From Planctomycetota bacterium (GTDB lineage Bacteria > Planctomycetota > UBA8108 > SXIK01): DNA of 41,027 nt. Position numbers and translations under genes: made by a program. Each line of letters starts with the position of its first letter. The first letter of the stretch is position 1. The notes below the pieces were generated by a model. The model was not told the origin of the DNA and ran no database searches. It saw only the letters and a program-made list of their open reading frames with translations. The stretch covers positions 1 to 41,027 of the forward strand of contig JACQVW010000601.1 of NCBI GenBank assembly GCA_016209535.1, read 5' to 3'. Shown here piece after piece: positions 1 through 41,027 of this stretch.

Positions 1-2359
1 TCGGAGATCTGCGGCGCTCCGCCGAGCTCCTGGCGGATCCAGGCGAAGGCGGCTCCCCAGGCGTCGCGGGTCGAGACGCGGTCGCGGAAGAGACCGTCGT
101 GGGTCCAGTAGTCGTAGGGGCCGATCGAGGACCAGACGTCGATGAAGAAGGCCGTGGGCGCGAGGCCATCGCGGATGAGGCGGACGTTCCGCTCGAGGAA
201 CGGCTGGAAGGTGTCGGCGCGCCAGCGGTAGGACTGGGCCCCGCGCCCCTCGTTGAGCCAGGCGCGCACCGGTACCCCCTCGCGCGCGAAGGCCAGGCGC
301 TCGGCGGAGAAGCCCTCGGCGTCGGGGTAGAAGTCGATGTAGTTGTCGTGGGGCGCGAAGAGGACGCCGTGGTCCCTGCAAGTCTTCGCGAGCCCGCGCA
401 TCTCGTCGAGCGTCCCGAGCTGGGGGCTCGGAGGATAGATGTCGGGCAGGCGGTAGTCGTAGCCCCAGCGCTGCCAGTTGTGCCAGACGACGACGGCGTC
501 GGTGAGGCCGTAGCCGAAGGCGCGGCGCAGGGCCCGCGCGCTCTCGGCGTAGCGGCCCCCCCAGAGGTCGAAGACGAAACGCCCCGCGAGCGCCTCGACG
601 CCGCCGGATCGCTTCAGGCCGTTCGACTCGCGCCAGACCTTCACCGCCTCCCAGACGTCGCGGGCCGGGACGAAGGTCAAGGTCTGGGCGTGGGGCGTGT
701 GCAGGCTGTACTCGCGCCGGGCCGGGTCCACCTCGAGGCGGTCCGGCGGCACGTCGACCGCCTGGAGGAGCGAGATGCCCCCCGCGAAGTCGAAGCCGAC
801 GAAGGACGTCGAGAGGCGGTGCCCGTCGAAGCCGAGCTGGAAGGCCTCGGGCTTCGCGATGACGTTCCCCGGTCCCGCGTAGACGCGCGCCGCCTCCTCG
901 CTCCAGGGCCCGGCGGCGCCGTCCTCGAGGTGGACGGCGCGCCACGGCCTCGGCGCGGGCCCGGTCTCGAGCCACAGGCGCGCCCGGAGGGCTCGCGGCT
1001 CGGCCCGCAGCTCGACGAGGAGGTCGATCGGGACCTCGGGGCGGCGGACGCGGTGGCGGACGCGCAGGCCGCCCCCGGCGGGCTCCTCGATCGCCTCGAG
1101 GAGCGCGGCCGGCGAGAGCGGGTCCTCGAGCGCGTCGCCCAGGACGCGCGCCTTGAAGCCCCGGAAGAGGAGGCGGGCCTCGCGCCCCGCGAAGCCGACC
1201 GCCGCGTCGAGGAGGCCGCGGCGGCCCGGCCAGAGGCTCGCCTCGAAGCGCTCGCCGGCGACCTCGAGGGCGCGGCGGGGTCCGGCGGGAAGGGCGGCTC
1301 GGGGGGCGGCGAGCCGGCGATCAGGATGGGCTCGGCCCAGAAGGACTGGTCGCAGGTCGTGTCGAGCTTCGGCCCCGGGTCCGACTCGAGCTGGAGCCGG
1401 ACCGCTCGGCCCGCGAAGCGGCCCAGGTCCGCGTCGCCCTCCTCCCAGGCCTTCGCGCTCGAGTGCCGCTCGAAGACCACGTCGCCGAGCGCCCCGTCCG
1501 GCGCATCGAGCGGCGCGGCGCGCACGCGGAACGTGACGCCGTCCGACGGCGGCTCGCCGCGCTCGGCGTCGTGCTCGCGGATGGCCGTGGCGAAGCGGAG
1601 GCGCGCCGGCCTCGAGGCGGGCAGCGCCACGGGGAGCTCGACGAGGGCCGTCCCCGCCAGGCCGCCGGACCAGGGCGGGTGGATCGAGAGCCCCTCGCGC
1701 GGCACGCCGCGCGCCGCGAAGCGACCGCGGCGCACGTCGCACCGCGTGCGCTCGTCGGAGCCCGTCCAGCCCGCGGCCAGGACCCGAGGCGCCTCGCCGC
1801 GGACCTGGAGGACCGCCCGGAAGAGGGGCAGCCTCCAGAGCGCGAGGCCTCCGCCGGCCGGGAGCTGGGCCGGCTCCCACGGCAGGGGCTCGGCGCGCGG
1901 CGGAGGCTCCGGCGCCTGGACCTCGAGGACGAGGATCGGGTGCGCGCTCAGGCGCTCGCCGCCGTGCTCGAAGTCGGCGAAGGCGTGGATCGCGTGGTGG
2001 CATCGCGGCGTCCCGGCGTCCGCGGTCACGGCGAAGTCGAGCGCCACCGTCCCTCCGGCCTCGACGCGGAACGGCACGGGCCCGGCGGGCTCGGCGCGCC
2101 AGCGGTCCGCGAGGCCGAGGCGCACCGCGCCCTCGAGGGCCGCGCCGCCGCGGTTCTCGAGGAGGACCTTAACGCCGAAGGCCCGCTCGAGCTCCGCGAC
2201 GGCCTCGGGCCCCTCGATCCTCGCAGCGAGCGGCCCCGCGGAGTCCGAGGGAGGGTTGAAGGCGAGCGCGGCGCGCGGGGCGGGGCAGGTCAGGACGGCG
2301 AGGACGAGGACCGCAGGGGACCCTGGGCGCGGGAGAGACGAGGCTCGGATGGGGTTCAT
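1..2359 (-). CDS. Secreted glycoside-hydrolase-like protein, 3'-partial, with a frame break near 1300
   Basis: This is probably an exported carbohydrate-active enzyme, but no family is assigned with certainty. The ATG at 2359 opens a signal peptide (hydrophobic stretch AVLVLAVLTC) followed by about 330 residues of beta-rich accessory sequence resembling a carbohydrate-binding region (motif TCDQSFWAEPILIAG). Around 1275-1310, next to a run of six G, the coding signal moves to another minus-strand frame. It then continues without a stop to the left edge as a hydrolase-like domain with FDLWGGRYAES, VVWHNWQRWGYDYRLPDIYP, FAPHDNYIDFYPDAEGFS and FFIDVWSSIGPYDYWTHDG. The Asp- and aromatic-rich strand ends suggest a TIM-barrel glycosidase, perhaps distantly like GH101/GH129 or DUF5696 proteins; this is inference. 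The shift fits one missing base, so an assembly or homopolymer error is as likely as a real mutation. The C-terminus lies outside the window. Confidence 0.6.
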
Positions 2360-2403
2360 GCATAGATTCTGGCCGCCGCGGCTACGGGCGTTCGTGATCC
2401 GGG

Positions 2404-4497
2404 TCACGCGCCGCAGCTCGACCCGGGGCAGACCTCGCCGCCCGGGTCCGGACCGCAGCCGGGGAAGGGCGGAGGCGGCGGCGAGCTGCCCAAGAACAGG
2501 TGGCGGAGCAAGTGGACGGCGTCCGAGAGATCCTTGCGGCCGTCGTCGTTGATATCGGCGGCCTCCTCGCAGGGCCAGCGCGGCCCCCCGAGGAAGAGGT
2601 GGCCGAGCATGTAGACGGCGTCGGAGATGTCGCGCTTGCCATCGTCGTTCGAGTCCCCCCGCCGGAACGAGCCCGGAGGGATGTCCGGGTCGAGGTTCGA
2701 GAGGACGGCGAAGCCGTCCACGGCCACGGCCGCGCCCGTGTTGGCCGAGGCGCCGAACCGCACCGCCGTGATCTTGCCCCGGACGCCCCTGGGCAGCGCC
2801 GCGAGCACCCTGTAGCGGTCGAGCCCCGAGTAGTCGTTCGGCCCGTGCTCCGAGGAGCTCGCGTGGAGGAGCGTGATGGAGTCCGGGCCGACGCGCGCGA
2901 CCAGTCGCACGAGCTCGCTCGCCTCGGGCGGTGCGATGGGGATCTCGACCGCGGGGCCGGACCTCGAGTCGGCGGGCAGGGTGGCCAGCCCCTTCGGGCT
3001 CCAGGCACCCCCCAGGTTCACCGAGGAGCCGAGGCTGCCGAACTCCGCGAAGGCTGCGACCTCGGAGCCGCTCACGAAGATGAGCTGGTAGAAGTCCAGG
3101 ATCGGGTTCGCGCCGACGCCGCGGCCCAAGTCGATGGTCCCGACCTCGACGACGGCGTAGACGGCGCCGCCGGCCGGGTCGAGGGGCCGGGCGAGCAGCG
3201 CCTCGAAGGTGCCGTCCTCGGCCATGGCGAGCAGGAAGACCTTGTCCCGCTCCCGGCACCCGTGGTCCAGGCTCGAGTCGTCGGCGATGGACCAGGGGCC
3301 GCGGACGGCGTACCTCCCGATGTCCGACGCGTCCGCGCGCCAGAAGTCGTCCTGCACCCAGAGGCTCCTCGCGATGCCGTCCTCGGGCTCGAGCGAGAAA
3401 CGGGGGACGCCCTTCGCCCGGTCCGTGAGCCCGTCGTTGAAGAGCAGGACGTGCGAGGCCCGGTAGACGGCCCGCGTCTCGGGCCTGCCCGCCACCATGG
3501 GCGTGATCCCCCAGTAGGCCGCGTGCGCCTCGGCGGTGGCCTGGCTCGCGCACTCACCGCCGGAGTTGATCGCGATAGGACACTCGATCTGGAGGACCAT
3601 GACGTGGGTCGCCGGGAGGCCGCTCCGCGCGCAGCCGGAGCCGTTCAGGTAGACGCCCAGCCGAGGGTCGGCGAGCTTGGGGCCCAGGGAGTCCCGCACC
3701 CACGCCGCCATGTCCCCCTCGTACGACCCGAAGAGCGGATCGAGGCTGCCGTCCTCGAGCCCGGCGACGTCCGCGACGGGGATCAGGAGCCCCTTCGTCG
3801 TCGCGTCGAGGGAGCGCACGTAGGCGTCGCGGCACTCGCCCGCCTCGTCGAAGGGCGTCCCGGGGTCATCCCGGTTCGTCGAGAAGCTCAGGAACTTGTC
3901 GAAGCCCTCGATCTCGTCGAGGCCCTGGCCGTTCCTGTGCTCGAAGTAGTACCTCGAGCCGCCCCAGCCGCGCTGGTCGGCCCGGGCGTTGTTGAGCCAG
4001 TAGTAGTTGCTCGCATCCCCCCAGCCCCGCTGCCCGAGACCCGGGCGATCGTCGTGCTCGAAGTCGTCGCCCTCGGCCTCGGGGTCGCCGAGCTCGCTCG
4101 CCGCCGGGCCTCGGTTCCTCGCCTCGTGGTAGTGGACCCAGTCCTCGCCCTCGGCGAGCACCCCGTACTGCGGGTAGCTCCTGGTCGAGAACGTGAGCGC
4201 GTCGTCGCGGCCGCGGCGGATGACGACGAAGATGCGCTCCTCCTCCCCCACCTCGCCGTCGCCGTTCGAATCGATCCACGAGAAGCCCCAGGTGCCCCCG
4301 ATGTTGCCGCGCTCGGGGAGCCGCACGTCGTCCGCCGTGAAGGGCAGCATGTCGGCGCCGCACCAGACGTCGACGCAGGAGTTGGGGCCGCCGTCGATCC
4401 CGGCCGTCGCGAAGTAGTAGGCCTCCCCCTGCGCCGCGGCGAACGCGGGAAGGAGGGACGACACGGAGGCGATGAGACACTTTCGGGCTGTGTGCAT
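2404..4497 (-). CDS. Secreted protein with C-terminal dockerin-like calcium-binding repeats
   Basis: A 697-residue exported protein of unknown function. Residues 1-22 form a signal peptide ending in Ala-Ala-Ala-Gln. An EF-hand-like loop, DSNGDGEVGEEE, sits at about 76-87. The middle is acidic and aromatic and shows no recognised catalytic motif; residues 450-610 look like a beta-sandwich (DFYQLIFVSGSEV, ITAVRFGAS). From about 613 there are two dockerin type I-like repeats with loops DSNDDGKRDISD (615-626) and DINDDGRKDLSD (648-659), each followed by a helix ending in HLFLG. A proline run and a Cys-containing tail (GCGPDPGGEVCPGSS) close the protein. In known families such repeats bind calcium and may mediate cell-surface or complex association. 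The ATG is supported by AAGGAGG five bases upstream. It lies just upstream of the hydrolase-like gene on the same strand (44 bp) and may be co-transcribed. Confidence 0.85.
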   Translation of the reverse strand: MHTARKCLIASVSSLLPAFAAAQGEAYYFATAGIDGGPNSCVDVWCGADMLPFTADDVRLPERGNIGGTWGFSWIDSNGDGEVGEEERIFVVIRRGRDDALTFSTRSYPQYGVLAEGEDWVHYHEARNRGPAASELGDPEAEGDDFEHDDRPGLGQRGWGDASNYYWLNNARADQRGWGGSRYYFEHRNGQGLDEIEGFDKFLSFSTNRDDPGTPFDEAGECRDAYVRSLDATTKGLLIPVADVAGLEDGSLDPLFGSYEGDMAAWVRDSLGPKLADPRLGVYLNGSGCARSGLPATHVMVLQIECPIAINSGGECASQATAEAHAAYWGITPMVAGRPETRAVYRASHVLLFNDGLTDRAKGVPRFSLEPEDGIARSLWVQDDFWRADASDIGRYAVRGPWSIADDSSLDHGCRERDKVFLLAMAEDGTFEALLARPLDPAGGAVYAVVEVGTIDLGRGVGANPILDFYQLIFVSGSEVAAFAEFGSLGSSVNLGGAWSPKGLATLPADSRSGPAVEIPIAPPEASELVRLVARVGPDSITLLHASSSEHGPNDYSGLDRYRVLAALPRGVRGKITAVRFGASANTGAAVAVDGFAVLSNLDPDIPPGSFRRGDSNDDGKRDISDAVYMLGHLFLGGPRWPCEEAADINDDGRKDLSDAVHLLRHLFLGSSPPPPPFPGCGPDPGGEVCPGSSCGA

Positions 4498-4502
4498 GGG
4501 GG

Positions 4503-4509
4503 CCTCCTT
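4503..4509 (-). promoter_or_regulatory. Ribosome binding site AAGGAGG fixing the start at 4497
   Basis: The minus strand reads AAGGAGG followed by a five-base spacer and ATG. This strong Shine-Dalgarno match supports 4497 as the start of the dockerin-like protein over the in-frame alternatives. Confidence 0.7.
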
Positions 4510-4615
4510 GGCTCAGCCTTCAAACCACCGGATCTGGCGATGAGAACGCCTCGGCCCTCCGGACGCCATGCTAGAAGTCACCCCGCGGGTCACCCCCGCT
4601 GCCGGCGGCCCCCCC

Positions 4616-5251
4616 TCAGAGCATCTTCCGGACGGCGCGGGCGACCTTCCGCCGCGCGGCCTCCACGGCCTCGGGCGAGATGCCCTCGACGCCGTACAGC
4701 GCCACGCTCCCGGCCAGCGCGATCCCCGTCGAGAGGAACACGGCGCGGCGCCAGAAGCCCTCGGCCATGCCCCGCATGAGGATGCGGTCGACGATGCGCG
4801 CCGCGTTGAAGGTCTGGACGACGAGCGCCCGCCGCCCCCCGAGGAGGGGCTTCGGCGGCCCCTCGGGGGTCTGCTCGATCGCGACCGAGTGCACGAGCAC
4901 CTGGTCCACCCAGCCTTTGAGGATCGCCGGCGGCCCGAACCACCACACGGGGTGGACGACGACGAGCGCGTCCATCCACCTCACGTCCTCCTGATAACGG
5001 CGCGCGAGCGGGCCGGAGTGCTCGGGGAGCGCGTGTCGCGCTCCCGGGGGCAGACGCAGCACGGGGTCGAAGCCGTCCGCGAAGAGGTCGTGGGAGCGCA
5101 CCTCGGCGCCGGCCGCCTCGAGCGCCTCGTGAGCCGCGCGGAAGAGCGCGTGGCAGAGCGAGTCCTCCCTCCCGTGGCCGAGGACGAGGAGGGCGCGGGG
5201 GGGACGGCCGCGGCTGGGCTCGTCGGGGCTCGTGGTCTCGGGGGGAGGCAT
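4616..5251 (-). CDS. Flavodoxin-fold NAD(P)H quinone oxidoreductase family protein
   Basis: The 211-residue product resembles the NAD(P)H dehydrogenase (quinone)/modulator-of-drug-activity group (Flavodoxin_2 family), cytoplasmic FMN or FAD proteins that reduce quinones by two electrons. Visible signs are the N-terminal strand and phosphate-binding loop LLVLGHGREDSLCHALF (21-37), the central HPVWWFGPPAILKGW motif (100-114) that contacts flavin in this family, and the strand ALVVQTFNA (142-150). Length fits the family at about 190-220. It is followed downstream on the same strand by the dockerin-like gene after 118 bp and is divergent from the Phd-like gene at 5406. The first 18 residues are proline-rich and unconserved, so a later start is possible, but no better-supported ATG was seen. 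The substrate cannot be told from sequence. Confidence 0.8.
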   Translation of the reverse strand: MPPPETTSPDEPSRGRPPRALLVLGHGREDSLCHALFRAAHEALEAAGAEVRSHDLFADGFDPVLRLPPGARHALPEHSGPLARRYQEDVRWMDALVVVHPVWWFGPPAILKGWVDQVLVHSVAIEQTPEGPPKPLLGGRRALVVQTFNAARIVDRILMRGMAEGFWRRAVFLSTGIALAGSVALYGVEGISPEAVEAARRKVARAVRKML

Positions 5252-5405
5252 GGAATCACAGTGTAACCGCTACGGGGCCGGTGACAGCCTCCCGTTGCGT
5301 CGTGGCCGACGAGAGCGTAGGCTGTGCAGTGGTCTCCGGGGTCGGGTGGGATTTCGAAATCAAGAGGGGCAACGTAGCCACCGTCGTGGGGGAGCTGATG
5401 CAACT

Positions 5406-5660
5406 ATGAGCACGATCGATCTGAAGGATGCCAAGGCGCCGCTCTTCTCCTACGCCAAGAAGGCTCGAAAGCACCGGGTCATTGTGACCAAGGACGGCAG
5501 GCCTGTGGCTGCAGTCATCTCCCTCGAGAACACGGACTGGGAAAGCGTGCGTCTCTGCATGGATCCGCGGTTCATGGCGATCATCGAGAAGGCTCGCAGG
5601 CGCCGGAAGAGGGAGGGTGGCATCCCCGCCGCGAAGCTTCGCCGAGAGTTTGGACTCTGA
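5406..5660 (+). CDS. Orphan Phd/YefM-family antitoxin
   Basis: An 84-residue protein typical in size for type II antitoxins of the Phd/YefM family, which bind their own promoter and neutralise a partner toxin. The core HRVIVTKDGRPVAAVISLEN (residues 23-42) is the family signature: a short strand, a Gly-Arg-Pro turn and a second strand before the toxin-binding helix. The C-terminus is basic (KARRRRKREGG). No toxin gene lies beside it: six bases downstream begins an unrelated exported protein, and upstream is a divergent reductase. It is paralogous to the antitoxin at 20062-20355, with the same VxTKDGRPVAAVISL-like core. The ATG at 5406 follows a purine-rich GGGGGAG about nine bases upstream; an earlier ATG at 5398 hits a stop after three codons. 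It may be a solitary regulator or the survivor of a lost pair. Confidence 0.75.
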   Translation: MSTIDLKDAKAPLFSYAKKARKHRVIVTKDGRPVAAVISLENTDWESVRLCMDPRFMAIIEKARRRRKREGGIPAAKLRREFGL

Positions 5661-5666
5661 AAGGCC

Positions 5667-7016
5667 GTGCCCGCTCACGCGAGACAGACTCTGCGCGCCG
5701 TCCTGGCCACCCTCGCCTTCACCTCCCTGCGGGCCGAGGTCCGCGAGGTAGGCCCCGGCCGGACCTTCGCCCGCATCGAGGACGCGCTCGCGAAGGCGAA
5801 GGCCGGCGACACGGTCCGCGTCCACCCGCTCCCCGGCGGGAAGGCCTACGAGCGCTCGGCCCTCCTCGTCCGCACGCCGCGGCTCGCGTTCCAGGCGGTG
5901 CGCGGCCCCGGGGGCGAGCGGGTGCGGATCGACGGGACGGGCTTCGAGTACTCGGGCTCGGGCCGGACGCCGCGGGCCATCTTCCAGCTCGACCCGGGCG
6001 CGGACGGGTGCGTCATCGAGGGCTTCGAGCTCACGGGGGCGCGCAACGAGTCGTCGAACGGCGCCGGCGTGCGCATCAACGCTGCGAACGACGCTACCGT
6101 GCGTGACTGCGAGATCCACTCCTGCGACATGGGCGTCATGTCGAACGGCGAGGTCGCGAAGGGGACCGGGAGGAACCAGCTCTTCGAGTCGTGCCTCATC
6201 CGCGACAACGGCACGGAGAGGCACGTGGGCTACAACCACAACCTGTACCTCGGCGGGACCAGCGCCGTCCTCCGCGGCTGCGAGGTCCGCAGCTCCACCA
6301 CGGGCCACAACGTGAAGAGCCGGGCGCACGTGAGCTGGATCGAGGCCTGCTACATCCACGATTCCGCGAACCGGGAGCTCGACCTGGTGGACGCCGCGGG
6401 CACCACGGACGTCCCGGGCAGCGACTCGGTCGTCCTGGGGTGCGTCATCGTCAAGGCGCGGGAGGCGAAGGGGAACCGCACGGTCATCCACTTCGGCCAG
6501 GACGGCGGGAGAGACCATGCAGGGACCCTCCACCTCGTCCACAACACCATCGTCACGCCCTACATCTCCCCCGTCGTCGACTTGAGCGCCCCCGGCGCTG
6601 CCGCCGTCCTCCGAGGGAACATCGTCTGGGACGCGGGGTCGGGCCAGCGCGGCCAGGTGCTCGTCGCGGCGCGCGATGCGGCGCGCCTCGAGCGGGTCTC
6701 GGGGAGCGCAAACTGGCTCTCCGGCGGCTTCGCTCTCCCGCCCGGCCTCGCGAAGGGGAACCTCTCCGCCGAGCGCGGCGAGTCCCTGCCCTTCGCGGAC
6801 GCTTCGCGCGGCGATTACCGCCTCCGCGCGGCGCCCGGCTGCCGCCTCATCGACGCGTGCCCGCCGCTCGATGACCTCCGCCTCCCGGCCCGCCCCGGGA
6901 AGGAGGAGGCGAGCCCGTCGCCCCGCCTCCTCGAGTACCGCCACCCCCTCGCGGTCGGAGCGCGGCCCGAGCACGGGAAGCTCGACATCGGGGCCTACGA
7001 GGCCGCGCGGCCGTGA
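5667..7016 (+). CDS. Secreted right-handed parallel beta-helix protein
   Basis: A 449-residue exported protein. A short signal peptide (AVLATLAFTSLRA) is followed by the usual opening of pectate-lyase-like or NosD-like helix proteins: GPGRTFARIEDALAKAKAGD (residues about 29-48), then successive rungs such as DGCVIEGFELTGA, NDATVRDCEIHSCDMGVMSN and SAVLRGCEVRSSTTGHNVKS. The central HVGYNHNLYLGGT motif and VLRGNIVWDAG are common in this fold. Members bind or cleave polysaccharide, but no catalytic set was identified, so enzyme activity is not claimed. The closing LDIGAYEAA is typical of the last rung (the D-x-GA-x-E motif seen in many beta-helix proteins). The start is GTG, six bases after the antitoxin stop, so the two genes may share a transcript although their roles seem unrelated. 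Confidence 0.8.
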   Translation: MPAHARQTLRAVLATLAFTSLRAEVREVGPGRTFARIEDALAKAKAGDTVRVHPLPGGKAYERSALLVRTPRLAFQAVRGPGGERVRIDGTGFEYSGSGRTPRAIFQLDPGADGCVIEGFELTGARNESSNGAGVRINAANDATVRDCEIHSCDMGVMSNGEVAKGTGRNQLFESCLIRDNGTERHVGYNHNLYLGGTSAVLRGCEVRSSTTGHNVKSRAHVSWIEACYIHDSANRELDLVDAAGTTDVPGSDSVVLGCVIVKAREAKGNRTVIHFGQDGGRDHAGTLHLVHNTIVTPYISPVVDLSAPGAAAVLRGNIVWDAGSGQRGQVLVAARDAARLERVSGSANWLSGGFALPPGLAKGNLSAERGESLPFADASRGDYRLRAAPGCRLIDACPPLDDLRLPARPGKEEASPSPRLLEYRHPLAVGARPEHGKLDIGAYEAARP

Positions 7017-7029
7017 GGCCGTGAGACCG

Positions 7030-8397
7030 TCACGGCTTCGCCGAGGCGTCAGCCGCCGGCGGTGAGCGCGCCTCGCCCCTCCCCGCCACCGCCGCGTGCC
7101 CGAGGAGCGCGACCGTGACGGCCACCGCGATGCCCAGGAGCGCCCACACCGCCGTCTGGCCCGCCGCGGGGCCTTCCACCTCGACGCGCGGCTGCTCCGC
7201 GAGCGCGACCGCGCCCGCCTTCGGCAGCCGGCGCGCGTCGAGGCGCCCCAGGGCGCCCGCCGCCTCGTAGCGCGGGGCGGGGGCCTCGGCGTTCCCGCAG
7301 AAGAGCGTGAAGCGCGTCTGCCCCGCCGGCTCGAAGACGGCGTGGACGGGGTACGCCACGCCCTCGAGGCCTCCCAGCTCCAGGGGTGGGCTGTCCCCGT
7401 TGTTGATCGCGACCTTCACGTACCGGAAAGGGACCTCGACCTGGAGCTCCAGCGACTCGTTCCCCTCCGCGTCGCGGTAGACGGCCCCCCCGCCGGCGTG
7501 GGTCCACTCGGTCTCCACGGTCCGCTCCCGGCCCAGCTCGTCGGTCTCGAAGCGGACGCGCTCCACGTGGACCCGGCTGTTCCTGCCCCAGACGCGGCAC
7601 TCGCGGCGGAACACCCTCTGCGGGTCGGCGGCCAGGACGAGCCGCAGCCGCGCCACGGGAATCTGGCGCCGGCCGAAGTCGGCCAGGGCGGTGCTCGACC
7701 GCATTCGTGGGTCCGTCGCGTATTCCTCGAGGCTCGAGCGCACGACGGTCTCCGGGGGCTTCCGCACGACCACGTGCCGGCAGGAGACGGCATCGATCCG
7801 GGGCGGCTCCTTCTCCTCGGGCATGCGCGAGACCGAGATCCGGAGGTAGCGGTACGTGTTGGGCCCGAGGTCGAGCGCCTCGAAGCGCCGGTCGCTCGAG
7901 GGCCCCACGGCGAAGAGCCAGCCCTCGGCCAGGACCTCGGCCCACGCTGCCTGGTCGGCGCTCCCCTCGACCCTCACGCGCCGGCGGAAATTTTCCCCCG
8001 CCGTCGTCACCGTGACCTGGTTCTTGAGCACCGCGCTCCCGAAGTCCACGGTCAGCCGGCTCACGTCGGGCGATGGGCTCTCGCGGTTCAAGACCTGGGC
8101 GGGCAGGCCCACCTCCTCCCGCGTCTCCCGCTCGCGCACGATCGCGTAGGGCACCTCCGTGCCCTTGGGATCGGTGATCCGCAGGTCCGAGAGGTCGAGC
8201 TTGTCGCATACGTCGAGCACCGCGGGGTCGAGCTCGAGCGCGACGAAGGGCGCCGCGGGCGCCTCGAAGCTCCCCCTGTGCCTCCATGCATCGTGGGCGG
8301 CGGGGGCCCCCAGGCCTCGCGAGCCGAGGAGGAGGACGAGGAGGACGAGCACGCGACAGCGGCACGGGAGGAGGCCGAAACGCGAAGGGAGCATCAT
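7030..8397 (-). CDS. DUF3999-like exported protein with a C-terminal membrane anchor
   Basis: The 455-residue product has a signal peptide (VLVLLVLLLGSRGLGA), a long beta-rich extracytoplasmic region and one C-terminal transmembrane helix (WALLGIAVAVTVALLGHAA) before a short cytoplasmic tail. Motifs such as YAIVRERE, RRVRVEGSADQAAW and YRYLRISVSR resemble the discoidin-like repeats of DUF3999 proteins, which in several bacteria are encoded next to DUF2339 genes as here. Function is unknown. I chose ATG 8397 because AGGTGA, overlapping the stop of the upstream DUF2339 gene, lies four bases before it; a GTG at 8430 in the same frame would add 11 residues and overlap that gene. The four-base gap implies tight translational coupling with the DUF2339 gene. 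Confidence 0.75.
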   Translation of the reverse strand: MMLPSRFGLLPCRCRVLVLLVLLLGSRGLGAPAAHDAWRHRGSFEAPAAPFVALELDPAVLDVCDKLDLSDLRITDPKGTEVPYAIVRERETREEVGLPAQVLNRESPSPDVSRLTVDFGSAVLKNQVTVTTAGENFRRRVRVEGSADQAAWAEVLAEGWLFAVGPSSDRRFEALDLGPNTYRYLRISVSRMPEEKEPPRIDAVSCRHVVVRKPPETVVRSSLEEYATDPRMRSSTALADFGRRQIPVARLRLVLAADPQRVFRRECRVWGRNSRVHVERVRFETDELGRERTVETEWTHAGGGAVYRDAEGNESLELQVEVPFRYVKVAINNGDSPPLELGGLEGVAYPVHAVFEPAGQTRFTLFCGNAEAPAPRYEAAGALGRLDARRLPKAGAVALAEQPRVEVEGPAAGQTAVWALLGIAVAVTVALLGHAAVAGRGEARSPPAADASAKP

Positions 8398-8401
8398 GCG
8401 G

Positions 8402-8407
8402 TCACCT
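8402..8407 (-). promoter_or_regulatory. Ribosome binding site AGGTGA overlapping the upstream stop codon
   Basis: AGGTGA contains the TGA stop of the DUF2339 gene and lies four bases before ATG 8397. This arrangement favours 8397 over GTG 8430 and suggests coupled translation. Confidence 0.55.
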
Positions 8408-10645
8408 GACGGCGGTAGTTTCGGATCCACGGCCCGCCTTCGTCTTCCTCGCGTGGAGCGCGTAGAAGTACGAAGAGACCATGAGGAACGCCCCGAGGAC
8501 CACGAAGGAGAGCACGCGCCAGACCTGCCTCGCCTCGGACATGTCGACGGCGAGTACCTTGACGAGCGTGGCGGCGAGGAGGCAGAGCCCGAACCACCGG
8601 CTCGGCGCGTCCTCGCGCCGCACGCCCCAGCCGATCAGGACCGCCGCGTAGATCGCCCAGGAGACCGAGATGACGGCCAGGCGGACCCAGCGCTGGCTCG
8701 CGGGCGTCCAGTCGCTCACGGAGAGGCCCGTGTTGAGCTCGAAGGTGATGAGGAGGACGAGGAGGACGTGCCCGTACATGCGCAGCGCTGTTCGCACCGC
8801 GCGGCCGCCCAGGGCCAGCCCGCGGGCGACCGCGAAGACGCCGGCCGGGAAGAGGAGCCCCGCCGCGAAGGAGACGTTGAGGAAGACCAGGGCCTCGCGG
8901 CGGTGGAGCCCGCCGAGAAGGGCGATGAAGGGGACGCCGAGGACCGCGTAGCAGACGGCCCCGGGCACCCACAGGACGGGCCTCCGGGGCGCCCGCCAGA
9001 GCCAGAGCCAGGGATACAGCGCCCAGAGGGCGAGGAGGGAGGCCGTGCGCGCGTCGGCGAGGGCCCGGACGTCCGCTCCCCGGACGCCGATCTCGCCCCG
9101 GAACCAGGTGACGACCTCGTAGGTGAGCAGCGCGAGGAGCATGGCCCCCGCGGCAGCCTCGAGGCCGATCCCGGCGGCGCGCCGCAGCGGGCCCGAGGGG
9201 CGTGCGGCCGCGCGGAGCCCGGCGAGGAACCAGGCGGCCGGCACTGCGATCCAGGCGGCGAAGACGCGGTTCGCGACGAGGAGGAAGACCCCCGTGTGCT
9301 TCACCCCCTGGGTGAGGCCCGCCAGCGGAGCCGCGACCAGGCATGCTGCGGCGGCAAGCTCGATGGGCAGGCGGCCCGACCTCGAGGCGATCTCCGCGAG
9401 GACCACCGCGGCCAGAGACCAGGCGAGCACGGCCCCCTCGGCCTCGAGCGACGCCGGGATCACGAGGACGATCGACCCCGCGGCGACGGCCAGGAGCGCG
9501 CTCTCCAGGACCGGGCTCGATGCCTTCCGCCACCGCGCCGCCCAGAGGACGCCGATGTCGAGCAGCGCTGCGCCGGCGAGAGCGAAGCCGAGGGCGGGCG
9601 CATGGTCGGCGGCCAGGACCGCCCACAGGTAGCGGAGGCCGGCGATCTGCGCGACGCAGAGGAGCGCGGCGTCCAGGACCCTGACCGCCGAGGAGCGCCA
9701 AAAGCCCCTCGCGAGCGCCGAGAGGACGAAGAAGACGACGAGGCCCGCCGCGCCCGCGACGGCGATGGAGAGGCGGTCGGGGACGTAGAACTGGTCGTGC
9801 CACCCCGCGTAGTAGAGGAGGCTGAAAGCGAAGCCGAGGAGACTGACGCCCGGCCAGTCGCGCGCCACGCGCACGCCGGCCCCGGCGAGGGCGAGCAGGG
9901 CCAGGAAGCTGAAGAGGACCTCCGCCTGGTCCTCCCCGGTCGAGAGGAGGTACGGCGTCGCGTACGCCGAGACGAGGCCCAGGACCGCCAGGAGCTTCCC
10001 CCGCCGGAGGACGGACAGCGCCACCGTGAAGAGGGCGAACCAGGAGAGGAAGCAGAACGTCGCCGCCCGCCCGCTGAAGTCGTAGAAGCTGTAGGCGAGG
10101 AAGGTCGTCAAGTAGAGCCCCCCGAGGCCCGTCGCGGAGACGGCCTGCGCGAGGAGGTCGTGCGCCTTCCTGACCTTGAGCTCGCCGAGGAGGAGGACCG
10201 CGAGCGAGACGCCGAGGCCGATGCCGACTCGCCCCGCCGGCCCGATCCAACCGCGGTCGTAGAGGAGCTTCAGGAGGAAGGCGATCCCGACCACCGTCAC
10301 GAGGGCGCCGATCCAGCTCAGCCAGCGCGTCCCCACGAGGCGCTCGAACGACTCGATGTCGAGCCGGCGCGACGGAGGGCGAGGTGGAGGCGGCAGCGGC
10401 GGCAACGGCGGGGCCTCTCTCGCCTCGCGAGCCGGGGACGGGGCGGCGGGCGCCGCCGGCAGGGCCTGCGGCGCTCGAGCGGGCTCCGGCGCTGCGGGCG
10501 CGCGCAGGCTGCGGATCGCGGCCTCGAGCTCGCGGACCTTCCTCCGGAGACGCAGGGCCATGGCGAGAGCGACTCCCCCGGCCGCGAGGAGCGCGACCAC
10601 GACGAGGAGGAGCAGGAGTCCGATCAGGGCCAGGAAGTCGTCCAT
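8402..10645 (-). CDS. DUF2339 family polytopic membrane protein
   Basis: A 747-residue integral membrane protein with about twenty hydrophobic segments. It starts with a transmembrane helix (FLALIGLLLLLVVVALLAAG), a short coiled coil (RLRRKVRELEAAIRSLRA) and a Pro/Ala-rich linker to about residue 110. The DUF2339 hallmark follows: GTRWLSWIGALVTVVGIAFL, then LLAQAVSATGLGGLYLTTF and VLGLVSAYATPYL. These features and the length match the family; its biochemical role is undescribed. The ATG at 10645 is 67 bp downstream of the second, broken DUF2339-like gene, and a DUF3999-like gene follows after four bases, so all three probably form one operon. No catalytic residues are evident. Identification as DUF2339 is confident; a transport or envelope-assembly role would be speculation. 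Confidence 0.85.
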   Translation of the reverse strand: MDDFLALIGLLLLLVVVALLAAGGVALAMALRLRRKVRELEAAIRSLRAPAAPEPARAPQALPAAPAAPSPAREAREAPPLPPLPPPPRPPSRRLDIESFERLVGTRWLSWIGALVTVVGIAFLLKLLYDRGWIGPAGRVGIGLGVSLAVLLLGELKVRKAHDLLAQAVSATGLGGLYLTTFLAYSFYDFSGRAATFCFLSWFALFTVALSVLRRGKLLAVLGLVSAYATPYLLSTGEDQAEVLFSFLALLALAGAGVRVARDWPGVSLLGFAFSLLYYAGWHDQFYVPDRLSIAVAGAAGLVVFFVLSALARGFWRSSAVRVLDAALLCVAQIAGLRYLWAVLAADHAPALGFALAGAALLDIGVLWAARWRKASSPVLESALLAVAAGSIVLVIPASLEAEGAVLAWSLAAVVLAEIASRSGRLPIELAAAACLVAAPLAGLTQGVKHTGVFLLVANRVFAAWIAVPAAWFLAGLRAAARPSGPLRRAAGIGLEAAAGAMLLALLTYEVVTWFRGEIGVRGADVRALADARTASLLALWALYPWLWLWRAPRRPVLWVPGAVCYAVLGVPFIALLGGLHRREALVFLNVSFAAGLLFPAGVFAVARGLALGGRAVRTALRMYGHVLLVLLITFELNTGLSVSDWTPASQRWVRLAVISVSWAIYAAVLIGWGVRREDAPSRWFGLCLLAATLVKVLAVDMSEARQVWRVLSFVVLGAFLMVSSYFYALHARKTKAGRGSETTAVR

Positions 10646-10712
10646 CGGCGCCTCGGCACGCAGGGTCTCCGGCCGGGGATTCTATCCGGAGAGTCCGGCC
10701 GAGGCACCCCTC

Positions 10713-12048
10713 TCACCGCCCGCGCCGCAGGAGGGGCGGCGCGACGATGAGCGCGGAGCCGTACAGGGCGAGCGAGAGGAACAGGGTCCACGGCCGGCCC
10801 GAGGGCAGGTCTTCGGCCGATACTTTCAGCCCCCCTGCGACCAGGACCGCGACCGCGAGCCAGGAGGCGCCGAGGAAGCGCTTCCAGCGGCTCAAGGGCG
10901 AGAGTGCTGTAGAAGATGAAGCTCCTCCGGCTCTCGAGGCGCCTGTCCATGAACGTGAAGGAGACCGCGTAGCTGCCCGCGGCCAGGGCGAGGCTGACCG
11001 CGCCCAGGGGCAGGCTCAGGGTGCGCGACGAGCGGGCCAGGGCCACCGCTCCCCCGAGCCCGACGACGAGGACGGCGGCCGCCTGGACGATCTCGACGGA
11101 CGTCACCTCCGCCCGCTTCCAGAGCGTGCGCGAGAGCAGGCTGCCGCAGTAGGCGAGGAGGAGCGCGAGCTGGACTGCGAGGAGCGCCGGCGGAGTGAGG
11201 CTCCCCACCGACTGGTGCCGGGGGTTCACGAGGAGGAGAGCGGTGACCGCGAGCACCGCGAGGTCGACCGCGCCCGCCGTGAGCCACGCCAGCTCTTCCC
11301 AGCCGCGGAGGTAGGCGAGCCACAGCGTCGCGCCGCCGAGCGCGACCACGCAGAAGAGGAAGGGCGGGGCCATCTCGGTGGCGCACGCCAAGGCGACCGC
11401 GGCCGGCACGGCGCCCGCGGCCGCGACCCATGCCAGGCCGGCGAGGTCGCGCCGCCACGCCACGAAGAAGGCGAGCAGGGAGATCGCGCCGAGCACGGTG
11501 GCGCTCGCCGGCGGCGAGAAGAACCGGAGCTCCCTGCCCGCCGTGGTCTCCCAGAGGAGCGGGAAGGCGATGACCGCCGTCCCGAGCCCGTGGAAGAAGG
11601 CGCTTTGGATCCGGCCCCGGGCCGCAGCCCTGTCCGCGAAGAGGAGCCAGGCGACGGCGTAGAGGAGACCCAGGACGATGCCCGCCGCGCGGGGGACGAG
11701 CTCCCACTCCGTCACCGCACGCAGGAGGTAGGCGCCGCCGAGGATCACCAGCGTGCGGCCCGTGAGGATGATGGCGGCCCCGGTCGCGCCGAGCGCCGGG
11801 GCACCCCCAGGTGCCGGAGCCGCGCCAGGTGCCGGAAGCGCGCCGGGCGCCAGGGCGCCGGCGGGCGCCGCGGTCACGCCCACCGCGGCCGCGGGCTGGG
11901 GCGGCGCGTGCGCGGGCCAGTTCGCGGCCTCCTCCGCGGCCCGCTCGGCGAGGGCGCCCTCCACCGCGCTCAACCTCCGCGCAAGGTCGTCGAGGCGGAG
12001 CGAGAGCTCGGCGATCCTGGCCTCGAGCGCGGAAAGGTCGCGGTCCAC
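10713..12048 (-). CDS. DUF2339-like membrane protein, frame-broken and probably internally deleted
   Basis: From GTG 12048 the gene encodes a coiled coil (LSALEARIAELSLRLDDLA), an Ala/Pro/Gly-repeat linker (PGALPAPGAAPAPGGAPALG) and many hydrophobic segments starting at GRTLVILGGAYLLRAVTEWE. The sequence ends normally at SFIFYSTLAL near 10905. The following residues in that frame are Arg-rich and implausible. In another frame, LSRWKRFLGASWLAVAVLVA, then GGLKVSAEDLPSGRP and LFLSLALYGSALIVAPPLL continue to a stop at 10713. That block resembles the usual C-terminus of this protein group, so sequence between the two parts seems missing: relatives have more membrane segments there (recalled, not measured). 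GTG 12048 follows AGAGGA by four bases; an ATG at 12108 would add 20 residues. It heads the DUF2339/DUF3999 operon. The break may be a real deletion or an assembly collapse. Confidence 0.6.
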
Positions 12049-12485
12049 GTCGTCCTCTCGAGAACAATCTACGGCTCCCCCGAGGCCTGGGGCTGTGGCT
12101 CCGATCACAGCGCCGCGGCCCGCTCTCCTGTGGGCGCGGCGAGCCTCTCCACCCGCGCCTGGAGGCCCACCCCCGGGCCCGCCGCGCCGCTGGCGCCGGC
12201 GAGGGAACCGTGCCCGCAGGTGCGCCCCGCTGGCATGCTGGCACTCCGAGCTTGCGGACCGCTGGCACCTTCGCTACTGTGAGGAAGCGAGGGCCGTTGG
12301 CGGGAGATCGGTCTATCATCATGGCGTTCCCAATCCACAGCACCGCCGAGAACGCGCGCACCCAAGCGGCCTTGGCCTGCTCTCGCGAGGGCTCTCCTTC
12401 GCTGGATGACCCGTGAGCGCCCCGTAGCCGGCGGTCTCGTCACCGCCCGCGGGCGCGCAGCGAAAGTCAACTCCAGGAGGTCGCC
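12049..12485. other. Intergenic region between divergent genes
   Basis: This 437-base stretch separates the minus-strand DUF2339-like gene from the plus-strand trehalose gene and should hold both promoters. A less GC-rich patch near 12300-12350 (tctatcatcatgg) is a candidate promoter zone, but no clear -35/-10 pair was found. No convincing small gene, RNA or repeat was recognised. Confidence 0.4.
12475..12480 (+). promoter_or_regulatory. Ribosome binding site AGGAGG fixing GTG start 12486
   Basis: AGGAGG lies five bases before GTG 12486, which supports this non-ATG start for the trehalose synthase/phosphatase; the N-terminal family motif begins 12 residues later. Confidence 0.75.
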
Positions 12486-14738
12486 GTGAGCACGGAAGCC
12501 TGTCCTCGTCTCGTCATCGTCTCCAACCGCCTGCCCTTCCAGACCACCGTCGAGACGGGGTCCCGGGTGGCTCTCCAGCCCGGGGGAGGGGGCCTCGTGA
12601 GCGCCATGGATCCCGTCCTGCGCCGGACCCAGGGCTTGTGGGTCGGCTGGCCGGGCGAGGGAGGCTCGCAGGCCATCGAGGCCGCAGGCGGGTCGCTCCC
12701 GTACGAGGTCTTCCCCGTCGACCTGGAGGCCGAGGACGCGGCCGCATACTACGACGGCTTCTCCAACCGCACGCTGTGGCCCCTCTTCCACGACCTCGTG
12801 GGCCGCACCGTCTTCGAGGAGGACTGGTGGCGGAGCTACGAGCGGGTCAACCGCAAGTTCGCCGAGGTCCTCGCGGGTCAAGCCCGGGAGGGCGACCTCG
12901 TGTGGGCCCACGACTTCCACCTGCTCCTCTTCGCCAGATCCTTCCGCGAGCTGCGCCCGGACATCCGCTGCGCTTTCTTCCTCCACACGCCCTTCCCGCC
13001 GCAGCGGCTCTTCCACCGGCTCCCCTGGCGCGAGCCGATCGCGCGCGCGCTCCTCTCCTACGACCTCCTCGGCTTCCAGTGCGAGCGGGACCTCGGGGGC
13101 TTCGCGCAGGTGGTGGCGGTGCTCTGCCCCGAGGCGCAGTGCCTCGAGCTGGGCGTCCACGAGGCGATCTACCAGTGGGAGGACCGGATCGTGCGCGCGA
13201 GGGTGTTCCCCATCGGCATCGACTTCGCGCTCTGGGATGGATACGGCCGCGACCGCAAGGTCATCGGCCGGGCTCAGCGGTTCCGCGCCAAGAACGACAA
13301 CCGCAAGATCATCCTCGGCGTCGACCGCCTCGACTACTCGAAGGGCATCCCCCAGCGGCTGAAGGCGTTCGGCGAGCTCCTGGAGCGCCACCCGGAGGAG
13401 CGGGAGAAGGTCCTGCTCCTGCAGATCGCCGTGCCCAGCCGCACCTCGGTCCACGAGTACAAGGAGCTGAAGCGGGAGATCGATGGGCTCGTGGGACACA
13501 TCAACGGAAAGTTCGGGACACCTCACTGGGTCCCCGTTAACTACCTCTACCGGCGCTTCGATCCGGTCGAGCTGGCCGCGTACTACCGCGCGGCCGACGT
13601 CGCCCTGGTCACGCCCATCAAGGACGGCATGAACCTGGTCGCCAAGGAGTTCTGCGCTGCCTCGGTCGACGGCAAGGGGGCGCTGATCTTGAGCGAGTTC
13701 GCCGGAGCCGCCTTCCAGCTAGATCGCGGCGCCTTGATCGTGAACCCTCACGACAGCGCGGGCACGGCGGAGGCCCTTCACCAGGCCCTCCACATGCCCC
13801 TCGAGGAGCAGAAGCGGCGCATGGAGGCCCTGCGCAAGGTCATCGCCGAGCACGACGTTCACCGGTGGGCGAGCGACTTCATCGAGATCGGGAAGGGGGA
13901 CGCCGGCAAGGAGCGCCGCCCGGCGGACCTCGCCGCCGGATGGGGAGGCGCGCGGGCCGCCGAGCTCCTCCTCTACCTCGACTACGACGGCACGCTGGCG
14001 GCCATCCAGCCGGTCCCGGCCCTGGCCGCCCCCGACCGCGAGCTCCTGGACCTCCTCGACCGCCTCTCGAGCACGAGGGGACTGACGGTGGTCGTCGCGA
14101 GCGGCAGGGACCTCGAGGGGCTCGCGGCGTGGCTGCCCAACGAGTCTCTGGTGCTGGTGGCGGCCCACGGGGCCTCGTGGCGCTGGCGGGGCGTCGCGGC
14201 GCCCCTCGTGGCGGAGGACGGGCTCAAGGAGACCCTGGAGTCGATGCGCAAGCGCCTCGCGCCGCTGGCGCGGACGGCCCCGGGCATGCTGCTCGAGGAG
14301 AAGGGCAATTCCATCGCGGTCCACTACCGCATGGTCTCCGAGTCCATCCGACAGCGCGTCCTGCCCCGCCTCCGCGCCGAGCTCGACGAGCTTCTCGAGG
14401 CGAACCCTGGCTTCCGGCTCATGGAGGGGCGCTCGGTGTTCGAGCTGGTGCCCGCGGGCATCAACAAGGGAGCCGCGCTCGCCAGGGTCCGCTCACTCCT
14501 CAAGCTCGAGGACGCGCCCGCCCTCATCGCAGGCGACGACCGGACCGACGAGGATTCCTTCCGCGGCGCCGGCCCCAAGGACCTCTCGGTGCACATCGGG
14601 CCGGGGCCGACGGCGGCCCAGGCCATCGTGCGGGGACCGGCCGAGGTGCGAGAGCTCCTCCTCCACCTCTGCGAGGCCCGAGGGTCGCTCCAGGAGGATC
14701 GCGAGGGCCACGCGGAGGTCTGCACGCGTGCCGAGTAG
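12486..14738 (+). CDS. Bifunctional trehalose-6-phosphate synthase/phosphatase (OtsA-OtsB fusion)
   Basis: The 750-residue cytoplasmic enzyme should make trehalose from UDP-glucose (or another nucleotide sugar) and glucose-6-phosphate, then remove the phosphate. Residues 8 to about 465 are a GT20 domain: SNRLPF (13-18), GGGGLVSA (33-40, phosphate and sugar-nucleotide loop), WAHDFHLL (140-147), [10 protein letters not shown] (278-287) and [10 protein letters not shown] (380-389). Residues about 490-745 form a HAD-type trehalose phosphatase: DYDGT (499-503) holding the nucleophile Asp, [18 protein letters not shown] and GDDRTDE (683-689). All key motifs of both halves are intact, so both reactions are predicted. 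The fused arrangement is common in eukaryotes and some bacteria. An MscS-type channel gene follows after 18 bp, pointing to an osmotic-stress operon. The start is GTG with a strong ribosome binding site. Confidence 0.95.
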
Positions 14739-14756
14739 ATACGACAGGATCGCGTC

Positions 14757-15836
14757 GTGGCTGAGTGGCTGAACGCGCCGGTCCTCGCCGATCCCCTTTG
14801 GCTCTGGGGAGTCGCCGCCCTCCTTGCCGCCGGCTCCTTCCTGGCCCTCCGGCTCGTCCAGCGCTTGGTCGTCGCACGGCTGGAGTCCCTGGCGCGGAGG
14901 ACCCTGAACAAGCTGGACGACCTGGCGGCGGCCGTCCTGAGGAAGACCCACTGGGTTTCGCTCCTGGCGATCGGGATCCTCGCTGGATCGATGCTGCTCG
15001 AGCTCGGCGAGAAGGCCGTCGCCCTCCGCCGGGCGCTCGTCGCCGTGGCCCTCCTGCAGGCCGGGAGCTGGGGCGCCACGCTCCTGAGAGGCCTCCTCAC
15101 CGGCTGGCGGGAAGCGAGGCCCCCGGACGCCGCGGCGGCGATGGCCCTCGCCGCCGCGGGGTTCCTCGGCAAGATCGCCATCTGGGCCGTCGTCGCCCTC
15201 GTCGCGCTCGACAACCTCGGCGTGGAGGTGACGGCGCTCCTCGCGGGCCTCGGGATCGGCGGGGTGGCCATCGCGCTCGCGGTCCAGAACGTCCTCGGAG
15301 ACCTCTTCGCCTGCCTCTCCATCATCCTCGACCGTCCCTTCGAGATCGGCGACTTCGTCGTTGTCGGAGATCTCATGGGCACGGTGGAGCACGTCGGGCT
15401 CAAGACCACGAGGCTGCGAAGCCTCTCCGGCGAGCAGCTCGTCTTCTCCAACGCCGACCTCCTCTCGAGCCGCATCCGCAACTTCAAGCGGATGTACGAG
15501 CGCCGCGTCGTCTTCACCATCGGTGTGACGTACCAGACTCCACACGAGAAGCTCGCGGCGATCCCGGCCATGCTTCGCGAGATCGTCCAGGCCCAGGAGA
15601 AGGTCCGCTTCGACCGAGCCCACTTCAGCCGCTACGGCGACTTCGCCCTCCAGTTCGAGGTCGTCTACTTCGTCCAGAGCCCCGATTACAACCTCCACAT
15701 GGACATCCAGCAGGCCATCAACCTGCTCATCCGACGCCGGTTCGAGGAGGAGGGCATCGCGCTGGCCTACCCGACCCAGACCGTCTTCCTGCACGGCGCG
15801 GCGGAGCCCGGCTGGAGAGGGGGGAAGTCCTGTTAG
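14757..15836 (+). CDS. MscS-family mechanosensitive ion channel
   Basis: A 359-residue inner-membrane channel of the small-conductance mechanosensitive family, which opens on hypo-osmotic shock and releases solutes. Hydrophobic segments lie near residues 12-32, 65-85, 90-112 and 130-155. The pore helix region LLAGLGIGGVAIALAVQNVLG (161-181) is followed by the conserved beta domain DRPFEIGDFVVV (192-203), GTVEHVGLKTTRLRS (208-222) and FSNADLLSSRIRNF (230-243). A cytoplasmic alpha/beta domain completes the protein. It lies 18 bp after the trehalose gene on the same strand, with AGGA seven bases before the GTG start, so co-expression is likely: one gene accumulates the solute and the other relieves pressure. 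Its 3' end is 40 bp from a convergent gene. Confidence 0.92.
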   Translation: MAEWLNAPVLADPLWLWGVAALLAAGSFLALRLVQRLVVARLESLARRTLNKLDDLAAAVLRKTHWVSLLAIGILAGSMLLELGEKAVALRRALVAVALLQAGSWGATLLRGLLTGWREARPPDAAAAMALAAAGFLGKIAIWAVVALVALDNLGVEVTALLAGLGIGGVAIALAVQNVLGDLFACLSIILDRPFEIGDFVVVGDLMGTVEHVGLKTTRLRSLSGEQLVFSNADLLSSRIRNFKRMYERRVVFTIGVTYQTPHEKLAAIPAMLREIVQAQEKVRFDRAHFSRYGDFALQFEVVYFVQSPDYNLHMDIQQAINLLIRRRFEEEGIALAYPTQTVFLHGAAEPGWRGGKSC

Positions 15837-15876
15837 GAGCCGCGCAGGGTGCGATCCGCACGCAGGCGGCCGCGGC

Positions 15877-18800
15877 CTACGGCTGCCCCGCGAGCTCCGC
15901 CAGCCTCTCCACGCCCGCCTTCAGGCCCGCATCGTCGGAGGCGCCGACGACGATCGCGTGCCTCTCGACCGCGAAGGGGCTCCAGGCGAAGCTCACGAGG
16001 GCCTTCCCGGGGCCCGGGTAGCTCGCGTCGGCAACCTGGAGGAGGAGGTCGCTCGCCTGGAGCGCCGCCACGGCCCGGCTCGTCGCGCTGTCTCCCAGCA
16101 GGACGAGGTGCCCGGCGGCGCGGTAGGCCTCGGGGAGCTGCGGCGGGAGCTGGTAGCCGCCGACGTGGGTCGTGAGGCGCGTCCAGGGCTTCGACCAGCG
16201 CGCCACGAAGGCCTCCGAGGTCCGCTCCTCACGCATCTCGCCCCGGACGACCTTGATCTCCCGCCGCTCGTCCACGTGGAGCACCACGCCGGGCTCGTAG
16301 CACGTCTCGGCGTCGGCGATCCAGTCCACGTATCCCTCCCCGGCGATCGTCACGAGGGCGTTCGGCAGCCTCCAGTCCTCGATGTCCTTCCCTTCGCCGG
16401 TCCTCGCTGTGACTGCGCCGTCGGCCGCGGTGCTCAGCGTGATCCGCGCCTCGACCGGCCTGCCCTCGAGGGGCCGCGCCTCCCCCCGGGCGGCCCAGAC
16501 GCGGGCGTAGGGGTTCCAGACGCGCGGATAGCGCGCCTTCCGGAGCGCCTCGCCTTCGGGCGCGACCGAGACCTTGAGGCCGCGGGCGGCGAGCGCCGCG
16601 GCGAGCTCGCTCGCGGCCGCCCGGTGGGACTCGTGGCCCCAGGCGATGGTGATCTCGGGCCGGGAAGCGAGGAAGGCGCGGATCGCCTCGGCGTCGAAGG
16701 CGCGCACGCGGTCCGCGAGCGCCCGGGGGGCCGGCGCGCGAGGCCGGTGCTCGGCACGGGCCTCGCCGGCGAGGCCCCCGAGCGGGCTCGAGACGCTCAC
16801 CGCGTACGCGCCCGCGGCCCCGTTCGAGCCGATCGGGAACGCCTCGGCGTACGTCCCGTCCGCTCGCGTGGCTCGGTGGACCGCGTAGAGGGTCTTCCCC
16901 GCCGGGTCCTTGACCGCGACGGTCACGGGCCACGGCATCTTGAGCCCTCGCAGCGACGCCGCGACGGCGATGCCGCTCCCCTCGGCCTCGGCGCGGACGT
17001 CGAGGCCCGCCGGCTCGCGCGGGGCGACGAGGTAGATCTTCATCTCGCCGGGCTCGAAGCTATCGTCGATCGCGGCCCGCGGATCGGCCAGCCTCCCGGC
17101 CCTCGATCCGTCCACCCCCTCCAGGACGAAGGCCGCGCACGCCTCGGGCAGCCCCTCGAGCCGGAAGGTGGCCCGCAAGGGAGCGTAGTTGTAGAGCCAG
17201 TGCCGCTTCTCCTCGGGGATCTCGGGCAGCTCCTCGTGCCCGTTCACGGCCAGATACAGGAAGCCCTCGCCCGCCAGGTGGCGCTCGGCGAGGATCTCGT
17301 CGGAGTCGGTCTCGAGGCACGGGCGCGCGGGGGTCCGCCGCATGGCCTCCTTGAGCGGCCGCACGGCCCGCCGGACCGCCTCGTCCATGAAGTGGTTCGT
17401 CTGGAAGTAGCTCGCCTCGCGGAGGCTCCGGAACGACTTCGGATCCTCCTGGAACGGCACCGCCCAGCGGTGGGAGAGCCCCTTCAGGTCCACGTCCGCG
17501 GTCACGGCGCCCTCGAAGGGCACCGTCGTGCTCCGGTCGACGACGACCTTTCCGCCCGCAGCGGTGAGCTCGGAAATGGCCCGCAGGACGTCCCCTGGCA
17601 GCGGGAAGGTCTGGCCCACGACCACGAGCGCCCTGTAGCCCTTGAGGCCGGCGCGGAGGAGGGTCCGCTCGTGCACGATGTGCGCCGGGTAGCCCGCGCG
17701 GGCCAGGGCGTAGTGCGCCGCCAGCACGGCCTCCTTGTAGTCGCCGCCGATCGAGTACGCGTTGACGTCGACCTCCTTCGACCTCACGGCGCCGTCCTCG
17801 GGCAGGCGGTCCACACGGACGAGGATCTTCTCTCCGGGCTTCCTTCTGGCCTCACGCGCCGCCATGTCCTTCTCGCGCATCGCGAGCTCGGTGAAGCTCC
17901 AGAGTACCGCGACGTCGTGGCCGGCGACGCTCGACTCCACGAAGAGGGGCCCCACGCGCTTGGCCGGCCCGTTGACCGCGGCCAGGTCGGCCGGCGTCAT
18001 GCCGCCGGTGTTGAGCCACCAGTTGCTCGCCAGGCCCGCCGCGAGCATGCCGTTCAGGCAGACGCGGTACGCGTGGAGCTGCTGCGGCTGCGGCACGGTC
18101 TCGCCGAAGAGCTGTCCGTTCATCGCGTGGGCGACCTTCGCCGCCGGGTCGTGGCTCTTCTCGAGGAAGATCCCGCTGTACGCCCCGAGCCGGTCGATGC
18201 CCCAGTCCACGAAGACGTGGGTGGCCGGGACGTCGTTGGCCTCCTGGGCGAGGGGGTCCGTCCCGTCCATGATCGCCTGGGGAGCGTAGAGGTCCGTGCT
18301 GAAGACGGCGCCGGGCCAGACGGCCCTCAGGTCGCGCTTGGCCTGCTCCATGCTCTCCCTCAAGATCGCGCAGCGGATGCTCATGTACCGCATCCAGTCG
18401 CCGTCGGGCCGCGACGCCGGGTCGTCGGTGAACGTCCAGCCGCGGTCCTCGTACCAACGCGCCTCGTCCCAGTTGGGGAACCCCGAGGCCATGCCGCCCA
18501 CGGGCGTCCTGCCCCAGGAGAGGCCGGGCTCGTCGATGGTGCCGACGGCGACGATGTTCCGCTCGTACCGGCGCAGCCGCTGGGCCGCGTGGAAGCTTAG
18601 GAGTCTCGTGGCCTCGCGCAGGTCCGCTCCGGCCCAGCTCTTCTCCGATCCGAACGGCTTGTGGGTAACGTACCCGGTCCAGTACATGTAGACCACGGTG
18701 GGCAGGTTCGCGGCGACCGCCCTCTCGAAGGCGGCGAAGCCCGCGGAGCGCGAGGCGCGGAGCTCGGCGGCCAGCGGCCCCTCGCCGCCGGGCGCGAACC

Positions 18801-19281
18801 GGCCGAAGCCGAAGGCGTTGCCGAGCACGAAGTTGGCCCCGGCCACCTCGAGCTGCTCCCAGCCGATGGTCTGCGAGAGGAGCAGCGTCGAGTCCAGGAC
18901 GCCGCTCGAGACCGTGAGCCGCGCCTGGTCCTTCCCGTCGAGCCTCACCGTGTAGGCCCCGGGGGCGAGCGCGCCTTCGGGGAGGACGAGCGCGACCGTC
19001 GAGCCGTTGCCCGCCACCGGCAGCCTCACCGCCGAGAGGGATGGGCTCGCCGGCGCGAGCTCGAGGAGCGCCGGGGCGTCCTTCGCGAGCCCGGCCACGG
19101 CCAGCTCGATCGCCTCGCTCGAGAAGAAGGCCTCGCGGCCCTGGGGCAAGACGAGCTTCGGGGCCGCGCCCGCTCGCGGGGCGAGGGAAGCGAAGGTGAG
19201 AAGACCTGCGACGATCGTTGCCCCTGCCCCTGACCGTGCCCCTGCCCCTGACCCTGCTCGGCGCGATGGGATGTGGCTCAT
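15877..19281 (-). CDS. Large secreted hydrolase-like protein (beta-galactosidase-like architecture)
   Basis: A 1134-residue exported protein. Residues 1-40 are a long signal peptide with a Gly/Ala/Ser-Arg repeat before the hydrophobic core (IVAGLLTFASLAPRAGA). About 41-130 looks like a beta-sandwich. Residues about 135-560 look like a TIM barrel: TVVYMYWTGYVTHKPFG, NIVAVGTIDEPGLSWG (Asp250 and Glu251 are candidate acidic catalytic residues) and THVFVDWGIDRLGAYSG. Residues about 620-720 resemble the class I glutamine-amidotransferase-like domain of GH42-type enzymes (AHYALARAGYPAHIVHE, GYRALVVVGQTFPLPGDVLR). A further C-terminal domain of unknown type follows (ITIAWGHESHRAAASEL). No exact family could be named. 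GAGGAG five bases before ATG 19281 fixes the start. It is convergent with the MscS gene. Confidence 0.7.
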   Translation of the reverse strand: MSHIPSRRAGSGAGARSGAGATIVAGLLTFASLAPRAGAAPKLVLPQGREAFFSSEAIELAVAGLAKDAPALLELAPASPSLSAVRLPVAGNGSTVALVLPEGALAPGAYTVRLDGKDQARLTVSSGVLDSTLLLSQTIGWEQLEVAGANFVLGNAFGFGRFAPGGEGPLAAELRASRSAGFAAFERAVAANLPTVVYMYWTGYVTHKPFGSEKSWAGADLREATRLLSFHAAQRLRRYERNIVAVGTIDEPGLSWGRTPVGGMASGFPNWDEARWYEDRGWTFTDDPASRPDGDWMRYMSIRCAILRESMEQAKRDLRAVWPGAVFSTDLYAPQAIMDGTDPLAQEANDVPATHVFVDWGIDRLGAYSGIFLEKSHDPAAKVAHAMNGQLFGETVPQPQQLHAYRVCLNGMLAAGLASNWWLNTGGMTPADLAAVNGPAKRVGPLFVESSVAGHDVAVLWSFTELAMREKDMAAREARRKPGEKILVRVDRLPEDGAVRSKEVDVNAYSIGGDYKEAVLAAHYALARAGYPAHIVHERTLLRAGLKGYRALVVVGQTFPLPGDVLRAISELTAAGGKVVVDRSTTVPFEGAVTADVDLKGLSHRWAVPFQEDPKSFRSLREASYFQTNHFMDEAVRRAVRPLKEAMRRTPARPCLETDSDEILAERHLAGEGFLYLAVNGHEELPEIPEEKRHWLYNYAPLRATFRLEGLPEACAAFVLEGVDGSRAGRLADPRAAIDDSFEPGEMKIYLVAPREPAGLDVRAEAEGSGIAVAASLRGLKMPWPVTVAVKDPAGKTLYAVHRATRADGTYAEAFPIGSNGAAGAYAVSVSSPLGGLAGEARAEHRPRAPAPRALADRVRAFDAEAIRAFLASRPEITIAWGHESHRAAASELAAALAARGLKVSVAPEGEALRKARYPRVWNPYARVWAARGEARPLEGRPVEARITLSTAADGAVTARTGEGKDIEDWRLPNALVTIAGEGYVDWIADAETCYEPGVVLHVDERREIKVVRGEMREERTSEAFVARWSKPWTRLTTHVGGYQLPPQLPEAYRAAGHLVLLGDSATSRAVAALQASDLLLQVADASYPGPGKALVSFAWSPFAVERHAIVVGASDDAGLKAGVERLAELAGQP
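19219..19254. repeat. 18-bp direct duplication in signal-peptide codons
   Basis: Two adjacent 18-base units, tgcccctgcccctgaccg (19219-19236) and the same with the final base changed (19237-19254), encode a Ser-Gly-Ala-Gly-Ala-Arg repeat on the minus strand near the N-terminus of the 1134-residue protein. Being in frame, it could expand or contract without breaking the gene. Confidence 0.75.
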
Positions 19282-19286
19282 GGTGA

Positions 19287-19292
19287 CTCCTC
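19287..19292 (-). promoter_or_regulatory. Ribosome binding site GAGGAG fixing the start at 19281
   Basis: GAGGAG and a five-base spacer precede ATG 19281. The same frame stays open far upstream, so this site is what decides the start, and the predicted signal peptide agrees with it. Confidence 0.7.
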
Positions 19293-19465
19293 GAGTGGAC
19301 TGTGGAACGCGAGATACACAGGATACGCCATCAGGTCCCCCCTTGACGCGGGGCTCGGTTGGGGCCAGTTTGCCGGCAGCTCCAGGGAGCCCGGGCGCTG
19401 AGCGCGGCCCGACGCCGGCGGAGGCCACGGCGAGCCGGTCTGCCGAGCCCCAGGCCGGGTTCCCG

Positions 19466-19675
19466 GTGAAGAAACGGGACATCAGGCTTGTCGCCAGCGT
19501 GCAAGCAGCGAAGATCCCAGACCCGGACGACATGCCTTTCCTCGAGGTGGCGGCGACGGCTGTAGCCGTCCTCGTCACGGGGAACCAGCGGCACTTCCCC
19601 GTGCGGGAGCGTGGAGCGACGCGAGTCGTGAGCCCGAGGGAGTGCCTCGGGCTGCTGAGCACGCTCCGAGGTTGA
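19466..19675 (+). pseudogene. Truncated PIN-domain toxin (C-terminal part only)
   Basis: About 69 residues match the C-terminal third of the PIN-family toxin group (PF13470-like), which are Mg-dependent RNases. KIPDPDDMPFLEVAATAVAV (the DPDDxPFLEVA motif with acidic active-site residues) is followed by LVTGNQRHFP and VVSPRECLGLL. In intact members about 80 further N-terminal residues carry the first catalytic Asp; here the upstream sequence in this frame is not PIN-like. The N-terminal end is arbitrary: I mark GTG 19466, but the homology simply begins near there. It lies 90 bp before the RelE/ParE-Phd pair and is probably a decayed neighbour rather than active. Confidence 0.65.
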
Positions 19676-19765
19676 CCAAGGAGACCTGCTGCCCGGCGCG
19701 GGTCGCGCACCGACACCGTTGGTTTCCGCAGCCACTTCGGCGCCAGCGGCTGGTAGACTTGGGTC

Positions 19766-20065
19766 GTGGCCTATAGGATTCGGTTCGCGGACTCGGCGGA
19801 AGACCACTTTGATCACCTCACGGTCCGGGAGCAGCGGATAGTACTGGACGCCGTGAGAGCCCACTTGCGACACGAGCCATTGCGGGAGACACGGAAAAGA
19901 AAGAGGCTGCGACCGAACCCCGTGGCTCCTTGGGAGCTGCGAGCAGGAGATCTACGCGTGTTCTATGAAGTAGACTCAGACGAGTCCGACCTGGTGAACG
20001 TCCTGGCCATTGGCGTGAAGGTTGGAAACCGGCTCTTCGTTGCCGGTCAGGAGATAGGGATATGA
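19766..20065 (+). CDS. RelE/ParE-family toxin
   Basis: A 99-residue protein with the RelE/ParE toxin layout: YRIRFADSAEDHFDHL at the N-terminus, a helical pair (REQRIVLDAVRAHLRH), then the conserved central strands RPNPVAPWELRAGDLRVFYEVD (residues about 50-71) and a final VLAIGVKVGNRLFV strand. Family members cut mRNA on the ribosome or poison gyrase; which applies here is not evident. The gene starts with GTG and its stop overlaps the ATG of the antitoxin by four bases (ATGA), so the pair is translationally coupled. The toxin precedes the antitoxin, the reverse of the commonest order. It lies downstream of a PIN toxin remnant. Confidence 0.85.
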   Translation: MAYRIRFADSAEDHFDHLTVREQRIVLDAVRAHLRHEPLRETRKRKRLRPNPVAPWELRAGDLRVFYEVDSDESDLVNVLAIGVKVGNRLFVAGQEIGI

Positions 20066-20355
20066 AGGTACTAGAGCTGCCAAGAGAGCTGGAGGCTTTC
20101 CTGAAGGCGGCCGAAGCCTCCAAAGAAGACACGTTGCTCTTCACAGAGAAGAAGAGGCCCGTCGCGGCGCTCGTTTCCCTCAGAAACGTCGACCGGGAAT
20201 CCTTGGCTCTGAGCACCCACTCCGGATTCCTGAAGATCATCGAGGCGTCGCGAAGGGAGATCCGGGAAGGCAAGAGCATCTCCTTGGAGAACTTGGAGGC
20301 CAAGCATCAGCAGGCCTCGCGGAGAAAGCGCAAGCGCTCGTCTCCGAGGCGATGA
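20062..20355 (+). CDS. Phd/YefM-family antitoxin partner of the RelE/ParE toxin
   Basis: The 97-residue product should bind and neutralise the toxin encoded immediately upstream and repress the shared promoter. The Phd-like core TLLFTEKKRPVAALVSLRNV (residues 24-43) parallels the core of the orphan antitoxin at 5406 and is followed by a partner-binding segment (SGFLKIIEASRREIREGK). The C-terminus is strongly basic (RRKRKRSSPRR). Its ATG overlaps the toxin stop by four bases. The 3' end lies 42 bp from the convergent ABC permease gene. GC content looks slightly lower than the surroundings, fitting a mobile module, though no attachment site or transposase was found. Confidence 0.8.
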   Translation: MKVLELPRELEAFLKAAEASKEDTLLFTEKKRPVAALVSLRNVDRESLALSTHSGFLKIIEASRREIREGKSISLENLEAKHQQASRRKRKRSSPRR

Positions 20356-20397
20356 CTGGCATCCCGACCCGCGGCGAGGGGCGCGGCACCCCTCCCC

Positions 20398-21222
20398 TCA
20401 CGACCCCGTGCTCCGGTACCGTCGCAGGCCGGCGCGGAAGACCTGGTAGCCCACAGCGAAGGTGACGAGGCCCGCGGCGGGCGTGCCCCAGAAGTACGCC
20501 GAGAGCTCCGCCCGCCCCAGGAAGCCCGTCGAGGGGTAGAAGGCGACGAAGCCGTAGGGCAGGACCCACGAGAGGAGCGCCCGCAGCGCGGGGTGGTAGA
20601 TCGTCAGCGGATACCGCCCGAAGGCCATGAGGTTGTAGACCGGGGGCAGGACGCCCACCTTGTCCTCGGCCCAGAAGGAGACGGACGCCAGGGCGAGGAA
20701 GAGCCCGCTCAAGACGAGGACCGCGCTCGGCACCATGACCAGGAGGAGCGCCCAGTCCCCGGGGCCGGGGGAGCGCTCGAGGGCCGCGCTCGCGAGGCCC
20801 AGGATCGAGAGGCCGAGGGCCAGGTCGGCCAGGAACTCGAAGCTCAGGTTCTCGAGGAGCACCTGGAAGAGGGGGTTCGCGGGCCGCAGCAGGATGCGGT
20901 CGAGCTCGCCGCGGATCACGTACTTGTCCGCGAACCAGTAGAAGCCGTCCGCCACCGCCTCGAAGAGGGCCTGGGCCGTCAAGGCGAAGCCGTAGATGAA
21001 GAAGACCTCGGGCCGGCTCCACCCGCGCAGGAGGGGCACGCTCTCGAAGATGATCCCCACCACGGCGAGGCCGCAGGCCTGGCTCAGGAGGCTCGCGGCG
21101 CACTCCACGACGAGGTCGCCGCGGTATTCGAGGCGCGTCTTCGCCATCTGGACCGCGTAGAGCCCGGCGAGCCTCAGGTGGCGGAGGGCGGAGGCGCCCA
21201 GGTCTCGTGCGCTGCCGGCCAC
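20398..21222 (-). CDS. ABC-2 type transporter permease (DUF990/ABC2_membrane_6-like)
   Basis: The 274-residue inner-membrane protein has about six hydrophobic segments and resembles the PF06182 permease group, whose members pair with a second related permease and an ATPase to export an unknown substrate. Typical features are the cytoplasmic N-terminus ending LAGLYAVQMAKTRLEYRGD, WFADKYVIRGELDRILLRPA (a family motif around residue 95-115, facing the cytoplasm) and NLMAFGRYPLTIYHPALR. The start is GTG. It follows the other permease gene by 13 bp on the same strand and is the last gene of the three-gene operon. The substrate is unknown. Confidence 0.85.
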   Translation of the reverse strand: MAGSARDLGASALRHLRLAGLYAVQMAKTRLEYRGDLVVECAASLLSQACGLAVVGIIFESVPLLRGWSRPEVFFIYGFALTAQALFEAVADGFYWFADKYVIRGELDRILLRPANPLFQVLLENLSFEFLADLALGLSILGLASAALERSPGPGDWALLLVMVPSAVLVLSGLFLALASVSFWAEDKVGVLPPVYNLMAFGRYPLTIYHPALRALLSWVLPYGFVAFYPSTGFLGRAELSAYFWGTPAAGLVTFAVGYQVFRAGLRRYRSTGS

Positions 21223-21235
21223 GGTTCAGCCTCCG

Positions 21236-22075
21236 TCAGCCCCCGTGCACGAGGAGCCTCCGCCGCGCCCGCGCCCAGAGCCAGCGGGAGAGGCCGTAAA
21301 GCGCCGCAACCCAGAGGACCTGGAGGCCCAGCTCCCAGACCAGCGCCGCGCCCTGCGCCTTGCCCAGGTAGATCTGGACCGGGCCGTAGACCATGGCGCG
21401 GAACGGCAACGCCTCGAGTATCGCGCGGGCCCAGCTCGGGAAGAGCTCGAAGGGCACGAGGAGCCCCGAGAGGAGCTGGATGAGGATGAACTTCGTCCAG
21501 AGGAGCCCCCGGATCTTCTCGAAGAAGATCGTCGAGGCGCCCACGAGGAAGTTGAGGAGGAAGAAGGCGTGGAAGGCGAGAACGAGGGAGAGGCCGAAGG
21601 CGGCCGCCATGGCGAGGCCGGCCGTGCCCGGCGGGAAGCCGGGGCCCTCCACGCCGAAGGCCGGGAAGAAGATGAGGGCCGTGGGCAGCGCCATGAAGAA
21701 GACGCGCATGCACGCCTCGCCCAGCGCCTCGCCGTAGCCGCGCTGGAGGAGGCTCACGGGGCGCAGGAGGTCGAGGGCGATGTCGCCCTGGCTCACGCGG
21801 TCGGCGAGCTCGCGGTCGATGTTGTTGTAGCAGGAAACGCGGGCGATCCAGCCCACGGCGAAGTAGGTGACGAGGGCCCGGAAGCCGTAGCCGCCGATCT
21901 CGGCCTGGCCCTCGGGCCGGCTCGCGTACACGGCGGCCCAGAGGGTGTACTGGACCCCCATGTAGATCACGTAGTTGACGACGCCCACCACGTAGCGGAG
22001 CCGGTAGGCGAGGAGGCCCGTGAAGGCCACGCGCGCGAAGGCGAGGACGGGGACGGCGGCGCGGGGGAGGGTCAC
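21236..22075 (-). CDS. ABC-2 type transporter permease (second, non-identical subunit)
   Basis: A 279-residue permease with about six transmembrane segments, of the same family as its downstream neighbour but clearly divergent. Characteristic stretches are FTGLLAYRLRYVVGVVNYVI, NNIDRELADRVSQGDIALDL (the cytoplasmic loop equivalent to RGELDRILLRP) and RAMVYGPVQIYLGKAQGA. The GTG start overlaps the stop of the ATPase gene by four bases (GTGA), so translation is coupled. Two different permeases with one ATPase suggest a heterodimeric membrane channel. The frame remains open far upstream through the ATPase gene, but nothing there resembles protein of this frame. Confidence 0.85.
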   Translation of the reverse strand: MTLPRAAVPVLAFARVAFTGLLAYRLRYVVGVVNYVIYMGVQYTLWAAVYASRPEGQAEIGGYGFRALVTYFAVGWIARVSCYNNIDRELADRVSQGDIALDLLRPVSLLQRGYGEALGEACMRVFFMALPTALIFFPAFGVEGPGFPPGTAGLAMAAAFGLSLVLAFHAFFLLNFLVGASTIFFEKIRGLLWTKFILIQLLSGLLVPFELFPSWARAILEALPFRAMVYGPVQIYLGKAQGAALVWELGLQVLWVAALYGLSRWLWARARRRLLVHGG

Positions 22076-23088
22076 GGCGGAGCCCCCTGCCGCGAGCGGG
22101 CGTAAACGGCCCGCACGACGTCCTCGATCTTGGGCTCCGCGAAGGCGATGTCGCTCGCCTGGAGCCGCTCGAGGACGCGGTGGATGACCTCCGCCCGCGG
22201 CACCGACCGAGGGTCGAAGGTCGCGCGGAACGCGCCGTCCTCGGAACTCCAGGCGACGGGCAGGCCGCGCGTGAGCTCGGCGAGGAGCGCGAGCGGCCCC
22301 TCGCCGGGCTCCGCGAGCCGGAAGACGAGCGAGCTCTCCCCGCCGACGAGCCGCTTCAAGTCCTCGAGCCTGCCGTCGAAGACGAGGCGGCCGCGGTCGA
22401 TGATGATCACCCGCTCGCAGAGCTCCTCGATGTCGGAGAGGTCGTGGGTGGTGAGGATGAAGGTCGTGCCGCGCCGCCGGTTCTCCTCGAGGAGGAAGCG
22501 GCGGATGCCCTCCTTGGCCACGAGGTCCAGGCCGATCGTCGGCTCGTCGAGGAAGACCACCTCGGGGGAGTGCAGGAGGGCGGCGGCGAGCTCGCAGCGC
22601 ATCTTCTCGCCGAGGGAGAGCTTCCGGACCGGGGTGCGCAGGTAGGGGCCGATCGCGAGGGCGCCCTCGAGCTCCGCGAGGCGCGCCTCGCGAGCGGCCC
22701 GCTCGACGCCGTAGACGCTCGCCAGCAGGCGGAAGGACTCGACGGGCGCCAGGTCCCACCAGAGCTGCGAGCGCTGGCCGAAGACGGCGCCGATCCGGCG
22801 GAGGCAAGCCTCGCGGTCGTGGTGCGGGTCGAGGCCGGCGACCTGCACGCGCCCCGAGGTCGGGACCAGGATGCCCGTGAGCATCTTGATCGTGGTCGAC
22901 TTCCCGGCGCCGTTGGGGCCGATGTAGCCGACGCGCTCGCCGCGCTCGATGCGGAAGCTGACGCGGTCGACCGCCCTGAGGGTCTCGTAGCGCCGCGAGA
23001 AGATGTCCTGGAGCGCGCCGCGCAGCCCCTCGCGGCGCTGGAAGACGCGGAACTCCTTGGTGAGCTCCGCCGCCTCGATCATCGTCAT
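22072..23088 (-). CDS. ABC transporter ATP-binding protein of the ABC-2 exporter
   Basis: The 338-residue ATPase energises the two permeases encoded downstream. Walker A is GPNGAGKST (57-65), the Q-loop Gln is at 105, the signature is LSLGEKM (157-163), Walker B is VVFLDEPT (177-184) and the H-loop His is 215. The leading segment FRVFQRREGLRGALQDIFSR before the ATPase core and the C-terminal extension of about 100 residues match ATPases that go with the PF06182-type permeases. ATG 23088 has no strong ribosome binding site; ATG two codons later is an equal alternative. All catalytic motifs are intact. Substrate unknown. Confidence 0.92.
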   Translation of the reverse strand: MTMIEAAELTKEFRVFQRREGLRGALQDIFSRRYETLRAVDRVSFRIERGERVGYIGPNGAGKSTTIKMLTGILVPTSGRVQVAGLDPHHDREACLRRIGAVFGQRSQLWWDLAPVESFRLLASVYGVERAAREARLAELEGALAIGPYLRTPVRKLSLGEKMRCELAAALLHSPEVVFLDEPTIGLDLVAKEGIRRFLLEENRRRGTTFILTTHDLSDIEELCERVIIIDRGRLVFDGRLEDLKRLVGGESSLVFRLAEPGEGPLALLAELTRGLPVAWSSEDGAFRATFDPRSVPRAEVIHRVLERLQASDIAFAEPKIEDVVRAVYARSRQGAPP

Positions 23089-23258
23089 GGCGCGCCATGA
23101 TACGGCGCCTGCGCCGGCCCGTCACGACCGGGGGGCGGGCAGCTGAGAAGCGAATCCGTGGGGAACTGGAAGGCGAAGCCTCCAGGGTCGTACGTGCCGT
23201 CGGCATCGGCACGGACGGGACGTGGCCTTCCGTTGGCGCCTGCGCTGGCGGGGAGCGG

Positions 23259-25634
23259 CTATTCGCAGCCCAGCGAGCCGGTGGTGGGGTCCGACCCGAC
23301 CTGCTCGACGGGCGGCGGCGGCGAGAAGTCTCCCAGGTAAAGGAAACCGAAGAGGGCGATGGCGTCGGAGACGTCCACGTCGTCGTCATCGTTGACGTCG
23401 GCGGCGTCGTAGCAGTCGGGCTCCGACGCCGCCGAGAAGAGGGCGAGGAGGATGGATATGCCATCGCTGATGTCCAGGCTCTCGTCCCAGTTCACGTCAC
23501 CCCGCAGGAAGAGCGGCGCCGGAGTCAAGCTCTCGATCTCGCCGAGCGACAGGACGGGAACCCTGCCCGCCGCCGTGCCGCCGGCCCCCCCTGCCGGGCA
23601 CACCGTGGAATCGTAGGTCTGGCCGTCGTCGACGCAGGCTGCCCCTGGACGCTGGTCGTGGACCACACAGAGCATAGCGGAGCCCGTGCACTCCCCGCCC
23701 TTCCCGTCGCTGGCGCTGAACTGCACCGAGTAGACCCGACCGTTGCCGGTCCCGTCTCGCTCGCACCGCAAGCCGGCGGCGTCGGGGACGAGGTCGCCGT
23801 CCGTGTCGACGAAGGCCCCGTCGGGACACGTCGAGCCGCTGCCTCTGCCGGGGCCCTTCACCACCTCATCTTGAGTGATCCCCGTGACCGTGATCGCCAC
23901 CGGATCCCCGTTCGGGTCCGTGACGCCGACGACGGTGACCACCGTGAACTTGTGGTTCGGCGGCCAGCAGCCGGAAGCGCTCAAGGCCGCGCCGCTGCAG
24001 TCCGGCGGCTCGTTGGGAGGACGCCCGTTGATCGTCAGGTCCGAGAGGACCGGGCTCTGGTCCCCGGCCGGCCTCAGGGTCGCTCGGACCTCAATGAGCT
24101 GGCCCGTGAGGGCGAGCGCTCCGCCGTTGGTCACCGGCGAGAAGGGCGCAGCCGCGAGGTCCCCCGCAGTGTCCGCGGCGCGCGCCTCCACCGTGATGGC
24201 GCCGGGCTGCGGCTCGAAGCCTTGAGGCTCCTGGTTCCAGGCGATCGAGGTCCAGAGGATCCCGGGGCTGCCCCCGTCGTGGACGACCGTCCAGGTGCCC
24301 TGCGGGAACGACGACCGCAGGCCCAGGCCGGTAGCATCGGAGTACGTGTACGGGAAACGTCCCGTCGGGAAGACTCCCAGGTGGGCACCATCGGTGCCGC
24401 GGAACTTGGAGAGACGGCTCTGGTCGAGGTGGACGAACCAGACGTCCCCGTTGGCGTCGATGGGGACCCCGCGGTTGTCGCCGCCCACCTGTGCCGACGA
24501 CGCCCAGACGCGAGAGCCGTCCGGCCGGTACCTGACGAGGGACCCGACGCCGAGCCCCGCCCCGGCCGAGCCGCCGCGGACGCCAGAGTATATGTCCCCG
24601 GCGCCGTCGGTGGAGATGCCCAGGCCCTGGTACTGGGTCCCCGCCGCCGGGGCGTCGAAGACGCCGGTGCCCGAGTTGTAGCGGATGAACGAGCGGGACC
24701 CGCCGAATGAACCCAGGTAGACGATGGTGTTCCCCCCGGCGTCCCGCCCGAGCGCCACGCCGTAGTTGCTGCCGAAGGCTGCATGGTTGCGGAGCGCCAC
24801 GAGGGTGCTCGTGTTGGTGTTGAACTCGATCAGGTCGTTGCCCAAGGTGGCTGCCCACAGGATCCCGTTGGCATCGACGAGGGCTCCGTAGGGACTAGAG
24901 CCCGCCGGGAACGGCCCCCCGAGGATCGCCCCGTCCGAGCCCCGGAGCTTCCAGAACTGCCGGCTGTTGAAGAGCCCCACCCAGATGTCGCCGCTGCCGT
25001 CGATGGCCACGCACCGACCGAGCCCATTGGCGGGGCCCACGTGCGTCGCCCAGGCGACGCGCTCGTCCCGGATCTCGCTCTGCTGGATCATGCCGTCGCC
25101 GTTCGTGTCGGCCATCGGGAGCATCTCGGAGGGCTGGATCGTGCCGCTCGAGTCTGCGTCGAACGACGTGTCCTCCATCCCGTTGCCGTTGCGGTCGATG
25201 AACGAGTCGAGCAGTATCTTCAGCACCGTGGCCGGGCGGCCGTCGAAGTGCCGGTTGGCGACGTAGCAGTTGCCGTCGAGGTCGACGGCGGTTCGTGACG
25301 GCGCGGGGCCAGCGAACGCCCCGTGGGCGGCGGGTGGTCCGAACCAGGTGTTGTACCGGGCCACCTCCTTGTTGTTGTCCGTGTCCCACCTCGACACCGT
25401 GTCCTCCCCGGCATTGGCGATCCACATCACCGGGAAGGTCGTCACCTGCCGGCCGAGCTGGAGCTGGTCGTGGTTCGGCGCGTCGTGGTTGACGTTGAAG
25501 AGCACCCCCTCGTCGAAGTCGGGGTCCAGCGTGTAGGTCCTGCTCTGGCCGTTGACGGACCCCCGCCAGGCCAAGACACCCAACGCGACGCTCAACGCTC
25601 CCACCAGCCGCTCAGGACGAAGACACCCGTACAT
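23259..25634 (-). CDS. Secreted beta-propeller protein with EF-hands and dockerin-like C-terminus
   Basis: The 791-residue exported protein has an N-terminal signal peptide (about 1-29) and a propeller-like region of NHL/streptogramin-lyase type with repeated units such as AVDLDGNCYVANRHFDG, CVAIDGSGDIWVGLFNSRQF, ALVDANGILWAATLGNDLIE and VPIDANGDVWFVHLDQSRLS. Two perfect EF-hand loops, DADSSGTIQPSE (159-170) and DTNGDGMIQQSE (176-187), lie inside it. After an Ig/cadherin-like segment (PPNHKFTVVTVVGVTDPNGD) come two dockerin-like repeats (DVNWDESLDISD and DVNDDDDVDVSD, about 712-760) and a Pro-rich tail ending GSDPTTGSLGCE. Ligand or reaction unknown; a surface or polymer-binding role is inferred. 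The ATG is preceded by GGGGGA. The preceding gene on this strand, a seven-bladed propeller, is 125 bp upstream. Confidence 0.85.
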   Translation of the reverse strand: MYGCLRPERLVGALSVALGVLAWRGSVNGQSRTYTLDPDFDEGVLFNVNHDAPNHDQLQLGRQVTTFPVMWIANAGEDTVSRWDTDNNKEVARYNTWFGPPAAHGAFAGPAPSRTAVDLDGNCYVANRHFDGRPATVLKILLDSFIDRNGNGMEDTSFDADSSGTIQPSEMLPMADTNGDGMIQQSEIRDERVAWATHVGPANGLGRCVAIDGSGDIWVGLFNSRQFWKLRGSDGAILGGPFPAGSSPYGALVDANGILWAATLGNDLIEFNTNTSTLVALRNHAAFGSNYGVALGRDAGGNTIVYLGSFGGSRSFIRYNSGTGVFDAPAAGTQYQGLGISTDGAGDIYSGVRGGSAGAGLGVGSLVRYRPDGSRVWASSAQVGGDNRGVPIDANGDVWFVHLDQSRLSKFRGTDGAHLGVFPTGRFPYTYSDATGLGLRSSFPQGTWTVVHDGGSPGILWTSIAWNQEPQGFEPQPGAITVEARAADTAGDLAAAPFSPVTNGGALALTGQLIEVRATLRPAGDQSPVLSDLTINGRPPNEPPDCSGAALSASGCWPPNHKFTVVTVVGVTDPNGDPVAITVTGITQDEVVKGPGRGSGSTCPDGAFVDTDGDLVPDAAGLRCERDGTGNGRVYSVQFSASDGKGGECTGSAMLCVVHDQRPGAACVDDGQTYDSTVCPAGGAGGTAAGRVPVLSLGEIESLTPAPLFLRGDVNWDESLDISDGISILLALFSAASEPDCYDAADVNDDDDVDVSDAIALFGFLYLGDFSPPPPVEQVGSDPTTGSLGCE

Positions 25635-25759
25635 AGATTCCCCCGCTCCCTCAGGCCCCTATCCGTTGAGAAGGCACCCAAGACACCAGCTCGACCCGGA
25701 TCGAGCGTTTCAAGACGATACACGAAGGCCGGTGCCGCCGTCAATGGCGTCCTGTTACC

Positions 25760-27106
25760 TCACCGCCTCGACGGCAAGCCGACGCTAACTCTGGACGTAC
25801 CTGAGGTTCGCAGGTCGTGGACGAAGATGTCCGCCTCGCCATTGGAGTCTCCGGAGACGAGGTTGGAGGCCTTGGACGGGAAGACGACGAGGCTCCCGTC
25901 CGCTGACAAGGCTCCCTGGCTCGAATCGTGGTTGGCTTCCTCCCCGGAGGGCGCCAGAGTCAAGCTTTCCAACCGGCCTGTCTCCCGATCGAGGATGAGG
26001 ATCGCGCTGAAGTTCGACGCTCGGCGGGACGCGAGGTCGGTCGCCCAGGTCGTGAAGGCCAGGAAACGCCCGTCCGCCGAGAGCGCCGGCAGCCGGCTCT
26101 GGCCGTTGGCCGCGGCTCCACCAGCGGTCCGGCTCGCCAGCTCGGTCGTGTGCCGGCCGATGTCGTGGACGAACACATCGGGGAGGCGGTTGGCGTCGCC
26201 TTCCGCAAGGTTGCCCGCCCAGCTCTCAAACGCCACGTACCTGCCGTCACCGGAGATGACCGGGTTGTCGCTGTGGCCGTCCGCCTCTCTGCCGCTGGAA
26301 TCCACGCTCACCCGCACCGTGCTCCTCTGCCGGCGGTCGTGCACGAAGACGTCGAGCTGACGGTTCGAATCATCGGGCACGAGGTTGGTGGCATGGCTCA
26401 GGAAGACTATGACGTTCCCGTCTCCCGAGATCCTGGGGGACGTGCTGCCCGCGTTCGCCTCCCCGCCTCCGGGAGCCACGCTCACCCTTCCTGTCTCCCC
26501 GGTCCTCCTGTCGTGCACGAAGATGTCCGAGCAAGCATTCCCGTCTCCCTCGACGAGGTTCGTGGCCATGCTGCTGAAGGCGACGAAGCGCCCGTCGCGG
26601 GAGGGTGCGGGGTCGCGGCAGTGGCCGTCGCCCTGCCGGGACGATGGGCCGACGCTGACTCGCAGGGTCCGGCGGCTTTCGAGCTCGTGGACGAATACGT
26701 CGCCGGTCGCGTTGGTGTCACCTGGCACGAGGTTGGTGGCCTGGCTCACGAAGGCAACCACGGTGCCATCTCCCGATATGCGCGCGAGCCAGCTATTGTC
26801 GTCGCCTTGCCGGCCCGCGGAATCGACGCTCACTCGCTCCGTCCGCCCCGTGGACCGCTCGTGCACGAAGACGTCCACGGCCCGGTTCGAGTCGCGTTCG
26901 ACCAGATTGCTCCCGTAGCTCTCGAAGGCCACGAGGCGACCGTCATCGGAGATCGACGGCCTGAGACTGTAGCTGTCCCCCTCCGTCCTGGCCGGGATCT
27001 GCGGCCCCGGGCTGTCCGTCTGGCCGGTCGTGCAGCCTGCGCACAGCGCCGCGAGGCCTGCGATCACGGCCTTTCCTCTCGCCGACCGCTCGACATGAAC
27101 ACCCAT
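25760..27106 (-). CDS. Exported seven-bladed TolB/PD40-like beta-propeller protein
   Basis: The 448-residue protein has a short N-terminal hydrophobic segment ending in AALCAGC; the Cys may be lipidated, but the -3 residue is Cys, so the lipobox is atypical. It is almost wholly made of seven tandem units of about 57 residues following the pattern S-x-DGRxVAFxSxAxNLVxGDxN, then DVFVHDRxTGxTxRVSV. Seven WD40-like (PD40) units fit a closed propeller. Units one to five are very similar; units six and seven are more diverged. There is no enzymatic motif; such proteins usually bind ligands or partners in the periplasm or outside. ATG 27106 is the only good start. It precedes the other propeller gene by 125 bp on the same strand. 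Confidence 0.85.
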   Translation of the reverse strand: MGVHVERSARGKAVIAGLAALCAGCTTGQTDSPGPQIPARTEGDSYSLRPSISDDGRLVAFESYGSNLVERDSNRAVDVFVHERSTGRTERVSVDSAGRQGDDNSWLARISGDGTVVAFVSQATNLVPGDTNATGDVFVHELESRRTLRVSVGPSSRQGDGHCRDPAPSRDGRFVAFSSMATNLVEGDGNACSDIFVHDRRTGETGRVSVAPGGGEANAGSTSPRISGDGNVIVFLSHATNLVPDDSNRQLDVFVHDRRQRSTVRVSVDSSGREADGHSDNPVISGDGRYVAFESWAGNLAEGDANRLPDVFVHDIGRHTTELASRTAGGAAANGQSRLPALSADGRFLAFTTWATDLASRRASNFSAILILDRETGRLESLTLAPSGEEANHDSSQGALSADGSLVVFPSKASNLVSGDSNGEADIFVHDLRTSGTSRVSVGLPSRR

Positions 27107-27280
27107 GCCCGCAGTTTCGGCAATGGGCCCGGCCAGGTCAAGGGGGCGGGCGGGACGAGAGCGGCAAGACCGGCAGTTCCTGAGCGCTCCCTCACCGCCG
27201 CGCAGTCGGCGGGCCGTATTCCCCTTCCCCTGCGAGAAGCGCAGGCAGCCGCTGCGCTGGGTCGTGCCCGGCTCCCCGGT

Positions 27281-30200
27281 CTACCCCCGCTCGAGCCGGA
27301 ACGCCACGAGCGTCCGCTGCGGGATCGTCCACGCGTCGGCTCCGCCCCGGCGCTCGCGACGGACCTCGGGGCGCCTCGAGGGCGGGAGGACTATCACGCC
27401 CTCGTCGCGGGCGCGACGGCCCGCGAGCTCGAGAAGGACCTCGATGGCCTCGTCGCGGAAGCTCTCGAGGGCGGCGAAGCCTGCATCTCCCCCCGGGTCC
27501 CCTTCCGCGGGCCCGAAGAGGTCCAGGGCCACGCGGCCCGGAGCCGAGAGCCGGACGCCGAGGGGCGCAAGGAGCTTCCCGCGCATCCCGTCGAGCACAT
27601 CCCGGGACTGCTCCATGACCTCGCGAGCGTCGGACTTCCACTCGAGCCGCGCCGCGGGCCTGCCGCCGAGAGCTCCCGCAGGGAGGTGCGGCTCGGCGGC
27701 GGCCGTCACGAGGACGGGCCGACCCGGCGCCGCGCGCAGCCACGCGGCGGTGGCCTCCGCCCGTGCGGCGTGCGAGGTGATGAGCGCCGCGGGCGCCTCC
27801 CCGGGGATCGCGACGCACGGCACGAGTGGCAGGCCGAGCATGCCCGCGTGGTCGAAGAGGTACTCCTCGCCCTTCGCGGGCTGGCTCGAGGGCGGCTTGG
27901 CCGCCGCGACGCCGATCGGGGCCCGCCCCCGGAGCCGGCGCGCGAGCTCGCGCAGGCCTTCGAGGCCGACCCAGATCGCGGGGTAGAGGGCCGTCTCGCC
28001 GGCGGCATCGTAGCCGCGGTCGTGGAACCCGTCGTACCACTGCGGGTACTTGACGATGACCCTCACGCCGGGCCGCGCGGCCCTCGCGGCGCCGAGGATG
28101 TCCTTCGCGCCGACCTCGCGGAGGAGGCGCATGCGGTACTCCGGCCAGCCCTCCTCGCCCCGCGCCAGCAGGCACTCCTCGCACGCGCAGTCGGTGCAGA
28201 GGAAGTCGTCGATCATGACCTCGTCGAAGAGGCGCGCCGCCTGGGCGAAGACATCGCGGAGCCGGGCCTGGGTCTGGGCCGACGCGTAGCAGCTCAGGGG
28301 CTTCCAGCCGGTGGAGGGCTTGCCGAGGCCCGTCGGGGTGATGCAGCCCGAGGCGGCGATGCCGGCGCGGGCGAAGCGGTCGCGCACGACCTCGAGCGTC
28401 GCATCCTCGGCCTGGTAGCCGTCGCGGAAGCTCTCGACGAAGGCGTGGTCGACGCCGTGGCGCCGGCACCAGGCGACGGCCGCATCGCGGCCCTCCTGGC
28501 TCGCGAGAGCGCCGCGCATCTCCTGGGCCGTGAAGAGGGTCGCCACGCGCAGGCCCTCGGAGGGCGGAGGGCCCGCCGAGGTCGCCGCCCGCGGCCCGAG
28601 GGCGGCCAGGAGCTCGGCCTGGCGCCTCGCGCGCTCGGCGCGGAGGCGCTCCGCGTCGAAGCGGTCCTCGGCCCGGCGGATGAGCTCCTCGTGCGCCTCG
28701 GGCGCCGCCGCGTCGAGGGCCGGAGGCGGCTCTCCGAGGAGGATCTCCCAGGCGAGCCTCGAGCGCTCGGCGGAGGCCCCGAAGCGGACCGGAGGGCCGG
28801 GCGCAGCGGCGTCGCGCGCCGCGACCTCGAGCCGGGCGCCGTCGGAGAGCTCCAGGACGCGGCCGCGCGCCGCGATGCGCAGCGTCTCCGGCCCCTCGGG
28901 CCCCCGGCGGCCGCGCACGAGGGCCCTCGCCGCGCCCGGGGCGGACCGGAGGACCTCGACGTCGAGCGTCCAGCCGCGGAAGGGCCACCCCGCGATCGAG
29001 GTACCGCTCGAGCCGGGCGGGAGCGACGGCCGGAGGCCGAGGTCCGCGCCCTCCGGCTCCGGGTCGAGGCCGAGGAGGAGGAAGACCGCCGAGGTCAAGA
29101 GCTCGCCGTGGGACCAGGTGAGGAAGCGCGTCGTCCGCACGGGCCTCCCATCGAGCCTCCACTGCTCGGGAAGCTGTCGCAAGGCCCCGGGGTGGTCCGC
29201 GCCGCGTTTCCGCGCCACCCCCGAGACGAGGTGCTCCCAGGCGCGGTCCAGCCGGCCGCGCAAGAGCTCGACCTGCGCGGCCCAGGCGCTCGAGATGGGC
29301 CAGACGGGCCACTCGCCGCCGGGATAGTGGGGCGAGGCGGGGTCCCCGTCGAAGCGCGAGATCGAGCGGTCCGGCTGGAGGAGCACGCGGCGGATCCAGG
29401 CCTGGGTCGCCGCGAATCGCGGGTCGTCGACCTGGACCGCGCCCAGGCCGCGGCCGAAGACCTCGGAGCGGGCGAGCATGATCATGCCCTCCTTCTCGAC
29501 GCGGCCCGCGTAGTAGTCGGCGTAGCGCTTGACGTAGGGGTAGACCTCCCGCAGGAAGCCTCGCGCATCCTCCGGCGGGAGGAGGAGCGCGTGGACGCGC
29601 ATCCCGAGGATCGCGATCGCCGGCTGCTGCGCCTCGTTCTCGCCGCCCCAGGAGAAGCCGCCCTCGCGGATCCAGAAGCGGAAGAAGCGCTCGGCAAGGT
29701 CGCGTCGGCCGGCGAGGTCGGCCCCGAGCACGGCGTAGGTGCCGTCGCGGATCCAGGCGTTCTTGTACCAGATGTCGGAGCCCGCGACGATCACGCCCGA
29801 GGCGAAGGCGTTCGCCTCGACGGCGAGGGCGGAGGCCTCGAGGAGGTCGTCGAGCTCGGCGACGCCCGTGCGGATCGCGGCCGCGGCGGGCGCCTCGGGC
29901 CCGCGCGCGAGCTCCGGGCCGAGCTCGCCGGGCGCGGCCCCGGGGAATACCGCCACGGCCACCTCGGCGGCGGCCGCCACCTCCATCGCCCCGGCGCGGC
30001 CCGACGCTACCGCGAGGCCTGCGGGATGCGTCGCGATCGCGCAGCGCCCCCCGGCGCCGTCGGGGACCGTGAGCGCCGCGCCTCCGGGGGCGGTCTCGAC
30101 CTCGCCCGTGCCCTCGGGCGGGGAGACCCGGAAGCGGAAGGGCCGCGGCGAGGGAAAGCGATATCGGAGGACGAGCGGCGCCGCGGGGTCGCGCCGCGCC

Positions 30201-30426
30201 CAGGCCGCGAGCGCTCCGCCCGAGGACGCGCGCAGGAGGAGCCGGCCCGGCCGCGAGCCGGCGTCGGTTTCCCGCGCCCGCCGCTGCCGATGATCCCGAG
30301 CTCGAGCCGCGAGCTCGCGTCGCGGGCCCGCAGGTACGCGGGCGCCGCGAGCGCCGCCGCGCCGGCCGCCGCGCCCCTCAAGAACCTCCGCCGCCCGAGC
30401 CTGACCGTCTCCTTCGTCTCGCTCAT
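27281..30426 (-). CDS. Tat-leader two-domain hydrolase with a frame break near 30270
   Basis: ATG 30426 starts a twin-arginine leader (RLGRRRFLRGAAAGAAALAA) followed by SSRLELGIIGSGGRG. Near 30265-30285 the coding signal moves to another frame, beginning about ETDAGSRPGRLLLRASSGG. The long remainder (about 995 residues) has an (alpha/alpha)6 glucosidase-like region: SDIWYKNAWIRDGTYAVLGA, FFRFWIREGGFSWGGENEAQ, WPVWPISSAWAAQVELL and RFLTWSHGELLTSAVFLL. A second, TIM-barrel-like region follows: LRVATLFTAQEMRGAL, VDHAFVESFRDGYQAEDATL, LFDEVMIDDFLCTDCACEEC and VRVIVKYPQWYDGFHDRGYD. The first resembles GH15/GH63/amylo-1,6-glucosidase-type barrels. The family is not assigned. The break equals one missing base, or the leader of a Gfo/Idh/MocA gene (GIIGSGGRG) has been joined to a hydrolase; both fit. 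Divergent symporter gene at 30571. Confidence 0.65.
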
Positions 30427-30570
30427 GGGACGTCTCCTTGGGTGTGCGCCCGGACCCGCCGTCCGGGCGGGCCGCCCGGGCGCCCCGCCGATTCTCGTGG
30501 CGGCCGCGAGCGTCTCCCGTGACGCCGATCACGGCCGCGCGATCGTGACCTCGGCTCCACTCGTGCGGCC
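30427..30570. other. Divergent intergenic region
   Basis: A 144-base gap between the hydrolase gene (minus) and the symporter gene (plus), which should hold the promoters for both. No clear -35/-10 pair or operator palindrome was found in this GC-rich stretch. Confidence 0.4.
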
Positions 30571-32358
30571 ATGCACCCCGCCGACATCGTCATCGTGTTC
30601 CTCTACCTCGCCTCGGTCACCGCCATCGGCGCCCGCGCCCGGAGAAAGGCGTCGCAGGGGATCGAGTCCTACTTCCTCGGCGGCCGCTCGCTCCCCTGGT
30701 GGATGATCGCCATGTCGGGGTCGAACTCGTACTTCGACATCACGGGGACCATGTGGATCGTGTCCCTCTTCGTCGTTCTCGGGTTCAAGGGCTGGTGGAT
30801 CCAGTGCATGTGGGGGTTCGTGATCCCCGTCTTCTTCATGGTCACCCTCGGGAAGTGGATCCAGAGGAGCCGCGTGATGACCGGCTCGGAGTGGATGGTC
30901 GTCCGCTTCGGGGGCGGGCGCTCCGGCGAGGCGGCGAGGCTCGCCTACACGGTCTACGCGGTCCTGACCTTGACCGCGTTCATCGCCTACACCACCGTCG
31001 GCATGGGCAAGTTCGGCTCGGCGTACTTCACCCTCACGGACGACCCGGCCCTGAACGACAAGCTCTGCGCGCTGCTCGTGATCGGCTCGGCGGGCGCCTA
31101 CGTCGTCCTCGGCGGCTTCCACGCCCTGGTGATCGTGGAGACGATCCAGACCACGGTCCTCACGCTCGGCGCGATCGCCATCGCCGTCATCGGCTTCCTG
31201 AGCTTCGACGCCGGCAAGATCGCGGCCTCGGTGCCGGCCGACTGGTGGTCCATCGCCCCGACCTGGACCGTGGAGCGGGCCTCGCCGGGCTTCGAGTACG
31301 AGGCGTTCGGAGCCCTCGTCGCGGTCTTCGTCGTCAAGGGCCTCCTCCTGTGCCTGAGCGGGCCCGAGCAGCTCTTCGACTTCCAGAAGTTCCTCGCCTG
31401 CCGAAACGCTCGCGAGGCCTCGCTCATGGGCTGGCTCTGGGGCGTCCTCCACACGGTGCGGTGGCCCATGGCCATGGGCATCGCTGTGATCAGTCTCTCG
31501 GGCTCCTTCGAGAGCCTGGGGGCCGGGGATAATGACCCCGAGAAGGTGCTGCCGGCCGTGATCGCCCACGGGCTCCCCGTCGGGTTCCGGGGCCTCGCGG
31601 TCGCGGCCCTCCTCGCCGCCTTCATGGGCGCCTTCGGGTCCATGGTGAACGGCGCGGCGTCGTATCTCGTGCGCGACATCTACCAGCGCTACCTCCGGCC
31701 CGACGCGAGCGAGCGGAGGCTCGTCGCGGCGAGCTGTGTGGCGTCGGTCCTCATGCTTGCCGCCGGCGTGTGGATCTCGACCTTCGCGAGCTCCATCAAC
31801 GGCGTCTTCGTCTGGATCATGGTGGGCCTCGGCGCCGGCGTCCTCGTGCCCAACGTGCTGCGGTGGTACTGGTGGCGCTTCAACGGCTGGGGCTTCGCGG
31901 CGGGCTGCGCCGCGGGCATGGCGCTGTCGCTCCTCCAGGCGGTCCTCGCCCTCGAGCGGTTCGGCCTGCGGCTGCCCGTCTACGCCAGCTTCCCGATCCT
32001 GGCCGGATCGGTGGCGGTCGTGGCCGTCGCCGTATCGCTCCTCACCCCGCCGGACCCTCCGGAGGCGCTCGCCGCCTTCTACCGCGGCGTGCGCCCCTGG
32101 GGGCTCTGGGGCCCGGTGCGCAGGGGCTTGGGCCCCGAGGCTCTCGCGCCCCTCGACCCCTCGAGCCCGCGGCGGGAGGCGCTTGCGATCGCGGTCGGCA
32201 TCCCCTGGCTCGCGTCGCTCTACATGTTCCCCGCCTACTGGGTCGCGCACCGCTGGGGCGAGATGGCGGTCGCCCTCGCCGTGTGCCTCGTCACGAGCGC
32301 CGGCCTCGTGCCGCTCTGGCTGCGGGGGCTGCCGGCGAGGGAGCGCGGGGGGCGGTAG
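30571..32358 (+). CDS. Sodium:solute symporter family (SSS/SLC5) transporter
   Basis: The 595-residue inner-membrane carrier resembles the SSS family, which couples sodium entry to uptake of sugars, polyols or amino acids. About thirteen hydrophobic segments are visible. Typical pieces are ADIVIVFLYLASVTAIG (first helix), SYFLGGRSLPWWMIAMSGSN (family signature, residues about 31-50), SAGAYVVLGGFHALVIVETIQ (mid-protein signature) and AALLAAFMGAFGSMVNGAAS (sodium-site helix). Its position beside hydrolase-like genes suggests uptake of a breakdown product, but the substrate cannot be told. The ATG at 30571 lacks a recognisable Shine-Dalgarno site. The stop codon lies in a GGCGG-TAG-CCGCC palindrome with no T-tract. 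Confidence 0.92.
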   Translation: MHPADIVIVFLYLASVTAIGARARRKASQGIESYFLGGRSLPWWMIAMSGSNSYFDITGTMWIVSLFVVLGFKGWWIQCMWGFVIPVFFMVTLGKWIQRSRVMTGSEWMVVRFGGGRSGEAARLAYTVYAVLTLTAFIAYTTVGMGKFGSAYFTLTDDPALNDKLCALLVIGSAGAYVVLGGFHALVIVETIQTTVLTLGAIAIAVIGFLSFDAGKIAASVPADWWSIAPTWTVERASPGFEYEAFGALVAVFVVKGLLLCLSGPEQLFDFQKFLACRNAREASLMGWLWGVLHTVRWPMAMGIAVISLSGSFESLGAGDNDPEKVLPAVIAHGLPVGFRGLAVAALLAAFMGAFGSMVNGAASYLVRDIYQRYLRPDASERRLVAASCVASVLMLAAGVWISTFASSINGVFVWIMVGLGAGVLVPNVLRWYWWRFNGWGFAAGCAAGMALSLLQAVLALERFGLRLPVYASFPILAGSVAVVAVAVSLLTPPDPPEALAAFYRGVRPWGLWGPVRRGLGPEALAPLDPSSPRREALAIAVGIPWLASLYMFPAYWVAHRWGEMAVALAVCLVTSAGLVPLWLRGLPARERGGR

Positions 32359-32421
32359 CCGCCACAAACACTTGAGGTCCGCTCGCTTAATCGCTTTGCC
32401 GCGAAGGCTTCCCGTGGCCCC

Positions 32422-32547
32422 TTGATCGTCATCGTGGATCGCGAGGTAGCCGAGGTCTTCAACACGCCGGAGCTGGTCAACCGGGCACTGAAAGCCATCG
32501 TCTCGGCGATCCCAAAGGCCTCAACGCGCATGCATCCCTCACGCTGA
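32422..32547 (+). pseudogene. Possible remnant of a small antitoxin-like or DNA-binding gene
   Basis: This short plus frame reads LIVIVDREVAEVFNTPELVN, then RALKAIVSAIPKAS, before the stop at 32545-32547. The pattern D-x-EVAEVF-x-TPE-x-VN-x-AL resembles the end of small antitoxin-like bacterial proteins recalled by pattern only. There is no ATG; I mark a TTG at 32422, but coding resemblance extends some 40 bases further upstream (SLNRFAAKASRGP). Likely decayed, or a chance frame. Confidence 0.25.
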
Positions 32548-32680
32548 GTCGTCGAGGATCTCTCCGACCCCTCCTGCTCGGGCCGCAAGCCCAAGAAGCT
32601 GCCGCGAAACCCTACCGCACCTCGGGGGTTTCATGGGGCCAGTTGAGTATGCGAGAATGCGGGCAGCCGAACCACCGAAC

Positions 32681-32710
32681 GACACCGGGCAACACCGGGC
32701 AACACCGGGC
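32681..32710. repeat. Three tandem 10-bp units upstream of 32734
   Basis: The units gacaccgggc, aacaccgggc and aacaccgggc are adjacent, with more degenerate copies on both sides (accaccgaac before, gacaacgagc after). They lie 24 bp before the ATG of the Lys/Pro-rich protein, in its presumed leader region. Confidence 0.8.
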
Positions 32711-32720
32711 GACAACGAGC

Positions 32721-32727
32721 AAGGAGG
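32721..32727 (+). promoter_or_regulatory. Ribosome binding site AAGGAGG for the gene at 32734
   Basis: A consensus AAGGAGG six bases before ATG 32734, immediately after the 10-bp repeats. It confirms translation of the compositionally odd protein downstream. Confidence 0.75.
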
Positions 32728-32733
32728 CTCACC

Positions 32734-33657
32734 ATGCGCTGGACGGGAATCGTGACGGCCCTGGGGATCGCGGCGTGCGCGCTCCTCACGGCTCGGGCGG
32801 CAAGGGCGGATGACGAGAGGGAAGGCGAGAAGGGCCCCCCGCGAGGGGCCGCGCTGGAGAGGATCCGGGGAGCCGTCGAGAAGATGCGCTCCGAGGGGAA
32901 GAGCGACGTCGAGATCCTCCGCGCCGTGCGGGGCATGATCGACCGAGTGCTCGGCGAGGGGCCCAAGGGTCCCGAGGGCCCTCCCAAGGTCAGGCCCGAG
33001 AAGCCGCGCGAGCCGAAGCAGCCGGCGGAGCCCGGCCTCAAGCCCCGGAAGGAGCCTGTCAAGGAACCCATCAAGGAACCGATCAAGAAGCCCATCAAGG
33101 AGCTAGTGAAGAAGCCCATGAAGGAGCCCGTGAAAGGCGAGGCGCGAAAAGGGCCGGCGAAGGGCCCTGGCCCCCGGGAGCCCGCCTTCCAGGGTGGCGA
33201 TCGCCCCTTCCGGGAGCGCATGCGGGCGACGGCCGGCAAGGACATCCGCGAGCACGTGCAGAAGGCGGTGCGCCGCCTGCGCGCCCAGGGGAAAGGCCCC
33301 GAGGAGATCCGCAAGATCGTGCGCGAGCGCGTCCGCGAGCGGCTCGAGGGGCGCCGGCCCGAAGGGCCCCCGGCCGTCCGCGATCGCGGCCCTCGCCGCG
33401 GGCCGCCGGGCCCCGCCCCGTCGCGCCGCGATGGCCGCGATGGTCGGTTCGAGGGCAAGCGCCGCGCCGCGCCGCCGGGACCTCCCGGTCCTCCCTGCCC
33501 GCGCCGCGAAGGGCGCGACGGCCGCCGCTTCGAGGGCGGGCCGCCTCAGGGCCACGGCCCGCACGGCCCGCCGGGGCCTCCGCCCCGCCGTCCGTCGTCT
33601 CGGGGCCCGGGGCCCGACGGCCCCAGGCGTCACGGCCCCCGCGACGGGTCGTTCTGA
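32734..33657 (+). CDS. Secreted lysine/proline-rich low-complexity protein
   Basis: A 307-residue protein of no recognised family. It has a clear signal peptide (VTALGIAACALLTARAARAD, about 6-25). Two helical segments are similar to each other: ERIRGAVEKMRSEGKSDVEI (about 42-61) and REHVQKAVRRLRAQGKGPEE (about 173-192), each ending in a short VR or R-V helix. Between them is a run of four-residue K-E/K-P-hydrophobic units (KEPVKEPIKEPIKKPIKE, about 106-123). The last third is rich in Gly, Pro and Arg (GPPGPAPSRRDGRDGR and GHGPHGPPGPPPRR). It is strongly basic and likely disordered; a role binding nucleic acid, anionic polymer or the cell wall would be guesswork. The start is supported by a consensus ribosome binding site; the convergent neighbour begins 21 bp after its stop. 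Confidence 0.7.
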   Translation: MRWTGIVTALGIAACALLTARAARADDEREGEKGPPRGAALERIRGAVEKMRSEGKSDVEILRAVRGMIDRVLGEGPKGPEGPPKVRPEKPREPKQPAEPGLKPRKEPVKEPIKEPIKKPIKELVKKPMKEPVKGEARKGPAKGPGPREPAFQGGDRPFRERMRATAGKDIREHVQKAVRRLRAQGKGPEEIRKIVRERVRERLEGRRPEGPPAVRDRGPRRGPPGPAPSRRDGRDGRFEGKRRAAPPGPPGPPCPRREGRDGRRFEGGPPQGHGPHGPPGPPPRRPSSRGPGPDGPRRHGPRDGSF

Positions 33658-33678
33658 TCGCGCGGATCGCGCCCGCGG

Positions 33679-34926
33679 TCAGTACCGGCCGCAGGCGTAC
33701 GCCGCGTCGAGCATGGCGATCGCGTTCCGGGGCGGCACGTTCGCCATGACGTTGTGCACCTGGTTGAAGACGTAGCCGCCTCCGGGGGCGAAGGTCTCGA
33801 TGCGCTCGCGGACCATGCGCGCGACGTCGTCGGGCGTCCCGTGGTGGAGGACGGTCTGCGTCTCGCAGCCGCCGCCCCAGAAGGTGACGTGGCGTCCAAA
33901 CTCGCGCTTGAGCTCGGCCGGGTCCATGCCCACGGCGCTCGTCTGGACGGGGTTCACGACGTCGATCCCGCAGTCGATGAGGTCCGGGAGGAGCTTCCGG
34001 ATCGAGCCGCAGGAGTGCAGGAAGACCTTCAGGCGCGAGCGCTCCTTCACGGCGCGGAAGATCCGCTCGTGGCGCGGCTTGAAGAGCCTCCGGTACATCG
34101 CCGGCGAGATGAGCGGGGCCTGCTGCGAGCCGAGGTCGTCGCCCATCTGGATCAAGTCGACGTTGTCCCCGACGGCCTCGAGCAGCTTCTCGAGGTTCTC
34201 CAGGTGCACCTCGACGAGGAGGTCGAGCGCGCGGCCCGCCTCCTCGGGGTCGCTCGCGAGGAGCGAGAGAGACTCCTCCATGGAGTAGAGGTAGTTGAGC
34301 CACTCGAGGAGGTTCCCGCCGAAGCCGACCATGATGGCCCGGTCCGTCGCGCGGCGAGCCTTCGCGGCCGCCTCCTTGAGCCAGCGCCAGAAGCCGGGCT
34401 CGGAGGCCCTGTCCCAGGGCGGGGACGGGAGGTAGGCCCACACGACCTTCGCCATGGCCTCGCGCACCTCGCGAGCGGTGCGCGGCGCGGGCCGGCCGCG
34501 GAACGGGAAGTGGGTCTGCTCCACGTAGAGGCAGCCGCGCGGCTGCGCCGCGAGGAGGAGGCCGTCCCGGTCTCGGATCTCGAGCGTGCCGTCGGGGCCG
34601 AAGGCGGGCTCGAACCAGCCCGGGACGAGGGCCGGGCTCCCGTCGGGCAGCGTCCAGCCTTTCCAGGAGTCGCGCGGCGGAACGACGAGGTGCCCCAGGT
34701 CGGCGACGTCCACGTGAAAGCGCTCCAGCACGTCGTCGTCGGGAATCGCGAGCTGCTGGACGAGGTCGTACATGCGCGGCTCCCGGCCCGCGAGCCCCAG
34801 CTCCTTCAGGAGGCGCCCGTAGGCCACGGCCATGATCCCCGTCGACCGCATGCCGCCGAAGTCGATCGGCACCCGGTCCGGCTCCCTCCGCTCGATCGCC
34901 GCGAGGACTCGCTCGCGCGAGGTCAT
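33679..34926 (-). CDS. Uroporphyrinogen-decarboxylase (URO-D) family protein, methyltransferase-like
   Basis: The 415-residue cytoplasmic protein has the URO-D/MtaA/CmuA TIM-barrel fold. It opens TSRERVLAAIERREPDRVPI, the usual start for the group. Key residues are H304 and C306 in FLHSCGSIRKLLPDLIDCG, and C354 in TFWGGGCETQ, matching the His-x-Cys...Cys zinc site of corrinoid-linked methyltransferases rather than heme-pathway URO-D. QMGDDLGSQQAPLISPAMYR (260-279) is also typical. This suggests methyl transfer to or from a corrinoid or thiol, or a related role in degradation; no corrinoid protein gene lies in the window. ATG 34926 is chosen because the family motif begins there; ATG 34947 would add seven residues. 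It follows a broken Gfo/Idh/MocA gene by 34 bp on the same strand. Confidence 0.8.
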   Translation of the reverse strand: MTSRERVLAAIERREPDRVPIDFGGMRSTGIMAVAYGRLLKELGLAGREPRMYDLVQQLAIPDDDVLERFHVDVADLGHLVVPPRDSWKGWTLPDGSPALVPGWFEPAFGPDGTLEIRDRDGLLLAAQPRGCLYVEQTHFPFRGRPAPRTAREVREAMAKVVWAYLPSPPWDRASEPGFWRWLKEAAAKARRATDRAIMVGFGGNLLEWLNYLYSMEESLSLLASDPEEAGRALDLLVEVHLENLEKLLEAVGDNVDLIQMGDDLGSQQAPLISPAMYRRLFKPRHERIFRAVKERSRLKVFLHSCGSIRKLLPDLIDCGIDVVNPVQTSAVGMDPAELKREFGRHVTFWGGGCETQTVLHHGTPDDVARMVRERIETFAPGGGYVFNQVHNVMANVPPRNAIAMLDAAYACGRY

Positions 34927-34960
34927 GGCAGGTCCGCCTCGGGGCATGCCGGCACCCGCC

Positions 34961-35444
34961 TCAGATCCGCCACGGGGCCCGGTTGGGCCGCGAGAGCATG
35001 GCGTTGGCCTCGGCGTCGTCCAGGAACCGCTCCGCCTTCGGGTCCCACCGCAGCTTCCTCCCGAGCACGTAGGCGATGTTCCCGAGGATGCACAAGGTGC
35101 AGACCGCGTGGCCCGCGTCGATGCACAGGATCGGGTCCTTGCGCTTCCTCACGCAGTCGATGAAGTCCTGCTCGTGGCCCGGGCTCCTGTACGGCTCGAC
35201 GCCGCCCGCGGGCGGCTCGTAGAGCATCGCCTTCTCCTCGGTGGTCGCAGATCGCGACGCAGGCGTCGCGGAAGTTGTTCAAGTGCCCGCGGCCCATGCC
35301 CCCCATGCCGATGTGCCCCGTGACGACGCGCTCCGATGGCGCCGCGGCGCCCAGGAAGCCCCGCGGGAAGAGGGCCGGCGCCGCGAGAACGCCGAGGCAC
35401 CGCCGGAGGAAGCGCCGCCGATCGATCGTGACGGGTCGGGCCAT
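34961..35444 (-). pseudogene. Gfo/Idh/MocA-family oxidoreductase lacking its middle
   Basis: ATG 35444 starts a Tat-type leader (IDRRRFLRRCLGVLAAPALF), then the opening of a Rossmann domain (VTGHIGMGGMGRGHLNNFRD, ACVAICD) characteristic of these secreted NAD(P)-dependent sugar or inositol oxidoreductases. After about 66 residues, near 35240, the sequence jumps frame to the normal C-terminus: GHEQDFIDCVRKRKDPILCI, CTLCILGNIAYVLGRKLRWD and ANAMLSRPNRAPWRI, stop at 34961. Intact members are about 400-450 residues; here only about 160 remain, so some 800-900 bases of the middle, including the substrate domain, are absent. It should be inactive if the sequence is correct. A misassembly could produce the same picture. 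It lies between the sigma-fusion gene and the URO-D gene. Confidence 0.75.
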
Positions 35445-35536
35445 GGCCCACTCACGTCTAACGGCAGCCTGGCCTCGCGGACCGTGCTCGAAGTCACGGG
35501 TGGAGTCCGCGGGGCGGCCCGGAGCAGCGAGAGCGC

Positions 35537-38500
35537 TCACTCTCCCGCCGGCACCTGCAGGTCGCGCTCGAGGTCGCCCTCGATCTCGAGCGGCTCGAGG
35601 GGCGAGCTCTTCCCGGCCTGCCCGGAGATCTCCACGCGGTACCTCCCGGGCTCGAGGCCGAGGAAGTGGAACCGGCCGCCGTGCTCGGCGGTGACCGTGG
35701 CGGCAAGCTCCGCGTAGGGCCACTCGAAGTCGGGCCGGAGGGTGAGCCGGGCGCGGTCGAGGGGCTTCCCGTCGGGCCCCAGCAGGCGGCCCTGGAAGGC
35801 GTGCGGCCCCAGGCCGGCGCCGAAGTCGATCCCCTGCTCGGCTCCCGCCTGGATGCGGAGCGGCCTCTGGATGCTGAGCCCGGCGGTGCGCTTGCCCGGG
35901 GTCTCGCGCCAGTGCTCCAGGACGTACTCTCCGGCCGTAAGGTCCTCGACGCGGAAGCGGCCCCCGGCGTCCCGGTCGAGGTTCCCGATCCACTCCCTGG
36001 CGGACTCGCCGCCGCCCCGCCTCCTGTAGAGGACGAGGAAGCCCCGGTTCGATGGCCTCCCGTCCTCGAAGAGCACCCCGCTCAGGGCACCCCCCGGCTC
36101 GAGGGCCACCTGCAGCCTACCCGAAGCGTCGATGAGCCCTTGCCACGCCGCGGGAGACAGCGCCAGCCGCGCGTAGCCGGGCCGGTGGACGAAGAGCGTC
36201 CCCGGCTCACCCTCGCGCACGCGGAACGCGCCGTCGGGCCCGGTCCGGAGCTCCTGGCGGTCGGGCATCTTCCGGAAGGAGCCCTCGTCCCAGGCCAGGT
36301 CGCCCGGCTCCCAGGCCCCGAAGACCACCCGCGCCCCTGCCAGGGGCGCCCCGCTCGCTCCGTCCACGACGGTCCCGTCGATGGATCGACCTCGGGTGAT
36401 CTTCACGTCGTGGACGGGGGCTCGCTCCTCGGGCTCCGCCGCGAGGTCGCGGACCCACTTCGGGATGTACCCCTCCGCCTCCACGAGGAGCTCGATCGGA
36501 CCCTGATCCAGCCTCTCGAGCTCGAAGCGGCCCTCGGCGGAGTTGAAGTGCTCGCCGGGGTCGCTGCGGTGGTAGTCGTAGTAGCCGACGCCCTTCTTGA
36601 GCTTCACCCCGAAGACCGCGACCGGCTCTCCCGTCTCGCGGTCGAGGACGCGCCCGCGGATGACGCCCCAGCGCAGGAGGCGGAGCGTCACGCACCGGTC
36701 CACATCCAGCTCCGGGTGGTAGTTGTTCGCCCAGTCCCCGCCCGGCGGCCCCTTGAGCCGGAGCGCCGTCGTGGGGCCCGAGAGGTCCCGCAAGGCGAAG
36801 CGCCCGGCCGCATCGGTCCGGGCCCCCCGGATGTTGCCGGGGTGCAGCGGCGTATTGCGGAGCAGGTAGATCGTGGGCATGGCGCGCACCTCCGCGCCCT
36901 CCACCGGCCGCCCGCCCTCGTCCACCACCTCGCCCTCGAGCCACCGCCCCGCCGCCAACGCGAAGTCCACGCGGGCCGGCTCCTCCTCCGTCCCGGGGCG
37001 CACGCCTTCCCGGACGGCCGGCGCGAAGCCCGCTCCGGAGGCGCTCACCGCGCACCAGTCCTGCTCTCGAGGGAAGACGAGGCGATACGAGCCGTCGCGG
37101 GCGGTCTGCGTGACCGCGCGCCCCTTGTGCTCGCCGTGCGAGTGGATCCACTGCACGTGGATCCTCTCGAGGGGCGCTCCTCCGGGCCCGGTCACGCGCC
37201 CCTCCACCACGGCGTCTCCGCCCGGCCGCTCCTCCATCACGATCGAGAGCTCCGAGCGGTCCCGATCGGGCTCGATCTCGTAGTCGCGGGTCCAGACCTC
37301 GTGGTACCCCGGCTTCCGGGCGTTGACCTGCTGCTTCCGCCTCCGGCCGATCCCGCCGAGGAGCGCCTTCCCGTCCCGATCGGTGAGGCGCGTGTACACC
37401 TCTCCGTGGACGTAGCCCCCGTTGGGCTGCGCGGGGGTCACCTGAACGCCCTCCAGGGCCTTGCCCTCGGAGTCCACCACGGTGACCAGGAGCTCGACCG
37501 CCCGCTCGAGCCGGAAGTCCTGGAGGAACTCTCCGCCCTCGTCCACGCGCGCCCGCGCGTGCTCCTCGGCGTAGCCCTCCGCCGCCGCGATCAGGTAGTG
37601 CTCCCCGGCGGGGAGCCCTTCGAGGCGGTACGCGCCGTCTTCGCCCGCCGCCGCCTTCGCGTCCGAGCCACGCACGCGGACCTCGGCGCCCGGGACGGGA
37701 TCGCCCGTCTCGGCGTCGCCGACGAGCCCCGCGAGGACCGCGCTGCCCTCGGGCGTCGAGGTCTCGGAGGCGTCCTTCTCGGCGTCCTCGGCCTCCTCGG
37801 CCTTGGTCCCCACGGGGCCCGCGTCGGCCGGGGGAAGGGGCGCCGGAGGGACGGGGGCCGCGACGCGGACGGCGGCGAGCCCGGCATCCGGGCGCGCCGC
37901 GGCCGGCTCCTCCCTGCGCGGCCGCCCGAAGTGGACGGCGAGCCCCAGGAGGACGAGGAGCGAGAGCAACGAGGCGGTGGCGATGGTCTTGAGCTTCATG
38001 ACGGCGACTCCTGACAGGACCCAGCGAGCCGCCATGAGGACGGAGGAGCCGGTCCCGGCCTCCGCGCCGGGGCCGGCGGCGGAGGCCAGCCCCGCGGCCT
38101 CCGCGCCCCGTTCCGCCCACAAGAGCGGCGCGAGGGCCGCGCACCAGGCCGCGCGGCCGCCGTGGAGCCGGTCCAGGCGCTCGCGGAGGCGCTCGACCGC
38201 CTTCCGCACGCGCCAGCGCGCGGTGGTCGCGTCGATCCCCTGCCGCCTGGCGATCTCCTCCGCGCTCCAGCCCTCGAAGTAGCGGAGGAGGACCGCCGAG
38301 CGGTACGGCTCCTCCAGGGCCAGCACGAGGTCCACCACTTGCCCGTGGAGCTCGACGCGCTCGAGCAAGTCCGCGGGCGTGGCGTCGGACCTCTCGGGCC
38401 GGGCCGCGGCCCGCTCCCGGCGCTCGCGGCTCCGCTCCTCCCGGCGCGCCCGGAAGGCGAGCCGGCTCAGGACCGTGCGCAGCCAGGCGCCCAGGGCCCC

Positions 38501-38665
38501 GGCCTGGCGAGGCGGCCGCTCCATGGCGCGCAGGAGCGACTCCTGGACGAGGTCCTCGGCCAAGGCCTCGTCGGCGACGAGGCTCCGCGCCAGGGACCGC
38601 ATCCAGCCCGTGTGGGCAAGGAGATCGGCGACGGGGATGTCCCTTCCGTCCTTCATGGGGTCCAT
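35537..38665 (-). CDS. ECF-type sigma factor fused to a transmembrane helix and carboxypeptidase-regulatory-like repeats
   Basis: One 1042-residue open frame. Residues 13-80 are sigma region 2 (MRSLARSLVADEALAEDLVQ and ESLLRAME) and 103-165 are region 4 with its helix-turn-helix (YRSAVLLRYFEGWSAEEIAR and RQGIDATTARWRVRKAVERL). A linker leads to one transmembrane helix, ATASLLSLLVLLGLAVHFG (229-247). The rest, about 250-1042, is extracytoplasmic and contains several CarboxypepD_reg-like beta-sandwiches, for example VPGAEVRVRGSDAKAAAGED, AVVEGRVTGPGGAPLERIHV, VDEGGRPVEGAEVRA and RGRVLDRETGEPVAVFGVKL. Known sigma-extension proteins of Planctomycetota suggest the outside part controls or senses for the sigma part; the signal is unknown. 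ATG 38665 has a weak ribosome binding site. An internal ATG at 37999 with CAGGAG eight bases ahead could give the membrane part alone. Confidence 0.85.
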   Translation of the reverse strand: MDPMKDGRDIPVADLLAHTGWMRSLARSLVADEALAEDLVQESLLRAMERPPRQAGALGAWLRTVLSRLAFRARREERSRERRERAAARPERSDATPADLLERVELHGQVVDLVLALEEPYRSAVLLRYFEGWSAEEIARRQGIDATTARWRVRKAVERLRERLDRLHGGRAAWCAALAPLLWAERGAEAAGLASAAGPGAEAGTGSSVLMAARWVLSGVAVMKLKTIATASLLSLLVLLGLAVHFGRPRREEPAAARPDAGLAAVRVAAPVPPAPLPPADAGPVGTKAEEAEDAEKDASETSTPEGSAVLAGLVGDAETGDPVPGAEVRVRGSDAKAAAGEDGAYRLEGLPAGEHYLIAAAEGYAEEHARARVDEGGEFLQDFRLERAVELLVTVVDSEGKALEGVQVTPAQPNGGYVHGEVYTRLTDRDGKALLGGIGRRRKQQVNARKPGYHEVWTRDYEIEPDRDRSELSIVMEERPGGDAVVEGRVTGPGGAPLERIHVQWIHSHGEHKGRAVTQTARDGSYRLVFPREQDWCAVSASGAGFAPAVREGVRPGTEEEPARVDFALAAGRWLEGEVVDEGGRPVEGAEVRAMPTIYLLRNTPLHPGNIRGARTDAAGRFALRDLSGPTTALRLKGPPGGDWANNYHPELDVDRCVTLRLLRWGVIRGRVLDRETGEPVAVFGVKLKKGVGYYDYHRSDPGEHFNSAEGRFELERLDQGPIELLVEAEGYIPKWVRDLAAEPEERAPVHDVKITRGRSIDGTVVDGASGAPLAGARVVFGAWEPGDLAWDEGSFRKMPDRQELRTGPDGAFRVREGEPGTLFVHRPGYARLALSPAAWQGLIDASGRLQVALEPGGALSGVLFEDGRPSNRGFLVLYRRRGGGESAREWIGNLDRDAGGRFRVEDLTAGEYVLEHWRETPGKRTAGLSIQRPLRIQAGAEQGIDFGAGLGPHAFQGRLLGPDGKPLDRARLTLRPDFEWPYAELAATVTAEHGGRFHFLGLEPGRYRVEISGQAGKSSPLEPLEIEGDLERDLQVPAGE
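38008..38013 (-). promoter_or_regulatory. Candidate internal ribosome binding site CAGGAG
   Basis: CAGGAG stands eight bases before an in-frame ATG (37999, residue 223), just ahead of the transmembrane helix of the sigma fusion. It is stronger than the site before the full-length start, so a shorter product without the sigma domain is possible. Confidence 0.4.
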
Positions 38666-38836
38666 TTTCGTACGTCCACCCGATGAGAGCGAGCGGCCGG
38701 CGGCCGCGAGAAGGGATTCCGGCCGCGGGGCCGCGGGGCTGGGACCGAGCACGCAAGGAAGATGTGGGCGCAAAGGCCGGTTTTCAGTAGGATTGGGCGT
38801 TGGGTCAGGTACTTCACACCCCCACGGGAGGGTCCC
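38666..38836. other. Divergent promoter region of sigma fusion and secreted dockerin-like gene
   Basis: The 171-base gap contains a somewhat AT-richer patch (ggttttcagtaggattggg, about 38782-38800) that may be a plus-strand promoter. No certain ECF-type -35/-10 pair could be called. Confidence 0.35.
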
Positions 38837-41027
38837 ATGCACGCCTGCGAGAACCGTCCGCTCCGCCGCTCTGCCGCCGTCGCCGTCACGGGCTTGTTCT
38901 TGGCCGCCGCCGCGCGCGCCCAGGACGCTCCGTTCCTCAGCTACGACTTCGAGGACGAGGGCGGCCTCGATGACTTCCTCAACCCCACGCAGATCAGCTT
39001 CTGTGCCGGCGGGATCATCCCCACCGGGGCGGGGACGATCGACTCGGGCGAGCTCCTCATCACGAACGACGGCACCCTCGGCATAGGTGCGGTCGTCCTG
39101 CGGCCCGACGTGGTCGAGAGCCAGTTCCCCGACGGTCCGCGCAACTACGCCGTCAGGTTGAGGGTCAACCTGGAGAGCGTGAACGAGCTCCTCGTCTACA
39201 TGCGAACGAGGATCGGGATCGACGAGGCCGCGGGACAGATCGACTCGATGCTCGAGCGGGGCTACCCGGTCGTGGTCATCCCGCAGAACTTGGATCCCGA
39301 GCTCGTGAACGGCGTCCTGGCCATCGCGGAGTTCACCGGCTGCCACACCCTCATACCGCACACCGAATGGCCCGGATCGGCCGGCACCGGTTTCGCGCGC
39401 GCCGACCCCGGCGTGCCCATCGCCCCGGGCGACTGGTACTGGCTCGAGATCTCCTCCCAGGGAGATGACGACGCCGGCCCCATCCTCCTGAACGCGAAGC
39501 TGTGGGCCGATGGCGATGACCCGCCGTCGAGCCCGCAGCTCACCATCTTCGACCGCGACGGGCTCAACCTCGACGACCCGACTCGCGATCCCGCGACGGA
39601 GGTGCAGCTCCTGCTCGGGACCTCCTACGACTTCGGCCAGCAGCCCGGCGCCACCTGCCGCGTCGACGACATCACCTTCACGCAGCTCAAGGGCTGCGAC
39701 ACGGCCCCCGCCAAGGCCGCCAGGACGCTCTGGGGCGACACCACCGTGGCACAAGGCTCCGAGGTCTCCATCTACACCGCGGGCACGCAATACGACGTGT
39801 CCATCGCCCTCTCGGACCTCCGGGCGGCCGGCGCCTGCGCCTCGCCCTCGGTCGTGACCGTGACCGAGACGCTGCCCACCGGGTGGACGGCGAGCCGCGT
39901 CACCGGCGGCGGCGTGCCGCGCGGCAACGTGATCACCTGGACCGTCAACGTCGCCGCAGGCCCTCCTGCGGAGCCCCTCAAGTACAGGGCGAAGGCCGCC
40001 GGGGCGGGCCTCGTCAACTTCCAGGGCGAGCTGGGCGAGCCTGGCAGCACGTTCAAGTTTGTCGTGGAGGGCCCGAACCTCGTGGCGGATGAGGCCGTGG
40101 TCGCCCCCGTGAGCGACTTCGGCAGCATCCAGCACTGGCTGATCCTGGGGCCGTTCACGCGACAGGTCGGGGGTGCGGCGCCCGGCGACGATCAGATCGT
40201 CCGCGACTACCTGACCGACGGCGCCGTCACGGAAGCCGACATCCTTCCGGAGGCGGGCGACGCGATCGAGCCCGACTACGGCGGCGAGGCGGCCTCGACG
40301 GGCCTCGCGGCGAACGTCTTCGGGCGCAACCCGCTCGACGTCCCCACCTGGATCGCGTGGCGCGACTTCGACGATGCCGACGACCGGATCGATTTCGAGG
40401 CCGTCTACGGCGACGTGGACGAGGTCATGTGCTACGCGGTCACGTACCTCGACGTCTCGGAGGACACCGTCGTCAACTTCGGCGTCTCGAGCGACGACTC
40501 CGTCCAGATCCTCCTCGACGGGGAGGAGCTCCACAAGCACAACGTCCCCCGCGGCGCCCTCGGGCGCAGCTACCAAGACACGCCGTTCGGGTTCCCCAAC
40601 CTGGAGAACGTGTCCCTCTCGAAGGGCCAGCACGTCCTCCTGGTCAAGGTCTTCGAAGGCGGCGGCGAGCACAACTTCCGCGTGGGGTTCCTCGACGAGG
40701 CCGGCGTCGGGATCCCCGGGGGGACCGGCGAGGTCTCCATCTCCCTCACGCCGGCGGAGGTCGTGAAGGAGGACTGCACGAACGGCGGGGACGACGACGG
40801 CGACGGCAAGGCCGACTGCGCCGACCCGGACTGCGCCACGTTCCCGGCCTGCCTGCTGCCGAAGTTCGTCCGCGGCGACGTGGACTCGAGCGGCGTGATC
40901 AACCTCACCGACGGCCTCCGCGTCCTCCTCTTCCTCTTCCAGGCCGGAGCGCGGCCGGAGTGCATGGACGCCGGCGACTCCGACGACTCGGGCGGCGTGC
41001 AGCAGACGATCACCGATGCGATCGCCA
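38837..41027 (+). CDS. Large secreted protein with PA14-like and dockerin-like segments, 3'-partial
   Basis: The frame from ATG 38837 is open to the window edge (730 codons). A signal peptide (VAVTGLFLAAAARAQ) precedes a beta-sandwich region starting FLSYDFEDEGGLDDFLNPTQ, which resembles lectin-like or laminin-G-like folds. A later block, VNFGVSSDDSVQILLDGEEL then KGQHVLLVKVFEGGGEHNFR (about 550-625), is PA14-like, a carbohydrate-binding module. A Cys-containing Asp-rich motif, CTNGGDDDGDGKADCADPDC, comes at about 647-666. A first dockerin-like loop, DVDSSGVINLTD, is clear; the second, DSDDSGG then VQQTITDAI, carries about two extra residues against consensus. GGGAGG lies shortly before the ATG. 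It diverges from the sigma-fusion gene with a 171-base shared intergenic region, so regulation by that sigma factor is conceivable but unproven. Confidence 0.8.
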   Translation, partial: MHACENRPLRRSAAVAVTGLFLAAAARAQDAPFLSYDFEDEGGLDDFLNPTQISFCAGGIIPTGAGTIDSGELLITNDGTLGIGAVVLRPDVVESQFPDGPRNYAVRLRVNLESVNELLVYMRTRIGIDEAAGQIDSMLERGYPVVVIPQNLDPELVNGVLAIAEFTGCHTLIPHTEWPGSAGTGFARADPGVPIAPGDWYWLEISSQGDDDAGPILLNAKLWADGDDPPSSPQLTIFDRDGLNLDDPTRDPATEVQLLLGTSYDFGQQPGATCRVDDITFTQLKGCDTAPAKAARTLWGDTTVAQGSEVSIYTAGTQYDVSIALSDLRAAGACASPSVVTVTETLPTGWTASRVTGGGVPRGNVITWTVNVAAGPPAEPLKYRAKAAGAGLVNFQGELGEPGSTFKFVVEGPNLVADEAVVAPVSDFGSIQHWLILGPFTRQVGGAAPGDDQIVRDYLTDGAVTEADILPEAGDAIEPDYGGEAASTGLAANVFGRNPLDVPTWIAWRDFDDADDRIDFEAVYGDVDEVMCYAVTYLDVSEDTVVNFGVSSDDSVQILLDGEELHKHNVPRGALGRSYQDTPFGFPNLENVSLSKGQHVLLVKVFEGGGEHNFRVGFLDEAGVGIPGGTGEVSISLTPAEVVKEDCTNGGDDDGDGKADCADPDCATFPACLLPKFVRGDVDSSGVINLTDGLRVLLFLFQAGARPECMDAGDSDDSGGVQQTITDAIA

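Follow-up and report, generated by a model that had tools for sequence, protein, structure and literature searches.

A membrane-tethered ECF sigma factor gene of Planctomycetota that probably also encodes a sigma-less twin by internal initiation

On its reverse strand the window, by which we mean the whole stretch of 41,027 nucleotides analysed here, carries an uninterrupted frame at 35537-38665 that translates into 1042 residues followed by a stop codon. Within this frame a sigma part, a linker, a transmembrane helix and an ectodomain follow each other. The frame is open further 5′, with a GTG at 40672, and stays open as far as the end of the window; alignment to the family described below places the start at the ATG at 38665 or at 38656, and the coordinates given by the sequence-only reading that had drawn attention to the gene are thus correct. 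Remains of a Gfo/Idh/MocA oxidoreductase lie next to it on the same strand (34961-35451). Their middle is missing, the Tat-like N-terminus is in the frame 34923-35993 and the GFO_IDH_MocA_C2 tail (34961-35227) in another frame, which reflects either a deletion or an assembly fault. On the forward strand, a divergent gene (38762-41026) codes for a secreted protein whose first residues resemble a signal peptide and whose C-terminus is rich in aspartate and dockerin-like. This protein gave no Pfam match and may be one of the targets of the neighbouring sigma factor.

Judged by its domains and its predicted fold, the N-terminus of the window protein is a complete ECF (group 4) sigma-70 factor. Sigma70_r2 was found at residues 17-78 (38432-38617; PF04542; E = 2e-9) and Sigma70_r4_2 at residues 109-160 (38186-38341; PF08281; E = 2e-10), both above the curated cut-offs of Pfam, and the sigma70-ECF model TIGR02937 scored 63.6 bits against a cut-off of 42.9. 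Regions 2 and 4 are present in 47 of 47 family members scanned with Pfam; across 81 family sequences L29, Q41 and L117 are invariant and D38, P120, R152 and R161 almost so. An AlphaFold2 model of residues 1-260, based on the 81-row family alignment (mean pLDDT 82.8), contains regions 2 and 4, a juxtamembrane helix (residues 171-196), a low-confidence stretch (201-230) and the transmembrane helix (225-246). The best PDB matches of the sigma model are ECF sigma factors, for example SigL, AlgU, sigmaE and SigW. Whole-chain TM-scores against these are low (0.2-0.4) and region 4 alone fits 2h27 at 1.7 Å; we read the low scores as a different placement of the two sigma domains in the model. ECF sigma factors are normally under the control of a separate anti-sigma factor. 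Between region 4 and the membrane, Pfam gave no match to an anti-sigma (zinc-finger, ZAS) domain in the window protein or the scanned members; in the window protein this segment is a helix followed by a low-confidence stretch with one cysteine. An anti-sigma gene was not seen beside the window gene.

The window protein has a single transmembrane segment, at residues 228-246 by hydropathy (mean 2.20) and at 225-246 according to AlphaFold2 (37928-37993, reverse strand as for all features of the gene). The charge pattern around the segment fits an N-in/C-out orientation in 75 of 100 members and the opposite one in 9, which suggests that the sigma part is inside and the ectodomain outside. About 790 residues are C-terminal to the helix. 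They begin with a low-complexity stalk rich in proline and alanine (residues 247-308; 37742-37927), with low pLDDT at 271-306, and continue with the ectodomain (residues 309-1042; 35540-37741), in which CarboxypepD_reg (PF13620) was detected in seven stretches (E = 2.5e-63, 210.8 bits versus a cut-off of 32.3). The AlphaFold2 model of residues 271-1042 (12-row alignment, mean pLDDT 78.6) is nearly all beta, with about eight units by our own count. Translation, Pfam, hydropathy and AlphaFold2 thus bear out what had been proposed from the letters, namely that sigma regions 2 and 4, one transmembrane helix and a tail of about 790 residues share one frame, and the profile searches suggested at that time assign the sigma part to sigma families and the tail to CarboxypepD_reg, all above curated Pfam cut-offs. 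The same reading held that the length and the number of sandwich domains single out this copy. This found no support: family frames commonly have about 500 to 1600 residues and CarboxypepD_reg is present in 33 of 47 members scanned, with ectodomains that vary within the family. The own genome of the window has a large repertoire of surface beta-sandwiches and sigma factors, with 133 matches to CarboxypepD_reg and 97 to Sigma70_r2.

Measured by its sequence, the window gene is an ordinary member of a large family of Planctomycetota. A profile of 21 family members (A1; E <= 1e-25) found the family in 74 of 294 Planctomycetota genomes, with 22 copies in the complete genome of Planctomycetes bacterium Pla86 (G175, CP036296.1) and 21 in another (G031). 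Among named genomes, members came from Pla86 and from metagenome-assembled genomes (MAGs) of Planctomycetota. Directly after the sigma part, a motif LDxxHGGDRxAWxxALxPLA is conserved across the family; in the window protein it reads LDRLHGGRAAWCAALAPLL (38120-38176) and lies in the juxtamembrane helix. In the own genome (9.1 Mb in 906 contigs) a close paralogue on contig C37 is 58% identical in the sigma part and has a different, FGE-sulfatase-like ectodomain. Family-level sigma factors scored more than about 100 bits, and ordinary ECFs from these genomes stayed under about 87 bits. All family-level sigma factors examined whose contig did not break off first continue in frame into a transmembrane segment, with the exception of L121 (G024:C35), a family sigma in a frame without such a segment and probably a frameshifted or broken copy. 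Among the ordinary ECFs of the family genomes there are free-standing ones, and in some cases a separate transmembrane gene follows just downstream. Relatives in which separate genes encode the sigma and the membrane part had been named beforehand as the observation that would speak against a self-tethered sigma factor; at family level none was found in the genomes examined. Since homologues across the phylum have the same architecture, the fusion in the window is not due to chance, and its conservation over many genomes rules out an assembly or frameshift artefact as its source.

The fusion is, however, not the whole story, because a putative ribosome-binding site followed by an in-frame start codon had gone unnoticed in the same frame. 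In the window gene this element (tcAGGAGtcgccgtcATGaag) consists of AGGAG (38012-38008), 8 nt upstream of the ATG of Met223 (37999-37997), in frame and just before the transmembrane helix. Translation from this ATG would give a frame of 820 residues (35537-37999) with transmembrane helix and ectodomain but without sigma part. When the DNA before the membrane segment was compared between the window gene and 41 other loci, GGA Gxx xxx xxx ATG emerged as a recurring pattern. An element was counted when GGAG or GAGG ended 3-12 nt upstream of an ATG, GTG or TTG that was in frame and near the transmembrane segment, and as null model the stretch was recoded synonymously with each gene's own codon usage, so that the protein was kept. 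In the discovery set the element was present in 23 of 40 members, as compared to 6.2 ± 2.0 expected and a maximum of 13 in 300 recodings. Members from other genomes gave 36 of 60 versus 8.4 ± 2.3 expected (maximum 17 in 1000 simulations), with a scoring window slightly wider than for the discovery set but identical for data and simulations; here the spacing between SD and start has its mode at 8 nt. Loci of named genomes, which partly overlap with the 60 (Pla86 is G175), had it in 8 of 17 cases. At the level of the family, the SD and the in-frame start are conserved beyond coding constraint. About 40-45% of the members do not have the strict element, among them the nearest paralogue in the own genome (G000:C37, L039:2367-4685), which has GGAGGT before the transmembrane segment and no start codon there; the second start is therefore not obligatory. 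For the window copy alone, recoding yields SD and start in 16% of the draws (with the 5-nt SD), so that its case rests on the family and, taken singly, its internal start is no more than suggestive. More distant ECF-transmembrane fusions with a longer linker were also seen (L040 in G000:C890, L278-L281, L285, L287 and L288), and on inspection these too have GGAG or a near form with ATG or GTG at the edge of the membrane segment, for example L040, L279, L280 and L285.

The element is bound to the start codon and to its place in the gene. Near the membrane segment, 48 of 75 in-phase GGA|G have an in-frame ATG after them; elsewhere in the same genes this holds for only 15 of 463 (Fisher p = 9e-36). 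In receptors of the same layout, in which a kinase is joined to a transmembrane segment, four family genomes showed no excess (3 of 31 versus 3.1 expected). Taken together, the enrichment and its absence from these receptors make it probable that the family genes give rise to two products, the tethered sigma factor and a sigma-less twin, which in the window gene would have 820 residues. As to the part of the original proposal in which sensor and sigma factor are carried by one chain, the tethered fusion stands, and the internal element suggests that the gene does not make this chain only. Of 12 genomes searched, 4 had 16S-like 3′ ends with the anti-SD sequence CCTCC; the search for such ends gave no match in the other 8, the window's own genome included. 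An SD is present at the internal start of 36 of 60 members and at 10 of 60 assigned starts of the sigma genes, gene starts being uncertain. In the Planctomycetes of a published analysis, SDs are used by few genes (PMC5397173).

The difference in SDs between the internal and the assigned starts could also be taken as the trace of a disguised two-gene operon. Here a once separate membrane gene would have left its start inside the frame, sigma factor and membrane protein would act mainly as separately made products, and the fused chain would be a tolerated by-product. SD, start codon and a positive stretch before the membrane segment do resemble the start of a normal membrane protein, and SDs are rarer at the assigned sigma starts. 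Nevertheless, this is unlikely: no split member was found, the linker is open in essentially all uncut copies without a stop codon fixed between sigma and membrane part, and a cytoplasmic anti-sigma domain is absent from the short product. Intragenic SD-like sequences have been proposed to act as ribosome brakes near transmembrane segments. Since the element lies directly upstream of such a segment, the full-length tethered sigma factor might be the sole product and GGAG-ATG a translational pause or membrane-targeting signal. We consider this rather improbable, because the motif is tied to an in-frame start at a spacing typical of starts, because GTG replaces ATG in a minority of members (14 of the 55 with a strict in-phase element) and because the kinase receptors are not enriched. 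That the sigma part no longer works and has become the vestigial cytoplasmic domain of what is chiefly a surface protein is very hard to reconcile with the presence of regions 2 and 4 in every member scanned and the many positions kept over 81 sequences.

The least credible explanation is that the pattern has no translational function and was inherited from a recent ancestor or is forced by a Gly-X-X-X-Met motif of the protein, for although the members are homologous and a glycine before the methionine is common (consensus GxxxM), the members are so far apart (the median end branch of the sigma tree is 0.46 changes per amino-acid column) that silent sites should be saturated, common descent alone therefore does not explain the element, and protein-preserving recoding falls far short of the observed count. 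Codon choice points in the same direction: the glycine 3-5 codons before the ATG proximal to the membrane segment is GGA in 29 of 38 cases, but the conserved glycines of HGGDR in only 3 of 44 and all glycines in 805 of 5124, and GGA is mostly followed by a codon for Gly, Ala or Val, all of which begin with G. On the sigma tree, presence and absence of the element are scattered and weakly clustered (26 changes versus 32.5 in shuffles).

Membrane-bound fused ECF sigma factors and bacterial genes with two starts are already known separately. ECF48, ECF52 and ECF53, with SCO4117 of Streptomyces coelicolor as model, have membrane-bound C-terminal extensions and their proteolytic release has been proposed (PMC8999054, PMC5826349). 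Like them, the window family combines ECF sigma factor, transmembrane segment and extracytoplasmic part in one chain. However, these groups are actinobacterial and have a zinc-finger anti-sigma-like domain before the membrane segment, whereas the family described here is from Planctomycetota, no zinc finger was found in it, and the conserved internal start is its own feature; ECF52 carries a carbohydrate-binding module where the window protein has CarboxypepD_reg units. IutY of Pseudomonas putida (ECF243) is likewise a sigma factor fused to a membrane part and is activated by regulated proteolysis involving Prc and RseP (PMC8999054), but there the fusion partner is the anti-sigma factor of an iron-starvation surface-signalling system, a domain that the window family with its many paralogues does not have. 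Planctomycetal ECFs with WD40 C-terminal extensions (ECF57), which are expanded in Gemmataceae (PMC8999054, PMC8567305, PMC11032199), share the lineage-specific expansion and the long repeat C-termini. Membership in this group was rejected, since the C-terminus of the window protein is of the CarboxypepD_reg type; the 25 Pfam families found most often in the 47 members scanned do not include WD40. One frame with two in-frame starts, giving proteoforms with different roles, is known from CheA-L/CheA-S, ClpB, infB and CcmM (PMC11005335). No sigma factor is among these examples, and in the window family, which is phylum-wide, the second start is at the edge of the membrane segment and would part the cytoplasmic output from the receptor. 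An internal start in membrane-bound fused ECFs was not reported in the literature searched, a body that lies outside the key ECF classification papers; relative to that literature, the conserved internal SD and start in a family of tethered sigma factors is new.

We therefore favour, as the likelier account, a gene for a membrane-tethered ECF sigma factor that also makes a sigma-less twin by internal initiation. The long form would unite sensor and sigma factor in one chain, with the sigma factor in the cytoplasm, the juxtamembrane helix, an N-in/C-out transmembrane segment and, outside, a rod of about eight CarboxypepD_reg-type units. By analogy to IutY and the ECF52 model, tethering would most likely keep the sigma factor off its promoters until regulated cleavage close to or within the membrane sets it free. 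The own genome does encode M50 site-2-type proteases; M50 proteases are near-universal, so that their presence is weak evidence for proteolytic activation. For the short form, ribosomes would bind to the in-frame AGGAG and initiate at the ATG before the membrane segment, giving transmembrane segment and ectodomain without sigma part. Because the internal start has an SD more often than the assigned starts do, we expect the short form to equal or exceed the long one in abundance, and propose that just some of the surface sensor subunits bear a sigma factor. The gain could then be set by the short form, which would compete with the long one for a shared ligand, for assembly partners or for the protease. 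The sequences establish the fusion and its conservation in the family as well as the SD-start element and its conservation at the nucleotide level, whereas expression of both forms, the topology, the cleavage and the role of the short form are inferred.

It is tempting to speculate that these are phylum-wide one-gene systems with nested in-frame starts, in which the ratio of the starts fixes the share of receptors wired to transcription, and on balance we lean towards this view. What stands out is a large family in an understudied phylum in which no anti-sigma domain is recognisable and a start codon hidden inside the frame is conserved at the edge of the membrane. Our test for SD and start can be transferred to other fused signalling proteins. 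If the second product is confirmed, one protein product of these genes escapes annotation and proteomics, and the ratio of receptor to output would be written into one mRNA; if real, a single gene would control how much sensor is wired to gene expression.
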